Part shown: positions 1 through 59,910 of the stretch, piece by piece
Layout of the letters: each line of letters opens with the position of its first letter
Numbering within the stretch: position 1 is the stretch's first letter
Source of the DNA: Candidatus Aquidulcis sp.
GTDB lineage: Bacteria; Chloroflexota; Anaerolineae; UBA4142
Direction of reading: 5' to 3'
DNA length: 59,910 nucleotides
Assembly: GCA_020723345.1 (NCBI GenBank)
Contig: DYJA01000025.1
Location: 16,484-76,393 of the forward strand
Notes under the pieces: model-generated
What the model was told of the DNA's origin: nothing
Database searches by the model: none
The model's input: the letters and a program-made list of their open reading frames with translations, nothing else
Translations under genes and position numbers: made by a program

Positions 1-348
1 TGGCGGCAGCGGTTCGTCGAGAATCTCGGAGAAATCGCCGGCGTACGCGCGCATGTAGCGGTGAAACGCGATGACGTCATCCGTCGAAATGGGCGAACGA
101 TCCTTGACGCGTTCCCACTCGTCCGGCGTCAGATCGCTGTACAGAGTTTGCGCGGCGCGCTCCGTCAACACGGCGAACAACAACGCCTGCGTGCGACACA
201 TTGGACACGCCGCGCGCATCGCCCACGCGTTACCGCGTCGTCCGACGATCTGGATATCGCTTTGACGAAAACTATGATGACACACCGCGCACTTGACGCG
301 TGCGACGATCTGCCGAATCATCGCTTGCGGAATGGCTTGCTCGTTCAT
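1..348 (-). CDS. Small protein with two CxxC pairs, C-terminus outside window
   Basis: The reverse strand reads open from an ATG at 348 to the window edge, giving 116 residues of a longer protein. Two Cys pairs, CAVC (residues 20-23) and CPMC (residues 49-52), are spaced like a zinc ribbon, so a structural zinc site is likely. The rest is soluble with no membrane segment. The start lies 11 nt past the rplI stop, so it is probably co-transcribed behind rplI. I do not recognise a named family; a role in RNA or ribosome biology is suggested only by position. Confidence 0.7.
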   Translation of the reverse strand, partial: MNEQAIPQAMIRQIVARVKCAVCHHSFRQSDIQIVGRRGNAWAMRAACPMCRTQALLFAVLTERAAQTLYSDLTPDEWERVKDRSPISTDDVIAFHRYMRAYAGDFSEILDEPLPP

Positions 349-359
349 CGCCACATTCT

Positions 360-812
360 CTACGCGGGTTCGCGCTCCACAACCACCGTCACTTGCGCGG
401 TCACTTCGGGATGCAATTTGATCGCGACCTGTTTCTCGCCCAACTCTTTGAGCGGCAACTCCAATTCGATCTTGCGCTTGTCGACGGTAATGTGTTTGTC
501 GCGCGCGAGCGCGTCCGCAATATCGCCAGAGGTGATCGAACCGAAGAGCCGGTCACCTTCTCCGGCTTTGGCGCGGAAAGTGAGCGTGATTTGCCCCAAT
601 TGTCGCGCGAGTTCTTGCGCTTCGCCGAGCGTCTTGGCTTCGCGGCGCGCCGCGGCGGCTTTGATCGTTTCCGCTTGCTTGACCGCTCCGGCGGTCGCGG
701 GGACGGCGAGTTTTTGCGGAAAGAGGTAGTTGCGCGCGTAGCCGTCGTTCACTTTTTTCATTTGTCCGGCGCTGCCGACACCCGGCACGTTCTTCAACAA
801 CAAAACTTCCAT
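360..812 (-). CDS. rplI: 50S ribosomal protein L9
   Basis: A 150-residue protein of normal L9 length. The N-terminal domain begins MEVLLLKNVPGVG and contains the L9 hallmark GYARNYLFPQKLA (about residues 24-36), which binds 23S rRNA. A long charged helix (about 41-75) connects to a C-terminal domain with the typical GDRLFGSITSGDIADAL stretch. It acts on the large ribosomal subunit. The gene runs leftward, divergent from plsX, and is followed at 11 nt by the CxxC gene. Start and length agree with the family. Confidence 0.97.
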   Translation of the reverse strand: MEVLLLKNVPGVGSAGQMKKVNDGYARNYLFPQKLAVPATAGAVKQAETIKAAAARREAKTLGEAQELARQLGQITLTFRAKAGEGDRLFGSITSGDIADALARDKHITVDKRKIELELPLKELGEKQVAIKLHPEVTAQVTVVVEREPA

Positions 813-873
813 CGCGTCTTCTCCATCATTCAGTCTGAGTTTATTCTAGCACAAGTCGAGGAAAAAGAAAATA

Positions 874-902
874 TTGCAAATTCGTGTCAAGTCGAGTAAA
901 AT
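874..902 (+). promoter_or_regulatory. Candidate promoter for plsX-fabF-fabF
   Basis: TTGCAA (874-879), a 17-nt spacer and TAAAAT (897-902) form a good sigma-70-type promoter about 120 nt upstream of plsX. Any transcript would include the repeat hairpin at 921-1003 in its leader. Confidence 0.55.
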
Positions 903-920
903 AGCCGCACAGTGCGCGAG

Positions 921-1003
921 GCAATCAGTAATCAGGCAATCAGGCAGCTAGCCGATCGGTTGACTGATTCCTGATCGCCTGATTGACCGATTGACGGATT
1001 GAT
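921..1003. repeat. Tandem-inverted short repeat array, AATCAGGC type
   Basis: The left half has direct 8-nt units (variants of AATCAGGC). The right half has reverse-complement units (CTGATTGC, CTGATTGA, CCGATTGA). The whole can fold into a long imperfect hairpin. It lies between the inferred plsX promoter and the plsX ribosome binding site. Confidence 0.8.
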
Positions 1004-1020
1004 TCTCTCAAGGAGCTACA

Positions 1021-2016
1021 ATGAAGATTGCTCTCGACGCGATGGGCAGTGATGCACACCCCGTTCCCGATGTTGCCGGCGCGGTGCTCGCCGCGCGCGC
1101 GTACAATGTTACTGTGATTCTCGTCGGCGACGAAAACAAGATCAAAGCCGAACTTGCCAGGCACGACACGCGCGGACTCGATCTCCCGATCGTTCACGCG
1201 CCCTCGGCGATTGGCATGACGGAACACGTCGAAGCGGTCAAAGCGAAGAAAGACGCGTCGATGAATCTCGCGGTCAAACTCGTGCGCGAGAAGCAAGCCG
1301 ACGCGTTCGTCACTGCCGGCAACACCGGCGCGGCGATGGCGGCGGCGATTGCGGGACCGTACCTCCTGGGTCGCATCAAAGGTATCAAACGCCCCGCGCT
1401 GACGACGACTATCCCCACTGCGACCGGACGCGTCTTGCTGCTCGACATCGGCGCGAACGCGGACGTGAAACCGGAATATCTCTATCAATTCGCGCTGATG
1501 GGCTCGATTTACGCGGAGAAAGGTATGGGCATCGCCAAACCGCGCGTCGGCTTGTTGTCGACCGGCGAAGAAGAAGGCAAAGGACCGCAGGTCGTGCGCG
1601 ACGCGTACGCGATGCTGAAAACGGGTTCGCTGAATTTTGTCGGCAACGCGGAAGGACGCGATATTCCCAAAGGCACGATGGATGTGATCGTGTGCGACGG
1701 CTACGTCGGCAACGTTGCGATCAAGTTGAGCGAGTCGCTCGCCAAAACGCTCGTCGGTTTCATCAAAGGCGAAATCAAAAAGCGACCGCTCGCGGTGCTC
1801 GGCGCGCTGCTGGCGAAGCCCGCGTTCGACGCGCTCAAAGCGCGGCTCGATCCGTCTGAAATTGGCGGCGGCATTTTGCTCGGCGTCGACGGCGTCGTCA
1901 TCATCGGGCACGGCAGTTCGGATGCGAACGCGGTCAAGAACGCGATCCGCGTCGCGAAAGAAGCGGTCGCCGGCAACGTCGTCGAATTGATTCGGTCTGG
2001 TGCGCAAGGGATGTAA
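1021..2016 (+). CDS. plsX: Phosphate acyltransferase PlsX
   Basis: A 331-residue protein starting MKIALDAMGSDAHP, the PlsX signature. It matches the family in length and in motifs such as VTAGNTGAAMAAA (about 98-110), LLLDIGANADVKPEYL and FVGNAEGRDIPKG. PlsX converts acyl-ACP and phosphate to acyl-phosphate, the donor for PlsY in phospholipid synthesis. It is a peripheral membrane enzyme. The start has an AAGGAG site 5 nt upstream. Two KAS II genes follow in the same direction after 11 nt, forming a lipid synthesis operon, but no acpP, fabD or fabG is present here. Confidence 0.96.
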   Translation: MKIALDAMGSDAHPVPDVAGAVLAARAYNVTVILVGDENKIKAELARHDTRGLDLPIVHAPSAIGMTEHVEAVKAKKDASMNLAVKLVREKQADAFVTAGNTGAAMAAAIAGPYLLGRIKGIKRPALTTTIPTATGRVLLLDIGANADVKPEYLYQFALMGSIYAEKGMGIAKPRVGLLSTGEEEGKGPQVVRDAYAMLKTGSLNFVGNAEGRDIPKGTMDVIVCDGYVGNVAIKLSESLAKTLVGFIKGEIKKRPLAVLGALLAKPAFDALKARLDPSEIGGGILLGVDGVVIIGHGSSDANAVKNAIRVAKEAVAGNVVELIRSGAQGM

Positions 2017-2027
2017 AAGGAAAAAAG

Positions 2028-3290
2028 ATGCAATCATTAACGCCCACCCAACATCCTCGCGTCGTCATCACCGGCCTGGGCGCGCTCACGCCGCTTGGTC
2101 ACACGCCGGAGGAATTTTGGCGGAACTTGCTCGCGGGCAAATCCGGCGTCGGTCCGATCACCTTGTTCGACGCGTCGAATTACAAAACGCGCATCGCGGC
2201 AGAAGTGAAGAATTTCGACGCGACGAAATACGTGGACGCGAAAGACGCGCGCCGAATGGGTCGCGCGACCTTGCTCGCGCTTGCCGCCGCGCAAGACGCG
2301 ATCCGCGATGCGGGGTTCGGTGAGCATTTCGACGATAGCGAGCGCGTTGGCGTCGTTTTGGGTACCGGACTCGGCGGCTTTGCCGAAGCGATCAAAGAGC
2401 ATCACGAGTTCGCGCGGCAAGGCACCGGACGCGTCAGCCCGTTTCTCGCCGCCGTGATTTTGCCGAATATGCCGGCGTTCTTCGTCGCGAAACATTACCG
2501 CGCGCACGGTTTTAACTCGACGGTCGTCACGACGTGCGCGGCGGGCACCGACGCGATTGGCGCGTCCGCCGAAGCGATCCGGCGCGGCGACGCGGACGTG
2601 ATGCTTGCGGGCGGCACCGACGCGATCATCGCCGACATCATCTTCACCGCGTTTGGCGCGATGCGCGCGCTCTCGACGCGCAACGACGATCCGGCGCGCG
2701 CGAGTCGTCCGTTCGACAAAGATCGCGATGGCTTGGTGATCGGCGAAGGCGCGGCAGTCGTCGTGCTGGAAAATTTGGAACACGCGCTCGCGCGCGGCGC
2801 GAAAATTTACGCCGAAGTGATCGGTTATGCCGCGAACTGCGACGGCTTTCACTTTGTCGCGCCCGAACCGAACGCGACCGGCGCGATCCGCGCGATCCAA
2901 GCCGCGCTCAAAAATGCCGGCGTCACGACCGAGCAAGTGGATTACATCAGCGCGCACGCCACGTCGACGCAACTCAACGATCCCGCCGAAACGCTCGCGA
3001 TCAAAACCGTGTTCGGCGAACGCGCGTACAAAATTCCGATTAGCGCGACGAAATCGATGGTCGGTCACTCGATGGGCGCGGCAGGCGCGATGGAAGCGAT
3101 CGTGTGCGCGTTGACGCTGCGCGATCAAAAAGTCCATCCGACCGCGAATCTCGACGCGCCCGATCCCGCGTGCGATCTCGATTACGTGCCGAACGTCGCG
3201 CGCGACGCGCGCGTTGAGATTGCGCTGTCCAATTCGTTTGGCTTTGGCGGACAGAACGCTTGTCTAGTGCTGACGAAATATCCAAACTAG
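2028..3290 (+). CDS. fabF: Beta-ketoacyl-ACP synthase II, copy 1
   Basis: A 420-residue thiolase-fold condensing enzyme that extends acyl-ACP with malonyl-ACP. The Cys-His-His triad is present: nucleophile Cys in VTTCAAGTDA, first His in SAHATSTQ, second His in MVGHSMGAAGAME. The first His motif reads AHATST instead of the usual AHGTST, a Gly to Ala change beside a catalytic residue. The ATG is preceded by AAGGA. It sits 11 nt after plsX and 49 nt before a very similar second fabF, so it is one half of a tandem duplication that has diverged. Confidence 0.94.
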   Translation: MQSLTPTQHPRVVITGLGALTPLGHTPEEFWRNLLAGKSGVGPITLFDASNYKTRIAAEVKNFDATKYVDAKDARRMGRATLLALAAAQDAIRDAGFGEHFDDSERVGVVLGTGLGGFAEAIKEHHEFARQGTGRVSPFLAAVILPNMPAFFVAKHYRAHGFNSTVVTTCAAGTDAIGASAEAIRRGDADVMLAGGTDAIIADIIFTAFGAMRALSTRNDDPARASRPFDKDRDGLVIGEGAAVVVLENLEHALARGAKIYAEVIGYAANCDGFHFVAPEPNATGAIRAIQAALKNAGVTTEQVDYISAHATSTQLNDPAETLAIKTVFGERAYKIPISATKSMVGHSMGAAGAMEAIVCALTLRDQKVHPTANLDAPDPACDLDYVPNVARDARVEIALSNSFGFGGQNACLVLTKYPN

Positions 3291-3296
3291 ATTTTT

Positions 3297-3323
3297 GTCA
3301 CTTGTCACCCGTCACTTGTCTCT
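3297..3323. repeat. Short direct repeat, GTCACTT type
   Basis: The spacer between the two fabF genes holds about three tandem units of a GTCACTTGTCAC pattern without a clear inverted half. It ends just before the AGGAG site of the second fabF. Confidence 0.6.
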
Positions 3324-3339
3324 TTCTCAGGAGAATGTT

Positions 3340-4677
3340 ATGGCTTCCCAAACAATCACTCAGCCAAACATCGAAGCGCTGATCCAGCAGCAGCGCGCGC
3401 CCCAGGAATTCGCGCAGTTGCAGCATCTGGTTCCCAAGCGCACGCGCGTCGTCGTCACCGGACTCGGCGCGATCACGCCGCTCGGTCACACGCCGGACGA
3501 GTTCTGGCAAAACCTGCTCGCGGGCAAATCTGGTATCGGTCCCGTCACGCTGTTCGACGCGACCGACTATCGCACGCGCATCGCCGCCGAAGTGAGAGAT
3601 TTCGACGCGACCCAGTACGCGATTGATGCCAAAGACGCGCGGCGGATGGGGCGCGCGACCTTGTTCGCGCTCGCGGCGGCAAAGGGCGCGCTCGCCGACG
3701 CGGGGTTCCCTGATGGATTGAAGGAAAACGAGCGCGCGGGCGTTTTGCTTGGCACTGCGCTCGGCGGCTTTATCGAAGCGATTGAAGCGCACAAAGGGTT
3801 TCTGCAAAAGGGTCCCGACCGCGTCAGTCCCTTTCTCGCGGCGGTGATTCTGCCGAATATGCCGTCGTTCTACGTCGCGAATTATTATCGCGCGCGCGGC
3901 TACAACTCGACCGTCGTGACCGCGTGCGCGGCGGGGACGCACGCCGTCGGCGCGGCGGCGGAGGTCATTCGACGCGGCGACGCGGATATTATGCTGACCG
4001 GCGGCGCGGACGCGGTCATCTCGGAGATCGTCTTCGCCACGTTCGGCGTGATGAAAGCCATGTCGACGCGCAACGACGATCCCGCTCACGCGTCGCGCCC
4101 CTTCGACAAAAATCGCGACGGCTTTATCGTCGGCGAAGGATCGGCGATTCTCGTGCTCGAACGATTGGAACACGCGCTCGCGCGCGGCGCGCGGATTTAC
4201 GCCGAAGTGTTGGGGTACGCGACGAACTCGGACGCGTACCACTTTGCCGCGCCCGATCCGCAAGCCACCGGCGCGACGAGCGTCATGCGCGAAGCGCTAC
4301 GCAACGCGCGCGTGACAACCGATCAGGTGGATTACATCAACGCGCACGGCACGTCGACGCCGCTGAACGACGTGGGCGAAACGCTCGCGGTCAAGAACGT
4401 TTTTGGCGAGCGTGCGTACAAGGTTCCGATCAGTTCGACCAAATCCATGATCGGACATTCGATGGGCGCGGCGGGCGCGTTCGAAGCGGTCGCGTGTGTG
4501 ATGACGATCCGCGATCAGAAAATTCATCCGACGGTCAATTACGAAACGCCCGACCCCGCGTGCGATCTCGATTACGTGCCGAACGTTGCGCGTCCGGCGA
4601 ATATCAATATCACCATGTCCAATTCCTTCGGACTCGGCGGACAGAACGCGTGCTTGGTGCTGGGAAAATACAAATGA
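3340..4677 (+). CDS. fabF: Beta-ketoacyl-ACP synthase II, copy 2
   Basis: A 445-residue KAS II, closely similar over its whole length to the gene just upstream, with an extra N-terminal stretch of about 30 residues before the RVVVTGLGAITPLG start of the fold. The catalytic triad is intact: Cys in VTACAAGTHA, His in NAHGTSTPL, His in MIGHSMGAAGAFE. I chose the ATG at 3340 because AGGAG precedes it; the 15 codons farther upstream lie in repeat sequence. Two KAS II enzymes side by side suggest a split of chain-length or substrate preference, which is inference. Confidence 0.94.
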   Translation: MASQTITQPNIEALIQQQRAPQEFAQLQHLVPKRTRVVVTGLGAITPLGHTPDEFWQNLLAGKSGIGPVTLFDATDYRTRIAAEVRDFDATQYAIDAKDARRMGRATLFALAAAKGALADAGFPDGLKENERAGVLLGTALGGFIEAIEAHKGFLQKGPDRVSPFLAAVILPNMPSFYVANYYRARGYNSTVVTACAAGTHAVGAAAEVIRRGDADIMLTGGADAVISEIVFATFGVMKAMSTRNDDPAHASRPFDKNRDGFIVGEGSAILVLERLEHALARGARIYAEVLGYATNSDAYHFAAPDPQATGATSVMREALRNARVTTDQVDYINAHGTSTPLNDVGETLAVKNVFGERAYKVPISSTKSMIGHSMGAAGAFEAVACVMTIRDQKIHPTVNYETPDPACDLDYVPNVARPANINITMSNSFGLGGQNACLVLGKYK

Positions 4678-4730
4678 CAAATGACAAATGAGCAAATGAC
4701 AAATTCTTTTTGCCCTTTGTCCTTTGTTCA
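4674..4730. repeat. Tandem-inverted short repeat array, ACAAATG type
   Basis: Four ACAAATG-like units are followed by right-hand units reading TTTGTCC and CTTTGTTC, imperfect reverse complements. It begins at the stop of the second fabF. Confidence 0.75.
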
Positions 4731-4762
4731 CACTTGCCCTGGCGGTAACGCAAGTGCCAGGG
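4729..4762 (+). other. Possible H-type pseudoknot or alternating hairpin in leader
   Basis: Two short arms occur in the order A-B-A'-B': CACTTGC and CCTGGC, then GCAAGTG and CCAGGG. The pairs can form a pseudoknot or two mutually exclusive hairpins. It ends about 20 nt before the next start codon. Confidence 0.35.
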
Positions 4763-4780
4763 TTTATCATTGGAGATTTC

Positions 4781-5494
4781 ATGCGGCTGACAACCAACGA
4801 CAAACTGGTGCAACAACGCAGTACGTGGGCGCGCTATTTGACTTTTGCCGGCATGGGCTTGCTGCTCGGCTCACTCGTCTTATCGTTTATGACCGATTAC
4901 ATCGGGCTTGCCTATGCCGCGCTCTTTGTGGGCTTTGTGATCGCGCTGATCGGATCGAATCTCGCGAACAAATGGGTCAAGCCGCCGCGTGCGGATCAGG
5001 TCCTGGAAAAATCGCTCAAGGGTTTTGACAACAAGCATCATCTCTTCAATTATCTGCTCCCCGCCGAACACGTCTTGGTGACGCCGAGCGGCGCGCTTGT
5101 TCTCAAAACCAAGTATCACGACGGCGAAATCATTTGCAAGAACGGCAAGTGGAATCGCCCCTGGAAATGGACGCGGCTGTTCGGCGCGATGGCGCAGGAA
5201 CCGCTCGGCAATCCGATTGCCGAAATGCAGTTCGAGATCGGACAAGTGCAGCGCCTCTTGTCAGACAAAATCGAAAATGGCGCGACGATTCCGGTCGAGG
5301 GCTATGTCGTGTTCACGGATCCGCGCGCGCGCTTGACGATTGATGATCCCGGTTTGCCGGTTGTGATGGCAGACGATTTGAAAGACACGTTGCGTAAGAG
5401 CAAACGCGCCCAGCCCTTGTCGGCGCCCGTTTTGGAAAACGTCGAAAAAATATTGACCGAATACGCGAATGCAAAAACAACCAAGCAGCGATAA
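4781..5494 (+). CDS. Membrane protein with NERD-like domain
   Basis: A 237-residue protein with two N-terminal membrane segments (about residues 19-40 and 44-62) and a soluble C-terminal part. The stretch FDNKHHLFNYLLPAEHVLV, then SGALVLKTKYHDGEI, resembles the start of NERD (nuclease-related) domains, though I do not see a clear nuclease catalytic set. The ATG at 4781 is preferred because GGAG lies 7 nt upstream; an upstream in-frame start would run through a hairpin. Its end overlaps the next gene by 26 nt, so the two are translationally coupled. Function unknown. Confidence 0.75.
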   Translation: MRLTTNDKLVQQRSTWARYLTFAGMGLLLGSLVLSFMTDYIGLAYAALFVGFVIALIGSNLANKWVKPPRADQVLEKSLKGFDNKHHLFNYLLPAEHVLVTPSGALVLKTKYHDGEIICKNGKWNRPWKWTRLFGAMAQEPLGNPIAEMQFEIGQVQRLLSDKIENGATIPVEGYVVFTDPRARLTIDDPGLPVVMADDLKDTLRKSKRAQPLSAPVLENVEKILTEYANAKTTKQR

Positions 5495-5921
5495 TTGTTT
5501 TGTCTGCGGACGCAAAAATCCCATCGGTCTAAAAATGCGCTTTGTGACCGGCGACGACGGCTGCGTGTACGCCGATTACACGCCGCGCGCCGAACACCAA
5601 AGTTATCCCGGCGTGATGCACGGCGGACTCATCACCGCGATGCTCGACGAGATCATCGGGCGCACGGCGATTGCGAGCAATCTGTGGTGCATGACCGTCA
5701 AGTTGGAGGTGCGATTCAAAAAGCCGGTGCCGATCGGCGCGCCGCTGAAAGTGAAAGGCGCGCTCACCAGGAAAACGAATCGCCTGATCGAGGGACGCGG
5801 CGAAATTCGTTTGTCAGACAACACGCTCGCGGTTGAAGCGACCGGCACGTACCTCAAAATGCCGGACGATCAGATCGCACAGTTCCAAGCCGCTCTCACG
5901 GGCTGGCGCGTGGACGAGTGA
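5469..5921 (+). CDS. PaaI-type hotdog thioesterase
   Basis: A 150-residue single hotdog domain. The segment VMHGGLITAMLDEIIG (about residues 49-64) carries the conserved HGG and the acidic residue that act in acyl-CoA thioesterases of the PaaI/YbgC group. The N-terminus has NCFVCGRKNPIGL, a CxxC-bearing extension common in this subfamily. It probably hydrolyses an acyl- or aryl-CoA; the substrate is not evident. The gene overlaps the upstream membrane protein by 26 nt and is followed at 11 nt by a retropepsin-like gene. Confidence 0.88.
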   Translation: MQKQPSSDNCFVCGRKNPIGLKMRFVTGDDGCVYADYTPRAEHQSYPGVMHGGLITAMLDEIIGRTAIASNLWCMTVKLEVRFKKPVPIGAPLKVKGALTRKTNRLIEGRGEIRLSDNTLAVEATGTYLKMPDDQIAQFQAALTGWRVDE

Positions 5922-5932
5922 AGGAGGCAAGT

Positions 5933-6292
5933 ATGGGAATCACGAAAGTGAAAGCGAATATTCTCAATCCTGCTCATCCTGCCAAAAAAGTCGTTTTAGA
6001 ATTTCTCGTGGATTCCGGCGCGGCGTACTCTGTCGCGCCGCGAACGCAGTTGAAGAAACTCGGCATCAAAGCCGAGTCCACCGAATCATTTTTCTTGGCA
6101 AACGGCGAAGAAATCACGCGCCAAATCGGCAATGCGCTGTTCGAATATCGCGGACGGCAACGCGCGTCGCCGGTTATTTTCGGCGAAGAAGGTGACAGCA
6201 ATTTGCTTGGTATCGTTACGCTGGAAGCGCTCGGCTTTGTGTTGGATCCGTTGCGGCGCGAACTGAAACCGATGCCAATGCTGTTGATGTAG
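5933..6292 (+). CDS. Clan AA (retropepsin-like) aspartic protease
   Basis: A 119-residue protein with the single-lobe aspartic protease motif FLVDSGAAYSVAP (catalytic Asp about residue 27 in DSGA) and a hydrophobic NLLGIVTLEALGF segment near the C-terminus that matches the second conserved turn of these folds. Such proteins act as homodimers, each subunit giving one Asp. AAGGAGG lies 6 nt before the ATG at 5933. It is small and cytosolic, with no signal peptide. The substrate is unknown; similar single-domain proteases are scattered in archaea and bacteria, often near toxin-antitoxin-like genes. Confidence 0.85.
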   Translation: MGITKVKANILNPAHPAKKVVLEFLVDSGAAYSVAPRTQLKKLGIKAESTESFFLANGEEITRQIGNALFEYRGRQRASPVIFGEEGDSNLLGIVTLEALGFVLDPLRRELKPMPMLLM

Positions 6293-6298
6293 TGATTG

Positions 6299-7159
6299 AT
6301 GACTGAACACACCAAACCTGCCGCGCCGCGCGTCGTCGTCGTGATGCCGGCGTACAACGCGGCAAAAACCATCGAGCGCACCTACGCCGATATTCCCGCC
6401 GGAGTCGTCCATCAAGTTATTCTCGTCGACGATGTGAGCCAAGACGAGACCGTCGAAATCGCGCGACAACTTGGGATCGAAGTTGTCGTCCACGTGCAGA
6501 ATCGCGGCTACGGCGGCAATCAGAAAACGTGCTACTTGCGCGCGCTCAGTACCGACGCCGACATCGTCGTGATGCTCCATCCCGATTATCAGTACGACTC
6601 GCGCCTCATTCCCGAATTGATTCGCCCGATCCAGGACGCGCGCGCCGATCTCGTCCTGGGTTCGCGCTTTCTGAACAGCGGGACGCTCGCGGGCGGAATG
6701 CCGCTGTACAAATTCATCGCCAACCGTTTTCTCACGATCACGGAAAACTTGGTGCTGCGCCAGCATCTCTCCGAATGTCACACCGGTTTTCGCGCGTACA
6801 GCCGCCGCCTGTTGGAGACGCTACCTTTCATTCTCAATTCCGACGATTTCGTTTTCGATTCGCAAATCATCGTGCAGACCGTCGCGTTCGGGTTCAAGAT
6901 TGCCGAGATCGCCGTGCCGACGCGGTATTTCAAAGAAGCGTCGTCGGTGAATTTTCAGCGCAGCGTCGTGTACGGCTTGGCAACGCTGCGCGCGCTCGCC
7001 GCGTACATTTTGGATCGCACCAACGTTCGACCCAGCCCACTTTTCCGCAAAACCTTACCGCAAATTATCAGCCGCTATCATCGCCAACGCTTGCTGCGAC
7101 TCACGCCGACGAGTGACGCCGAACCCGTGTCGCCGTACCCGATCACGCTGGAATTTTAG
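6299..7159 (+). CDS. Family 2 glycosyltransferase
   Basis: A 286-residue GT-A fold enzyme. [16 protein letters not shown] opens the nucleotide-binding part, [11 protein letters not shown] holds the first acidic patch and [11 protein letters not shown] the DxD-like site (here HPDYQYD, as in dolichyl-phosphate mannose synthase relatives). There is no C-terminal membrane pair, so it is soluble or peripheral. It likely moves a sugar from a nucleotide donor to a polyprenyl phosphate or glycan. The ATG at 6299 follows the previous stop at 6 nt, and the membrane glycosyltransferase starts 3 nt downstream, suggesting that the two supply and use a lipid-linked sugar. Confidence 0.88.
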
Positions 7160-7162
7160 GAT

Positions 7163-9355
7163 GTGGTCGTAGTGGGCGCTTTAGCGCGCTGCAAGCGCGC
7201 ACTACCAGCCAAAATATTTTTGCCGGGACTCATCGCCGCGTTCATCGCGCTGGGCGCGTATTACAGTTTCACCACACCACTCTTCGAATCGCCCGACGAG
7301 GTGTGGCATTACGCGTACATTCGCGAAATCGCGACGCGGCGCGGTTTCCCGGTGATGCAAGCCGGAGTCGCGCAGCCCTGGGCGCAAGAAGGGACGCAAG
7401 CGCCGCTGTACTATTTGCTCGGCGCGCCGCTCGTCGCCTGGATCAATCCCGCCGATTTGGACGCGCTGCCCGCGTTGAATCCGTTCGCGCGCATCGGCGA
7501 ACCGCAAGCCGCGACGAACGACAATCGCAACGCGTTTCTGCACTTGCCCGACGAAAATACTCCCTGGCGCGGGACCGCGCTCGCCGCGCATCTTTTACGA
7601 TTGTACTCGGTCGCGCTCGGCGCGCTCACCGTCGCGATGACCTTCGCGCTCGCGCGCGAAGTATTTCCAGCGTCGCGCGCGGTCGCGCCGCTCGCCGCGG
7701 CGTTCGCCGCATTCCTGCCGCAATTTCTGTTCATCGGCAGTTCGATTAACAACGACAATCTCGCCACGATATTGGCGACGGCGCTGGTGTGGCAACTCGC
7801 GCGGACATTGCGGCGCGGCATCACGCCGCGGCGCGCGCTGATTCTCGGCGCGCTGGCGGGCGGCGCGCTGTTGACCAAGTTCAATTTGGTGACGCTCGTC
7901 CCGCTCGCGCTGCTTGTGATCTTTGTCGCCGCTGTACCCAAGCGCGCGTGGCGCGCTGCGTTCGTCGGTGTAATCATTTTCATTTCCGTCATCGCGTTGA
8001 TCGCGGGCTGGTGGTACGCGCGGAATTTTTCGCTCTACGGCGATCCATCCGGCTTGTCGCTCATTATCAACATGATTGGCGAGCGCGCCGCGCCGATGAA
8101 TCTGGCGCGCTGGTTTCTCGCCGAAAACGAGGGCTTGCGATTTTCGACTTGGGGCGTGTTCGGCTGGATGAACATTCTTGCCGCGCCCGCGTTTTACTGG
8201 TTCTTTGATCTGCTCGCGCTGGCTGGACTCGCGGGAATGATCGTGGTTGGGCGGCAGTTGAAACTGCGCCAACAAAGTCACGAAACCGACCTTCGTCGGT
8301 TGACTCAGCCCGCGCAGGCGGGCTTTGTGAACTTGTTGCTGCGATTTCAATCGCTCGCGCTCCTCGCGCTCTGGTGCGCGATCACGTTTGCCGCACTCGT
8401 GTACTACAACCGCGCGCTGCCCGCCGCGCAGGGACGTTTGCTTTTCCCGGCGCTCGCGGCGTTCGCCGTGTTGTGGGCACGCGGCATCGTCGCGCTCATT
8501 CCGACGCGCGCGATCATAATGCTTGGCGCGATCCAATTCGGCGTCGCCGCGCTGACACCCGCGCTGTTCATCGCGCCGGCGTACATGCCGACAAGCGCGA
8601 ACGAGGTACCATCTGACGCGACGCACGTGGATCACGCGACGCTTCTCGCCGTGCGCGTGAACCGCGCCGAAACGCAGCCGGGCGACGCGCTCGACATCAC
8701 GATCTATTCGCGCGTTTCGGATTTGCAAGCGGCGCGCCGCGCGATTTTCGTCCACGTCATCAACTCTGCTGACATCATCGTCGCGCAACGCGACAGCGCG
8801 ATTGCGTCGGGCAACTGGAGCGGGTTGACGTACCCGGCGATGATCGCGGATTCGTTGCGTGTGGAAATTCCGATCACCGCGTCCGCGCCGGACGATTGGC
8901 GCGTCGTCGTCGGGACGTACGATCTGGAATCGCGCGTACGCGTCGGCGAACCGATCACGCTTGCGCGATTGCCCGCGCGCGCGAACACCGCCGCATGGCA
9001 ATTCGATTTCGACGGACGCGCGACTCTGCTCCGCGCGGAAATCGCGTCGCAAGCCGTCGCGCGCGGCGACGCGCTGCGCGTCGTTTTGCGGTGGAGCGCC
9101 GCGCCGCAAAACTATCGCGTTTTTGTTCACGCGCTCGGCGACGCGGAGCGCATTTGGGCGGACGCCGACGCCGCGCTCGCGCGCGAAATGGAATTTACTT
9201 TGCGCTTTGCGCCGGACACGCCGCCCGGCGTTTATCCGCTCGAACTCGGCGTGTATCCGGTCGGCGGAGATCGCGTGCCGGTGTTTGACGCGCGCGGTCA
9301 ACTGATCGGCGACCGAATGTTTTTGGGGCCGATCCGCGTGGTGACGAGTGATTAG
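7163..9355 (+). CDS. GT39-like membrane glycosyltransferase with C-terminal beta domains
   Basis: A 730-residue integral membrane protein. The first membrane segment is followed by PLFESPDEVWHY (about residues 39-50), the acidic first-loop motif of PMT/ArnT-like GT-C enzymes that use polyprenyl-phosphate sugars. Roughly ten more membrane segments follow to about residue 480. After that come two extracytoplasmic beta-rich stretches (about 490-600 and 610-730), each with a QPGDALDI or VARGDALRV-like start. The GTG start at 7163 lies in a GTAGT palindromic element that encodes the first 14 or so residues, so the natural start may be farther in. It is paired with the GT2 gene. Confidence 0.82.
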   Translation: MVVVGALARCKRALPAKIFLPGLIAAFIALGAYYSFTTPLFESPDEVWHYAYIREIATRRGFPVMQAGVAQPWAQEGTQAPLYYLLGAPLVAWINPADLDALPALNPFARIGEPQAATNDNRNAFLHLPDENTPWRGTALAAHLLRLYSVALGALTVAMTFALAREVFPASRAVAPLAAAFAAFLPQFLFIGSSINNDNLATILATALVWQLARTLRRGITPRRALILGALAGGALLTKFNLVTLVPLALLVIFVAAVPKRAWRAAFVGVIIFISVIALIAGWWYARNFSLYGDPSGLSLIINMIGERAAPMNLARWFLAENEGLRFSTWGVFGWMNILAAPAFYWFFDLLALAGLAGMIVVGRQLKLRQQSHETDLRRLTQPAQAGFVNLLLRFQSLALLALWCAITFAALVYYNRALPAAQGRLLFPALAAFAVLWARGIVALIPTRAIIMLGAIQFGVAALTPALFIAPAYMPTSANEVPSDATHVDHATLLAVRVNRAETQPGDALDITIYSRVSDLQAARRAIFVHVINSADIIVAQRDSAIASGNWSGLTYPAMIADSLRVEIPITASAPDDWRVVVGTYDLESRVRVGEPITLARLPARANTAAWQFDFDGRATLLRAEIASQAVARGDALRVVLRWSAAPQNYRVFVHALGDAERIWADADAALAREMEFTLRFAPDTPPGVYPLELGVYPVGGDRVPVFDARGQLIGDRMFLGPIRVVTSD
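7169..7205. repeat. GTAGT...ACTAC palindromic element, overlapping a gene start
   Basis: Outer arms GTAGTG and CACTAC enclose two GC-rich stem-loops (GCGCTTTAGCGC and a GCGC...GCGC stem). This copy lies inside the first codons of the GT39-like gene. Confidence 0.7.
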
Positions 9356-9447
9356 TCAATCAGGCGATCAGGCAATCAGGCAAGCGGGCCACTGATTGAC
9401 TGATTACCGATTGCCTCATTGACCAATCACCAATTGACTAATCACTG
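9352..9447. repeat. Tandem-inverted short repeat array, AATCAGGC type
   Basis: Left units are CAATCAGG and CGATCAGG; right units are CTGATTGA, CCGATTGC and ATTGACC. It begins at the stop codon of the GT39-like gene. Confidence 0.8.
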
Positions 9448-9483
9448 CCAATACGTTTCAAAAATTTTTGGAGTCATTCAGAA

Positions 9484-11667
9484 ATGCCAATTGCGCTTGC
9501 CGATTTTCCGCGCCCGCCTAGCGACAATGGTCGCGGGCTGCACGGCAGTGCCACATCGGGTTGGTCGGGTGGCGATGAAGGTTACGATTTTTGGATTCGC
9601 GAACTCGTCGAACTGGGAATCAAATGGTTCAAGGTTCTCGACAATGCCGGCGATAGTTTGCCGTTTTGCGAGAAATTGATCGACGCAGGAATTTTTCCAA
9701 TCGTCCGAATTTTGCGCCGTGATCCGCCGCCCAACGACACGCCTGAACCGAATCCCGGTCACCTGGGCGCGCCCGAAGAAAAAACGATCCAGCGATTGAT
9801 CGCCGCGGGCGTTCGCTATTTTGAAACGAACAACGAGCCGAACCTCAACGTCGAGTGGAAACACAACGCGATGCCCGGCAACGCCATCGAAGCCGCGAAA
9901 CTCGTCGCGCTCAATTGGCTCTTCGACGCGCGGTTGATTTTGTCGCTCGGCGGATTTCCCGGCTTGCCCGCGATCAGCGGCGGCGGTACGATGGATTTGA
10001 TGGGCGCGCTCGTCACGCTCGGTCGCCAGGATATTTTGCTCGAAGGATGTTGGATCGCGCTGCACAACTCCGGCGGTAATCGTCCGCTGATTTTTCCCGA
10101 CGATCCGATCAATCGCTCCGGTCAGACACTTGAACCGGAGCAGTACGATCACGGCGCGTTTACGTCATGGGCGTGGTGGAACACCGCAGAGCGCCGCGCC
10201 GATCCCATCGAAGAGATCAATGCGGCGCGCGCGCATCAAACCAATCCTGCCGGAACGATTCAGCAAGATCACGCGTGCGTGCGCGAGTTTGAGTATTACA
10301 ACGCGCTCGCGATGAAATACCTGGGACGCGCGATTCCGATCATCGGCGCCGCGGGCGGCTATCAAATCGGTCGGCGCGACGATCTGCGTTATCCGCGCGT
10401 CACGCCGGACGCGCACCGCGATCTCACCGTCGCGCTGTTCGATTTTATGCAGCGCCAAGCGCCGGACTATTACTTTGCCGCGACGCCCTGGCTCGCGTTC
10501 GACGCGAGTGGATACGACGCCGACGCGTGGTACGGCACGTTCTGGCAAGACGCGCTGACGCACGGCTCCGGCGGTCACAACAATCTGCCGACGATCACCG
10601 TACCGAATCACGGACTCGGCGAGCGCTTGCCGGTGATCGACGCGGTCAAAGCGATGCAAAATCTCGCGCGGCGACTGCCGGGGACACAGCCCGCGCCGCC
10701 GGTGCAGCCAGCCATCACGATCAAGCCGGAGAAACCGGTTGCGCCTCCAGTGCTCGAACCCGCGCCCGCCGCGTTTCCATCTTGGCTGCGCGACGAACCG
10801 GTCGCGGAACCAAAGCGCGTTGAACCGCAAACGCCGGTCGCGCCGGTCGCACCGGCACGCGAGCCGGTGAGCGAACCCGCGCCGGTCGCGCGCGAAGAAA
10901 AAATCACCGCGCCGCCGGTCGAGCCCGCGCCGGTCGCGCGCGAAGAAAGAATCGTCGCGCCGCCGACGCCGGTCGAACCGGCGCGCGAGCCGGTGAGCGA
11001 ACCCGCGCCGGTCGCGCGCGAAGAAAAAATCACCGCGCCGCCGGTCGAGCCCGCACCGGTCGCGCGCGAGGAAACAGTCGCGCCGCCGCCGGTCGAGCCC
11101 GCACCGGTCGCGCGCGAGGAAATCGTCGCGCCGCCGCCATTCGATTTTGGCGCGCCGGAAAAACTCGCGCCACCGGAAACCATCGCGCCGGTCACCACAC
11201 CCGCGCGCGTCGAACCGGTCGCACCGGAGCCGCAGCCCTTCACGTTACCCATCGGCGATGAGTTGGAATGGGACTGGCGGCTCGACGCGTTGAATGTCGC
11301 GCTCGAACCCGCGCAAATCGAATCAGGGTTTACGTACTGGAAATTGGCGCGCGCGGTCTATCAAGGTCCCGACGAAGCGAAAGATAATCACCAGATTTTT
11401 TACACTATCGTCAACGAACGCAACGAGATAATTGAGTTTCAAAAAGTTTTACAAGGTTGGGCAGATGGTGAAACAGAAGCGATTACGAACGAACGCGGCG
11501 AAACGAATATTCCGCTTTGGGCAGCGTACGCGCCGGAGCGCAACGAGCGCGGACCGTACGCGGCGTGGGTCGACGGCTTGCCGAGCGATCGCGTCGTCGG
11601 ACTGGGTTTGCCCTCCAAGCGGCATGTCAGTTTTCTCTTGACGTGGCGGCGGACAGTTGCGCGGTAA
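9484..11667 (+). CDS. Glycosidase-like TIM-barrel protein with Pro-rich linker
   Basis: A 727-residue protein in three parts. Residues 1 to about 395 look like a retaining glycoside hydrolase barrel: RYFETNNEPNLN (Glu about 118 in NEP) fits the acid/base strand of clan GH-A, and ALHNSGGN and PWLAFDASG are further barrel loops. About 399-580 is a low-complexity linker with repeated PAPVAREEK and EPVSEPAPVARE units. The last 145 residues form a compact domain ending LPSKRHVSFLLTWRR that resembles the C-terminus of the next gene. No signal peptide is seen, so export is unclear. Its substrate is not evident. Confidence 0.75.
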   Translation: MPIALADFPRPPSDNGRGLHGSATSGWSGGDEGYDFWIRELVELGIKWFKVLDNAGDSLPFCEKLIDAGIFPIVRILRRDPPPNDTPEPNPGHLGAPEEKTIQRLIAAGVRYFETNNEPNLNVEWKHNAMPGNAIEAAKLVALNWLFDARLILSLGGFPGLPAISGGGTMDLMGALVTLGRQDILLEGCWIALHNSGGNRPLIFPDDPINRSGQTLEPEQYDHGAFTSWAWWNTAERRADPIEEINAARAHQTNPAGTIQQDHACVREFEYYNALAMKYLGRAIPIIGAAGGYQIGRRDDLRYPRVTPDAHRDLTVALFDFMQRQAPDYYFAATPWLAFDASGYDADAWYGTFWQDALTHGSGGHNNLPTITVPNHGLGERLPVIDAVKAMQNLARRLPGTQPAPPVQPAITIKPEKPVAPPVLEPAPAAFPSWLRDEPVAEPKRVEPQTPVAPVAPAREPVSEPAPVAREEKITAPPVEPAPVAREERIVAPPTPVEPAREPVSEPAPVAREEKITAPPVEPAPVAREETVAPPPVEPAPVAREEIVAPPPFDFGAPEKLAPPETIAPVTTPARVEPVAPEPQPFTLPIGDELEWDWRLDALNVALEPAQIESGFTYWKLARAVYQGPDEAKDNHQIFYTIVNERNEIIEFQKVLQGWADGETEAITNERGETNIPLWAAYAPERNERGPYAAWVDGLPSDRVVGLGLPSKRHVSFLLTWRRTVAR
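10850..11150 (+). repeat. In-frame coding repeat, Pro/Ala/Glu linker
   Basis: Inside the glycosidase-like gene a block encoding EPVSEPAPVAREEKITAPPV recurs, with shorter VEPAPVAREE units between, giving at least five PAPVARE copies. Near-identical DNA copies suggest recent expansion by slippage or recombination. Confidence 0.85.
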
Positions 11668-11679
11668 CCCCCACCCTAC

Positions 11680-11702
11680 CCTCCCCCGCGCGCAGGGGAG
11701 GC
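11680..11702. repeat. Short GC hairpin between genes
   Basis: CCTCCCC and GGGGAGG arms flank a GCGC-rich loop between the glycosidase-like gene and the next gene. There is no T tract, so it is not a clear terminator. Confidence 0.45.
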
Positions 11703-11716
11703 GATGAGGACGAAGG

Positions 11717-12691
11717 ATGAAGGATGAAGTCAAGTTCGCTTGGCGCGTTTTGCCAATTGCGGTCGTGATCTTTTTGATCGCGGGCTTGGGCATTGGCTTG
11801 TGGATCGGGTGGATGGTGTGGCCCGTGCAAATCGCGAATGTGGACGCGACGGATCTCAAGCCATCGGCGCAAGACGAAATGATCGTGCTGATCGCAGACA
11901 CGTACGCGTACGATCAAGACCTGGAGCGCGCCAAGTCGCGGCTTGCCGAATTGAAAGAGAAAAAGATCGAAGAACGCGTTGCCGCGCTCGCGAAAAAATC
12001 TGCCGCGCAAAATCGACCGTCCGCCGCCAATCTCGCCGCGCTCGCGATCGCGCTCGGCACGAGCGATGAACAGATCGCGCTCATCGCCGCGACGGTGACG
12101 CCGACACCTACCCTCACTCCAACGCCAACCGAACCGCCGATTCCAACGCTCACTCCGCCCGCGACGCCAACGTGGACGCCGACTCCGACGATCACGCCGA
12201 CGCGCACCGCGACGCGTCGCCCGTTGACGCCAACGCCCAAGCCGGTGCCGCCGACGAATTGGATTCCGCCGTTAGCGGAATGGCCCAGCAGCGCGAAATA
12301 TCAAGACGCGAGCGGGAGCGTCGCGGCTGGACAAAAATATTGGCGTTTGGTCAAAGCGATGTTTTGCGATTTGAAAGATAAACATGAGTATTGCCGAGAC
12401 TTGCCGGGCGGTGAATCGGGCACAAGCACCTACATCATGTTGATCGACGCGAACGGCGCGCGGACGACCGCGCCGCTGATCGTGACCAAGCCCGACGGGA
12501 AAACCGCGACGCCCGACGATATCGGCATCCAGAAATCTGCCGAGGATATGTGCAATTGCAATTACTCGTTTCCCTCGTACGGCTGGCTCATTCAAATTGG
12601 CGGTGCGTCGAGCGACAAGATGAGCGGCTTGGCTTTGCCCCAGAATTATCACGTCCGGTATTTTCTGACGTTTCAGTTGGTAACGCGGTAA
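11717..12691 (+). CDS. Single-pass membrane protein with Thr-Pro linker
   Basis: A 324-residue protein with a short cytoplasmic start, one membrane segment (about residues 11-35), a charged helix, a long Thr-Pro linker (TPTPTLTPTPTEPP and similar, about 125-180) and a C-terminal domain of about 140 residues. The C-terminal domain shares a plan with the end of the upstream gene: a YWRLVKA start like YWKLARA there, and SDKMSGLALPQNYHVRYFLTF like SDRVVGLGLPSKRHVSFLLTW. Thr-Pro linkers of this kind are typical of surface proteins in Chloroflexota. The shared domain may bind the same ligand; function unknown. Confidence 0.75.
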   Translation: MKDEVKFAWRVLPIAVVIFLIAGLGIGLWIGWMVWPVQIANVDATDLKPSAQDEMIVLIADTYAYDQDLERAKSRLAELKEKKIEERVAALAKKSAAQNRPSAANLAALAIALGTSDEQIALIAATVTPTPTLTPTPTEPPIPTLTPPATPTWTPTPTITPTRTATRRPLTPTPKPVPPTNWIPPLAEWPSSAKYQDASGSVAAGQKYWRLVKAMFCDLKDKHEYCRDLPGGESGTSTYIMLIDANGARTTAPLIVTKPDGKTATPDDIGIQKSAEDMCNCNYSFPSYGWLIQIGGASSDKMSGLALPQNYHVRYFLTFQLVTR

Positions 12692-12705
12692 ATCTGACCA
12701 AGTAG

Positions 12706-13260
12706 ATGACGATGCGCGCATTTATTCCGCCGCCGCCGAAAATTCCCTTCTATATCCGCTTCGGCATTTGGTTCGCCGAGCGCACGACGCGCAAAGAAAT
12801 GCTCGTCGCCCGACTGCTGGCTTGGTATCCGCGCGCCGCGCTCAGTTCTGGAATTCTCGAAGCGCTCATCGCGCACGACGAACCGGGCGTCAACGCGCGA
12901 ATGCTCAAACTGGTTCGACTGCAAGCGTCATTCGCGGTCGCGTGTCCATTTTGCATTGATATGAACTCGCACGCTTTTGGCGAACAAGGAATCACGCCCG
13001 AAGAAATCGCTGCGTTACGCGGGCAAGTCGCGCTCGAAACGGTGAGCACGTTATCGGCGCGCGAGCGACTGGCTCTCGAATACACACGACGAATTTCACA
13101 GTCCCCGCTTAAATTTCCGCAATCGTTGGTTGAGCAATTGACGGCAAATTTCTCCGCGCGCGAAATCGTCATCATCGCAACGACGGCGGCGCAGGTCAAT
13201 TATTGGGCGCGACTCATTCAGGCGTTGGGTGTGCCGCCGGTCGGTTTCTCAAATCCGTAA
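12706..13260 (+). CDS. Carboxymuconolactone decarboxylase / AhpD-like protein
   Basis: A 184-residue all-helical protein of the CMD/AhpD superfamily. The redox pair CPFC (Cys80, Cys83) with His at about 89 matches the AhpD active site CxxC...H, used in peroxide reduction or related thiol chemistry; other members are decarboxylases. Later, ERLALEYTRRIS and the ATTAAQVNYWARL end are typical of the fold. No strong ribosome site precedes the ATG at 12706. It ends at a bidirectional terminator facing guaB. Confidence 0.85.
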   Translation: MTMRAFIPPPPKIPFYIRFGIWFAERTTRKEMLVARLLAWYPRAALSSGILEALIAHDEPGVNARMLKLVRLQASFAVACPFCIDMNSHAFGEQGITPEEIAALRGQVALETVSTLSARERLALEYTRRISQSPLKFPQSLVEQLTANFSAREIVIIATTAAQVNYWARLIQALGVPPVGFSNP

Positions 13261-13262
13261 TC

Positions 13263-13301
13263 AAAAAACCTGGAAGGTCGCCAAGACCTTCCAGGTTTTT
13301 T
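13263..13301. terminator. Bidirectional rho-independent terminator
   Basis: A perfect inverted repeat of 17 nt per arm (six A, then CCTGGAAGGTC, 5-nt loop, mirrored, then six T) lies between convergent genes. It can stop transcription from both sides and overlaps the stop codon of guaB. Confidence 0.9.
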
Positions 13302-14739
13302 ACAACACTTCCACATCGTGCGGCAGCGATTCTTTCAATCCCACCGGCGTCATGCGGACGAAGATCGCTTTCTCGCGCAATTCGTCAAGCGAATGTGCGC
13401 CGCTGTAACTCATTCCGGATTGCAGACCACCGACAAGTTGCGCGAGCACTTCTTTGACGTGTCCGCGATACGGCACCGCGGCTTCGATGCCTTCCGACAC
13501 GTACTCGTCGATTTCCTCTTGCGTGATCTCCGCTTCGCCCTCGCGCGACTTGCGGACGACATTCGCCTCCGCCGACGCCATCCCGCGCGAAGTTTTGTAG
13601 CGATGCCCTTGCCGCGTCATCATCAACCCAGGGCTTTCGTCCGTCCCGGCGAGCAAACTGCCAACCATCACCGTCGCCGCGCCCGCGGCTAACGCCTTGA
13701 CGACATCGCCCGGATTGCGAATGCCGCCATCCGCGATGATCGGAATGTCGAAGGACCGCGCGGTTTCCGCGCACGCGATCACCGCCGACAGTTGCGGCAC
13801 GCCCGCGCCCGCGACGACGCGCGTGATGCAGATCGATCCGGGACCGACGCCGACTTTGACCGCGTCCGCGCCCGCGTCGATCAATCGCTTGGTGCCATCC
13901 GCCGTCGCGACGTTGCCGCCGATGATTTGCGCGGAGGGAAAACGCTTGCGAATATTTTTGATCATTTCGATTTCGAGATCCGAATCGCCGTGCGCGATGT
14001 CGACGACGATGCAATCCGTGCCCGCCGCGAGCAAACACTCGACGCGGCGCAATTCCTTCTCGCGCACACCCACCGCCGCGCCGACCGCGAGCCGTCCGCG
14101 CGCGTCTTTCGTCGCTTTCGGGAATCGCTCGATCTTCATAATATCTTTCAGCGTAATCAATCCGACGACGCGACCGTCCGCGTCGACGAGCGGCAGTTTT
14201 TCGATCCGGTGTTCGTGCAAAATCTTTTCGGCTTGCTTGATCGTCGTGTCCGGCGGCGCGGTCACAACGTTGCGCTGCATTACTTCTGTCACGGAGCGTT
14301 GTTCGCCATTCTCGAACAACAGATCACGCGTCGTAATAATTCCCACGAGATGCTTGTCTGCATCGAGGATCAAGATCCCACCGCTGCCCGTCGCCTCGAT
14401 CACGCGCTTGACATCGCCAATCGTGTTCGACACGGATAACGTGATCGGCTCGTCCACGACGAACGTCTCCGATTTTTTCACGCGCGCGATTTGTCGCACC
14501 TGCGCTTCGATCGACATGAAACGATGAATGATTCCAATGCCGCCTTCGCGCGCCATCGCAATCGCCATCTCGCTCTCGGTCACCGTGTCCATATTCGCCG
14601 AGACGATTGGAATTTGCAGCGCGATCTTGTTCGTGAGTTTCGTCTGCGTCGACAAATCTTTCCGCGACGCGACATCGGAATGTTGCGGCACGAGCAGAAC
14701 ATCGTCGTACGTCAAAGCAACGTCAGGTAAGATTTTCAT
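13300..14739 (-). CDS. guaB: Inosine-5'-monophosphate dehydrogenase
   Basis: A 479-residue protein that oxidises IMP to XMP with NAD, the committed step to GMP. The barrel has the loop [13 protein letters not shown] with the catalytic Cys at about 304. Two CBS domains are inserted at about residues 90-205, as in standard bacterial IMPDH, and the mobile flap MASAEANV region is present. I chose the ATG at 14739 ([18 protein letters not shown], with GGGAG upstream) over a start 51 codons earlier that overlaps purB. It is divergent from purB, so IMP-consuming and IMP-forming steps are expressed from one shared region. Confidence 0.95.
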
Positions 14740-14808
14740 AGCAAGCTCCCGAAGGGTGAAGAGGGCGTGAGAGGGCATATTCGCGCCTCTGCCCCTTCTC
14801 GCATTTCG

Positions 14809-14837
14809 ATTATACGTAACTTGACCATTCCTCGCAA
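14809..14837 (-). promoter_or_regulatory. Candidate guaB promoter
   Basis: On the reverse strand TTGCGA (14837-14832), a 17-nt spacer and TATAAT (14814-14809) lie about 70 nt upstream of guaB. It overlaps the purB promoter on the other strand. Confidence 0.6.
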
Positions 14838-14849
14838 CCTCTCTATAAT
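14821..14849 (+). promoter_or_regulatory. Candidate purB promoter
   Basis: TTGACC (14821-14826), a 17-nt spacer and TATAAT (14844-14849) give a near-consensus promoter 19 nt before the purB start, so the leader is very short. Confidence 0.7.
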
Positions 14850-14867
14850 CGGCGCGGAGTTGACCCA

Positions 14868-16247
14868 ATGGCACACGACGAAATCTACGCACTCTCCCCG
14901 CTCGACGGTCGCTACGCGCGCGAAACGCACGCGCTGCGCGATTATTTCTCCGAATTTGCGTTGGTGCGCGACCGCGTCCGCGTTGAAATTGATTACCTGA
15001 TCGCGCTCTCCCGCGACGCGCATCTCGTTCGCCCTCTCACCGATTCCGAAATCTCCAGTCTCCACGTACTAATTACCAATTTCTCTCTTGATGAAGCACG
15101 CGCGGTCAAAGAGATCGAACAGACCACGCGGCACGATGTCAAAGCGATTGAGAATTTTCTGCGCGCGCGCCTCGCGTCCGCCGCGCTTGCCGACGTGATC
15201 GAGTGGCTGCATTTCGGCTTGACTTCCGAAGACGTGAACTTGACCGCGCAAGCGCTCGCGCTGCGCGATTCGCGCGACAAGGTGATGCTGCCCGCGCTCG
15301 ACGAAATCATCACGCGCCTGACCGCGCTCGCGCGCGAGTACAAAGCCGCGCCGATGCTCGCGCGCACGCACGGACAGCCCGCTGTCGCGACGACGCTCGG
15401 CAAAGAGTTGGCGGTTTTTCTCGCGCGGCTCAAAAAGCAGCGCGCAATTATTTCCGCGCATCGCTTTGAAGCGAAAATCACCGGCGCGGTCGGCAACCTG
15501 AACGCGTCCGTCGCCGCCGCGCCGCAAGTCGATTGGCTCGCGTTCAGCGCGCAATTCATTCGCGCGTACGATCTCGAACCGAATCTCGTCACGACGCAAC
15601 TCGTCCCGTACGACAACTGGCTGCGCTATTTCGACGCGCTGCGTTTGACGAACGCGATCTTGATCGATTTCGCGCAGGATATTTGGCGGTACATCAGCGA
15701 CGATTATTTGAAATCGCGCGTCGTCGCGGGCGAAGTCGGTTCGTCCACGATGCCGCAAAAAGTGAATCCGATTGATTTTGAAAACGCGGAGGGCAACCTG
15801 GGGATCGCGAACGCGCTCTGCGAGCAGTACGCGCGCAAACTGCCGATCTCGCGTCTGCAACGCGATTTGTCGGATTCGACGGTGCGGCGCACGTTCGGCG
15901 TCGCGCTTGGGCACACACTCGTCGCGTACAAGAATATCGCGCGCGGTTTGGATCGCGTCGAGGCGAACACGGAAAAAATGCGCGCCGATTTGGAAGCGCA
16001 CTGGGAAATCGTCGCGGAAGGCGCGCAGACGATTTTGCGCGCGGCGGGTGTGCGCGACGCGTATGATCGGCTCAAGTCGCTGACGCGCGGCAAAGCATTT
16101 TCGGAATCAGAATTTCGCGCGTGGATCGAATCGCTCGCCGTCGACGAAGCGGTGAAAGCGCGTTTGCGCGCACTTTCGCCGTTCGCGTATGTGGGTTTAG
16201 CGGAACAAATAGTAATCGGGCAATTAGGCGATCAGGCAACCAGTTGA
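14868..16247 (+). CDS. purB: Adenylosuccinate lyase
   Basis: A 459-residue fumarase/aspartase-superfamily enzyme that cleaves SAICAR and adenylosuccinate in purine synthesis. The start IYALSPLDGRYA is typical of the E. coli-type PurB. HFGLTSEDVNLTAQ, ARTHGQPAVATTLGKE and the signature GSSTMPQKVNPIDFENAEGN (about 290-309) hold the catalytic loop and substrate contacts. The last ten or so codons (IGQLGDQATS) come from the AATCAGGC repeat array, so the repeat appears to have replaced the original end. purA follows after 42 nt. Confidence 0.96.
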   Translation: MAHDEIYALSPLDGRYARETHALRDYFSEFALVRDRVRVEIDYLIALSRDAHLVRPLTDSEISSLHVLITNFSLDEARAVKEIEQTTRHDVKAIENFLRARLASAALADVIEWLHFGLTSEDVNLTAQALALRDSRDKVMLPALDEIITRLTALAREYKAAPMLARTHGQPAVATTLGKELAVFLARLKKQRAIISAHRFEAKITGAVGNLNASVAAAPQVDWLAFSAQFIRAYDLEPNLVTTQLVPYDNWLRYFDALRLTNAILIDFAQDIWRYISDDYLKSRVVAGEVGSSTMPQKVNPIDFENAEGNLGIANALCEQYARKLPISRLQRDLSDSTVRRTFGVALGHTLVAYKNIARGLDRVEANTEKMRADLEAHWEIVAEGAQTILRAAGVRDAYDRLKSLTRGKAFSESEFRAWIESLAVDEAVKARLRALSPFAYVGLAEQIVIGQLGDQATS

Positions 16248-16272
16248 CTGATTGCCCGATTGTCTGATTATC
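16208..16272. repeat. Tandem-inverted array overlapping the purB stop
   Basis: Units ATCGGGCA, TTAGGCGA and TCAGGCAA lead into CTGATTGC, CCGATTGT and CTGATTAT. The left half encodes the end of PurB; the right half ends before the purA ribosome site. Confidence 0.8.
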
Positions 16273-16289
16273 ACTCACAAGGAGTTTTT

Positions 16290-17555
16290 ATGACCGTCAC
16301 AGTCGTACTCGGAACGCAATGGGGCGACGAAGGCAAAGGCAAGGCGATTGACGTGCTCGCGCGCGATTACGATTTCGTCGCGCGGTACAACGGCGGCAAC
16401 AACGCCGGGCACACTGTCGTCAATCCCCTCGGCACGTTCAAGATTCATCTTGTGCCGTCGGGCATTCTCTATCCCCACACGCGTTGTCTGATCGGCGGCG
16501 GCGTCGTGACCGATCCGACTGTGTTACTCGAAGAGATCAACATGCTGAACGCGGCGGGCATCAAAACCGAAAAACGCCTTTTCGTTTCGCCGCGCGCGCA
16601 TTTGATTATGCCGTACCACAAAGTTCTCGACGGGTTGTACGAAGAGGCAAAAGGCGCAGGCGCGACGGGCACGACGCGGCGCGGCATCGGTCCCGCGTTT
16701 GCGGACAAGACGAGTTACAATGGCTTGCGCTGGAGCGATCTCGCCGACATTGAGGTTTTCGCGGAGAAATTGCAAACGCAACTCGCGATCAAAAACAAGA
16801 TCATCGCCGCGCTCGGCGGCGCGCCGCTCGATTTCGACAAGATCCTCGCCGACTATCGCGGCTATTCCGAAACGCTGCAACCCTACATCGTCGAACTGTA
16901 CCCGATCATCGAAAAGGGTTTGCGCGCCAAGAAAAAATTTTTGCTCGAACAGGCGCAGGGCGCGCTGCTCGATCCCGATTGGGGCACGTATCCGTTCATC
17001 ACCGGCTCGACGACGCTCGCGTCGGCGGCGACGGCGGGCTTGGGCATTCCGCCGCGCGCGATCACACGCATCATTGGCGTGACGAAAGCGTACACGACGC
17101 GCGTCGGCGCGGGACCGCTGCCGACGGAGATTTTAGAGGAAGGCGAAACGCGACGCGCGCTGCAAGAAGTCGCGGCGACGACCGGACGGATTCGGCGCGG
17201 CGGTTGGTTCGACGTGGAGGTCGTGCGCTTCGCCGCGCGCCTCAACGGGATCGACGAATTGTTTCTGACGAAACTCGACATTCTGAGCCAATTCGAGACG
17301 ATCAAGATTTGCGCGGGCTACGAACTGAACGGACGCCGCGTCCACTATTACGATCTCGACGCGTACCAACTCGCGCAAGCCAAGCCGATTTATCGGACGG
17401 CGCGCGGTTGGCAGAGCGACATTACGCGCGCGCGCAAGTTCGCGGACTTGCCGCCGCGCGCGCGGCAGTACGTCGAGACGATTGAGAAACTCGTCGGTGT
17501 GCCGGTGCGGTGGGTTTCGGTGGGACCTGAACGCGAAGCGACGATTAAAAGGTGA
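16290..17555 (+). CDS. purA: Adenylosuccinate synthetase
   Basis: A 421-residue enzyme joining IMP and aspartate with GTP. GTQWGDEGKGKAIDVLA at the start is the GTP-binding loop with the catalytic Asp, and NNAGHTVV holds the catalytic His. GTTRRGIGPAF and the later TRVGAGPLPTE and TTGRIRRGGWFDVE stretches are signature regions. The ATG at 16290 is backed by AAGGAG. With purB upstream and guaB divergent, the segment joins both exits from IMP. The stop is followed at once by another AATCAGGC array. Confidence 0.96.
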   Translation: MTVTVVLGTQWGDEGKGKAIDVLARDYDFVARYNGGNNAGHTVVNPLGTFKIHLVPSGILYPHTRCLIGGGVVTDPTVLLEEINMLNAAGIKTEKRLFVSPRAHLIMPYHKVLDGLYEEAKGAGATGTTRRGIGPAFADKTSYNGLRWSDLADIEVFAEKLQTQLAIKNKIIAALGGAPLDFDKILADYRGYSETLQPYIVELYPIIEKGLRAKKKFLLEQAQGALLDPDWGTYPFITGSTTLASAATAGLGIPPRAITRIIGVTKAYTTRVGAGPLPTEILEEGETRRALQEVAATTGRIRRGGWFDVEVVRFAARLNGIDELFLTKLDILSQFETIKICAGYELNGRRVHYYDLDAYQLAQAKPIYRTARGWQSDITRARKFADLPPRARQYVETIEKLVGVPVRWVSVGPEREATIKR

Positions 17556-17612
17556 TTCGTCAATCGGGCAATCAGTCAGCTGGTTGACTGATTGCCTGAT
17601 TGACCGATTCAC
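17555..17612. repeat. Tandem-inverted array between purA and the EamA gene
   Basis: CAATCGGGCAATCAGTCAG is followed by CTGGTTGACTGATTGCCTGATTGACC. On the reverse strand it encodes the last dozen residues of the convergent exporter gene, and it begins at the purA stop. Confidence 0.8.
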
Positions 17613-18474
17613 TCGCCGCAGAGCGATTCACCAAGCCAACGCCCGCGATGATCAACGCGAGTCCGAGTAACGCGTCTCCGCGGATCGATTCGCTCAATAA
17701 TGCCGCGCCCCACAGTACGCCCGTGATCGGAATCAAGTACGTGACGAGCGCGGTGCGCGTTGCGCCGGTATGTTCGACCAGCCAATAGTACAGCACGTAC
17801 GCGAACGCGGTGCCGAGCAGCGCGAGGATCACGAGCGAGCCGATTGCCGCGAGCGACGGACGCAGCGCGAATGGATTATCGAACGCGATGCTGAGTGGCA
17901 GCATCCACAGCGCCGCCGAGCCAAGTTGTCCTGTCGCGGCGACGACGTGCGATACGCCGCCGAGAAATTTGCGCGCGACGAGCGTGGCAATCGCGTAACT
18001 CAGCGCCGCGACGATGATCGCGAACTGTCCCCAGAATTCCATCTGCAAGCCGCGCGCCAATTCTTCCATGAACAACACGATCACGCCGACAAAACCGACG
18101 ATCACTCCGAGCATTTTCGTCGCCGTGAGCCGTTCGTCGCGCGTCCAAACGTGCGCGAGCAAAATCGTAAAGAGCGGCATCGCGGCGGTGAGAATTGCGG
18201 CAAGCCCGCTGGTGATGTACAGTTCGCCCCAGGTAATCGCGGTGTACGGAATAACGCCGTTGAAAATTCCCATCGCGATCAACGGCAGCCACGCGCGCCG
18301 CGTACGCGGCAGCGCTTCGCCGCGTAAACGCAGCACGATGAGCAACGCGAACGCCGCAATCAACGTGCGGACTTCGACAAACGTGAATGGCGGAATTTCT
18401 GCGCCGCCGATTTTTATGAACATGTACGACGCGCCCCAAATCGCGCCGAGCAGAATGAGAATGACCCACGACAT
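17572..18474 (-). CDS. EamA-family drug/metabolite transporter
   Basis: A 300-residue protein with ten hydrophobic segments in two five-helix EamA repeats. The first repeat starts LILLGAIWGASYMFIKIGG and the second near AIIVAALSYAIATLVARKFL. The motif LLGTAFAYVLYYWLVEHTGA is common in the DMT superfamily. It likely exports a small metabolite such as an amino acid; the substrate cannot be read. The final residues (ESVNQAISQPAD) are encoded by the repeat array. It converges on purA with no other terminator visible. Confidence 0.88.
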   Translation of the reverse strand: MSWVILILLGAIWGASYMFIKIGGAEIPPFTFVEVRTLIAAFALLIVLRLRGEALPRTRRAWLPLIAMGIFNGVIPYTAITWGELYITSGLAAILTAAMPLFTILLAHVWTRDERLTATKMLGVIVGFVGVIVLFMEELARGLQMEFWGQFAIIVAALSYAIATLVARKFLGGVSHVVAATGQLGSAALWMLPLSIAFDNPFALRPSLAAIGSLVILALLGTAFAYVLYYWLVEHTGATRTALVTYLIPITGVLWGAALLSESIRGDALLGLALIIAGVGLVNRSAASESVNQAISQPAD

Positions 18475-18858
18475 TTTCTAAACTCCCCACGCAGAATTGA
18501 GCGATATTGTAGCACAACGCCGACGCGGCGACAAGCCGCGTTTTGCGAGCCGTAGGGCTTTGCCAAAGTCGCGGTGGCATGTCATTGCGAGGCGTTTTTT
18601 TGCCGAAGCAATCCCCAAATCGGCGGCGGAGATTGCTTCGTCGCAACCGCTTCGCGCTCCTCGCAATGACAATGACAAAGCCCTATGCGAGCCGCGTTTT
18701 TTGATCGCTCTACGAGTATTATCGCAACACGGGCAGATTTCTTACAAGTTTCGCGCGCAGGAAAAACTCCGTCGCAGCGCAAACGTTGCCAAGCGGTCCG
18801 GTTGCCGGCTCGGCGTTACCCATCTGGGTAGTCACAATTACCCGATTGTCAAGTGTGC
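18475..18858. other. Spacer with nested palindromes, no gene seen
   Basis: The stretch between the EamA start and the tungsten-enzyme promoter holds no convincing gene. Its centre is a composite repeat (separate entry). Confidence 0.6.
18545..18690. repeat. Nested composite repeat (TCATTGCGAGG type)
   Basis: An outer pair TAGGGCTTTG / CAAAGCCCTA encloses GTCATTGCGAGG / CCTCGCAATGAC, which encloses CGAAGCAATC / GATTGCTTCG. The arms are nested in order, so the whole folds into one long interrupted hairpin. From memory the inner pattern resembles elements in many unrelated bacteria; I cannot check copy number here. Confidence 0.75.
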
Positions 18859-18875
18859 TATATGCACTGCATATA
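18859..18875. promoter_or_regulatory. Palindromic operator upstream of the AOR promoter
   Basis: A perfect palindrome, TATATGCA-C-TGCATATA, ends one base before the -35 box of the AOR promoter, so a bound protein would be centred near -43, a classical activator site. A near-identical site overlaps the promoter of the regulator gene at 22942-22958. Confidence 0.7.
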
Positions 18876-18904
18876 TTGACTCTTGTCGTCCGTTCCCGTA
18901 CAAT
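18876..18904 (+). promoter_or_regulatory. Candidate AOR promoter
   Basis: TTGACT (18876-18881), a 17-nt spacer and TACAAT (18899-18904). The expected leader is about 100 nt and contains a GCCCAG/CTGGGC hairpin before the GGAGGG ribosome site. Confidence 0.65.
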
Positions 18905-19012
18905 ATTTCGCAAAACGAGTCAACCAACTCGACTTGACCGCACGTGACTCAGATAAACCAACCCGCCCAGCCATTGATGCCTGGGCACATTTCGTTCAAA
19001 GGAGGGAAATGT

Positions 19013-20776
19013 ATGTGGTTTTTGCGAGTTAACATGACGGACCGTACCGCCAAGTTGGAGGAGGTCCCCGACCAGTACAAAAACCTGGGCGGGCGCGGCC
19101 TGACCTCGTCGCTCGTGGCGGCTGAAGTTCCCCCGCTCTGCCATCCCCTCGGGCCAAACAACAAGCTCGTTTTCGCGAGCGGCATCATCACCGGCACGCC
19201 CGCCAACACCTCGGCGCGCGTTTCGGTCGGCGGCAAATCGCCGTTGACGGGCGGCATCAAGGAGGCGAACGCCGGCAGTTCGTGGGCGCAGGATTTACCT
19301 TCGCTCGGCATCAAGGCGTTGGTCGTCGAAGGACAGCCGAAAGAAAAAGGCAAGTTCTGGGGTATCCACATCGCTTGGGATGCCGCCGCCGGGAAACCCA
19401 AAGTCGAATTCTTCGACGCGACCGAGTACGCCGGCAAGGATCTGTACGATGTCTTTCCTAAAGTGTACGAACGCTTCGGCGACAAGATTTCGATTGCCGG
19501 ATGCGGCGTCGCCGGAGAGTTCAAGTACGGCAACTCAGGCATCGTGTTCAACGACATGTCCAAACGCCCCAGTCGTTATGCCGGACGCGGCGGCTTGGGC
19601 GCGGTGCTGGGAAGCAAAGGATTGAAGTGGATCGTTCTCGACGAGAAAGGTTCTCCCGGCGTTCCGATCGCGGACAAGGCGCTTTTTGAACAAGGGCGCA
19701 AGAAGATGAACGACGCGCTCCGCACGCACGACATCACCAAGCCGAAAGGTGGTTTGAACACGTACGGCACCGCCGTGCTCATCAACATTATGAACGAAGC
19801 CGGTGGGTTGCCGACGAAGAATTTCTCCAGCGGACGCTTTGACCAAGCCGCGCAGATCGCCGGCGAAGCGATCTTCGAAGGCAACAAGACGCGCCTGGGC
19901 AAAGAATTGTACAACCACGCGTGCAGTCCGGGCTGCATCATCCAATGCTCGAACACGTGGCACGACAAGAACGGCAAGGAGATCGCGTCGTGCGTCGAGT
20001 ACGAATCGGATTGGTCGCTCGGCGCGAACTGCGGCATCGGCGATCTCGATGCGATCGGCGAGATGGTCAAGTTGTGCAACGCGTACGGCTTGGACACGAT
20101 TGAGACCGGCGCGACCCTGGGCGTCGCGATGGAAGCCGGAGTCGTGCCGTTCGGCGATGCGAAGGGCGCGATCAACCTGGTTCACGAAATGGGCAAGGGC
20201 ACGCCGATGGGTCGCATCCTGGGTGCGGGAACCGGCATGGCGGGTCAAGTGCTCGGCATGACGCGCATCCCGGCGGTCAAAGGACAAGGGATGCCAGCGT
20301 ACGAACCGCGCGCGGTCAAAGGCATCGGCATCACGTACGCGACGAGCACGATGGGCGCGGATCACACCGCGGGCTACACCATCGCGCCGGAAATCCTGGG
20401 TGTCAGCGGCAAACAGGATCCGCTTTCGCCGGAAGGCAAAGCCGCGCTGAGCCGCGCGTTCCAGGCGACGACCGCGTTCATCGATTCGTCGGGACACTGC
20501 TTGTTCATCGCGTTCGCGATTCTCGATATTGCGAGCGGGTTCGAAGGGATGGTCGAAGAGTGCAACGGCGTGCTTGGCACGAATTGGACGGGCGACGACA
20601 TCGTCAAACTGGGCGGTGAGATTTTGAAGAAGGAGCGCGCGTTCAATCAAGCCGCCGGTATCACGGACAAACATGATCGTGTGCCAGAGTTCATGAAGAC
20701 CGAACCACTCCCACCCCACAACCAAGTCTTCGACATTTCCGACGCCGCGCTCGATTCCGTGTACGGCGAATTGTAG
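19013..20776 (+). CDS. aor: Tungsten-containing aldehyde:ferredoxin oxidoreductase
   Basis: A 587-residue AOR-family enzyme that oxidises aldehydes to acids with ferredoxin, using a tungsten bis-pterin and one [4Fe-4S] cluster. The N-terminal part has GGRGLTSSLVA and GKSPLTGGIKEANAGSSWA, the pterin-contacting region. Cluster ligands appear as C304-x3-C308-x3-C312 (ACSPGCIIQC) plus C496 (SSGHC); the first gap is three residues, not the two I expect from the archaeal enzyme. I chose the ATG at 19013 (GGAGGG 6 nt upstream) over an upstream start. The maturase, tungstate importer and regulator downstream strongly support tungsten. Confidence 0.93.
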   Translation: MWFLRVNMTDRTAKLEEVPDQYKNLGGRGLTSSLVAAEVPPLCHPLGPNNKLVFASGIITGTPANTSARVSVGGKSPLTGGIKEANAGSSWAQDLPSLGIKALVVEGQPKEKGKFWGIHIAWDAAAGKPKVEFFDATEYAGKDLYDVFPKVYERFGDKISIAGCGVAGEFKYGNSGIVFNDMSKRPSRYAGRGGLGAVLGSKGLKWIVLDEKGSPGVPIADKALFEQGRKKMNDALRTHDITKPKGGLNTYGTAVLINIMNEAGGLPTKNFSSGRFDQAAQIAGEAIFEGNKTRLGKELYNHACSPGCIIQCSNTWHDKNGKEIASCVEYESDWSLGANCGIGDLDAIGEMVKLCNAYGLDTIETGATLGVAMEAGVVPFGDAKGAINLVHEMGKGTPMGRILGAGTGMAGQVLGMTRIPAVKGQGMPAYEPRAVKGIGITYATSTMGADHTAGYTIAPEILGVSGKQDPLSPEGKAALSRAFQATTAFIDSSGHCLFIAFAILDIASGFEGMVEECNGVLGTNWTGDDIVKLGGEILKKERAFNQAAGITDKHDRVPEFMKTEPLPPHNQVFDISDAALDSVYGEL

Positions 20777-20801
20777 AATAGACCTTATCGGAAATAGCTT
20801 T

Positions 20802-20876
20802 GGACACAGATAAACACAGATGAACACAGATAGAAAACAAGAAAATCGGTGTAAATCAGCGTTCATCAGTGTCCCA
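20802..20876. repeat. Tandem-inverted array, ACACAGATGA type
   Basis: Three 10-nt units (ACACAGATAA, ACACAGATGA, ACACAGATAG) precede right-hand units that read, in reverse complement, ACACTGATGA, ACGCTGATTT and ACACCGAT. The outer ends are GGACAC and GTGTCC. Confidence 0.85.
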
Positions 20877-20922
20877 ATAATGATATTGGCTTAGTCCCGA
20901 TAAAGTCCAATGTGCATCTCGT

Positions 20923-20949
20923 AGGGGCGGGGTTACCCCGCCCCTTTTT
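20923..20949 (+). terminator. Terminator after AOR
   Basis: AGGGGCGGGG, a 3-nt loop, CCCCGCCCCT and a run of T form a rho-independent terminator about 150 nt after the AOR stop. It would separate AOR transcription from the maturase unless read through. Confidence 0.75.
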
Positions 20950-20950
20950 C

Positions 20951-21010
20951 TTGACGGTTCATCCTTGCGACGGTTCATCTTGAGCGGAGCGCAGCGAAGC
21001 CGAAGGAAAC
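20951..21010. repeat. GAGCGGAGCGCAGCGAAG element (CTTCGACT family)
   Basis: The stretch contains a direct GACGGTTCATC pair and then TTGAGCGGAGCGCAGCGAAGCCGAAGGA, a copy of the CCTGAGCG...CGAAGG palindromic family. It lies just upstream of the radical SAM gene. Confidence 0.7.
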
Positions 21011-21042
21011 CTTTGCAAGGTTGGCGGAGCATCTTTTTTCCA

Positions 21043-22230
21043 ATGGCAATTGTCAAATCCGATTCCGAAGGTCGGCTGGTTTTGGATGACGCGTTTCTCA
21101 AGCGGCGGCACATCCCGCCCGCCGCCGAATACTGGCTCGCCGAACGCGATGGCGATCTGATTCTGCATCCGCGCCGGCCCGACGCGCGCAAACTGTACAT
21201 CGAAGCGACGACCGGCTGCAACTTGCAATGCCGCACCTGCATTCGCAACGTCTGGAGCGATCCGATCGCGCTCATGTCGCGCGAAACGTTCGACAAAATT
21301 CTGGCGGGACTTGGCGCGCTGCCGCAACTCGAACGCGTGATCTTTACGAGTTTCGGCGAGCCGCTCACGCATCCGCGCATCCTCGAAATGATCGAGGCGG
21401 TTCGCCGCCACGATCTCGCGGTGACGGTCGGCACGAATGGTTTGCTGCTCAAGCCCGAAATGTCGCGCGAACTTGTCCGGCTTGGCGTTGATCGTCTCGT
21501 CGTTTCAGTCGACGGCGCGAAACCGGAGACGTACGCCGACATTCGCGGCGCGCAACTTTCGACCGTGCTCGATAACATTCGCCAGTTCAACGAAGCGAAA
21601 CGCGAACTGAGTTCGCTCACGCCCGCGCTCGGCATCGAGTTTGTCGTTTTGAAAAGCAACATCGGCGAACTGGGCGACCTGACCGGACTCGCGTCACATT
21701 TGAACGCCGCGCGCGTCCTCGTCAGCAATGTCTTGCCGTACACCGCCGACATGCGCGATGAAATTCTGTACGGCTATGAACCGCGCCAGCCGTTCAAAGC
21801 CGGGGGCTGGCCCGTCAAAGCAGACGCGTGGGTAATGTGGGGCACGCTCGAACTGCCGCGCATGCACTGGGGCGCGGAGCGGCGCTGTCGTTTCGTGCAG
21901 GATCGTTCGATGGTCGTCGGCTGGGACGGCGGCGTGTCGCCGTGCTACGCGCTCTCGCACAACTATTCGTACTTTGCGATTGACGGTCGCCAAAAACAAG
22001 TCGCGCGCTATGTGCTCGGCGATGTCGGCGCGCAGTCGCTCGCGGAAATTTGGATGACGGAAAACTATGTGCGCTTTCGCAGCGAGGTGCGCGGCTTTCA
22101 CTTTCCGTCGTGCCCCGATTGCGATCTGCGCGAAACGTGCGATCTGCGCGGACGCAACGAGGGCTGCTGGGGCTGGAATCCGTCGTGCGCCGATTGTTTG
22201 TGGGCGCAAGACATTGTGCGGTGTCCATGA
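21043..22230 (+). CDS. Radical SAM maturase of tungsten oxidoreductase
   Basis: A 395-residue radical SAM protein. The SAM-cluster motif is C59-x3-C63-x2-C66 (TTGCNLQCRTC). A C-terminal Cys-rich tail (CPDCDLRETC...CADC...C) looks like a SPASM/twitch auxiliary cluster domain. The layout and place beside AOR fit the 'tungsten cofactor oxidoreductase radical SAM maturase' family (TIGR04317 type). The first 45 residues (SEGRLVLDDAFLKRRHIPPA...) resemble an AbrB-like swapped hairpin. The ATG at 21043 is chosen because farther upstream codons lie in a repeat. Its stop overlaps the MoaD-like start by 4 nt. Confidence 0.9.
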   Translation: MAIVKSDSEGRLVLDDAFLKRRHIPPAAEYWLAERDGDLILHPRRPDARKLYIEATTGCNLQCRTCIRNVWSDPIALMSRETFDKILAGLGALPQLERVIFTSFGEPLTHPRILEMIEAVRRHDLAVTVGTNGLLLKPEMSRELVRLGVDRLVVSVDGAKPETYADIRGAQLSTVLDNIRQFNEAKRELSSLTPALGIEFVVLKSNIGELGDLTGLASHLNAARVLVSNVLPYTADMRDEILYGYEPRQPFKAGGWPVKADAWVMWGTLELPRMHWGAERRCRFVQDRSMVVGWDGGVSPCYALSHNYSYFAIDGRQKQVARYVLGDVGAQSLAEIWMTENYVRFRSEVRGFHFPSCPDCDLRETCDLRGRNEGCWGWNPSCADCLWAQDIVRCP

Positions 22231-22466
22231 TCGCGCGTGTGCGCTTGTTCGCGAACCTTGTGCAGTATTGTCCCGGCGCAAAAGTGGGACAACCTTTCGA
22301 CGTTGAACTCGCGGCGGGCGGTACGCTCGCAGACTTGATCGCGCATCTGAAACTGCCGCGCGATCAGGTCAAAGTGATTTTCGTCAATGGGATTGGCGCG
22401 CCCCCAGATCACGTCATTCAGCCCGGCGACGAAATTGGAATTTTTTCGCCAATTGGAGGCGGCTAA
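22227..22466 (+). CDS. MoaD/ThiS-like sulfur carrier
   Basis: A 79-residue beta-grasp protein ending SPIGGG, the C-terminal Gly-Gly used as a thiocarboxylate in MoaD-type sulfur carriers. The body has VRLFANLVQYCPG and a GDEIGIFSPIGG end, as in the small subunit of molybdopterin synthase. Its ATG overlaps the radical SAM stop (ATGA), so translation is coupled. It likely serves the pterin cofactor of AOR. The ORF is shorter than the minimum in many gene callers and could be missed. Confidence 0.88.
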   Translation: MIARVRLFANLVQYCPGAKVGQPFDVELAAGGTLADLIAHLKLPRDQVKVIFVNGIGAPPDHVIQPGDEIGIFSPIGGG

Positions 22467-22467
22467 C

Positions 22468-22845
22468 GTGGGAAACATCGTCATTGATACGTGGCTCTAC
22501 GGTGAGTTGGCAAAGTACGGTGGCGATCCGCAGCAAACAGTTTTCGCTAACCCCAAAGTTGAATTGCCCGAAGGCAGCACAATCGGCGACTTGCTGAATT
22601 TTCTGCATCTGCCAACCGAACAGCGCGGCATCACTTTTATCAATGGGGACTTGTCGGCGATGCCCGGCTTGCAACCCGATCTGACGCATCGCTTGAAAGA
22701 TGGCGACCGCGTCGCGTTCTTTCATTTGAAAAGCATGTGGCCCTTCCAGTACCGTCACGGCGTTGCGATGATCCCGGAAATGTCCAACGCGATGTTGGAC
22801 GGACGCGATCAAGGGTTGCATCATTCGTACTCGGGGAAGGAGTAG
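22468..22845 (+). CDS. MoaD-like protein with C-terminal extension, no Gly-Gly
   Basis: A 125-residue protein. About residues 1-88 follow the MoaD/ThiS plan (LPEGSTIGDLLNFLHLP, GITFINGDL, LKDGDRVAFF), but the chain does not end in Gly-Gly. It continues with MWPFQYRHGVAMIPEMSNAM and ends HHSYSGKE. It cannot be a standard sulfur donor unless it is cleaved; it may be a structural or carrier partner of AOR or the maturase. GTG start at 22468 with GGAGG upstream; 1 nt after the previous stop. Confidence 0.8.
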   Translation: MGNIVIDTWLYGELAKYGGDPQQTVFANPKVELPEGSTIGDLLNFLHLPTEQRGITFINGDLSAMPGLQPDLTHRLKDGDRVAFFHLKSMWPFQYRHGVAMIPEMSNAMLDGRDQGLHHSYSGKE

Positions 22846-22872
22846 CGTCGCCGCTCGTCGCGTTGTCTGCGG

Positions 22873-22927
22873 AAAAGTCAAGATCGCGATCGGCGCGCAA
22901 GCGCGGATCGCGATCTTGACTTTTTTT
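22873..22927. terminator. Strong rho-independent terminator
   Basis: GTCAAGATCGCGATC and its exact complement (15 bp) flank a GC-rich loop, with AAAA before and seven T after. It ends the maturase-MoaD operon. The distal arm ends in TTGACT, which also reads as the -35 of the next promoter. Confidence 0.9.
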
Positions 22928-22944
22928 CATCTTCGCGATAGTAT
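22916..22944 (+). promoter_or_regulatory. Candidate promoter of the padR-like/tup operon
   Basis: TTGACT (22916-22921, inside the terminator arm), a 17-nt spacer and TAGTAT (22939-22944). The -10 overlaps the operator at 22942. Confidence 0.5.
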
Positions 22945-22958
22945 ATGTATTGCATATA
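22942..22958. promoter_or_regulatory. Operator over the regulator promoter
   Basis: TATATGTA-T-TGCATATA differs from the AOR operator at one half-site position and the centre. It overlaps the -10 box and start point, a repressor position, which suggests autoregulation. Confidence 0.65.
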
Positions 22959-23002
22959 GTTCGTAGTGCGCGCTTGAGCGCGCTCAAGCGCGCACTACGA
23001 AC
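22959..23002. repeat. GTAGT...ACTAC element, perfect 20-bp hairpin
   Basis: A 20-nt arm starting GTTCGTAGTGCGCGC, a 4-nt CGCG loop and the exact complement. It starts immediately after the operator and ends 13 nt before the regulator ATG, so it would form a leader hairpin. Confidence 0.85.
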
Positions 23003-23015
23003 CTGAAAGGTCACG

Positions 23016-24254
23016 ATGTCTCCTCAGCATCCTCTCCTCGGTTTGCTCGTGCGCGGCGAAAAGCACGGCTATGAATTAAAGCGCATCGTCGACGACGAGT
23101 TCGCGCCGTACTGGCGGATTGACTTTGCGCAGTTGTATCGCTCGCTGGCGAAGATGACGCGCAACGGCTGGGTCAAGGCGCGCATCGAACGCGGCACCGA
23201 CGGACCCGAACGCAAAGTGTACACGCTCACCGCGCGCGGGCGCGCCGAATTCGACCAGTGGCTGGCGGAACCGGCGCAAGACCGCGACGAATTCTTCGTC
23301 AAGGTCCGGCTTGCCGCCGATTGCGACGCGTCGATCGCGCACTTGGTCGAGCCACACCGCCGCGCGCTGGAGGACGAACGCGTCGCGCGCACGCGCCGCC
23401 AGCGCGCCGCGCAAGACGCGGGTGACGCCGGACAATTGCTCGTCGCGCACGCCGCGCTGCGCGAAACACAAGCCGCGCTGTCCGCGCTCGATTTGTACGC
23501 CGCGGTTGCGCCCTCCTTCGACTCCGCTGCGCTCCGCTCAGGACGCGCGCTGCGCGAAAAACACCTTGCCGCGCCGGTCATCATCGGCAGCGACGATCCG
23601 CTCCTCGCGCGACTCGCGCAACTCGCGCACACTTCCACGCAAGCGGTCGGCAGCATCGGCGGCTTGCTCGCACTCGCGCAGCATCAGGCGAACGTCGCGG
23701 GGATTCATCTGCTCGATTCCGAGACGGGTGAGTACAACGTGCCTTTCGTCAAACATCTTGCGCCGGAAGAAGACATCGTGCTCGTCAATCTCGCGTTTCG
23801 CGAAAACGGTTTGCTGATCGCGCGCGGTAATCCGAAAAGTATTCGCAGCGTGCGCGCCATCGCGCGGCGCGACGTTCGATTCATCAACCGCCAGCGCGGC
23901 GCGGGCACACGTTTGCTCGTCTACTCGAAATTGCGCCAGATCGGCATTAACCCGCACACTATACCCGACTGGGATCGCGTTGCGAACACGCATGACGCGG
24001 TCGCGGGCGCGATTGCGGCGGGCGCGGCGGATGTCGGTCCCGGCTTGCGCGCGGTTGCCGCCGAATGGGATCTCGATTTCATTCCGCTCGGCGAAGAGCG
24101 GTACGATTTAGCGATTGCGCGCGCCGATTACGAATCGCCGGAACTGCGCGCGTTGATCGACGCGCTGCACGGCGACGCGTTTCGTCAGCAAGCCGCTGCG
24201 CTCAAGGGCTACGATCTCGCGCGCAGCGGACAAGTCGTCGCACACATTCGATAA
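23016..24254 (+). CDS. PadR-type HTH fused to oxyanion-binding (PBP-like) sensor
   Basis: A 412-residue one-component regulator. Residues 1-95 form a PadR-like winged helix (LLVRGEKHGYELKRIV, then FAQLYRSLAKMTRNGWV and a wing at RKVYTLTARG), followed by a helical region to about 160. Residues 187-405 form a type 2 periplasmic-binding-like domain with FINRQRGAGTRLLVYS, the signature of sensor domains fused to ModE or MoeA in molybdate/tungstate regulation. The linker (about 165-178, PSFDSAALRSGRA) is encoded by a CTTCGACT-type repeat. With tupABC next and shared operators, it is probably a tungstate-responsive regulator. The ligand is inferred. Confidence 0.85.
   Translation: MSPQHPLLGLLVRGEKHGYELKRIVDDEFAPYWRIDFAQLYRSLAKMTRNGWVKARIERGTDGPERKVYTLTARGRAEFDQWLAEPAQDRDEFFVKVRLAADCDASIAHLVEPHRRALEDERVARTRRQRAAQDAGDAGQLLVAHAALRETQAALSALDLYAAVAPSFDSAALRSGRALREKHLAAPVIIGSDDPLLARLAQLAHTSTQAVGSIGGLLALAQHQANVAGIHLLDSETGEYNVPFVKHLAPEEDIVLVNLAFRENGLLIARGNPKSIRSVRAIARRDVRFINRQRGAGTRLLVYSKLRQIGINPHTIPDWDRVANTHDAVAGAIAAGAADVGPGLRAVAAEWDLDFIPLGEERYDLAIARADYESPELRALIDALHGDAFRQQAAALKGYDLARSGQVVAHIR
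23511..23555. repeat. CTTCGACT...CTCAGG element in frame at a domain junction
   Basis: CCTTCGACTCCGCTGCGC then TCCGCTCAGGACG lies inside the regulator gene, exactly at the linker between HTH and sensor domains, with the reading frame kept. Confidence 0.7.
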
Positions 24255-24261
24255 TTCTTTT

Positions 24262-24298
24262 GTAGTGCGCGATTTATCGCGCTTTAGCGCGTACTACG
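24262..24298. repeat. GTAGT...ACTAC palindromic element
   Basis: Outer arms TAGTGCGCG and CGCGTACTAC enclose two small stems. It fills the spacer between the regulator gene and tupA. Confidence 0.75.
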
Positions 24299-24322
24299 GA
24301 CCCTTCTCAAGGAGGAGCAAAA

Positions 24323-25276
24323 GTGAAACGCTTTGGATTTTTTGTCGTTGCTCTTGCGTTTGTCTTGTTTGTCGGCGCGTGCGCGCCCGCGCCGACGCCA
24401 GCGCCGCCGACCACCGCGCCCGCGGCGAAACCAACTGTCGCGCCAACGACCGCGCCCGCACCGGCTCCGACGCCAACGTCCATTCGGGCGGCGCTGACTT
24501 CGGGATGCCACTTGATTCTTTCGACGACGACGAGCACGGCGGATTCCGGCTTGCTCGCGTTTATTCTGCCCGACTTTGAAAAGAAATCCAATTGCAAGGT
24601 GGACGTGATCGCCGTTGGCACCGGGCAGGCGATTCAGATCGGGCAGAAGGGCGACGCGGATGTTTTACTCGTGCACGACCGCGCGCGCGAAGATCAGTTC
24701 GTCAAGGACGGCAACACGAAAGAACGCTTCGACGTGATGTACAATGATTTCATCGTCGTGGGTCCCAAAAACGATCCGGCGAAAATCACCGGCGTGACGA
24801 TGGGCGCGGACGCGCTCAAGGCGATTGCCAACGCGAAAGCGGCGTTTATGAGTCGCGGCGACGGCAGCGGCACGCACGCGGCGGAGATGCGGATTTGGGC
24901 GAGCGTCAACATTTCGCCGACGAAAGATTTGCAGTGGTACAATTCGCTCGGGCAAGGAATGGGCGAGACGCTGCTTTCGTCGAACGAGAAAGGCGCGTAC
25001 ACCATCGCCGATCGCGGCACCTGGCTTTCGATGACAGGCAAATTGCCGAACCTGGTGGTCCTCGTCGGCGGTAACGACATTTCTCAGAACAAAGACAAAG
25101 CGTTATTCAATCCGTACGGCTTGATGGCGGTCAACCCGGATAAGTTCAAGGGCATCAACGCCGAAAAGGCGAACGAGTTCGTCAAATGGATGCTGTCGGT
25201 CGAAACGCAAAAAATGATCGGCAGTTACAAAGACAAGACCGGGCAAATTTTGTTTTACCCCCACGCGAAGCAGTAG
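24323..25276 (+). CDS. tupA: Tungstate-binding lipoprotein TupA
   Basis: A 317-residue binding protein. The signal peptide ends in a lipobox (VGAC, Cys about 20), followed by an Ala-Pro-Thr-rich tether. The mature part begins LILSTTTSTADSGLL, the TupA/WtpA-like TTTS oxyanion loop, and continues with VGTGQAIQIGQKGDADVLLVH and SRGDGSGTHAAE, typical of TupA. It captures tungstate outside the membrane for TupBC. GGAGGAG precedes the ATG. It is downstream of the sensor-regulator and 7 nt before tupB. Confidence 0.94.
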   Translation: MKRFGFFVVALAFVLFVGACAPAPTPAPPTTAPAAKPTVAPTTAPAPAPTPTSIRAALTSGCHLILSTTTSTADSGLLAFILPDFEKKSNCKVDVIAVGTGQAIQIGQKGDADVLLVHDRAREDQFVKDGNTKERFDVMYNDFIVVGPKNDPAKITGVTMGADALKAIANAKAAFMSRGDGSGTHAAEMRIWASVNISPTKDLQWYNSLGQGMGETLLSSNEKGAYTIADRGTWLSMTGKLPNLVVLVGGNDISQNKDKALFNPYGLMAVNPDKFKGINAEKANEFVKWMLSVETQKMIGSYKDKTGQILFYPHAKQ

Positions 25277-25283
25277 GGGCGGG

Positions 25284-25973
25284 ATGGACGAACTTTCTCG
25301 CGGGTTTTTCCAAGCACTTGAATTGATCTTTTCCGCTGATCCGGCGCTGTACGAAATCATTTTTCTTTCGCTGCGCGTGACCGGTCTGGCGTTGTTGTTC
25401 AGCACGCTGATTGGCGTGCCGGTCGGCGCGACGCTCGGCTTGTCGCGCGTGCGTGCGCGCGGCTTTATCACCGTGCTGCTGTACACCGGCATGGGCTTGC
25501 CGCCGGTCGTCGTCGGCTTGTTCGTGTACCTGATGCTATCGCGCTCGGGACCGTTTGGCGCGCTGGGCTGGTTGTTCACGCCGAGCGCGATGGTCACCGC
25601 ACAGATCATTATCGCGTTTCCGCTCGTCTCCGGTTTGACGATGGCGGCGGTGCAGGGCGTCGACCCGGCGCTGCGCGTGCAGGTGCGTTCGCTCGGCGCG
25701 ACGCGCGCGCAAGAGGTGTGGGCGGTGCTGCGCGAAGCCCGCCTCGGCGTCGTCGCCGCGATTGTCGCCGCGTTTGGCGGCATCATTTCCGAAGTGGGCG
25801 CGGTCATGCTCGTCGGCGGCAACATCGAAGGCAAGACGCGCGTGCTGACGACGGCGATTGTGCTGAACACGCGCACCGGCGAGTTTTCGCTGGCGATTGC
25901 GCTCGGCGTCATTTTGCTTGGGCTCGCGTTCGTCGCGAATGTGGCGATGTTGCGATTACAAGGTAAAGAGTGA
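25284..25973 (+). CDS. tupB: Tungstate ABC transporter permease TupB
   Basis: A 229-residue membrane protein with about five segments. The EAA-type cytoplasmic loop is at RSLGATRAQEVWAVLREARLGVVAA (about residues 133-157), which contacts the ATPase. GMGLPPVVVGLFVYLMLSRSGPFG is characteristic of TupB permeases. It forms the channel for tungstate. The start is 7 nt after tupA and the stop 6 nt before tupC, so the three are one operon. Confidence 0.93.
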   Translation: MDELSRGFFQALELIFSADPALYEIIFLSLRVTGLALLFSTLIGVPVGATLGLSRVRARGFITVLLYTGMGLPPVVVGLFVYLMLSRSGPFGALGWLFTPSAMVTAQIIIAFPLVSGLTMAAVQGVDPALRVQVRSLGATRAQEVWAVLREARLGVVAAIVAAFGGIISEVGAVMLVGGNIEGKTRVLTTAIVLNTRTGEFSLAIALGVILLGLAFVANVAMLRLQGKE

Positions 25974-25979
25974 AGCGGG

Positions 25980-26708
25980 ATGCGTGATCTGAAACCGATT
26001 TACGAAACTGAGAACCTGAAAAAAGAATACGCGGGACGGATCGTGGTGGATGTTGAACGGCTAGCGATTGGCGCCGGGGAGATGTTCGCGCTGGTGGGAC
26101 CCAGCGGCGCAGGCAAGTCCACGCTGTTGCGTCTCCTCAACTTTTTGGAAACGCCGACCCAGGGCGAAATCATTTATCAAGGTCAGAGCGTCAACGGCAA
26201 TTTGTCGATTGAGACGCGTCGTCAGGTGACGACAGTGTTTCAGCGTCCGGTGTTGTTGCGCGCAAGCGTGCGCGATAACGTCGCGTACGGCTTGGGCTTG
26301 CGCGGACAACGCGCGGACGGTCGCGTGGAGGAAATGCTGACGCGCGTTGGGTTGGCGGCGCTGGCGGATGCGCCCGCGCAAAAACTTTCGGGCGGCGAGA
26401 TGCAGCGCGTCGCGCTGGCGCGCGCGCTCGTGATCGAACCGCGCGTACTGTTGCTCGACGAACCGACCGCGAACCTTGATCCGTACAACGTCGGCTTGAT
26501 CGAAGAGATCGTGCGCGAGCAAAATCGCGCGCGCGGCACGACCATCGTGCTGGTCACGCACAATGTTTTTCAGGCGAAGCGGCTCGCGCAGCGTGTCGGC
26601 TTGATGTTGAGTGGGCGTGTGGTCGAGATCGGCGACGCGCAGCAATTTTTCGACGCGGCGCAAGATCCGCGCACGACCGCGTTCGTGCGCGGCGAAATGG
26701 TGTACTGA
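25980..26708 (+). CDS. tupC: Tungstate ABC transporter ATPase TupC
   Basis: A 242-residue ABC ATPase with Walker A GPSGAGKST (about 40-48), the Q-loop region VFQRPVLL, signature LSGGEMQRVALARAL and Walker B RVLLLDEPTANLD, followed by the switch His in VTHN. It drives TupB. There is no C-terminal oxyanion-sensing domain as in ModC, in keeping with the Tup type. The context (tupA, tupB, sensor-regulator, AOR) supports tungstate as the substrate. Confidence 0.93.
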   Translation: MRDLKPIYETENLKKEYAGRIVVDVERLAIGAGEMFALVGPSGAGKSTLLRLLNFLETPTQGEIIYQGQSVNGNLSIETRRQVTTVFQRPVLLRASVRDNVAYGLGLRGQRADGRVEEMLTRVGLAALADAPAQKLSGGEMQRVALARALVIEPRVLLLDEPTANLDPYNVGLIEEIVREQNRARGTTIVLVTHNVFQAKRLAQRVGLMLSGRVVEIGDAQQFFDAAQDPRTTAFVRGEMVY

Positions 26709-26791
26709 AGAACCACCCATTGACGCCATGCGCGCATGCGCCAATAATCAGCGCACGACGATGGAACGAGCAAACGAAAGGAGACGCACTC

Positions 26792-27052
26792 ATGGCGAAG
26801 ATTTTTTATCGAGAGCGCAACAAGATTGGCGCGGGCGATCAACAACCGCGCTTTGCGGTCGTCGGCGTGCAGGGGACCGACCTCACGTTTTTCCAGCAGC
26901 ATTTGCGTAAAGGCGAATTGGATGCGATCGCGCAAAGCACCGGCGCGGAATTGGTCGAACTGCCGCGCGGCAAAGGCGAGCATCGGGGCGAGTCCGGTGG
27001 CGGCGGCAAACGCAAGCAGAGTCGAAAGAGAACCGCCCTCCGCCGCAAGTAA
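26792..27052 (+). CDS. Small basic-tailed protein of unknown function
   Basis: An 86-residue protein with AAAGGAGA 8 nt before the ATG at 26792. The body (PRFAVVGVQGTDLTFFQQHLRKGELDAIAQSTGAELVEL) looks folded. The last 25 residues are Gly, Lys and Arg-rich (GGGGKRKQSRKRTALRRK), as in small nucleic-acid-binding tails. It lies 83 nt after tupC on the same strand and may be the last gene of that operon or independent. I do not recognise the family. Confidence 0.65.
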   Translation: MAKIFYRERNKIGAGDQQPRFAVVGVQGTDLTFFQQHLRKGELDAIAQSTGAELVELPRGKGEHRGESGGGGKRKQSRKRTALRRK

Positions 27053-27137
27053 TCTTCGCTTGCGTCGGGACGTTCAATTGAACGTCTCTACAAATTACAC
27101 GATCTTCGAGACGGTAGCATTTGCGCCGATTCACCAA

Positions 27138-27193
27138 CCGCAGAGACGCAGAGAGTACTGATTTTTTCTCTGCGTCTCTGCGTTCTCTGCGGT
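27138..27193. repeat. Tandem-inverted array, GCAGAGAC type
   Basis: ACCGCAGAGACGCAGAGAG is followed, after a TACTGATTTTT loop, by CTCTGCGTCTCTGCGTTCTCTGCGGT. Confidence 0.85.
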
Positions 27194-27250
27194 CAAATTG
27201 GAACGATTCATGGTTGTCATGCCACAGTGTCCGATCTTCGGTAAATTGCC

Positions 27251-27308
27251 CAGAAACGCACAGAACCACACAGAATTGCACCGAAGCAATTGCTGTGTGG
27301 TTCTGCGG
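27251..27308. repeat. Tandem-inverted array, CACAGAACC type
   Basis: CAGAAACGCACAGAACCACACAG on the left pairs with CTGTGTGGTTCTGCGG on the right; an AATTGC...GCAATT pair closes the loop. Confidence 0.85.
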
Positions 27309-27322
27309 CTAACCTAATCTCG

Positions 27323-28153
27323 TCACCCCGCTTTGAAAATTCGTGTGCCGATGTGCTCGCCTTGCAGCGCGCGCGTGATGTTGCCGCGCTCGAGTCCGTT
27401 CACGATGAACACTTCGCGCAGCGAGCGCGCGTCGCGCAAGACCTCCAACATACTGCGCTCGACCGCCAGGTCATTCAAATCGCGCGCGAGCAATTCGTTG
27501 ACCTCGATCTCCGCGATGAATTTTGCTGCGGGTTCTTTTTTCGGGTCGGCCGAATAGAGTCCCTGCTCATCCTTGATGAGAACGCAGCGTTGCGCGCCCA
27601 TCACCTCGGCGAGCAAAAACGCGCCCACATCCGTACGGTGCGGCGGAATGCGTCCCAACGCGGGCGGAGTTTCGAACAAACCGTACGGCGGCATCGCGTG
27701 CGTCACGGGCAGTCCACCCATCGCAAAATAGTTCGGCAGTTTGTGCAAGTCGTCGTGTCCGATCTTGACGCCGCCGTGCTGACTCAACAAGATCGCGAGC
27801 ATGAGCGCGTTTTGTTCGCTGATGCTCGAGCCCAGTTTCGCCAGGACGCCCGTCGGCATTCCCAGGTCGGTCGCGATCGCGTACGCGTGGCGCGCGCGCG
27901 TGCCGCCTCCGGTCGTGATCAAAATCTTGCGCGATCGACGCGCCTCCACCAATTCGTCAAGGATCGGTAAGACCGCGGCGCGCCCTCGATCGATAATGCT
28001 TTGCCCGCCGATTTTGACGACATTGAGATCCGGCATCAGCCGATAGATCGGTTGACCGTCCGTGCTGGCAAGCAACGTCTTGTCCATGAGCGACTCACCC
28101 ATCAAGCGCGATTCGATGTGGAGCCGCCCGCTTGCATCACGTTTCAGACTCAT
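27323..28153 (-). CDS. Molybdenum/tungsten storage protein-like (MosA/MosB family)
   Basis: A 276-residue protein of the amino acid kinase (UMP kinase) fold. It resembles MosA/MosB of the Azotobacter molybdenum storage protein throughout: LMPDLNVVKIGGQSIIDRG and LPILDEL near the start, TGGGTRARHAYAIATDLG, RIPPHRTDVGAFLLAE with LYSADP, and VNGLERGNITRALQGEHIG near the end. That protein packs polyoxomolybdate or tungstate clusters in a hexameric cage using ATP. In this tungsten island it is plausibly a tungstate store. It lies 56 nt behind the CBS-ACT gene on the same strand. A nucleotide kinase role is the alternative. Confidence 0.8.
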   Translation of the reverse strand: MSLKRDASGRLHIESRLMGESLMDKTLLASTDGQPIYRLMPDLNVVKIGGQSIIDRGRAAVLPILDELVEARRSRKILITTGGGTRARHAYAIATDLGMPTGVLAKLGSSISEQNALMLAILLSQHGGVKIGHDDLHKLPNYFAMGGLPVTHAMPPYGLFETPPALGRIPPHRTDVGAFLLAEVMGAQRCVLIKDEQGLYSADPKKEPAAKFIAEIEVNELLARDLNDLAVERSMLEVLRDARSLREVFIVNGLERGNITRALQGEHIGTRIFKAG

Positions 28154-28209
28154 TGTTGTCGGTAAGTCCTGCGAGGCGCGCGTGCGAAAACCTCGAAGGT
28201 CTCGCCCTG

Positions 28210-28887
28210 TTACGACGGAATCAACCGCGGTTCGTACTTGGCGCCAACTTCGCGCACGTCCACAACTTGGACGCCGACTTTTTCGAGCGCCTTGACCAAG
28301 TCATCGCGCTTGACGCCTAGCACTTTCATCGTGATCTCGCCTTGCTTGGATTCTTTGCCGACGATGGTCACCAGACTGCGAATGTCCCCGCCCAACTGCG
28401 CGACCTGGGTCGATAGTTTGGCGAGTTCGCCTTTCATATCCGGCACGCGCACCATCACGCGCAGGCATTGCGGCTCGCCGCCCAGCGCGAGCGCCATCGC
28501 GCGAAAAATGTCGGTTTCGGTGATGATTCCGACGAGTTGATTGCCGCGCACGATTGGGAGACAGCCGATCTTGTGTTCGACCATGACACACGCCGCTTCC
28601 TCGATGGGCCAGTCCTCTTCGACGGTGATCACGCGTTTGGTCATAATGTCCTTGATTTTCAGTTTGGACAAGAGGTACGGAATTTCGTAGACGCTCAAAG
28701 TCGTTGCGGGAGAAGGCGCGGCTTTGAGCAAATCCTTTTCGACGACGATGCCGACCAACGCGCCTTTGTCGTCCACGACGGGCAGGCGGCGCACTTTCTT
28801 TTCGCGCAGCAATTCCATCGCATCGCCGAAGGACGCGTCGGGATGCGTGACGATGGGATTCGCAGACATTCTTTCTCGAACGAGCAT
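28210..28887 (-). CDS. CBS-pair protein with C-terminal ACT-like domain
   Basis: A 225-residue protein. Two CBS domains occupy about residues 1-135 (VRERMSANPIVTHPDAS... and IKDIMTKRVITVEEDWP...). The last 80 residues look like an ACT-like ligand-binding domain (LRVMVRVPDMKGELAKLSTQVAQLGGDIRSLV), an arrangement seen in AcuB-type proteins. CBS pairs sense adenine nucleotides. GGAGGT precedes the ATG. It is the first gene of a two-gene leftward unit with the storage-like protein, so it may link nucleotide state to metal storage. Divergent from hsp20. Confidence 0.85.
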   Translation of the reverse strand: MLVRERMSANPIVTHPDASFGDAMELLREKKVRRLPVVDDKGALVGIVVEKDLLKAAPSPATTLSVYEIPYLLSKLKIKDIMTKRVITVEEDWPIEEAACVMVEHKIGCLPIVRGNQLVGIITETDIFRAMALALGGEPQCLRVMVRVPDMKGELAKLSTQVAQLGGDIRSLVTIVGKESKQGEITMKVLGVKRDDLVKALEKVGVQVVDVREVGAKYEPRLIPS

Positions 28888-28918
28888 GGGACACCTCCGC
28901 GTTGAGCATGGATTCGTT

Positions 28919-28940
28919 GGGCAAATTTACAAATTTGCCC
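28919..28940. repeat. Short palindrome, GGGCAAATTT type
   Basis: GGGCAAATTT-AC-AAATTTGCCC lies upstream of the CBS-ACT gene. A similar palindrome of different sequence lies upstream of the LysE gene (39497-39518). Confidence 0.7.
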
Positions 28941-29001
28941 TACTCATACTATACCGCAAAGCCGCTCAGAAATCAAGGTGGGTTTATGATGAATTTTTAA
29001 C

Positions 29002-29030
29002 TTGAGAGAATTGACCAAATGTGCTACAAT
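29002..29030 (+). promoter_or_regulatory. Candidate hsp20 promoter
   Basis: TTGAGA (29002-29007), a 17-nt spacer and TACAAT (29025-29030). No CIRCE-type inverted repeat is visible, so HrcA control is not evident. Confidence 0.5.
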
Positions 29031-29095
29031 ATTGCGCGTGGGTGCGCCGGCGTGCGCGTAGACGATTGGGAATACCCTCGTCGGGTGGAGGAATT

Positions 29096-29536
29096 ATGGT
29101 GATGTCACAAGATATGATCGAATCGGACGATGTCGAGCAATTCGAACGCCAGATGGATCGGATGCTGCACGCGTTCTTTCCGCACGAACGTCGCGCGCGA
29201 CCGCGCTTGTGGCGTCCGCCGACCGATGTGTACGAAACGGACGACGCGATCATCGTCAAGATCGAAATCGCGGGGATGCAGCCCGAAGATTTTCGGATTT
29301 CGTTCGCGGAGCGCACGTTGACGGTGACGGGAGTCCGGCACGATGTGGATTCGAAATTGAGTTATCATTGTCTCGAAATTCCGTACGGCGAATTTCGCGC
29401 CGAAGTATTTTTGAGCGGAACGTACATCGCCGACGAAATCAAGGCAGAGTACGAAAAGGGATTCTTGTACATCACGTTGCCCAAGTCCAAGCAGGAGCAT
29501 CGTGTTCCCGTGCGCGTGCAAGCCAAAGCAGACTGA
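29096..29536 (+). CDS. Hsp20 small heat shock protein
   Basis: A 146-residue alpha-crystallin-domain chaperone. The domain runs from about residue 38 (PPTDVYETDDAIIVKIEIAGM) to FLYITLPKS near residue 133, ending in a short basic tail. It holds unfolding proteins without ATP. GGAGG lies 5 nt before the ATG at 29096. lon follows after 36 nt, so the two form a protein quality-control unit. Confidence 0.93.
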   Translation: MVMSQDMIESDDVEQFERQMDRMLHAFFPHERRARPRLWRPPTDVYETDDAIIVKIEIAGMQPEDFRISFAERTLTVTGVRHDVDSKLSYHCLEIPYGEFRAEVFLSGTYIADEIKAEYEKGFLYITLPKSKQEHRVPVRVQAKAD

Positions 29537-29572
29537 CCCCTGTTGACTGTTCACGGGTTTCTGGAGTTGACC

Positions 29573-32077
29573 ATGCAAATTTTTACCGGTAAAAAAGAAG
29601 CCGAACCCGAAGAGGAAAAGAAAGACCAAGAAAATAATCCGAATATTCCGAGTGAGTTGCCCGTGTTGCCGCTGCGCGGCACCGTCGTTTATCCGCTGAC
29701 GGTGATTCCGCTCAGCGTCGGACAGCCGCGCTCGATTCGTCTGGTGGATGAAGCCGCAACCAGCGCGTCGCGTCTGATCGCGCTCGTCACGATGAAGGAC
29801 GAAAAAGTCGAGGAGGCGGGACCAGACGATGTGTACATGATCGGCACGGTCGCGATCATTCATCGACTCTTGCGCGCGCCCGACAACACGGTGCGTTTGA
29901 TTGTGCAAGGCATCGAGCGCATTCGGATCAAGGAATTTACCGCGCTCGAGCCGTTCCTCAAAGCGCGGATCGAAGTCTTGCCCGATGTCATCGAAAAGAA
30001 TGTGCAGGAAGAAGCGTTGATGCGGAACACGATTGATCTGTTCCGCCGTCTCGTTTCGCTTGCGCCGCACTTGCCCGAAGAATTGTTGATGGCGGCAATC
30101 AATGTCGAAGAACCGCGCCAACTCGCGTACATGATCGCGACGAGCATTCGGATGGAGTTGCAGGACGCGCAAGAGTTGCTGGAGTTCGACAAAGTCGCGG
30201 ACAAACTGACCAAACTCGACGCGCTCATCAACAAGGAACTCGAAGTCCTCGAACTGGGCAAAAAGATTCAATCGCAAGCGCAAGGTGAGTTGGAAAAGAC
30301 GCAGCGCGAGTACATCTTGCGCGAGCAGATGAAGCAGATCAAGAAGGAACTGGGCGAGGAAGACGAGCAAGCCGTCGAGACGAAAGAGTACGACAAAAAG
30401 ATCGCCGAAGCGCAAATGTCGCCGGAGGCTGAGAAGGAAGCCAAGCGCGAACTGGCGCGGATGCGCCAGATGCCGCCCGCCGCCGCCGAATATCACGTGA
30501 TCAAGACATATCTCGATTGGTTGATCGAGTTGCCGTGGAGCAAGGTGACGGAGGACATTCTCGACATCGCCCGCGCGCGGCAAATTCTCGATGAAGATCA
30601 CTATGATTTGAAGGATGTCAAGGAACGCATTCTCGAATATCTCGCGGTGCGTAAATTGCGCTTGGAGCGCGGCGGCGACGAAGAAGCGAAAACGTACAAG
30701 GGCTCGATTCTGTGCTTTGCGGGACCGCCCGGCGTTGGCAAAACGTCGCTGGGACAATCGATCGCGCGCGCGCTCGGACGCAAATTTATCCGGATGTCGC
30801 TCGGCGGGATGCACGACGAGGCGGAAATCCGCGGGCATCGCCGCACGTACATCGGCGCGCTGCCGGGGCGGATTCTCCAATCGCTCAAGCGCGCGGAATC
30901 GCGCAATCCGGTGATGATGCTCGACGAGGTGGACAAGATCGGCGCGGACTTTCGCGGTGATCCGTCGTCCGCGCTGTTGGAAGTGCTCGATCCCGCGCAG
31001 AACAAGACGTTCCGCGATCACTATCTCGACGTGGATTTCGATCTGTCGCAAGTGATTTTCATTTGCACCGCGAATCAACTCGAGCCGATTCAGCCCGCGC
31101 TGCGCGACCGGATGGAGATTCTCACGCTCTCCGGATACACCGAAGAAGAAAAACTGAATATCGCCAAGGGCTATCTCGCGCCGCGCCAGGTCAAGGAAAA
31201 CGGGCTCCAGCCGGAAGAAATCAAATTCGAGGATGATGCAATTCGTCAGATCGCGCGCGATTACACGCGCGAGGCGGGCGTCCGCAACCTCGAACGCGAG
31301 ATCGGACGCGTCTGCCGCAAAGTCGCGACGCACATCGCGGAAGGGAAAGAACTGCCGGTCGTGATCAATTCGGCGAAGGTGAGCGAACTGCTCGGCAAAC
31401 CCAGGTTCTACGGCGAAGTCGCGGAACGCACGTCGATCCCCGGCGTTTCGACCGGCTTGGTGTGGACGCCGGTCGGCGGCGACATCGTCTTCATCGAGGC
31501 GACGCGGATGCCCGGCTCGAAAGGATTCATCGTCACCGGGCAGTTGGGCGATGTGATGCGTGAATCCGCGCAAGCCGCGCTGTCGTACGTTCGCTCGAAA
31601 GCCAAAGACTTGGGGATCGAAAGCAAATCGTTCGAGCAGAGCGATATTCACTTGCACGTTCCTGAAGGCGCGACGCCGAAAGACGGTCCAAGCGCAGGCG
31701 TGACGATGGCAACCGCGTTGGCGTCGCTGATGACGAATCGTTTGGTGCGGAACGATGTGGCGATGACCGGCGAGATCACGTTGCGCGGACGCGTGCTGCC
31801 GGTCGGCGGGATCAAAGAAAAAGTGATCGCCGCGCACCGCGCGGGTCTAAAGACGATCATTTTGCCGCGCCGCAACGAAAAAGATTTGGACGATTTGCCC
31901 GACGATGTTCGCAAGAGTTTGGCGTTCGTGTTCGCGGATAACGTGACGGATGTGTTTAACGCCGCGTTGTGTCCCGCACCGATCAAACCCACTGGCGGCA
32001 ACGGACACGAACTTGGAAATGCGGAACTGCCGCAGAAAGACAAACTGCCGCGCGCGGCGAAGAAGCGCGGAACGTGA
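29573..32077 (+). CDS. lon: ATP-dependent protease Lon
   Basis: An 834-residue LonA protease: N-terminal substrate domain ([19 protein letters not shown]...), AAA+ module with Walker [10 protein letters not shown] at about residue 383 and Walker [10 protein letters not shown], and a C-terminal Ser-Lys protease with Ser at about 707 (KDGPSAGVT) and Lys about 750 (GGIKEKV). The Ser-Lys distance of 43 residues matches E. coli Lon. I prefer the ATG at 29573, with CTGGAG upstream, to a TTG ten codons earlier. Cytosolic degradation of misfolded and regulatory proteins. Confidence 0.96.
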
Positions 32078-32112
32078 TGCGTGATGCGTATTGCGTGTTG
32101 CGTGTTCGATTA
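32077..32112. repeat. Direct repeats, GCGTGTTG type, after lon
   Basis: GATGCGTGATGCGTATTGCGTGTTGCGTGTTCG: about four 7-8-nt units directly after the lon stop, with no clear inverted half. Confidence 0.65.
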
Positions 32113-32259
32113 ACAACTGAATCGTTTTTTATCAACCCAGGGACAAATAGCTTTGTCGCGCGGATATTATTGAACGGTCGCGCATTCTGGATTTGTCCCC
32201 ATTCGGGCAAGGATCATTGACGGCGGCTGAAATTCGGCTGGCTCATTCGCACGCACCGT

Positions 32260-32310
32260 TTGTAGTTTGCGCTTAAGCGTATTTCAATCGCTAAAGCGAT
32301 CACTACGAAC
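32260..32310. repeat. GTAGT...ACTAC palindromic element, diverged copy
   Basis: GTAGTTTGCGCTTAAGCG, then ATCGCTAAAGCGAT and CACTAC. The two inner stems are clear (GCGCTTAAGCG and TCGCTAAAGCGA); the outer arms are weaker. Confidence 0.7.
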
Positions 32311-32441
32311 TTGTGGCTTGACCATTCGCCTGCGTCGTATTTGGAACGACTGATTGACGATTCGTCGGCGCGCGCGCCGCAGTCGTAGATTTTATGACGC
32401 AAATATTGTCGAGCCAATTCCGCGTGTGACCCCGCGAGCGT

Positions 32442-32522
32442 CTGTCATTTCGAGCGAAGCGAGAAATCTCCGCTATGCAACGCGAGATTTCTCGTCGCAA
32501 GAATCACTCCTCGAAATGACAT
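32442..32522. repeat. TGTCATTTCGAG palindromic element
   Basis: TGTCATTTCGAG and CTCGAAATGACA are the outer arms; AGCGAGAAATCTC and GAGATTTCTCG form the inner stem. One copy in this window. Confidence 0.75.
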
Positions 32523-32577
32523 TGCGATTGCTCGCTCATTTGACCGCGAATTTCCCCCGCGCTGATCCTTCCCGCGA

Positions 32578-32652
32578 ATAGCGGATCGCGAATAGCGTAT
32601 GGCTAATGCCATAAGCCATTTGCTATACGCCATTAGCCATACGCTATTTGCA
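32578..32652. repeat. Tandem-inverted array, TATGGC type
   Basis: GCGAATAGCG and GCGTATGGCTAATGCCATAAGCC units face GCCATTAGCCATACGCTATTTGC. Ends 19 nt before the PHP gene. Confidence 0.8.
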
Positions 32653-32671
32653 ATCACACGGAAGGAACCCC

Positions 32672-34951
32672 ATGGTTCATCGAAAAAAATCTATCCAGCG
32701 CCAGTGGTACCGCATGGATTTGCATTTGCACACCCCAGCGTCGTCCGATTTCAAACAACCTGGCGTGACTTGGCTCGACTTGCTCAAACGCGCCGAGGAA
32801 AGAAATCTCGACGTGATCGCGTTCACCGATCACAACACGGCGGCGGGTTACGCGCGCTTGCTCGAAGAAGTCGAATCGCTCGAAATGCTCGAGCGGCTCA
32901 AACGACTGCGCGACGACGAGCGTAAACAACTCGACGAGTACCGCCGCCTGCGCGAGAAAATTCTGATTCTCCCCGGCTTTGAATTGACCGCGACGCTCGG
33001 CTTTCACGTCCTCGCGATCTTTCCGCCCGAAACGACGGTGCGCGAACTCGATCACTTGTTGCTCTCGCTGCGCGTGCCGCCCGACAAACTCGATCTTGGC
33101 AGCGGCGAAGTGGGCGCGACGAGCGACGTGCTGACCGCGTACCGCATGATCAACGAGGCGGGCGGACTCGCGATTGCCGCGCACGCGAACTCGTCGCACG
33201 GCGTCGCGATGCCGGGTTTCGATTTCGGCGGACAGACGCGCATCGCGTACACGCAAGACCCCAATTTGCACGCGCTCGAAGTGACCGATCTGGATTCGCG
33301 GTCGCGGCGACGCACCGCGCTTTTCTTCAGCGGCACCAAGCCCGAATATCCGCGCCGGATGCACTGCATTCAAGGCAGCGACGCGCACAAACTCGATTTC
33401 GAACCCAAGTTCAAAAACGAAATGGGCGTCGGCGACCGCGCGACCGAAATTTTGATCGACGAATTGTCGTTCGACGCGATCAAAGCCGTTTTCGTCGCGA
33501 ACGATTTTTCGCGCACGCGCCCGTATCGCTCCGCGGCGGAAGAGCCGTTCGATCCGCTGCGCGAAGCGCGCGAGCACGGCGACACGCTGATTCAAGCGTT
33601 CCACGAACGTCTCGGCGAAAAGCGCGGCGTCGCGCGGCAAGTTTTGCAGGACATCGTCGCGCTGGCGAACACGAACGGCGGCACGGTGTACATCGGTGCG
33701 AGCGCGGAAGCGCGCAAGCCGGTCGTCGGCGTGGATCGCCCTGAGCAAGCTATCACCGAGTTGCGCGCGGCAATCGCGAAGGGAATTTTGCCCCCACTCG
33801 AAGTGCAGATCGAAACGCAAAAGAGTCAAGGCAAAAATGTTTTGCAGGTGATCGTGCCGCGCGGGAGTGACGTGCCGTACGTCCTCGAAGAAAGTTACAT
33901 CTACATTCGTTCTGAAAATGAAACGGGGTTGGCGGTGCGCGACGAAATCTTGCAACTCGTGCGCGACGCGCTGGCAATCGAATTTGCCGCGACCGGCGCG
34001 CCCACCGCGCCCAAAGTCGTGCGTGCCGAAGCCGCGCCGACCGCGCCCGCCGAATCGAAAATCGAAACGCCTGCGCCTGCGTTGACCATGTCGCCGCCGC
34101 GCACGGGCGTCGAAATCGTCGCGGCGGAACAGCGCAAGGGCGTGTGGTATTACGCGGTGCGCGACTTGCGAAATATGCGCGTCGTCCAAAACGTGACGCT
34201 CAAGAGCGCGCGGCGATTGTGGCAGTACGCGATTGCGGAACGCGAAAAGAGTCCACTCGATCCGGGCAAACTCACCTGGGTTGGCGGCATCGCCATCGCC
34301 AAGACGTACAAGCGCGCCGGCAAAGTGCGGTACGATCTCGCGCAGCGCGCGGGCGATCAAACGTTCGTCTACTACGGCGTGACCGACGACGGTGTTCACG
34401 GTCCCTGGCGTAACTTGATCGAGGGCGAACCCATCGCAGAAGAAGAAATCCCCGAAGTCGCGGAGCCGGAGCCGCACGCGGAAATCGCGCCCGAGTACGA
34501 TGAGACGGCGGGGCTTGTCGGCGAAGCGCCGCCAGAAATGGTCGAGACGCCCGAAGCCGAAGCGCAGCCGTTGATTATCGAGGAAGAGATGCCGTCGCAA
34601 ATCGAGCCGGAAGCGCGCGATGGAAAAGCGATGACGTGGTTTGAGGAAGTTGGCGAAGCCGAGGAGGAAACGGCAATCGCGGAAGAAGAAGCCGAGATGT
34701 CGCAAGACGAAACGATTCCGCCAAGCGCGGAGGAATCGCCTGCATCCAAAGTTCCTGCCGAAGCGGAGGAAATTCCGCCGACAGAAGCGATCCCCGCGTC
34801 GCCGACCGCCATCGTACCGGCGCCGCCCGCGCTGCTTGTTCCAAAGACGCGCGCGCAAGAATGGCGCGAGCAGTTGGAACGCGCGATGGAGGAGGCGCGG
34901 CGGGCGCGGGAGGGGAAAGGCACGGACGCTCAAGAAAAGAGGGAAGAATGA
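32672..34951 (+). CDS. PHP-domain and AlbA/Schlafen-like domain fusion with acidic tail
   Basis: A 759-residue protein. The N-terminal PHP part has [13 protein letters not shown] and [14 protein letters not shown], with later metal-site pieces AHANSSHG and [10 protein letters not shown], so a metal phosphoesterase is likely. About residues 310-430 form an AlbA_2-like domain ([21 protein letters not shown]... and [12 protein letters not shown]), as found in Schlafen-type and nucleic-acid-linked ATPases. After that comes a mixed domain (about 470-590) and a long Glu-rich tail with a basic C-terminus. GGAAGGA precedes the ATG. Nucleic acid processing is likely; the substrate is unknown. Confidence 0.8.
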
Positions 34952-35337
34952 AATACACTGAAATCGGCAAACACCTTGTGATTGACCCGGCTGTTTGTCA
35001 CGGGCAATTGACTTTCCAGGGGACGCGCGTGCCGGTGGATACAGTCTTGGCACTTTTGGCAAAAGGTTACTCGACGGATCAGTTGCTCAAGAGTTATCCT
35101 GAATTAAGCCGGACTGCCATTGAGGAAGCGCTGAAATTGGCAACCGATGCCCTGCAAACACGCTATCGCCAACCACTTGAGGTTGCCGCGTGGGTCAAAT
35201 CATCCTGGACGACCAACTCTTCGATCAGGAAGTTCTCATACCGCTTGCGCGTTGGATTACGGTTCAACGTCTGCGCGAGTTGCGGCCGAATGAAGTCATT
35301 AAAGACGATCGCGTTCCAGGATTGTTGCGTGAATTGA
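34948..35337 (+). CDS. DUF433 antitoxin-like protein with read-through tail
   Basis: A 129-residue ORF whose first 80 residues are a DUF433 domain: HLVIDPAVCHGQLTFQGTRVPVDTVLALLAKG, a helical DNA-binding unit of antitoxin-like pairs. DUF433 proteins usually end about here, but this one continues 148 nt into the next gene. At the expected overlap the sequence is GTGG; a one-base change to GTGA would give a stop overlapping the next start. I think the stop was lost. The ATG overlaps the PHP stop (ATGA). Confidence 0.75.
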   Translation: MKYTEIGKHLVIDPAVCHGQLTFQGTRVPVDTVLALLAKGYSTDQLLKSYPELSRTAIEEALKLATDALQTRYRQPLEVAAWVKSSWTTNSSIRKFSYRLRVGLRFNVCASCGRMKSLKTIAFQDCCVN

Positions 35338-35589
35338 ATCAACCAACGTTCATAACCATTGACATGGGATTTTGGAATAGGGCCTTTGTTCATCCGAAAT
35401 ATTGTATGCTTTCCGTTGCGAAATGAGGAACAGGACATCCTGCCGTTGTTGTTGCGCCGGCTTGTCAGATTGCCTGATTTTCACACCAAGTCAGCCAGGA
35501 TGGGCAAAGTGGCGCGTGTGAGCCAGGCAGATATTCAGTATTGGCAAGTTGGCGACAATGAATTACGCCGATTGAAATGGAGAGAATGA
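35190..35589 (+). pseudogene. PIN-like partner of DUF433, frameshifted
   Basis: From the GTG at 35190 the frame reads MGQIILDDQLFDQEVLIPL...VIKDDRVPGLLRELNQPTFITIDMGFWNRAF and ends at 35426. A second frame carries on the same protein: NEEQDILPLLLRRLVRLP...KVARVSQADIQYW to 35589. A one-base gain or two-base loss near 35400-35415 explains the break. The family is the PIN-like toxin partner of DUF433. Either a pseudogene or an assembly error; its end overlaps the next start. Confidence 0.75.
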
Positions 35590-36773
35590 GCGCACGCGCA
35601 ACATTGCTCGTGTTGGTTTTGTTGATTGGAATGCCGCTAGTTCTCTCCGCTGATTCTCCCACGATCCACACCGTCGCGTGGGGCGAGACGTTGTACAGCA
35701 TCGCGCGCGCGTATGGTGTGACGCCGCAGGCGATTGCGAGCGCGAACGGCATCAGCGTCAACAGTTGGGTGTACGCGGGGACGCGCCTGACGATCCCGAC
35801 GAACAAGCGCGACGACGATGTCGCGCCGACGACGCCGAGCGGTTACTACACCGTGCGCGCGGGCGACACACTGTTTGCGATTGCCGCGCGCTTCGGCACG
35901 ACGACCGACGCGATTTCCGCCGCGAATAATTTGCCGTCGAACGGCGTACTCTATGTCGGTTGGTCGCTCAAGATACCGTCGCGCGCCAAAACTAACAACG
36001 GAAGCGCGCAGCCACCCAGTCGCCAAACGCACATCGTCCAGCCGGGCGAATTTCTCGCGCGCATCGCGTTGCGCTACGACACGACCGCGCAAGCCATCGC
36101 GTACGCCAACAACCTGCCGAATACCTGGATGACGTACCCGGGACAACGCTTGAACATTCCCGGCGCGCCCGCCCCTTCGACTGCCGCGCAGGGCGCGCCT
36201 GCGTCTGCGACGACGAACATTCGCTTGACGAATATCCCGTTGTATCAGCAAAAGCAGACGCTGACGTGCGAAGAAGCATCGGCGGCGATGGCGACGCGCG
36301 GCGCGATCACCGAAGCGCAACTTGTCGCGGCGATGCCGCGCAGCGACAATCCGTTCGGGGGGATTCGCGGGCGGACGAACGCGGCGTACTATGGTGGCTT
36401 GACCGATTACGGCGTGTACGCGCAAGGTTTGCAAAAAGGTTTGAGCGCGCTCGGCGTCAAATCGCAGGTGTTGTACGGGCAGAGTTACGACGAGTTCAGA
36501 GACGATGTGCTGGGGCACTTGCGCGCCGGGCGCGCGGTGATCTGGTGGCATACGTGGCAGGACTCGTACCAGAATCCGGTCGCGGTGAAAATGTCCGATG
36601 GTGCGACCGTCAAACTTGTGCCGTACGAACACGCGAGCGTCATCGTCGGCGCGAACGAGCGCGGCATCGCGTACCACGATCCGTACGACGCGACGGTGCG
36701 GTTTGCGTCGTGGGAGACTTTTCGGCGCGTCTCCGCGTATTTTGATAATATGGGGCTCGTAGTTCTACAGTGA
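35586..36773 (+). CDS. Secreted protein with three LysM domains and a C39-like peptidase
   Basis: A 395-residue exported protein. A signal peptide (about residues 1-22) is followed by three LysM modules (IHTVAWGETLYSIARAYGV, YYTVRAGDTLFAIAARFG, THIVQPGEFLARIALRYD) that bind peptidoglycan. The C-terminal domain is a C39-like cysteine peptidase: Cys228 in TLTCEEASAAMA, His349 in YEHASVIVG and an Asp in YHDPYD. It may trim peptides at the cell wall. The ATG at 35586 follows GGAGA. The fusion order is consistent with Chloroflexota surface proteins. Confidence 0.88.
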   Translation: MSARATLLVLVLLIGMPLVLSADSPTIHTVAWGETLYSIARAYGVTPQAIASANGISVNSWVYAGTRLTIPTNKRDDDVAPTTPSGYYTVRAGDTLFAIAARFGTTTDAISAANNLPSNGVLYVGWSLKIPSRAKTNNGSAQPPSRQTHIVQPGEFLARIALRYDTTAQAIAYANNLPNTWMTYPGQRLNIPGAPAPSTAAQGAPASATTNIRLTNIPLYQQKQTLTCEEASAAMATRGAITEAQLVAAMPRSDNPFGGIRGRTNAAYYGGLTDYGVYAQGLQKGLSALGVKSQVLYGQSYDEFRDDVLGHLRAGRAVIWWHTWQDSYQNPVAVKMSDGATVKLVPYEHASVIVGANERGIAYHDPYDATVRFASWETFRRVSAYFDNMGLVVLQ

Positions 36774-36788
36774 GGGAGCACGAGAAAA

Positions 36789-36999
36789 ATGCCATTGCCA
36801 GAATTCAACGCGGCAGGTGATTTGCCACCAGGTGTGTATCAATTGTTTGATCATGCTTTAGCTCAGGCGCGCCACGGTGCGAGCATTTTTTTGGATACGA
36901 CCGGCATTGTTGCTTGGTGAAGGTCTTGAGAATTTTGTCTCCTACTGGCAAATCAAGCGAGATGGTTCGAAACGAGGGATTGTGGAGGTTAAACAATGA
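36789..36999 (+). pseudogene. Remnant of a DUF6932-like gene
   Basis: The start MPLPEFNAAGDLPPGVYQ is a good DUF6932-type start, but the frame stops at about 44 residues. A second frame gives the end of the same kind of protein (GLENFVSYWQIKRDGSKRGIVEVK), joined to the next gene by an ATGA overlap. The middle, expected to be over 100 residues, is missing. It looks like an internal deletion with a frameshift. Confidence 0.6.
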
Positions 37000-37211
37000 T
37001 CGCAAGTGATCAGGAACTTCAAGTGACCCAGGAGCGGATTGAGCGCTTTCAAGGTTGGCTCGCAAGTCTTCGTCGCACCGCGCGACCAGAAGAATTTGCC
37101 GCGCTTTCCAGTGGTTATCGCTTGGAGATAGAGCGGATGCAGGCAGAGGTTTTGGATTACCTGCTCCGTCCCATCCTATCAAGCAGCCAAGCGCAAGCTG
37201 AACGCGCGTGA
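36996..37211 (+). CDS. Small helical partner protein of the DUF6932 gene
   Basis: A 71-residue, all-helical protein (SDQELQVTQERIERFQGWLASLRRTA, then a second helix EFAALSSGYRLEIERMQAEVLDYL). Such proteins often sit directly after DUF6932 genes and may form a toxin-antitoxin-like pair. Here the partner is broken, so this may be an orphan antitoxin. The ATG overlaps the previous stop, and its stop overlaps the next start. Confidence 0.65.
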   Translation: MIASDQELQVTQERIERFQGWLASLRRTARPEEFAALSSGYRLEIERMQAEVLDYLLRPILSSSQAQAERA

Positions 37212-37693
37212 AAAATCGGATGATTCGACTCCGCGAATTCACTCTCAACGACTACGACACCGTCCTCGCGCTCTGGCAAAACGCGGGCGATGGCTTGGGC
37301 ATCGGGCGTTCCGACACGCGCGACGAGATCGCCAAAAAGGTGCAGCGCGATCCCGATTTGTTTCTCGTCGCGGAAGATGATGAGCGCCCTGAGCGGAGCG
37401 ACGCAAGGAGCGCAGTCGAAGGGCATCCTGAGCGCAGTCGAAGGATCATCGGCACAGTCATCGGCGGGTACGATGGACGGCGTGGGATGATCTACCATCT
37501 CGCGGTGGATCACGCGTACCGCGCGCGCGGCATCGGCAAAGTGCTGATGGATGAAGTCGAGCGGCGGATGATCGCGAAGGGTTGTCTCAAAGCGTACTTG
37601 CTCGTCAAGCGCGGCAACGAAGATGTTGTGGAATTCTATCGTCATCGCGGTTGGGAGGCGATGGAGATTACGATTATGGGCAAAGTATTATGA
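37208..37693 (+). CDS. GNAT N-acetyltransferase with repeat insertion
   Basis: A 161-residue GNAT (or 157 from the ATG at 37220). The acetyl-CoA site is HAYRARGIGKVLMDEVERR, and VEFYRHRGWEAMEI is the last conserved strand. The substrate is not known. About residues 56-80 (DERPERSDARSAVEGHPERSRR) are encoded by two copies of the CTTCGACT-family element in frame, in a loop before the first core strand, so the enzyme may tolerate it. The gene overlaps both neighbours, with a 4-nt overlap to the aminopeptidase. Confidence 0.85.
   Translation: MKNRMIRLREFTLNDYDTVLALWQNAGDGLGIGRSDTRDEIAKKVQRDPDLFLVAEDDERPERSDARSAVEGHPERSRRIIGTVIGGYDGRRGMIYHLAVDHAYRARGIGKVLMDEVERRMIAKGCLKAYLLVKRGNEDVVEFYRHRGWEAMEITIMGKVL
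37378..37446. repeat. CTTCGACT-family elements in frame inside the GNAT gene
   Basis: Two partial palindromes, GAGCGGAGCGACGCAAGGAG and CCTGAGCGCAGTCGAAGG, follow each other inside the coding frame and keep it open. Confidence 0.75.
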
Positions 37694-38898
37694 CCAAACG
37701 ACCACGCGCACGCGATCTTGGAATCAAAATCGGACGCATCAAGACTGGACGCTACAACGCGATTACCGATGTCGCGGGTGTCCGCGTCGGCCACGTCACG
37801 CTTATCGAAGGCGCGGGCAAACTTGTGCCCGGCACTGGACCTATTCGTACTGGCGTGACCGCGATTCTGCCGCACGGCAACGATCTCTTTCTGGAAAAAG
37901 TGACCGGCGCGGTGCTGAGCATCAACGGATTCGGCGAGGTGACGAACTCGGAGCAAATTCACGAGATGGGCTGCATCGAAGGACCGATCATGCTCACGAA
38001 TTCGCTTAACGTCGCGCGCGTCGCGGACGCGGTGATTGATTGGTCGCTCGATCGCAACAAGGCGATGGGCACCGAAACCTGGGGCATCAGTCCAGTTGTC
38101 GCCGAGACGAACGATATGTACCTCAACGATATTCGCGGACGCCACGTCCAGCGCGATCACGTTTTCCTCGCGATTGATTCCGCGAAAGGCGGTCCCGTCG
38201 AAGAAGGCGCGGTCGGCGGTGGCACCGGGATGATCTGCTACGATTTCAAAGGCGGCATCGGCACCGCGTCGCGCAAATTACCGGACAAACTGGGTGGTTA
38301 TACCGTTGGCATTCTCGCGCAAACGAATTTCGGCTGGCGACCGCAATTGATCATCGATGGCGTGCCGGTTGGGCGCGAACTGGAGCATTACAAACCGGTG
38401 CGCCGCAAAGTGATCAACCCGCCCGCCAAATCCGTCGGCGCGGTGTTAGATGAAGTGAAAGGGAAACTCGCGCCGGCACCCAAAGGCGAAACCGTCCTCG
38501 ACGGCGGCTCGGTCATCGTCGTGCTCGCGACCGACGCGCCGTGCTCGACGCGCATCTTGACGCGGCTCGCGCGGCGCGCGCAGAACGGACTCGCGCGCAC
38601 CGGATCGCACACCGGCAACACGAGCGGCGATTTCGTCATCGCGTTTTCGACGACGCGCCGCAAAAAACATTTCGCCGACGCGCTGACGTATCCCGCTGAG
38701 CAGATCATCGAGCAAGGCGATCTCATCAATCATCTTTTCTGGGCGGTCGTCGAAGCGACGGAAGAAGCGGTGCTCAACTCGCTCTTCAAAGCGGACACGA
38801 TGATCGGGCGCGATGATCGCGTCGTCCCCGGCTTGCCGATTGAAGAGACGGTTGCGTTGATGAACAAGTACGGGCGGAAGGAAGTCCACTTGCCGTAG
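37690..38898 (+). CDS. P1-family aminopeptidase (DmpA-like)
   Basis: A 402-residue Ntn-fold hydrolase of the DmpA/L-aminopeptidase D-esterase family. The autocleavage and nucleophile region is DGGSVIVVLATDAPCS (Ser at the start of a strand), and TGSHTGNTSGDFVIAFST is conserved downstream. The N-terminal ITDVAGVRVGHVTL and TAILPHGND are typical. These enzymes self-cleave to two chains and remove N-terminal residues or D-amino acids. The ATG at 37690 overlaps the GNAT stop. mogA follows after a short repeat. Confidence 0.9.
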   Translation: MTKRPRARDLGIKIGRIKTGRYNAITDVAGVRVGHVTLIEGAGKLVPGTGPIRTGVTAILPHGNDLFLEKVTGAVLSINGFGEVTNSEQIHEMGCIEGPIMLTNSLNVARVADAVIDWSLDRNKAMGTETWGISPVVAETNDMYLNDIRGRHVQRDHVFLAIDSAKGGPVEEGAVGGGTGMICYDFKGGIGTASRKLPDKLGGYTVGILAQTNFGWRPQLIIDGVPVGRELEHYKPVRRKVINPPAKSVGAVLDEVKGKLAPAPKGETVLDGGSVIVVLATDAPCSTRILTRLARRAQNGLARTGSHTGNTSGDFVIAFSTTRRKKHFADALTYPAEQIIEQGDLINHLFWAVVEATEEAVLNSLFKADTMIGRDDRVVPGLPIEETVALMNKYGRKEVHLP

Positions 38899-38944
38899 TA
38901 CGTGTTGCGTGTTGCGTATTCCGTTTCACGCAACACGCAATACG
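38899..38944. repeat. Tandem-inverted array, GCGTGTTG type
   Basis: CGTGTTGCGTGTTGCGTATTCC pairs with GTTTCACGCAACACGCAATACG. It fills the spacer between the aminopeptidase and mogA. Confidence 0.85.
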
Positions 38945-38957
38945 ATTGGGGCGAACC

Positions 38958-39497
38958 ATGCGAATCGGAATTCTCACGATCAGCGACCGCGCGTCGCAAG
39001 GCGTCTACGAAGATCAATCGGGACCCGCGCTGCGCGAGATGATCGAAAAACAGTTTAGCGAAGACGTCGATCTGACGTACATCGTGCCGGACGATTTCAG
39101 CGAGATCAAACGCGCGTTGATGAAATGGTCCGATGACGCGCATCTCGACTTGATCTTGACGACCGGCGGCACCGGCTTTGCGCCGCGCGATGTCACGCCC
39201 GAAGCGACGCGCGCGGTGATCGAACGCGACGCGCCCGGCTTGGTGCAAGCGATGGTCGCGGCGTCGCTGCAAAAGACGCCGCACGCCATGCTTTCGCGGA
39301 TGGCGGCGGGCATTCGCGGACGGACGCTCATCGTCAACTTGCCCGGCAGCCCCAAAGCCGCGTGCGAAAATCTCGCGGTGATTTTGCCTGCGCTGCCGCA
39401 CGCGCTCGAACTCTTGCGCGGCAAACCCGGCGAGCATCAGTGGTACGAAAATCCAATCGACGAAGAAATCCGCAAACGCGATATGGCGGGCGAGTAG
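38958..39497 (+). CDS. mogA: Molybdopterin adenylyltransferase-like protein
   Basis: A 179-residue MogA/MoaB-fold protein. RIGILTISDRASQGVYEDQSGPAL opens it, and LTTGGTGFAPRDVTPEATRAVI is the signature that binds the pterin and nucleotide. NLPGSPKA is the third conserved part. It activates molybdopterin with AMP for metal insertion. It is the only pterin-cofactor gene outside the tungsten island, some 10 kb away, and may serve the AOR tungstopterin. The ATG at 38958 is chosen by alignment, with a weak ribosome site. Confidence 0.92.
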   Translation: MRIGILTISDRASQGVYEDQSGPALREMIEKQFSEDVDLTYIVPDDFSEIKRALMKWSDDAHLDLILTTGGTGFAPRDVTPEATRAVIERDAPGLVQAMVAASLQKTPHAMLSRMAAGIRGRTLIVNLPGSPKAACENLAVILPALPHALELLRGKPGEHQWYENPIDEEIRKRDMAGE

Positions 39498-39518
39498 GAC
39501 AATTTTGCAAAATTGTCC
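39497..39518. repeat. Perfect 22-nt palindrome
   Basis: GGACAATTTTGCAAAATTGTCC directly after the mogA stop, 14 nt before the LysE gene. It may act as a weak terminator or element end. Confidence 0.75.
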
Positions 39519-39532
39519 CACGGGAAAGTGTC

Positions 39533-40141
39533 ATGGAGTTTTTCTTCAAAGGTCTCATCCTTGGTTTCTCCATCGCCGCGCCGGTCGGTCCGATCGGCGT
39601 GTTGTGTATTCGGCGGACGCTCGCGGATGGACGCGCGGCAGGACTCGTTTCCGGGCTGGGCGCGGCGACGGCGGACGCGTTTTACGGGAGCGTCGCCGCG
39701 TTTGGTTTGACGGTCGTCTCCGGTTTTCTCACGAGTCAGGAAACCGCGCTCCGGCTTGTCGGCGGCGCGTTTCTGTGTTATCTTGGCATCAAGACCTTGT
39801 TGGCGCGTCCGGCGGAGAACGCCGCGTCGGTTCAAGGCAACGGACTCGTCGGATCGTACGCGTCCACATTTTTTCTGACCCTGACGAATCCGTTGACGAT
39901 TCTGTCGTTCGTCGCGGTTTTTGCCGGTTTGGGTTTTGTCAGCGGCGGCAGCGATTTTCTTTCTGCCGCGTTTTTGGTTTTGGGAGTGTTTACCGGCTCG
40001 GCGTTGTGGTGGTTGTTGCTCAGCGGCGGAGTCAGTTTGTTTCGTTCGCGCTTTAACGTGCGCGCGCTGCGCGGGGTCAATTGGATTTCGGGGATCGTCA
40101 TTCTGGTTTTCGGCGCGCTCGCGCTGTGGAGTTTGAAATAA
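39533..40141 (+). CDS. LysE-family amino acid exporter
   Basis: A 202-residue membrane protein with six hydrophobic segments. FFKGLILGFSIAAPVGPIGVLCIRRTLADG at the start is the LysE/RhtB signature, and FFLTLTNPLTILSFVAVFAGLG is the second repeat. It likely exports an amino acid; specificity is not evident. The ATG at 39533 follows GGGAAAG. It is the first of a set of closely spaced rightward genes. Confidence 0.9.
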   Translation: MEFFFKGLILGFSIAAPVGPIGVLCIRRTLADGRAAGLVSGLGAATADAFYGSVAAFGLTVVSGFLTSQETALRLVGGAFLCYLGIKTLLARPAENAASVQGNGLVGSYASTFFLTLTNPLTILSFVAVFAGLGFVSGGSDFLSAAFLVLGVFTGSALWWLLLSGGVSLFRSRFNVRALRGVNWISGIVILVFGALALWSLK

Positions 40142-40190
40142 TTTTATCGGCGAATTTTCGCGAATTCTTTCGCGACCCAAAAGGAATGGA

Positions 40191-40589
40191 ATGCGTTTCG
40201 TCACTGCCAACGTAAATGCGATCAAAAAATTTTCCGACGCGCAGTTGTCGAATTTGAATTTGTTCGACGGCGAAGCGTTCTTTGGTCGTTTGGTTTGCTT
40301 TTCGCGCGGTCAGGTCGTGCCGTATCATCGCCACGAACACACGGACGAAGTATTCGACGTGCTGGAAGGCGAGGGGACGATCTTGATCGACGGGCGCGAA
40401 ATGCGCGGCGCGCCCGGCACGATGTTGTACGTCCCTGCCGGAACCGAACACGGTTTTCGCGCCGACGGTTCCGCGCAATGGGTCGTGCGCGAAACGGTCC
40501 ACGAGCGTGTCTATGCCGGACGCGCGGCGAAAATGGTTTTGCGCGCCGCGCTCAAACGCGTGCCGATCATCGGCAAGCGATTCCGTTAA
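40191..40589 (+). CDS. Small cupin-fold protein
   Basis: A 132-residue single-domain cupin. The metal-binding motif is YHRHEHTDEVFDVLEGEG (two His and a Glu) and the second is PAGTEHGFRADG. Cupin_2 proteins may be enzymes or sensors of small ligands. A basic C-terminus (LKRVPIIGKRFR) follows. AAGGAA precedes the ATG. The partner is not evident; the next gene begins 9 nt on. Confidence 0.85.
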   Translation: MRFVTANVNAIKKFSDAQLSNLNLFDGEAFFGRLVCFSRGQVVPYHRHEHTDEVFDVLEGEGTILIDGREMRGAPGTMLYVPAGTEHGFRADGSAQWVVRETVHERVYAGRAAKMVLRAALKRVPIIGKRFR

Positions 40590-40598
40590 AGGAACAGA

Positions 40599-42578
40599 AT
40601 GAATCGAAAAATACTTTTGGCAATTGTCGCCGCGCTGACGATCTGTTTGTGTTGCGTGCTCGTCGGTACCGGCGGAGTAGTTTTGTTTGGCACGGACGCG
40701 CTTCATTCCGCCGTTTCGCCGCGCGCGACATCGTCGCCGACGCCGAGCAACCTTGGAACTCCATACCCAGCCAACGCGACGCTGGATGCGTTGTTCCGCA
40801 CGCAAATTCCCGCGCGCGATCTGTACCAAATCGTGCCGCGCCTCCGCAAAAATCTCGCGTTACTCACGCCCGTACCGACGCCCGCGCCGCGCGCGTGGAA
40901 AATGGGCGACCGCGACAAATTTTTCGTGATCCAGAATGCCGGAACCGGCGAATATCGCACGGCAAGTGCGACGTTGCAGGCGCTCACGCCGCACGCGCTC
41001 TTTTGGGTCGAAGACGGAATGAAATTCGATGCCGCCGCGCTGAGAAAATCGGCGGATTCTTTTGAAAACAAGGTGTATCCGACCAACGTGAAATATTTTG
41101 GCGATCCCGGTGTCGGCTTGGATGGCGATGTGCGGATTCACATCTTGAACACGCGCTTTGAAGACGCCGCCGGATATTTCAGCAGCGTCGATACGCATCC
41201 GCGCGCGTTCGCGCCGTACAGCAATCAGCGTCACATCATCTACATGAACATTGACGCGCTTGTCTTGAACGACGACGAGTACAACGGCGATCTTGCTCAT
41301 GAGTTTCAACACTTGATTCATAACCATCGCGCGTCGTACGCGACCGGTTGGATTGACGAGGGGATGGCGGATCTTGCGATCAAGCTCAACGGTTTCCCGG
41401 TGCTGGGGGTCAACGACGTTTTTGCGCGTCGTCCCGATACGCAATTGAATACCTGGGCGAGTTCGCCGAACGAATCGGCGGCGCATTACGCGGCGTCGTA
41501 TCTCTTCTTCAACTACGTGGCGCAGCGTTTCGGCGCGGATATGGTTCGCGAGATCATCCACGCGCCGCGCGAAGGCATTCTTGGCGTGCAAACTATCCTC
41601 GATCAGCGCGCGATCGGTTTGCGCTTCGACGATTTGTTCGCGGATTGGGCGGTCACAAATATCCTGAATGATCCCTCTATCGAAAATGGGCGGTATGCGT
41701 ACGCGAACGAAGGTAGATTCCGCGTGACGCGCGTGGAAAATGTTGCCCAGTATCCGATCACGCGCACCGCGCAACTGCGCGAGTACTCTGCCAGTTATTT
41801 CGCGCTGACGCCCAACCAGAACGACGTGACGATCTATTTCACCGGCACGACGACGACGAAACTGATCGCGGCGGACGCGCACGGCGGCAAATGGATGTGG
41901 TATTCGAACCGCGCGGACATGGCGAATACGACGTTGACGCGTCAATTCGATTTGACGCGCGCGAGCAAAGCGACGCTGCAATTCTGGACGTGGCACGACA
42001 TCGAAGCGAATTACGATTATGCGTACGTCGAGGCGTCGACGGACGGCGGCAAGACTTGGGACATTTTGACAGGCAAGTCTACGACGACGAGCAATCCGAA
42101 CGGCGCGAGTTACGGTCACGCGTTTACCGGTCGCTCCGGCGCGCCGGACGAAAGATCCAAAGACCCGGCGCGCTGGATTCAGGAGCAAATGGATTTGTCG
42201 CCGTACGCGGGTAAAACGATTCTATTGCGCTTTGAGTACATCACCGACGACGCGTACAACGCGCCAAGTTGGGCGATTGACGACATCGCGATTCCTGAGA
42301 TCGGTTATCGCGACGATGTTGAGAGCGGCGATAGTGGTTGGCAAGCCGCGGGCTTTATTCGCACCGACAACATCCTGCCGCAAAAGTACATCGTTCAAGT
42401 GATTGAAAGCGGCGGGACGACGCGCATTGTCCGCGTTCCGCTCGACGCGCAAAATCGCGGCAATCATACGATCACCGGTTTCGGCAAAAACGTTTCCAAA
42501 GCGACGCTCGTCGTTACCGCGCACGCGCCCACGACGACCGAGCCAACAGAATTTCAAATCGGCGTCGCGCCGAAATAA
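40599..42578 (+). CDS. Secreted zinc metalloprotease, immune-inhibitor-A-like
   Basis: A 659-residue protein. An N-terminal membrane or signal segment (about 6-30) is followed by a Ser/Pro/Thr region. The catalytic domain has HEFQHLIH at 234-241 and a third ligand Glu near 254 (DEGMADLA), a gluzincin-type plan. From about residue 440 the chain turns into beta-sandwich domains (TWHDIEANYDYAYVEASTDGGKTWDIL... and DDIAIPEIGYRDDVES...) like those of immune inhibitor A proteases (M6). It probably digests proteins outside the cell. AAAGGA precedes the ATG. Confidence 0.88.
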   Translation: MNRKILLAIVAALTICLCCVLVGTGGVVLFGTDALHSAVSPRATSSPTPSNLGTPYPANATLDALFRTQIPARDLYQIVPRLRKNLALLTPVPTPAPRAWKMGDRDKFFVIQNAGTGEYRTASATLQALTPHALFWVEDGMKFDAAALRKSADSFENKVYPTNVKYFGDPGVGLDGDVRIHILNTRFEDAAGYFSSVDTHPRAFAPYSNQRHIIYMNIDALVLNDDEYNGDLAHEFQHLIHNHRASYATGWIDEGMADLAIKLNGFPVLGVNDVFARRPDTQLNTWASSPNESAAHYAASYLFFNYVAQRFGADMVREIIHAPREGILGVQTILDQRAIGLRFDDLFADWAVTNILNDPSIENGRYAYANEGRFRVTRVENVAQYPITRTAQLREYSASYFALTPNQNDVTIYFTGTTTTKLIAADAHGGKWMWYSNRADMANTTLTRQFDLTRASKATLQFWTWHDIEANYDYAYVEASTDGGKTWDILTGKSTTTSNPNGASYGHAFTGRSGAPDERSKDPARWIQEQMDLSPYAGKTILLRFEYITDDAYNAPSWAIDDIAIPEIGYRDDVESGDSGWQAAGFIRTDNILPQKYIVQVIESGGTTRIVRVPLDAQNRGNHTITGFGKNVSKATLVVTAHAPTTTEPTEFQIGVAPK

Positions 42579-42611
42579 AGTTCCTCCGCGACCCAGGAAC
42601 TTGGGGGAGAA

Positions 42612-43316
42612 ATGCTTTTCTTCGTTCTCGGCACGTTGTCGCTGCTCGCGTTTCTCGCGTGGGGGACGTGGCGCACCGCGCAAGTCTTGCGCCGCGTCAC
42701 GCCCGATTTTAATTTGCTTTTGCTCCCGGTCGAGAACTTGGCGCGGTTGGGTATCCTCGTCTTTTGTTTTTTTCTGGCATGGCTCAGCGGACAATCGTTC
42801 GCACAATTTGGTTGGCAATCGCTCGATCTGTCGCGTGATCTGCTCGCGGGATTTTTCGTCGGCGTTGCCGTTGCCTTGGGCATGCCGCCGCTGACGCATT
42901 GGGCGATTGCGCGTTTCGGCGCGGTGATTTATTCGCCGATCGTCGTCAAAAGCATTTTGCCGCGCAATTGCCGCGAATGTTTGCTCGTTCCGCTCGCGCT
43001 CGCCCCGGCAGTTTTCCTCGAAGAGTTACTGTTTCGTTCGTTATTGCTCGGCGGCTTTGGTTCGTTCGCGCCGCCGATTTTGCTCGCGCTCGTTTGGTCA
43101 ATCGTGTTCGGCGCGATGCACTTGCCGCAAGGCGCGCTCGGCATCGTCATCGCCGCCGCGCTCGGCTTGCTTTTGTCGGGGCTGTTTCTCGCGACGCAGA
43201 GTTTGGTCGCGCCGACGCTCGCGCACTACCTCATCAATTTATTGCAATTGGTCTGGGCGTCGCGCGATAAATCTTTTCTGGAGCAGTGGGGTGCAGACAC
43301 AGGCAGTCATCTTTGA
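42612..43316 (+). CDS. CPBP-family intramembrane protease
   Basis: A 234-residue membrane protein with about seven segments. FLEELLFRSLLLGG carries the EExxxR motif, followed by FGAMHLPQG and PTLAHYLINLLQL, each with a conserved His, the metal site of CPBP (Abi) proteases. Roles include self-immunity and processing of membrane proteins. GGGGAG precedes the ATG. Its end overlaps the HAD gene by 26 nt. Confidence 0.9.
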   Translation: MLFFVLGTLSLLAFLAWGTWRTAQVLRRVTPDFNLLLLPVENLARLGILVFCFFLAWLSGQSFAQFGWQSLDLSRDLLAGFFVGVAVALGMPPLTHWAIARFGAVIYSPIVVKSILPRNCRECLLVPLALAPAVFLEELLFRSLLLGGFGSFAPPILLALVWSIVFGAMHLPQGALGIVIAAALGLLLSGLFLATQSLVAPTLAHYLINLLQLVWASRDKSFLEQWGADTGSHL

Positions 43317-43944
43317 TCTCGACGGATTGTTGGTCGACACCGAGCCGTTGCATCGGCGCGTGTTCAACGCGACGCTTGCGCGGCACGGCGTCGCGTACGA
43401 AATTCAAGACGAGGAATTTGGACGCGAGTTTGTTGGTATTTCGCAGTGCGAGAATTCGGAATACCTCATCGCGCGTTTCGGTATCCGCGCGTCGGCGGAT
43501 GAATTGTCGCGCGAGCATCGCGCCGAGTACGAGCGCATCATCGCCGATCCGAAAAATCTGATGCTGATGCCCGGCGCGTCGATCCTGTTCGACGAATTGC
43601 AGCGACGCGGCGCGCCCATGGCAATCGCGTCCGGCTCGCCGCGCGGTCAGGTGGAGGCGATTCTGCGCGGACTGAGCATCACCGCGCTGTTCCGCGCGAT
43701 TGTGACCGGATCGGATGTGGCGAATTTGAAACCCGCGCCGGACGCGTACTGGCGCGCGTGCGCCGAATTGCGGGTCGACGCGGCGCGCTGCCTCGCACTC
43801 GAAGACAGCGCGGCAGGCGCGGCGGCGGCAAAGGCGGCGGGACTGCGCGTCATCGTCGTGCCGAATCGTTACACAAGACACCAAGACCTGGCGTTGGCGG
43901 ACGCGCGCGTGAATGATCTTGCGCAGGTGAAAGAATTTTTGTAG
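43291..43944 (+). CDS. HAD-family phosphatase, beta-phosphoglucomutase-like
   Basis: A 217-residue HAD with motif I FDLDGLLVDTEPLH, motif II in AIASGSPRGQ and motif IV in LEDSAAGAAAAKAAG. The helical cap inserted after motif I (about 20-80) is of the beta-PGM type. It removes or moves phosphate on a small sugar phosphate. The GTG at 43291 is supported by GGAG 7 nt upstream and by overlap with the CPBP gene. The MFS gene begins directly at the stop. Confidence 0.88.
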   Translation: MQTQAVIFDLDGLLVDTEPLHRRVFNATLARHGVAYEIQDEEFGREFVGISQCENSEYLIARFGIRASADELSREHRAEYERIIADPKNLMLMPGASILFDELQRRGAPMAIASGSPRGQVEAILRGLSITALFRAIVTGSDVANLKPAPDAYWRACAELRVDAARCLALEDSAAGAAAAKAAGLRVIVVPNRYTRHQDLALADARVNDLAQVKEFL

Positions 43945-45201
43945 ATGGATCGCTACCTCCAAACTCACCTGCGCCACAATTTCATCGTCAACGTTTGCGA
44001 CGGCGGATTCTGGGGATTCGCGATTGGGTTCGCGTCGTTCGTCACCGTGATTCCGCTTTTTGTCAGCCATTTCACCGATTCCGCGCTTTTGATCGGACTG
44101 ATTCCGGCGATTCACGCGGCGGGCTGGCAATTGCCGCAACTGCTGCTCGCCGATCGCGTCGCGCGCGCAGAACGCTACAGACCGATGGTCTTGTGGTTGA
44201 CCTTGCTCGAACGCGTTCCGTTTGTTGGCTTTGCGTTGATCGCGTTGGGTGCGATGATGATCACGCGCGAGGTCGCGCTCGCGTTGACATTCGGCTTGCT
44301 GATCATCCAGGGATTGGGTTCGGGCTTGACGGCGACGCCGTGGCAAAGCATGATCGCCAAAGTCATTCCACCCGAACAGCGCGGTACGTTCTTCGGCACG
44401 CAAGCCGCGGCGGCGAACTTGCTCGCGAGCGTGAGCGCGGTCATCGCGGGAATTATCCTCGCAGAATTTGATCTGCCGATCAATTTCGCGCTCGTGTTCG
44501 CGCTCGCGTCTGCCATAATGATCGTTTCGTTTGGCTTTCTCGCGTGGACGCGCGAATCGCCCGCGCCGCCTCTGCCGACGGAACGGACGCGGCGCGATTT
44601 TCGCGGCGGGCTCGTCGCGATCTTGCGACGCGACGTCAACTTTCGCTGGTTTCTCGTCGTGCGCGCGCTGTTTCATCTCGCGACGATGGCGTTCGCGTTT
44701 TACACGATTTACGCGGTGCGCTATCACGCTGTCAGCGTCGTCATCGCGGGCATTCTGACGAGCGTGTACATGGGCAGTCAGATCGTCGCGAGTCCGGTGA
44801 TGGGCTGGATCGGCGATCATTGGGGACATCGCGTCGTGCTGCAATTCGGCGCGCTCGCGGCAGTTGGGAGTGCCGCGCTGGCGGTCTGGGCGCAGAGCGC
44901 GGAATGGTTCTACATCGTTTTCACGCTCGCGGGTATTTCCAACGTCGCCGCGTGGACGATCACGATGACGATGACGATTGATTTTGCGCGCGATCCGGCG
45001 GAACGTCCGGCGTACGTCGGCTTGGCGAACACGCTCGTCGCGCCATTCGCGATTCTCGCGCCGTTGGTGGGCGGCTGGCTCGCCGATGCGACCGGTTACG
45101 CGAGCGCATTCATCGCGTCGGCGATTGGTGGAGTTCTAGCGTGGCTGGTCTTGCGCGCGCTCGTACGCGATCCGCGCGCAATCAAAGCGGGAACAACTTG
45201 A
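43945..45201 (+). CDS. MFS transporter, copy 1
   Basis: A 418-residue protein with about twelve membrane segments. GGFWGFAIGFASFVTVIPLFVSHFTDS begins it, and VIPPEQRGTFFGTQAAAANL is a conserved cytoplasmic loop. The substrate is not clear; the sequence is nearer to sugar or drug exporters than to nutrient importers. Starts at the base after the HAD stop, so coupled. A second, related MFS gene follows. Confidence 0.88.
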   Translation: MDRYLQTHLRHNFIVNVCDGGFWGFAIGFASFVTVIPLFVSHFTDSALLIGLIPAIHAAGWQLPQLLLADRVARAERYRPMVLWLTLLERVPFVGFALIALGAMMITREVALALTFGLLIIQGLGSGLTATPWQSMIAKVIPPEQRGTFFGTQAAAANLLASVSAVIAGIILAEFDLPINFALVFALASAIMIVSFGFLAWTRESPAPPLPTERTRRDFRGGLVAILRRDVNFRWFLVVRALFHLATMAFAFYTIYAVRYHAVSVVIAGILTSVYMGSQIVASPVMGWIGDHWGHRVVLQFGALAAVGSAALAVWAQSAEWFYIVFTLAGISNVAAWTITMTMTIDFARDPAERPAYVGLANTLVAPFAILAPLVGGWLADATGYASAFIASAIGGVLAWLVLRALVRDPRAIKAGTT

Positions 45202-45254
45202 TTTTGAAGAGTTCTCCATGAACCTGCGTTTATCAACGTTCGGACGAAAACTAT

Positions 45255-45325
45255 TGGACACAGACGCGCACAGATAAACGCAAATTTGTTTTGATCAGTG
45301 TTCACCAGCGTTCGTCAGTGTCCTA
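45255..45325. repeat. Tandem-inverted array, ACACAGAC/ACAGATAA type
   Basis: GGACACAGACGCGCACAGATAAACGCAAA faces TTGATCAGTGTTCACCAGCGTTCGTCAGTGTCC. Same 10-nt unit and outer GGACAC/GTGTCC ends as the array at 20802, but with many unit differences. Confidence 0.85.
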
Positions 45326-45369
45326 ATGCCGTTTGCCATACGCGATATGCAAGTACTGAGGTTGAATTT

Positions 45370-46620
45370 GTGAATCCGTTTGGTACGTCGGGTTTGCCAA
45401 AAGAGTTGACGCCGACGCAAAAGCAAAATTTTTTACGCGTGCAGATTGATGGAATCGCGATTGGTCTGGCAAGCGGCGCTGCGCCCTTCTTGCCGGTCTT
45501 TTTAGCGCGCCTGGGCGCGACGAATCTCCAAGTCGGTTTGTTGGCGGCGATGCCAGGATTCACCGGTTTGTTCCTGGCGATCCTCGCCGGACGATTTCTC
45601 CAAACCCGCCGCCAGGTCGTGCCGTGGTACAGCACGGGACGCTTGATGGTCGTCTCGTGCTACGCGCTCACCGGGCTGGTGCCGTTTGTCGTTCCCTTTG
45701 ATTACCAAGTGATCGCGATTTTGCTGATCTGGGCAATGGCGACTTTGCCGCAAACAATCGTCAACGTCGGCTTCTCGGTTGTGATGAGCGCGGTCGCAGG
45801 ACCGAAGCATCGGTACGAATTGATGAGCCGCCGTTGGTCGACGCTCGGTTTGACGACGGCGATCACGGTTGCCATCGTGGGACAGGTTCTTGATCGCATT
45901 GGTTTTCCGATCAACTATCAAACTGTTTTCCTCGGACTGTCGATGGGCGGCTTGATCAGTTTTTATTTTTCGAGTCACATCGAATTACCGGACGCGGAGC
46001 CGCCCGCGCAACTGGCGGGACAATCGTTGCCGCAGCAGATCAAATCGTATGCCGCGCTCGTGCGCGGCGAACGCGCGTTCGTCTCGTTCATGATCCGGCG
46101 GCTCGTCTACATGTCCGGAACATCGCTCGCCACGCCGATTTTCCCCTTGTACTTTGTGCGCCAAGTTCAAACGAGCGACGCGTGGATCGGCATCATCGCC
46201 ACTGTGCAGACCGGGGTCGTGCTGCTGGGTTATTACTTTTGGACGCGCCAATCGAAGGATCGCGGCTCGCGTTTTGTTTTGCTGGCGACAACGCTGGGTA
46301 TGTCGCTTTATCCGATCTTTGTCGCGTCCACGCTCCAGGTCGAATGGATTGTGTTGTACGCGGGACTCGCGGGAATTTTTCAGGCGGGACTCGATCTGGT
46401 TTTCTTCGACGAGTTGATGAAAACGTTCCCGGCGAAGTACAGCGCGACCTTCGTTTCGATCGCGCAAAGTTTGCAGCACTTTTCGACCGTGGCTGCGCCA
46501 ATTGTGGGGACGATGCTCGCCGATCAGATCGGACTCGGCGGCGCGCTGATCGTCAGTGGTGTGTTGCGGTTGGCGGGATTTGCGATGTTTGCGCTTGGAA
46601 AACCAGCGATTAGAGATTAA
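45370..46620 (+). CDS. MFS transporter, copy 2
   Basis: A 416-residue transporter with about twelve segments. LRVQIDGIAIGLASGAAPFLPVFLARLGATNLQVGLLAAMPGFTGL is the start of the fold; VMSAVAGPKHRYELMSRRW and FPAKYSATFVSIAQSLQHFS are loops. It shares its plan with the MFS just upstream. The GTG at 45370 with GAGG upstream is preferred; farther upstream starts lie in repeat sequence. Substrate unknown. Confidence 0.85.
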   Translation: MNPFGTSGLPKELTPTQKQNFLRVQIDGIAIGLASGAAPFLPVFLARLGATNLQVGLLAAMPGFTGLFLAILAGRFLQTRRQVVPWYSTGRLMVVSCYALTGLVPFVVPFDYQVIAILLIWAMATLPQTIVNVGFSVVMSAVAGPKHRYELMSRRWSTLGLTTAITVAIVGQVLDRIGFPINYQTVFLGLSMGGLISFYFSSHIELPDAEPPAQLAGQSLPQQIKSYAALVRGERAFVSFMIRRLVYMSGTSLATPIFPLYFVRQVQTSDAWIGIIATVQTGVVLLGYYFWTRQSKDRGSRFVLLATTLGMSLYPIFVASTLQVEWIVLYAGLAGIFQAGLDLVFFDELMKTFPAKYSATFVSIAQSLQHFSTVAAPIVGTMLADQIGLGGALIVSGVLRLAGFAMFALGKPAIRD

Positions 46621-46722
46621 ATGACGCCGCAGATTCAGCTGTGACGTGCTGTAATGCAGATGCCCCCAGGGAAACGATTGCCATTCTTCCCACTTGTCCA
46701 AAAAAGCGTCGAATTCTCCTGT

Positions 46723-46797
46723 GTAGGGGCGAAGCATTTTTCGCGTCCTGAGCGGAGCGTAGCGAAGTCGAAGGACAGAAAAATGCTTCGCCCCTAC
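46723..46797. repeat. Hairpin with CTTCGACT-family core, overlapping a stop codon
   Basis: The 19-nt arms (GTAGGGGCGAAGCATTTTT and its complement) enclose CCTGAGCGGAGCGTAGCGAAG, a CTTCGACT-family copy. The right arm contains the stop codon of the leftward reductase gene. Confidence 0.85.
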
Positions 46798-48083
46798 TTC
46801 GCCGCGAGCATAAACGCGCGGACGAATCTTTCATCGGCGCGTTTGTGCGGCGGAAACTTTTCGCGCAGACGATAGTTGCGTTCCATCTTGCCGCCGCGCG
46901 TTTTGCGCCACTCGTCGGCGTAACGGCTGAGAAAAGTTGCCGACACATCGCGCGCGGCAATCGCGTCACGCGCGACTTGCGCCGCGATGCGCCCGGCGAT
47001 CATCGCGTTGATGATGCCGCCGCCGGTCAACGGATCCACTTGCCGCGCCGTGTCGCCGATCAGCATGATACCGTCCCCGACGATGCGCGCGGGCGGCAGC
47101 GCGACCGGCACATTTCCCGCGACGAGCGTCACCGGATAGCCGCGCGCCAAATTCGGCTGCGATTCGACGAAACGCGTGAGCAATTCGATCGCGTTCGCGC
47201 GGCGCGGCAGATCGGCTTGCACGCCCAAGCCGACATTCGCTTTCCCTTCGCCTTTCGGAAAAATCCAGACATAGCCGCCGGGCGCGAACTCGTCGCTGAT
47301 CGTGTAGTACGTGCAAGTCGGATCGAGATCGATCCCTGCGAGAAAATATTGCGCGCACGCCATCGTATCGCTCAGCGGCAATTGCGTGTCCAGCCCCGCC
47401 CATCGCCCAACCTGCGCTTCGACGCCGTCCGCCGCGATGGCGATTTGCGTTTCGATTTCGATTTCGCCTGCGCCATCGCGAATTTTCACGCCGCGCACGC
47501 GTCCATTTTCCATCACGATGCCGGTCGCCGACGTTTTGACGCGCACCTCTGCGCCCGCGGTTGTCGCACGTTCCGCCAACACGCGATCAAAAACGCGGCG
47601 TTCGAGAATGTAGCCGCGCCCGCCGCCCGCGCGCAGCGTTTGCGCCGCGCCGTTCGCGCGCGTCGTGATTTCGAGTTGGTTGATCTCTGCCGCGATCCAT
47701 TTTTGATCCGGCTCGATGAATTGCGCGAGTTGCTCGTGTCCCACGCCTTCCGCGCAGCGCACCGGCGATCCGATCTCTTGTCGCTTTTCCAAGAGCAACA
47801 CCGACAGCCCGGCTTGCGCGGCGACCTGCGCGGCAGTCGAGCCACCCGGTCCCGCGCCGACGATCACGATATCGTACCGGCGCTTGATCGTTTCGCCGCG
47901 CGCGTCCGCGGGTCTGCCTTCGAGATGCAGCGCGCCGACCGGACACGCGAACACGCAGTTCTCGCAATCGGTACAATTTTCGTTGACGAGCAAACGCGTC
48001 TCGGCAAGCGTGAGCGCGTCGGCGGGACAAACGCTGACGCAACCGCCGCAATAACAACATCGAATCGGATCGACGATGACCAT
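46794..48083 (-). CDS. Ferredoxin-fused geranylgeranyl reductase family flavoprotein
   Basis: A 429-residue protein. Residues 1-65 are an eight-Cys ferredoxin with two [4Fe-4S] motifs (CCYCGGCVSVCPADA and CTDCENCVFACPVGA). The rest is an FAD enzyme of the geranylgeranyl reductase family: DIVIVGAGPGGSTAAQVAAQAGLSVLLLEKR, RCAEGVG, and GDTARQVDPLTGGGIINAMIAG near the end. These reduce isoprenoid double bonds in lipids or quinone tails; the fused ferredoxin supplies electrons directly. ATG at 48083 with AGGAGG upstream. The stop lies in a hairpin arm. Confidence 0.92.
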   Translation of the reverse strand: MVIVDPIRCCYCGGCVSVCPADALTLAETRLLVNENCTDCENCVFACPVGALHLEGRPADARGETIKRRYDIVIVGAGPGGSTAAQVAAQAGLSVLLLEKRQEIGSPVRCAEGVGHEQLAQFIEPDQKWIAAEINQLEITTRANGAAQTLRAGGGRGYILERRVFDRVLAERATTAGAEVRVKTSATGIVMENGRVRGVKIRDGAGEIEIETQIAIAADGVEAQVGRWAGLDTQLPLSDTMACAQYFLAGIDLDPTCTYYTISDEFAPGGYVWIFPKGEGKANVGLGVQADLPRRANAIELLTRFVESQPNLARGYPVTLVAGNVPVALPPARIVGDGIMLIGDTARQVDPLTGGGIINAMIAGRIAAQVARDAIAARDVSATFLSRYADEWRKTRGGKMERNYRLREKFPPHKRADERFVRAFMLAAK

Positions 48084-48115
48084 GCGTACCTCCTGATGAT
48101 GATTATATCGCATTT

Positions 48116-48144
48116 TTGCAAGTTTGGCGTAATCGTGGTAAAGT
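48116..48144 (+). promoter_or_regulatory. Candidate degV promoter
   Basis: TTGCAA (48116-48121), a 17-nt spacer and TAAAGT (48139-48144) lie about 30 nt before the DegV start. On the other strand a TATAAT occurs near 48102-48107 for the reductase gene. Confidence 0.5.
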
Positions 48145-48173
48145 GACAGTGACCTTTATTCTTGGAGGTTACA

Positions 48174-49049
48174 ATGTCCAACGTTGCGATTGTGACTGAC
48201 AGCGCCGCGAGTATTCCCGAAGCCATCGTCGAGCGATTGAACATTCATTGGGTGCCGTACTACATTCATCGCGGCGAAGAAGTGTTGCGCGATCTCGTGA
48301 CGATTCAGCGCGACGCGTTTTACAAATGGTTGCCGACCGCGCGCGAGTTACCCAAGACCGCCAGCCCCGGCCCCGGCGATTACGTGCAGATGTACGAAGG
48401 GCTGGCGCAGCAAGAAGGCGTCCGCGAAATCGTCAGCATCCACATGACGTCGAAGGGCAGCGGCGCGTACCAAGCCGCGCGCGTCGCCAAAGAAATGCTC
48501 GCCGAAAAAATGCCGCACCTGCGCGTCGAGGTGATCGACACGTTGAACGTTTCGATGTGCCAGGGCTGGATGGTGATCGAAGCCGCGCGCAGCGCGCTCG
48601 CCGGTAAATCGTTCGCCGACATTGTCAATCAGGTCAGGTCGATGATGCCGATTACGCGGATGATTCAGACGGCGGACACGCTCAAGTATTTATACATGGG
48701 CGGGCGCATTGGCAGAGCCAAACACCTGGTCGGATCGTTCTTGAACATCAAGCCGCTGATTGGAATGGACGATGGCGTGATCGTCCCGCTGGGGCAAGCG
48801 CGCAGTCGCGACAAAGCATACGAAGCGATGACGCAAATGATCGAAACCACGGTTGGCAAAATGGGCAAGATCAAGATCGCGTATGTGCACGCGGCGGCGC
48901 AAGAGGAAGCGGAGAAGATCAAGGGTTTGGTCGAACGACGTCTGACGTGTGTGGAATCGTTGATTGCGGAATTGTCTCCCGCGCTTGGTGTGCATACCGG
49001 GCCTGGGACGGCGGGAGTGTGCTATTATCCGGTGAAGGATGAAGGATGA
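48174..49049 (+). CDS. DegV-family fatty-acid-binding protein
   Basis: A 291-residue DegV/FakB-like protein. NVAIVTDSAASIPEAI starts it, and PKTASPGPGDYVQMYE and HMTSKGSGAYQAA hold the fatty acid carboxylate contacts of the family. KYLYMGGRIGRAKHLVGSFLNIKPLI is a strong DegV signature. Such proteins present fatty acids to the kinase FakA; no fakA is in the window. ATG at 48174 with GGAGG upstream. Confidence 0.92.
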   Translation: MSNVAIVTDSAASIPEAIVERLNIHWVPYYIHRGEEVLRDLVTIQRDAFYKWLPTARELPKTASPGPGDYVQMYEGLAQQEGVREIVSIHMTSKGSGAYQAARVAKEMLAEKMPHLRVEVIDTLNVSMCQGWMVIEAARSALAGKSFADIVNQVRSMMPITRMIQTADTLKYLYMGGRIGRAKHLVGSFLNIKPLIGMDDGVIVPLGQARSRDKAYEAMTQMIETTVGKMGKIKIAYVHAAAQEEAEKIKGLVERRLTCVESLIAELSPALGVHTGPGTAGVCYYPVKDEG

Positions 49050-49081
49050 AGGCGGAAGGATGTTCTTCCGCCTTCACTATT

Positions 49082-49999
49082 TCATGTCACGTGTGGAGTT
49101 TCGTTTAGCGCGATGATTTGGAAATTCAATCGATCGCCCGGCACGCTTTGCGCGACGCGCGCGATGTCTTCGCCGATGACCGTCGCGATGATCGGATAGC
49201 CGCCGGTCGTTTGATGATCCGCCATCAAGACGATGGGCTGCCCGTCCGGCGGCACCTGAATCGCGCCGAGCGGAACGCCGCAAGAGATCAGTTCCTGCGC
49301 GCGCTGACGCGCTAACATCGCGCCGCGCAACCGATACCCCATGCGATCCGCCGTTTCTGAAACGATGAAATCCTCGCGCGTCAACGCGGCGATTGCCTCC
49401 GGCGCAAACCAATCGTCGTGTGGACCCAGAATGACGCGAATGTTCGTAGTAGGCGATTCATCGCCGTCGATTGCGCTCAAGCGCATACTACGAACGTCCG
49501 CGCCGCGTCCCGCCGCCGCAACCAAATCGCCAATCGTTGACGCGCCGATTACGATCTGATCGCCTGCCGCATGCGCGCGTCCTTCCATTCCTCCAAACTT
49601 GCCGCGCAAAAAAGTGGACTTGCTTCCCAACACGCGCGGCGCGTCAATTCCCCCGTGAATCGCGAGATAAAGCCATCCGCCAGTGCGTTTCGGCGCGATC
49701 TCAATCGTCGAACCCGCGCGCGCAAAAACGCTCATCCACATCGGCATCGCGCGTCCATTGATCGCGAAACGCGCGTACGCGCCGGTCAGCCCGATGAGAT
49801 GCGGCGCATTCGTTTCCAGCGCGACCGGCGAATGAATTTCGAGCGCGGCTTCGTCCGGCGAGTTGCGAACGAGTTGATTCGCGACGCGCAGCGCGGGCAA
49901 ATCCATCGCGCCGGAGACCGGCACGCCGTATTGCTGATAGCCCCAGCGTCCGGCGTCTTGGATCGTAGTGAGAATTCCTGGGTCGAGTACTGTGAGCAT
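49082..49999 (-). CDS. pxpC: 5-oxoprolinase subunit C
   Basis: A 305-residue KipA/biotin-dependent carboxyltransferase-like protein. VLDPGILTTIQDAGRWGYQQYGVPVSGAMD is its signature; later GPHDDWFAPEA and SETADRMGYRLRG match. With PxpA and PxpB it opens 5-oxoproline to glutamate with ATP. About residues 170-185 (RSMRLSAIDGDESPTTN) come from an in-frame GTAGT palindromic element in what should be a loop before the VILGPHDDWF strand. Third gene of the leftward pxpABC operon. Confidence 0.93.
   Translation of the reverse strand: MLTVLDPGILTTIQDAGRWGYQQYGVPVSGAMDLPALRVANQLVRNSPDEAALEIHSPVALETNAPHLIGLTGAYARFAINGRAMPMWMSVFARAGSTIEIAPKRTGGWLYLAIHGGIDAPRVLGSKSTFLRGKFGGMEGRAHAAGDQIVIGASTIGDLVAAAGRGADVRSMRLSAIDGDESPTTNIRVILGPHDDWFAPEAIAALTREDFIVSETADRMGYRLRGAMLARQRAQELISCGVPLGAIQVPPDGQPIVLMADHQTTGGYPIIATVIGEDIARVAQSVPGDRLNFQIIALNETPHVT
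49442..49495. repeat. GTAGT...ACTAC element in frame inside pxpC
   Basis: Outer arms GTTCGTAGTA and TACTACGAAC with two inner stems (GGCGATTCATCGCC and TGCGCTCAAGCGCA). It lies wholly within the pxpC frame. Confidence 0.85.
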
Positions 50000-50004
50000 G
50001 GTAT

Positions 50005-50130
50005 CGCAAGGAATCGGTCAATCAGTCAATCAGTCAATTAGGCGATCAGGCAACTGGGCAATCAGGAACCAATTGACCGATTGCCTGATTACTGATCGCC
50101 CGCTTACGGATTGCCCGATTGCCCGATTGA
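50005..50130. repeat. Longest AATCAGGC-type tandem-inverted array
   Basis: AATCGGTC, AATCAGTC, AATCAGTC, AATTAGGC, GATCAGGC, AACTGGGC and AATCAGG units face TGACCGATTGCCTGATTACTGATCGCC, then further ATTGCCCG units. It spans the pxpB stop and the pxpC start region. Confidence 0.85.
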
Positions 50131-50778
50131 TACAAATCGCACGCGATCTCCCGGGCGCAGTAACGCGGGCGGATCGCAATTCGGATCGAACAACGATAAA
50201 TCGGTGCGCCCGATGATGCGCCAGCCGCCCGGTGACTCCATCGGATAGATGCCAGTTTGGCGACCGGCGATGCCGACGGATCCCGCCGGGACGTGTGTGC
50301 GCGGCGTTTCCAGGCGCGGCGCGGCGATCTGCTCCGGTACCGATCCCAGGTACGCAAAGCCCGGCGCAAAGCCGACAAAGTAAACGCGGTAGATCACGGT
50401 CGTGTGCAATCGAATCACATCGTCTTCGGTAATGTCGTTGTGTTGCGCGACGAACGCGAGATCGGGACCGAACTCGCCGCCGTAGCGCGTTGGAATTTCG
50501 ACGCGGCGTGGTTCGGGTGACGTGTACGTTTGGAGTGATTCTAGCGCGTTCTGCAACACCGCGCGTATTTCGGTGAAGGACGCGCGGCGCGGATCATAAC
50601 AAACCAGGAGCGACGAGTACGCGGGAACGAGATCGCGAATTTCGGGACGTGCTTGCGCGCGCAGCGCGTGGGCAAGCGCGTGGACGCGGTCGTTGATCGC
50701 GTCGTCGATTTCATCGGCGAATTCGACGAGGAGCGCGGCGTCACCGGCGGGGAGGAGGCGGGGTTGCGGATGGATCAT
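50104..50778 (-). CDS. pxpB: 5-oxoprolinase subunit B
   Basis: A 224-residue KipI/PxpB protein. [13 protein letters not shown] opens it, and [29 protein letters not shown] is the family signature, followed by [21 protein letters not shown]. It works with PxpC as the ATP-using half of 5-oxoprolinase. I chose the ATG at 50778 over a TTG two codons earlier. No ribosome site is visible because a repeat array fills the spot. The last residues (IGQSGNP) come from the next repeat array. Confidence 0.92.
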
Positions 50779-50848
50779 GGTCAATCGGTCGGTCGGGCAA
50801 TCAGTAATCGGTCAACTGGCTTACCGATTGACTGGTTGCCCGATTGCC
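50779..50848. repeat. AATCAGGC-type array at the pxpA-pxpB junction
   Basis: CAATCGGTCGG, CAATCAGTAATCGG and TCAACTGG face CCGATTGACTGGTTGCCCGATTGCCC. It encodes the last 15 or so residues of PxpA and abuts the pxpB start. Confidence 0.8.
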
Positions 50849-51601
50849 CAGCGCGGCAACGTGGATGCCATTTCGTTCTAACACATCGCGCACCGCGCGC
50901 AGAACCTCCGCCGCGCCGGGCGAATCGCCGTGAACGCAGAGTGTGTCCACCGGCATCGCGATCGTTTCACCTTCGGGTGTCGTCACAGTTTGCGCGCGTA
51001 CCATTTGCAGTGCCTGTTCTGCCGCGCGACGCGGATCGTCGATCAGCGCGCCCGGTTCGCGGCGCGAACGGAGCGTGCCATCGCGATTGTACGCGCGGTC
51101 GGCAAAGCCCTCGCGCGCAAAACGAATGTGATGTTCGCGCGCCGCGTTTTCCATCGCCGAGCCGGGTTGCCCAACGAGAACCAGATTCGCGTCGAAACGC
51201 GCGATGGCGCGCGCAATCGCGTTGGCAATCGGCGGGCGCGTCGCGGCGAGGTTATAGAGCGCGCCGTGCGGCTTGACGTGCGCGAGCGTCGTCCCTTCCA
51301 CGCGCGCGAACGCGCCAAGCGCGCCGATTTGGTACAGCACGTCGTTTTCGATTTCGTCCGGTGTCGCGTCGAGCGCGCGGCGACCAAAGCCGACGCGATC
51401 GGGAAAGCCGGGATGCGCGCCCAGCGCGACGCCGTGCTGAATCGCAAGACGGATGGTGCGCGCGATCACTTGCGGATCACCCGCGTGGAAACCGCACGCG
51501 ATATTCGCCGAGGTGATGCGCGGCATGATCGCTGCGTCGTTGCCGAGTGTGTACGCGCCGAAACTTTCGCCGAGATCGCAGTTGAGATCGATTTGCAACA
51601 T
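50801..51601 (-). CDS. pxpA: 5-oxoprolinase subunit A
   Basis: A 266-residue LamB/YcsF-family protein. [41 protein letters not shown] is the signature start, with metal and substrate residues; VKPHGALYN and CVHGDSPGA are further motifs. First gene of the leftward pxpA-pxpB-pxpC operon, which recycles 5-oxoproline from glutamine and glutamate damage. About the last 15 residues ([14 protein letters not shown]) are encoded by a repeat array, so the original end was replaced. Confidence 0.95.
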
Positions 51602-51639
51602 CGTAGGCGCAGTATAACCGAGTTGATGGGTACGTCAAA

Positions 51640-51667
51640 AATGCAAAGGGCGGGATGACCCCGCCCT
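51640..51667 (-). terminator. Hairpin terminator after the secreted-protein gene
   Basis: On the reverse strand AGGGCGGG, a 5-nt loop and CCCGCCCT are followed by a T-rich stretch. It overlaps the stop of the leftward gene and lies upstream of pxpA. Confidence 0.6.
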
Positions 51668-52697
51668 ATCGCGCTTGTCCCGAATTGGGATCCACCATCA
51701 AACTCGAAACGTCAACTGCTTCGAAATCCGATCCGTGCATGCGCAGGAATTCGCTGACGAGCGTGTCGTCGTTCCAGCGCGCATCCGGCGCGCCGCCGAT
51801 GTACCAATCCGCGCCGTTGTCCGCGACGATGATGCCGTAGCGTTTGAACGCGGTCAGGATGACTTGTACCTCCGGCGAGAACGTCGAAATATTGAACGAC
51901 GATTTCAGGCGAAAGCGTTGTCCCATCGGCGGCGCGTTGATATTGTACGGCGACGACGTGAGATGCCGCGCGTGCCATACATACGTGCCGTTCGTCGCGC
52001 GGACGGTGAAGCGCAGCGCGTGTTTGATCTCACCCGCCGCGACTTCGTCGTAGCGCACCAAGCCATTCAGCATCGACAAGCCCGCCGCGTCCGCCGAAGT
52101 CCAGCCCGCCGGGCGCAGCGCGTTCGAATTCAAATTCCACTTTGCGCCCGAGCCCGCGTTCCACGACGCGCCGCCATTGGTCGTCCAAGCGTCGTACACT
52201 TCGTAAAGCAGGCACGTCCCTTGCTGCAAAATCAAAATGTGATGATCGCTGCCCCACTCGCGCAACGCGCCGGGCGGAATCGGATATGGACCCGGATCGC
52301 TTTCGTCGGGATAGTAAAACGTGATTGGCACATTCGGTTGCGTGCTCGGCACGATGTTGTACGGAATGCCGATCGGTCCGCCGTCCCAGGTGCCGCTGCC
52401 GAAATCGGGGTGCAAGCCGGTGCTCGCGCCGATGAAATTGATGTACGTGTTCGATTGCGGATGGACGGGGAGCGAATCGATCCGCGCGTTCCAAATATTG
52501 TCGGCGGGGAAAAGGGGACAACCCGCGAGCGTTGGTCCGGTTGGCTGCGCGGCGCGAAGAATGAAGGGCAGGTAGATGATCGAACTTGACGATGGCGCGC
52601 GCGGCGCGGGCGTCGCGAGAAGCGCAGAGGGCAGCATCGCCAAAGCCACCAGCGCGAAGACGATGGCAACGAGTTGAACGGGCAAGCGATCTTTCAT
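51666..52697 (-). CDS. Secreted protein of unknown function
   Basis: A 343-residue protein with an N-terminal signal segment (VQLVAIVFALVALAMLPSALLA, about 6-27) and a Ser-rich stretch. The mature part starts CPLFPADNIWNARIDSLPVHPQSNTYINF, then DFGSGTWDGGPIGIPYN and DHHILILQQGTCLLYEVYDA, a pattern I associate with a conserved extracytoplasmic family of unknown role. Trp, Gly and Asn-rich, beta-type. The ATG at 52697 is chosen because upstream codons have no signal. Followed by a terminator. No partner is evident. Confidence 0.75.
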   Translation of the reverse strand: MKDRLPVQLVAIVFALVALAMLPSALLATPAPRAPSSSSIIYLPFILRAAQPTGPTLAGCPLFPADNIWNARIDSLPVHPQSNTYINFIGASTGLHPDFGSGTWDGGPIGIPYNIVPSTQPNVPITFYYPDESDPGPYPIPPGALREWGSDHHILILQQGTCLLYEVYDAWTTNGGASWNAGSGAKWNLNSNALRPAGWTSADAAGLSMLNGLVRYDEVAAGEIKHALRFTVRATNGTYVWHARHLTSSPYNINAPPMGQRFRLKSSFNISTFSPEVQVILTAFKRYGIIVADNGADWYIGGAPDARWNDDTLVSEFLRMHGSDFEAVDVSSLMVDPNSGQAR

Positions 52698-52853
52698 CGG
52701 TTCTATTTTATGAGCCGGCGCGGCAGTGTCAAGAGAATAGACGGTACTGGGATCGCTGATTGATCGCGCGCGGTGGCGTAAACCTGCGTAAACCTGAATA
52801 GTCAAGGCGGTCGATCTGTGATAAAATGCAGTCGGTAGAAACCCGGTGATGGT

Positions 52854-54224
52854 TTGCCGAGCAAGAATCGTTCGGACTTGGGCGACTTGTTGGGAGGGTA
52901 TGTGGATACAGCGTCTATTCCCGATGTTCCGTCTCAACCGCGTTCGGTTGAGGAAACCGGTTTGACTCTCGCTTGTCTTGCTGATCTTGCGCTCAAAATC
53001 ATCTATCTGCGCGGATCGATTTTTGGACACGAGATCACCGACGTGATGCGACTGCCCTTTGTGCCGGTGGTCGATGAAACACTCGAGTATTTGCGACGGG
53101 AGCGCTTGGTCGAAGTTAGGGGCTCCAGCAGCGTCGGCAAATCATCGTACCGTTATTCGATTTTGGACAAAGGGCACACGCGGGCGCGCGAGTTGCTCAA
53201 GCGCAGCCAGTACGTGGGTTCAGCGCCGGTCACGCTGGAAGCATATACCAAAATGGTGGACGCGCAATCCCTGGCGGGTTTGACGATTCCCGATGACGCG
53301 CTCCGCCGCGCGCTCGCGTGTCTCGTGCTCGGCGATGCGCTGCTCGACCAACTGGGTCCGGCGATCAATTCCGGCAAAGCGGTATTTTTATTTGGCAATA
53401 CGGGGAACGGCAAGACGACGATTGCCGAAGCGATCGGTTCCGCATTGCCCGGCACGATCTGGGTGCCGTACGCTATTGGCGTGGACGATCAGGTCGTTCG
53501 CGTTTTTGACGCCAGACACCATCACCCGCCCCCGGAAAAAAGTGAAGCAGAGCAGCGTTCGGGCGCGTTGCGTTATCTGTCGACCAAGGTCGAACGCTTC
53601 GATCAACGCTGGGCGTTGGTTCGCCGTCCGTTGATCGTCGCAGGCGGTGAGTTGACGCTCAAGAATCTCAATTTGATTTTCGATCCGGGGACAAAGGTGT
53701 ACGAAGCGCCGTACCAAATGAAAGCAAATGGCGGCGTGTTCCTTATCGACGATTTGGGGCGGCAACGCATGCAGCCGCGCACGATCTTGAATCGATGGAT
53801 CGTCCCGTTGGAAAAACGCGTCGATTATTTGACGCTCGCCGCAGGACAAAAAATGGATGTGCCGTTCGACGTGCGGATTATTTTTGCGACGAACTTGGAG
53901 CCAAAAGATTTGGTGGATGAAGCGTTCTTGCGCCGCATTCGCTACAAGATCAACGTCCCCGATCCAACCTGGGAAGAGTTTCGCGAGATTGTCAAGCGCG
54001 AAGCGGCGGAACGAAATATCGCGTATTCCGAAGAAGGGTGTCAATATCTGATCGCGGAATATTACACCAAACCGCGTCGTCAACCACGCGGCGTTCATCC
54101 GCGCGATCTGCTCGACGGATTGGTGCATCTCGCGCGCTTTCGCGGCAAGACGCCTCAAATGACTAGAGAGATGATCGATTTCACCTGCCTGCCGTACTTC
54201 CTCAAGCAGACGGATGGCATGTGA
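52854..54224 (+). CDS. AAA ATPase with N-terminal winged helix
   Basis: A 456-residue protein. An N-terminal winged helix (about 40-115, LKIIYLRGSIFGHEITDVMRLPF...) precedes a P-loop domain with FLFGNTGNGKTTIAEAIGSALPG (Walker A about 181-189), Walker B VFLIDDLGR and an arginine-finger-like FLRRIRYK. The C-terminus (QPRGVHPRDLLDGLVHLARFRG) is a lid. It may be a DNA- or protein-remodelling ATPase. The start is a TTG at 52854; no ATG fits the frame. The partner is unknown; it stands alone. Confidence 0.7.
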   Translation: MPSKNRSDLGDLLGGYVDTASIPDVPSQPRSVEETGLTLACLADLALKIIYLRGSIFGHEITDVMRLPFVPVVDETLEYLRRERLVEVRGSSSVGKSSYRYSILDKGHTRARELLKRSQYVGSAPVTLEAYTKMVDAQSLAGLTIPDDALRRALACLVLGDALLDQLGPAINSGKAVFLFGNTGNGKTTIAEAIGSALPGTIWVPYAIGVDDQVVRVFDARHHHPPPEKSEAEQRSGALRYLSTKVERFDQRWALVRRPLIVAGGELTLKNLNLIFDPGTKVYEAPYQMKANGGVFLIDDLGRQRMQPRTILNRWIVPLEKRVDYLTLAAGQKMDVPFDVRIIFATNLEPKDLVDEAFLRRIRYKINVPDPTWEEFREIVKREAAERNIAYSEEGCQYLIAEYYTKPRRQPRGVHPRDLLDGLVHLARFRGKTPQMTREMIDFTCLPYFLKQTDGM

Positions 54225-54280
54225 GGGCGCGCCCTTTGGCGATTCCCCACAATGCGAATTGCAACTGCAGATGCTCCGCG

Positions 54281-54318
54281 CGCAGAGAAGAAGACCAAAC
54301 TCTGCGTCTCTGCGGTGA
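54281..54318. repeat. Tandem-inverted array, GCAGAGAC type, small copy
   Basis: GCGCGCAGAGAAG faces CTCTGCGTCTCTGCGG between the AAA gene and the converging ARMT1-like gene. Same unit as the array at 27138. Confidence 0.7.
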
Positions 54319-54329
54319 GTTATGGGTAA

Positions 54330-55544
54330 TCACCGGTTCGCAAGGGTGGGTAGCGCAAATTGGATCACCCCGCGCTTGCCATTGACTAGCCACTCGGCAT
54401 CTTCGGCGCGCAGCCGTTCGGGTTGACCCGCGCGCAAGCCGACAATCAATTCCGCTTTCAGCGTTCGCAACGCGACGATGGGCGCGGGAAAATGCGCGAC
54501 GGTGTCCTCAAACTGCGTCGTCGGTTCCCAATGGCAATCGCCGATCAAGCGCCGATAATTCGCGTCCCCCTTGACGATGACGAGCGATGCTTGCGCGAGT
54601 GCCGCGCGCAAATCGTTTGGCAAAGCGTGAAAGAAAAATCCGGTGACCCAGAAAGGGTGATCGCGCAACACAAGCCGACCATCGCTCCGCGCGCGCGCCA
54701 GTCGCTGCGCGAGTCGCCGCAGTTCGATCATCGTCGATTGGTCGAACGCGTCGAGCGACGCTAGTACGTCTTGAATCATCGCGTCGGAGACGAACATCGG
54801 CTGCGGCTTGAGGTGCAGTGTGATTTCGGCGGCGAGGTTCGCGCGCAGGAGAAAATCGACCAACGCAAGATCGAAGCAGAGTTCGGTGCCCGCGTTGTCG
54901 CAAATGAAATCGACGCGACCGCGCGCGTCGCGCAAAAAATCCCACACCCGCGCGCTGTCGTCCACGAGTAAATGCGCGTGTTCGTCCCTTCGACTTTGCT
55001 CAGGGCGAGCGGCATCAGAATGTGCGGTGCCTTGGATTGCAAGATGACTCAAATCGGTGCGATTGCCCCATAAACTCGCATGCCAGAGTGCGTCGAAAGC
55101 GGCGGCTGGATCGCGCGGCAGTTCTTCCAGCACGGCGTTTACTGCGCGCGGCGCGCGGTCGGGTTGTAGTTCGGCGCGCTTGACCGGCGCGAATGGATCG
55201 CGCCGAGAAAAATCGCCGGGTTGGAAATAGCGCGTCGCTTCCAAAACGCGGCGATAGAAAAACGCCTCCGCCCAGTACCATGGCAAGTCGAGCCAGGTTT
55301 TGCCAAGATGCTCGCGCGCTTGCGCGTTCCAGAATTCTTGATCGTCCGTCGCTTCGCGCAAGAGTTGAATCGTTCCGCTGACGATTTCTTCGCGCAGCGC
55401 GCGCAACGCTTGTACAATTTCCGCCGGATAATCATTCGTCGCGATGATGTTGTCGACGATGCGCGGGATGCGTGTCTGAAATGTTTTCTGCGCGTACGAG
55501 CCGGGTTCGGAATTGAGAAGGAGCGGTGGCAAAGTGAATGGCAT
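54330..55544 (-). CDS. ARMT1/DUF89-family protein
   Basis: A 404-residue protein of the DUF89 damage-control phosphatase family. VDFICDNAGTELCFDLALVDFLL holds the metal-binding Asp-Asn pair, and ASLVIVKGDANYRRLIGD is the second signature. Members are metal-dependent phosphatases acting on damaged sugar phosphates; the eukaryotic ARMT1 is also reported as a methyltransferase. About residues 178-190 (ARPEQSRRDEHA) are encoded in frame by a CTTCGACT-family element. ATG at 55544. Convergent with the AAA gene. Confidence 0.85.
   Translation of the reverse strand: MPFTLPPLLLNSEPGSYAQKTFQTRIPRIVDNIIATNDYPAEIVQALRALREEIVSGTIQLLREATDDQEFWNAQAREHLGKTWLDLPWYWAEAFFYRRVLEATRYFQPGDFSRRDPFAPVKRAELQPDRAPRAVNAVLEELPRDPAAAFDALWHASLWGNRTDLSHLAIQGTAHSDAARPEQSRRDEHAHLLVDDSARVWDFLRDARGRVDFICDNAGTELCFDLALVDFLLRANLAAEITLHLKPQPMFVSDAMIQDVLASLDAFDQSTMIELRRLAQRLARARSDGRLVLRDHPFWVTGFFFHALPNDLRAALAQASLVIVKGDANYRRLIGDCHWEPTTQFEDTVAHFPAPIVALRTLKAELIVGLRAGQPERLRAEDAEWLVNGKRGVIQFALPTLANR
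54981..55013. repeat. CTTCGACT-family element in frame inside the ARMT1-like gene
   Basis: CCCTTCGACTTTGCTCAGGGCGAG lies in frame and gives ARPEQSRRDE on the reverse strand. Confidence 0.7.
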
Positions 55545-55590
55545 GGCGACATACTACATCAACGTCGCGCGAGCGTCAATTTCACGTTTT

Positions 55591-55619
55591 TTGACACACC
55601 TTTCTTTCCTCTATATAAT
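55591..55619 (+). promoter_or_regulatory. Consensus promoter of the lacI-type operon
   Basis: TTGACA (55591-55596), a 17-nt spacer and TATAAT (55614-55619), a perfect sigma-70-type promoter. Confidence 0.85.
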
Positions 55620-55632
55620 TTAATCGGTTTAA
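55619..55632. promoter_or_regulatory. Possible LacI-type operator
   Basis: TTTAATCGGTTTAA is an imperfect inverted repeat around a central CG, directly after the -10 box. LacI-family operators have this plan. Autorepression is inferred. Confidence 0.4.
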
Positions 55633-55681
55633 GCATTCGAAGAAGCGGCGATCTGACTCCACTTCTTCCAGGTGTCCAACG

Positions 55682-56710
55682 ATGCCCACCATTCGCGATG
55701 TGGCGAAACTCGCGGGCGTTAGCACCGCGACCGTTTCTCATGTCATCAACAATTCGCACGTCGTGCGCCCCGACACGCGCCAACGCGTCCTCGCGGCGAT
55801 TGAACGTCTGAACTATCGCCCCAGCGCGATCGCGCGCTCGCTCACCACGAGCGTGACGCGTTCCATTGGCGTGATGGTTGCCGATATTACGAATCCCTTT
55901 TTCGCCGCGATTGTGCGCGGGATCGAAGATCGACTGGAGACGCACGGCTACAACCTGATCGTTTGCAACACCGATGAGCAAGCCAGCCGCGAGGCGCGCG
56001 ATCTCGAACTTTTGCTCGCGCGTCGCGTCGACGGTATGATCATCGCGCCGACGGGCGAACCGCAGCCGCTGTTGCGTGAATTTGTCGCGCACAACATTCC
56101 GCTCGTCTTCATCGACCGCAAGCCGCCGGAGCCGTGTGGTCCCGTCATCGCAATTGATACGCGCGCGGGGACGTACGCGGCAACCGATCATCTCTTGCGG
56201 CTCGGACATCGCCGCATCGCGATTCTTGTCCGCAGCCCGATGCTTTCAACCGTCGTCGGACGACTCGACGGGTACCGGCAAGCGCTGCGCGATCACCATT
56301 TATCGGTGGACGAATCGTTGATTTACGTCAGCGATTATGCGGTAGAAGCCGCGCACGAAACCGCGCACCGTTTATTGTCGAACAGCCCATGGCTCACCGC
56401 GATCATCGCGACGAATCACGCCATGACCCTGGGTCTGCTCGAAGCGATGCAGGAACAGTACTTGAAATACCCGGACGACATTTCGCTCGTCGCGTTCGAC
56501 GACAATCCCTGGCTCACGTTGGTCACTCCGCCGTTGACCGCCGTCCGCCTGCCGATTCAAGCATTGTGTGACGCGACCGTCAAAACACTCCGCGCCGCGA
56601 TGGAAAATCAGGCACAATCAAAAAAATCTAGTCATGTCGAGTCGCAACCCTTACCCGATATTTTGCTCCAAGCCGAACTAATCTCCCGCGCGAGTTGCCG
56701 GAAAATATGA
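55682..56710 (+). CDS. LacI-family transcriptional regulator
   Basis: A 342-residue LacI-type repressor. The HTH and hinge are TIRDVAKLAGVSTATVSHVINNSHVVRPDTRQRVLAAIERLNYRPSAIARSL; the effector domain starts GVMVADITNPFFAAIVRGIEDRLE, and DDISLVAFDDNPW is the conserved last part. It binds a sugar-like effector and controls the genes downstream. It is the first gene of a cluster of isomerase, dehydrogenases and a phosphate lyase. Confidence 0.94.
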   Translation: MPTIRDVAKLAGVSTATVSHVINNSHVVRPDTRQRVLAAIERLNYRPSAIARSLTTSVTRSIGVMVADITNPFFAAIVRGIEDRLETHGYNLIVCNTDEQASREARDLELLLARRVDGMIIAPTGEPQPLLREFVAHNIPLVFIDRKPPEPCGPVIAIDTRAGTYAATDHLLRLGHRRIAILVRSPMLSTVVGRLDGYRQALRDHHLSVDESLIYVSDYAVEAAHETAHRLLSNSPWLTAIIATNHAMTLGLLEAMQEQYLKYPDDISLVAFDDNPWLTLVTPPLTAVRLPIQALCDATVKTLRAAMENQAQSKKSSHVESQPLPDILLQAELISRASCRKI

Positions 56711-56726
56711 TGGGTGATGTGTGAAA

Positions 56727-56778
56727 CGTGACAAGGAGCACGCGTCGCGTTTCACGCATCACGCATCACGAATCACAC
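56727..56778. repeat. Direct repeats, CACGCATCACG type
   Basis: GTGAAACGTGACAAGG leads into CGTTTCACGCATCACGCATCACGAATCAC: three direct 8-9-nt units with a partial inverted half (GTGATGTGTGAAACGTGAC). Confidence 0.7.
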
Positions 56779-56793
56779 CGCAGGATGTTTTCA

Positions 56794-57684
56794 ATGCGTA
56801 TTGCCGCTTTCCCCAAATGTTATCTCGACGATATTTGTGTTCACAAAACGATGACCGTTTTCGACTGGATCGAAAAGAGCAAGCCGCTCGGCGCGCAAGG
56901 ACTGGAAATGTACAGCGGCTTTTTTGAATCGCTCGACGACGCGTACATCGACCGCGTCGGCGACGCGATTCGCAACGCGGGCTATGCGATGCCGATGCTG
57001 TGCTACTCGCCGAATTTCACGAATCCCGATCCCGACACGCGCAAGCGCGAAATCGAAAAGCAAGCCGAAATGATCCGCGTGACGCGGCGATTGGGCGGGC
57101 GCGGCGCGGCGTGCCGCGTGCTCAGCGGGCAGGCGTACCCCGATGTGAACATCGCGCAGGGCGTCGCGTGGGTCGTCGAGTGCATTCGCGCCGTGCTGCC
57201 AGTCGCGCGCGAGTACGACATCGTGCTCGCGATGGAGAATCATTTCAAGGATGGCTATTGGCAGTACCGCGAATTCGCGCAGAAGAAAGAGGTGTTTCTG
57301 CAAATCGTGGACGCGATTGACGAGCAGAAATATTTCGGCGTGCAGTACGATCCGTCGAACGCGCTCGTCGCGGGCGACGATCCGATTGACGTGCTGCAAG
57401 CGGTCAAACATCGCGTCAAGACGATGCACGCGAGCGATCGCTATCTCGAACCTGGGTTCAAGATCGAAGACATGCGTCAAGCCGACGGCACATTCGGTTA
57501 TCCCAAGGGCTTGACGCACGGCGTCACGGGCAAAGGCACGAACGATTTCGACAAAATTTTCGGCATCCTGAAAAGCGTGAATTACAATGGCTGGGTCAGC
57601 ATCGAAGATGGGATGAATGGCATGGAGGAGATGAAAGAGTCTATTGAGTTTTTGAAGAGGATGCGCGCGAAATATTTTGAGTAG
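56794..57684 (+). CDS. Sugar isomerase/epimerase, AP-endonuclease-2-like barrel
   Basis: A 296-residue TIM barrel of the xylose-isomerase-like superfamily. RIAAFPKCYLDDICVHKTMTVFDWIE starts it; LAMENHFKDGYWQY (Glu as metal ligand), FGVQYDPSNALVAG and KTMHASDRY are metal-site regions and VSIEDGMNG closes the barrel. It likely isomerises or epimerises the sugar sensed by LacI. ATG at 56794, with AGGA 10 nt upstream. Confidence 0.88.
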   Translation: MRIAAFPKCYLDDICVHKTMTVFDWIEKSKPLGAQGLEMYSGFFESLDDAYIDRVGDAIRNAGYAMPMLCYSPNFTNPDPDTRKREIEKQAEMIRVTRRLGGRGAACRVLSGQAYPDVNIAQGVAWVVECIRAVLPVAREYDIVLAMENHFKDGYWQYREFAQKKEVFLQIVDAIDEQKYFGVQYDPSNALVAGDDPIDVLQAVKHRVKTMHASDRYLEPGFKIEDMRQADGTFGYPKGLTHGVTGKGTNDFDKIFGILKSVNYNGWVSIEDGMNGMEEMKESIEFLKRMRAKYFE

Positions 57685-57689
57685 AGGGG

Positions 57690-57828
57690 TGGAGAGGGGA
57701 TAAGAAGGCAAAAGAAGGCAGGAGAAGGCGAAGAAGGTGGGAGAAGGCGCGCGTCCTTCTTTGCCCTCTTTGCCATCTATGCCCTCTACGCCTTCTGCGC
57801 CTCCTGATGCCCTCTTTCCCTTCTGGAG
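57690..57828. repeat. Tandem-inverted array, AGAAGGC type
   Basis: Five or so AGAAGGC-type units (9-11 nt apart) face GCGTCCTTCTTTGCCCTCTTTGCCATCTATGCCC and on, with CTTCTGCGCC. It is the longest-armed array in the window and fills the whole spacer between isomerase and dehydrogenase. Confidence 0.85.
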
Positions 57829-57834
57829 TTAAAC

Positions 57835-58872
57835 ATGCAAGCTATCGTTAAATATGATCGCAAAGATGGCGCAGTAGAAGTACGCGAGATTCCCGAACCG
57901 CAACTCACGCCCGACCAGGTTTTGATCGAGGTTAAAGCGGTCGGTGTGTGCGGGAGCGATATTCACATGTGGCGCGAACATCAGTCGTGGCAGATCAAAT
58001 TGCCGATTGTGCTCGGGCACGAATTTTGCGGAGTCGTCGCGCGGGCAGGCGAACGCGTCAGCGGTTTCACGGAGGGCGAGCGCGTCGCGTGCGAAACTGC
58101 CGCCGAGGTTTGCGGCGAGTGCGCGTACTGTCGCAGCGGTAATTACAACTTATGCCCCAAGCGCAAAGGATTCGGAGCGCTGATTGACGGCGCGATGGCG
58201 CGTTTCATCGCGGTGCGTCCGCAGATTCTGCACCGCATCCCGGCGAACGTCTCGTTCGAGTACGCCGCGCTGACCGAGCCGGTCTGCGTCGCGTACAACG
58301 CGCTCGTCGAAAAGACACTGATCAAGTCGGGCGATGTCGTCGTGATTCAGGGCGCGGGCGCGATTGGGATCATGTCGCTGCAAATCGCGAAATTGCGCGG
58401 CGCGGGCACAATCGCCGTGCTGGGCACGGACATCGACGCGCATCGTCTTGTCATCGCGCGGCAACTGGGCGCGACGCACATGCTCAACGTGCAGCGCGAC
58501 GACGCGCTCGCGTTCGTCAAATCGCTCGGCGATGGTTTCGGCGCGGATGTCGTCGTGGATTGTACGGGCGTGAGCGCGGCGTTCAAGCAATCGATGGCAA
58601 TGGCGCGACCGAACGGGACGATCACAAAAATCGGCTGGGGACCGCAGCCGCTTGACGCGTCGCTCGATCCGATTGTCGCGAAAGCGGTGACGGTGCAAGG
58701 CGCGTTCAGTCACACGTACACAACCTGGGAACGCGTCCTGGGTTTGCTTTCGACCGGACAGATCGATCTCAAGCCGGTCATCGGCGGTGTGTATCCGCTG
58801 ACAGAATGGCGCGAGGCGTTTGCGCGGATGCAAGTCGGGGACAATATCAAATCAGTGATCAGTATTCAGTAA
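57835..58872 (+). CDS. Zinc-dependent alcohol dehydrogenase
   Basis: A 345-residue medium-chain dehydrogenase. AVGVCGSDIHMW (catalytic zinc Cys), LGHEFCGVVARAG (His and Glu) and the structural zinc set CGECAYCRSGNYNLC are all present; GAGAIGIMSLQIAKLRGAGTIAVLG is the NAD(P)-binding start. It resembles sorbitol, threonine or galactitol dehydrogenases and likely oxidises the sugar or sugar alcohol of this operon. Its last residues (ISIQ) lie in the next repeat array. Confidence 0.92.
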   Translation: MQAIVKYDRKDGAVEVREIPEPQLTPDQVLIEVKAVGVCGSDIHMWREHQSWQIKLPIVLGHEFCGVVARAGERVSGFTEGERVACETAAEVCGECAYCRSGNYNLCPKRKGFGALIDGAMARFIAVRPQILHRIPANVSFEYAALTEPVCVAYNALVEKTLIKSGDVVVIQGAGAIGIMSLQIAKLRGAGTIAVLGTDIDAHRLVIARQLGATHMLNVQRDDALAFVKSLGDGFGADVVVDCTGVSAAFKQSMAMARPNGTITKIGWGPQPLDASLDPIVAKAVTVQGAFSHTYTTWERVLGLLSTGQIDLKPVIGGVYPLTEWREAFARMQVGDNIKSVISIQ

Positions 58873-58926
58873 TCAGTGTTCAGTGTTCAGTCTGATTGCT
58901 GAATACTGAACACTGAATACTGAACA
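58859..58926. repeat. Tandem-inverted array, TCAGTGTTCAGT type
   Basis: ATCAGTATTCAGTAATCAGTGTTCAGTGTTCAGT faces ACTGAACACTGAATACTGAACAC. It includes the stop of the dehydrogenase and ends 10 nt before the next start. Confidence 0.85.
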
Positions 58927-58936
58927 CGGAGTTACA

Positions 58937-59629
58937 ATGGAACCACTCGTACAAATCTCACTCGATCTCACGACGATTGACGAAGCGTTGAGCGTGGCAG
59001 GCGCGGCGATGCGCGCGGGCGTAGATTGGCTCGAAGCCGGGACGCCGTTTATTCTTGCGGAAGGCATGCACGGCGTGCGCGCGCTTCGCAAAGAATTTCC
59101 CGATACGCCGATTGTCGCGGATTTGAAGACGATGGACGGCGCGGGCTTGGAAGCCGAGATGATGTTTCAGGCAGGCGCGAATATGGTCGTTGTGATGGGG
59201 CAGGCGCACGACGCGAGCATCCTTGAGCAAGTGAAAATGGCACAGCGGTACAGCGGCAAGGTGATGTGTGACGTGATGCTTTGTCCTGACAAACCCGCGC
59301 GCGCGCGCCAAGCCGAAGAGATGGGCGTGGATTACATCATCGTCCATACCGGCTTTGACGAACGTAACATGATCAAAGGTCTTTCGCCGCTCGACGATCT
59401 CGCGCCGGTGCTGAACGCGGTGACGATTCCGGTTCAAGCAGTCGGCGGGTTGTCGGTTGATCAGGCGATTCAAACGGTTGAACTCGGCGCGCAGATCGTC
59501 GTCTTTGGCGCGCCGCTCGTCATCAGCGGCACCGAGTTCAAGCCCGCCGATCCGAATCTCGAAGGCATCTTGCGCGATCTGGTGTGGCGCGTCAAGAACA
59601 CGACGATTGGCGCAAAACGCGCAAAGTGA
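58937..59629 (+). CDS. 3-hexulose-6-phosphate synthase / 3-keto-L-gulonate-6-phosphate decarboxylase-like
   Basis: A 230-residue barrel of the OMP decarboxylase superfamily. VDWLEAGTPFILAEG, PIVADLKTMDGAGLEAEMM (Asp, Lys and Asp of the active site) and VQAVGGLSVDQAIQ are conserved. Members either join formaldehyde to ribulose 5-phosphate or decarboxylate 3-keto-L-gulonate 6-phosphate; the operon with dehydrogenases and an epimerase favours the second, sugar-acid role. ATG at 58937, with GGAG 7 nt upstream. Confidence 0.88.
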   Translation: MEPLVQISLDLTTIDEALSVAGAAMRAGVDWLEAGTPFILAEGMHGVRALRKEFPDTPIVADLKTMDGAGLEAEMMFQAGANMVVVMGQAHDASILEQVKMAQRYSGKVMCDVMLCPDKPARARQAEEMGVDYIIVHTGFDERNMIKGLSPLDDLAPVLNAVTIPVQAVGGLSVDQAIQTVELGAQIVVFGAPLVISGTEFKPADPNLEGILRDLVWRVKNTTIGAKRAK

Positions 59630-59703
59630 TTGGGCGATCAGGCGATTGGTCAATCAGGCAATCAGGCAACCGGTTGACCGATTACCGGTTGACTGATTGA
59701 CTA
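59629..59703. repeat. Tandem-inverted array, AATCAGGC type
   Basis: GATCAGGCGATTGGTCAATCAGGCAATCAGGCAACC faces GGTTGACCGATTACCGGTTGACTGATTGAC. It begins at the stop of the lyase gene and ends just before the next ribosome site. Confidence 0.85.
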
Positions 59704-59716
59704 TCCAGAGGAAGAA

Positions 59717-59910
59717 ATGAAAGCACTCGTCTATGAAGGCGCGTGGCAAATGCCGCTGCGCGATGTACCGATGCTAGAACCTGGCGCGAACGAAGTTAAT
59801 GTCAAAGTCGAAATGGTGGGTGTGTGCGGGTCCGATGTGCATGGTTTCAAAGGCACGACCGGTCGTCGCAAGCCGCCGATCATTATGGGACACGAATTCT
59901 CCGGTGTGAT
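59717..59910 (+). CDS. Zinc-dependent dehydrogenase, C-terminus outside window
   Basis: The open start of a second medium-chain dehydrogenase, 64 residues seen. MVGVCGSDVHGFKG (catalytic zinc Cys) and MGHEFSGV (His and Glu) are present. AGAGGAAG precedes the ATG. It is distinct from the dehydrogenase 1.8 kb upstream, so the operon has two alcohol or sugar-alcohol dehydrogenases. Confidence 0.88.
   Translation, partial: MKALVYEGAWQMPLRDVPMLEPGANEVNVKVEMVGVCGSDVHGFKGTTGRRKPPIIMGHEFSGV

Follow-up and report, generated by a model that had tools for sequence, protein, structure and literature searches.

Does this locus bring the use, import, sensing and storage of tungsten together in one place? 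It lies in a 59,910-nucleotide stretch of the genome of Candidatus Aquidulcis sp. (Chloroflexota; contig DYJA01000025.1), called the window here. In this bacterium, genes for tungsten use, import and sensing, and probably also for storage, adjoin one another. Within 10 kb there are an AOR, a TIGR04317 maturase, two MoaD-like proteins, a PadR-PBP fusion, TupABC and a homologue of MoSto. An earlier note on this DNA had described a complete tungsten island. According to domain and profile scores, every gene that it named is present where it had been placed, and there is good support for a tungsten locus that covers use, maturation and import and includes a regulator. "Complete" is too strong, since storage and the identity of the metal are inferred. 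The 86-aa gene and the operator had been overlooked. The features are as follows:

18859..18875, no strand: predicted palindromic operator TATATGCACTGCATATA upstream of AOR (sequence search)
19013..20776, +: AOR/WOR-type tungsten oxidoreductase, 587 aa, single subunit, AFOR_N and AFOR_C domains
21043..22230, +: radical SAM/SPASM maturase (TIGR04317), 395 aa, CNLQCRTC motif
22227..22466, +: MoaD/ThiS-like protein 1 (ThiS-type domain match), C-terminal GGG, 4-base overlap with the radical SAM gene
22468..22845, +: MoaD/ThiS-like protein 2 (ThiS-type match), GTG start, kept in the module among relatives
22942..22958, no strand: predicted palindromic operator TATATGTATTGCATATA upstream of padR-pbp (sequence search)
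23016..24254, +: fusion of a PadR winged helix with a PBP_like domain (MoeA C-terminal type), 412 aa (domain matches)
24323..25276, +: TupA-type tungstate-binding protein (profile match, ligand positions)
25284..25973, +: TupB-type permease (profile match)
25980..26708, +: TupC-type ATPase (profile match)
26792..27052, +: 86-aa protein of an undescribed family, 83 bp after tupC, between tupC and the MoSto gene and facing the latter
27323..28153, -: single-copy MoSto-like protein (AA-kinase fold), 276 aa, convergent with the 86-aa gene
28210..28887, -: CBS-CBS-ACT protein (domain matches), adjoining the MoSto gene here, not a conserved member

The CBS-ACT gene had been counted as part of the locus. 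We rejected it, because at the other loci compared it is not a recurrent neighbour of MoSto genes.

The tungsten-type enzyme, its probable maturation genes and the predicted importer

Both domains expected of the AOR were detected (PF02730, 180 bits; PF01314, 268 bits). A start at GTG 18944 was dropped in favour of ATG 19013, which is preceded by AAAGGAGGG. The protein has the Fe-S motif CSPGCIIQC and a late DSSGHC. This spacing, CX3CX3C plus the late Cys, is kept across the subfamily; the solved AORs, in which four Cys serve one [4Fe-4S] cluster, have CX2CX3C. The enzyme would hold tungsten as a pterin-bound W site. The radical SAM protein scored 425.4 bits against TIGR04317 (W_rSAM_matur), above the curated cut-off of 380. 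Of the two MoaD-like proteins, the first carries a C-terminal Gly-Gly and the second does not. The radical SAM protein and these two beta-grasp proteins may serve AOR maturation, and the order AOR-rSAM-MoaD-MoaD is kept in many Chloroflexota.

TupABC is the predicted route of tungstate import. Alignment against the ligand residues described for TupA (PMC5517513) showed that TTTS, His59, Arg118, Thr124 and Asp170 are kept. The TupA score of 198 bits lies under the NCBIfam equivalog cut-off of 400, and TupB is likewise under its own. An Rfam scan of the window for Moco/Tuco or other riboswitches gave no match at gathering scores.

PadR-PBP, a probable regulator, and its predicted palindromic operator

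The fusion protein scored 60 bits for PadR (PF03551) and 226 bits for PBP_like. We found no description of such a sensor in the literature searched. At other MoSto loci, PBP domains of the same kind are fused to GntR-, ArsR- and excisionase-like heads (heads named by eye).

A palindrome, TATATG-N5-CATATA, stands upstream of both AOR and padR-pbp. A PadR domain and a palindrome at the promoter, both expected of PadR regulators, are thereby present. On the AOR side it is followed directly by a sigma-70-like promoter, TTGACT-17-TACAAT (18876-18904); on the padR-pbp side it overlaps the -10 element of TTGACT-17-TAGTAT (22916-22944). Apart from the sites at 18859 and 22942, the genome of 6.3 Mb has no perfect match, and the chance expectation for the repeat is 0.46 matches at up to 3 mismatches. 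The 2.16 Mb of relatives' loci contain 11 sites, all on contigs with padR-pbp and 9 of them within 260 bp upstream of that gene. Within the same genus, a palindrome of the same type also lies upstream of AOR (L115, at 10269). Neither the 86-aa gene nor the MoSto gene has an operator in front of it. The earlier note had begun its locus at 18859, which is the exact first base of the AOR-side palindrome.

PadR-PBP is a probable intracellular oxyanion sensor-regulator. It would sense tungstate (or molybdate) through its PBP domain and, bound to the palindromes that overlap or abut the promoters, control the AOR gene as well as the tup operon to which it belongs; repression is the likeliest mode.

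The MoSto-like protein and the 86-aa protein

The MoSto-like protein gave 268 bits to MoSto beta (MosB) versus 50 to the best UMP kinase. Its model (pLDDT 91) has a Z score of 34 to MoSto versus 24.6 to UMP kinase, and in full-length sequence and fold it is closer to MoSto than to other AA kinases. UMP kinase identity was rejected at 32.5 bits against the pyrH_bact cut-off of 243.9; a canonical PyrH over its cut-off (293.5 bits) is encoded elsewhere in the genome. The remaining AA kinases found were of the PyrH, ArgB and LysW types, IPPK, and carbamate and aspartate kinases. The genome gives one MoSto match only, so there is no alpha3beta3 pair of paralogues, and the protein belongs to a separate single-copy clade apart from the two-subunit MoSto. 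The family has hundreds of relatives in Chloroflexota and sulfate reducers, mostly single-gene among those examined; in the literature searched, no description of MoSto in Chloroflexi was found.

Lys47, Asp175 and the KDE and DPK motifs are kept. Lys47 is the equivalent of beta-Lys42 (entry 6ris) and is invariant in 23 Chloroflexota sequences. The covalent cluster ligands of the alpha subunit, Glu129 and His156 (numbering from PMC4504029), are replaced by Gly132 and Gly158 in the alignment with Azospirillum MosA, and the His140 equivalent is replaced by Tyr142. Since these three residues are missing, the storage chemistry must differ from that of MoSto or be absent. Of the "MosA/MosB-like storage protein" that had been proposed, the homology to MoSto stands, but this relative has one kind of subunit and does not carry the cluster ligands of the alpha subunit.

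The 86-aa protein has a conserved 60-residue core and a basic tail. It has no match in Pfam, NCBIfam or PDB sequences, and the fold search with its model (pLDDT 72) gave nothing better than E 0.27 and was therefore uninformative. In relatives' loci its gene is conserved together with the single-copy MoSto gene. Within the window's class, it occurs in 14/23 carriers of the MoSto-like gene versus 0/373 other genomes (Fisher p 4e-20, 396 genomes; relatedness inflates the significance). In the class of a sulfate reducer, both families match the identical 51 of 199 genomes, among them G521, in which the two genes are 1.1 Mb apart. The MoSto-like relative travels with a protein of this type in two lineages. 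Nine Chloroflexota genomes have the MoSto gene without the 86-aa gene. In Azospirillum, the hypothetical gene that adjoins mosA is not a homologue, a weak match in G048 (two stops) was lost in the profile search, and none of the plasmid records encodes the family.

Surplus tungstate might be taken up, with consumption of ATP, into a MoSto-like cage built from one kind of subunit, presumably as a homohexamer, with the basic 86-aa protein as a putative loader, gate or cluster-stabilising partner.

Linkage, alternative readings and known systems

Comparison of relatives' loci revealed three recurring modules: AOR-rSAM-MoaD-MoaD, PadR-PBP-TupABC, and the 86-aa gene with the MoSto gene. The neighbourhood survey for which the earlier note had called found the storage-like and PadR-PBP genes together with AOR/Tup elsewhere too. 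Tup genes lie about 10 kb or less from the MoSto gene in 14/35 Chloroflexota loci, with apparent tup-MoSto operons at L185 (12-bp gap), L180 and L188; seven proteobacterial MoSto loci have clear TupA and/or TupB matches. PadR-PBP adjoins TupABC in most relatives. In G301 the order is MoSto, 86-aa gene, tupCBA, wtpBA, padR-pbp, and WtpA scores over its cut-off. G039, of the same genus as the window, joins AOR-rSAM-MoaD-MoaD to PadR-PBP-TupABC with both operators present; this genome (93% complete) yielded no MoSto or 86-aa gene. G089 has a MoSto gene with an AOR and MoaD-like genes. Relatives of MoSto and of the radical SAM maturase co-occur in the class (15/23, Fisher p 0.0002, at a loose threshold and inflated by phylogenetic relatedness).

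We consider it fairly probable that three modules have come together here as a tungsten-homeostasis island, which includes a MoSto-like cage with its 86-aa helper and PadR-PBP control. Another reading, which seems unlikely, is a mixed Mo/W locus, in which the storage-like part buffers molybdate and tungstate in general, or mainly molybdate, and the tungstate importer is adjacent by chance. In its favour, MoSto can bind molybdenum as well as tungsten (PMC6448029), at many MoSto-like loci the surveyed neighbourhood holds no Tup gene, and a MoeA-PBP gene is near the one at L185. However, the transporter adjoining MoSto-like genes is most often Tup, plus Wtp in G301, and the AOR and maturase of this locus are of the tungsten type.

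The missing MosA ligands, together with the retained AA-kinase fold and motifs, would also suit a small-molecule kinase or ATPase of tungsten-cofactor metabolism that stores nothing and has the 86-aa protein as its regulatory subunit. At other loci a gene for a TiaS-kinase-like protein (PF22641) often lies nearby; a search of the source genome, run without a positive control, found none. Such a role is quite improbable, because the protein is clearly nearer MoSto than any metabolite kinase and PyrH is encoded separately. It is harder still to believe that the modules have no joint function and that the MoSto/86-aa pair was inserted next to tup without any relation to it. Most genomes do carry the modules separately, and the MoSto gene is on the opposite strand without an operator, but G039, G301 and G089 link all modules pairwise, and there are several distinct tup-MoSto arrangements, some operon-like.

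A wider version of the tungsten-homeostasis reading can be offered tentatively, at somewhat less than even chances: cage-type metal stores would form two classes, the second of them reserved for tungsten and present in Chloroflexota and sulfate reducers. It would combine a single-subunit, ATP-driven MoSto relative with an undescribed 66-97-aa protein, obligate in some lineages, and would go together with tungstate import and with PBP-domain regulators that respond to tungstate. Until now MoSto has counted as an almost unique accessory of nitrogenase, a Mo store described as without known homologues (PMC6448029); its relatives are now numerous. For the cellular holding of tungsten, the one characterised answer in the literature searched is the TOBE protein Tub. 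The locus offers two defined proteins as a storage candidate, a predicted operator of defined sequence and a possible sensor, which makes tungsten storage and sensing directly testable.

The window protein shares family and fold with Azotobacter vinelandii MoSto (MosA/MosB), with about 50% full-length identity to MosB, the beta-Lys42 position and the ATP-side motifs. In contrast, it is encoded by one gene rather than two, falls in a separate clade and lacks equivalents of alpha-Glu129, His140 and His156, and its single-copy relatives are often linked to Tup and the 86-aa partner. The Tub/Mop protein of Eubacterium limosum has the same proposed role, to store inside the cell the tungstate that TupABC brings in (PMC11980592), but its fold is unrelated, and the MoSto-like and 86-aa proteins have no TOBE domain. 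In Brevibacillus massiliensis, too, a WOR encoded by one gene neighbours a regulator and tupABC; in the parts of that report consulted (PMC9424855), a radical SAM maturase, a MoaD pair, a storage gene and a PadR-PBP are unmentioned. The radical SAM protein and gene order are those of TIGR04317 maturase systems in many Chloroflexota, whereas in the window this module is accompanied by a MoSto-like gene and by a tungstate importer with its probable regulator.

Gene composition of the tungsten island

The tungsten island proposed in the earlier note is real, and all the genes named there are present in the window. Its gene list overlooked an 86-codon gene.

Genes of the tungsten island in the window, by position and strand
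19013-20776, plus strand: AOR, tungsten oxidoreductase type, 587 aa
plus strand: radical SAM/SPASM protein, passing the TIGR04317 maturase cut-off (425.4 bits against 380)
plus strand: two ThiS/MoaD-type proteins, downstream of the radical SAM gene
plus strand: fusion of a PadR with a PBP_like domain, after the two ThiS/MoaD-type genes
plus strand: three Tup-type ABC genes (putative tungstate importer), after the PadR-PBP fusion
26792-27052: the 86-codon gene, between tupC and the MoSto gene
minus strand: homologue of the molybdenum storage protein MoSto
minus strand: CBS-CBS-ACT protein

The AOR subfamily carries a CX3CX3C motif (CSPGCIIQC), kept in all relatives checked, versus CX2CX3C in solved AORs. 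Because a strong terminator-like hairpin with a T-run (20923-20945) lies in the 266-bp gap between the AOR and radical SAM genes, the two may be transcribed separately in the window.

Using a survey of 396 genomes of the window's class (Chloroflexota, Anaerolineales included), in which 60 stretches around matches were read, we found that the island is the sum of three modules. The order AOR-radical SAM-MoaD-MoaD (module 1) was found again in many families, mostly without nearby Tup genes. PadR-PBP-TupABC (module 2) was found again in the window's family and a few relatives, and the full PadR-PBP fusion occurs in 13 genomes, including the window's own. Module 3 consists of the 86-codon gene and the MoSto gene. 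Modules 1 and 2 are joined, without module 3, in a genome of the window's genus (G039); modules 2 and 3 are joined in one of its family (G301); in G089, module 3 lies within about 9 kb of an AOR gene and MoaD-like genes. All three are together in the window. The CBS-ACT protein, which had been counted as an island member, accompanies none of them. We infer the metal, storage and repression roles of the island. Rather than the gene list, the new elements are the branch of single-gene MoSto relatives, the small protein that accompanies it and the putative operator.

Putative operator and the PadR-PBP regulator

Two palindromes are the only perfect matches to their pattern in the 6.3-Mb genome.

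Palindromes of the putative operator
18859-18875: TATATGCACTGCATATA, abutted by a sigma-70-like promoter
22942-22958: TATATGTATTGCATATA, overlapping a -10 hexamer

TATATG-N4-6-CATATA occurs 11 times in 2.16 Mb of fetched loci, always in contigs bearing padR-pbp. Nine sites lie at most 260 bp upstream of padR-pbp, one lies upstream of AOR (G039), and one is 4.3 kb away from padR-pbp (G283). The simplest reading is a PadR-type repressor that regulates its own gene and controls AOR; we infer its direction and effector. A palindromic intergenic repeat, GTAGTGCGCGCTTNAGCGCG, precedes padR-pbp (22963-22998) and tupA (24262-24297) and is also found at 7169 and 49472; the window holds 6 matches, the expected number being 0.13.

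The PBP domain is of the MoeA C-terminal type (PRK14498). Near MoSto/Tup genes, the same domain is fused to GntR-, ArsR- or excisionase-like HTH heads, named by eye (L172:4465-5559; L197:8795-9946; L166:17272-18246; L231; L199; L238), and it appears to be a swappable oxyanion sensor module. The G301 locus carries a second tungstate transporter between tupA and padR-pbp, with WtpA above its cut-off (L117:7643-8842, minus strand) and a WtpB-type permease (6657-7466, minus strand). The domain type, the swapped heads at MoSto loci and the Wtp genes support an oxyanion sensor role for PadR-PBP, and tungstate is the likely ligand of this putative sensor. In sulfate reducers, neighbour clustering revealed a stand-alone PadR-type gene about 1 kb (+0.95 kb) from the MoSto gene at 23 loci, divergent from the 86-aa gene (e.g., L213, L220, L224, L225, L237, L242).

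Linkage of MoSto-like genes to tungsten genes and to a small partner

The earlier note had proposed surveying neighbourhoods for co-occurrence of the storage-like and PadR-PBP genes with AOR/Tup; PadR-PBP and the MoSto-like gene were each found with Tup. At 14 of 35 Chloroflexota MoSto loci, window included, Tup genes are present in the flanking sequence that was fetched (at most 10 kb), in differing orders and orientations; at L185, only 12 bp separate tupC from the MoSto gene. Clear TupA and/or TupB matches were obtained at seven proteobacterial MoSto loci as well. For two loci in a genome of 4.5 Mb, chance proximity would have a probability far below 1%. At a loose threshold, the W-maturase family is present in 15/23 MoSto carriers versus 113/396 genomes overall (p 0.0002), and at a strict threshold in 5/23 carriers (p 0.09, enrichment not significant); these p values are guides, as related genomes are not independent.

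The 86-aa protein has no match in Pfam, NCBIfam or PDB. Its relatives (66-97 aa) share the motif KIFVRER, followed by KPRFRVVGV-G-DLK-Y--H-RK-ELE-IA--TGAE-VYL. Sixty of the best 80 MoSto loci encode one, usually in convergent orientation to the MoSto gene and at most 0.7 kb from it; the five loci where MoSto genes form adjacent pairs encode none. In the window's class, the gene is present in 14/23 MoSto genomes and 0/373 others; it was not found in 9/23 carriers, even by a profile search, which had no positive control. A weak match in G048 was not confirmed by the profile search. Of 199 genomes from the class to which Pseudodesulfovibrio OB3 belongs, the MoSto and 86-aa profiles match the identical 51 and none besides. 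In G521, 1.1 Mb of a single contig separates the two genes, and linkage alone therefore does not account for their joint retention. The model shows a small alpha/beta domain with a basic tail of low confidence, and a fold search with it gave no convincing match. Our guess is a loader, gate or cluster-stabilising partner, since the basic charge and the dependence on the MoSto gene both fit.

A TiaS-kinase-like protein (PF22641, weak match; also resembling methanogenesis marker 11) is encoded near single-copy MoSto genes at 37 loci (within L165-L244). It has about 230-260 aa with IGxDDTD at the N-terminus (e.g., L168:11759-12460, plus strand; L242:11516-12325, minus strand), and the window's own genome gave no match to it.

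Comparison of the MoSto-like protein with MosA and MosB

The window protein matches MosB at 268 bits, MosA at about 179 and the best-scoring UMP kinase at 50. Its model (pLDDT 91) gave Z 33-35 to MoSto chains and at most 24.6 to UMP kinases, and PyrH is a separate gene in this genome. Across about 85,000 species genomes, 415 matching stretches were found to encode relatives. A tree built from the best 80 loci together with reference sequences places the window protein in a 76-sequence clade (support 99/95) of single genes, bar one two-copy locus. The paired forms, encoded by adjacent genes in Myxococcota, Nitrospirota, Altiarchaeota, Acidimicrobiia, Azospirillum and Azotobacter, stand outside this clade, and several long branches leave their deeper order unsure. 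MoSto loci on L170, L175 and L176, contigs titled Acidobacteria or Dehalococcoidales, cluster with those of Anaerolineales-type genomes, through transfer or mis-binning.

In an alignment with Azospirillum MosA, alpha-His140, which we take to be the His that binds tungsten in the W3 cluster, corresponds to Tyr142 of the window protein. Alpha-Glu129 and His156, which bind the cluster covalently (PMC4504029 numbering), align with Gly132 and Gly158. His133, beside the lost Glu position, is nearly invariant. Beta-Lys42 is retained, as Lys47. The window protein is thus related to MoSto but need not hold metal in MoSto's own way.
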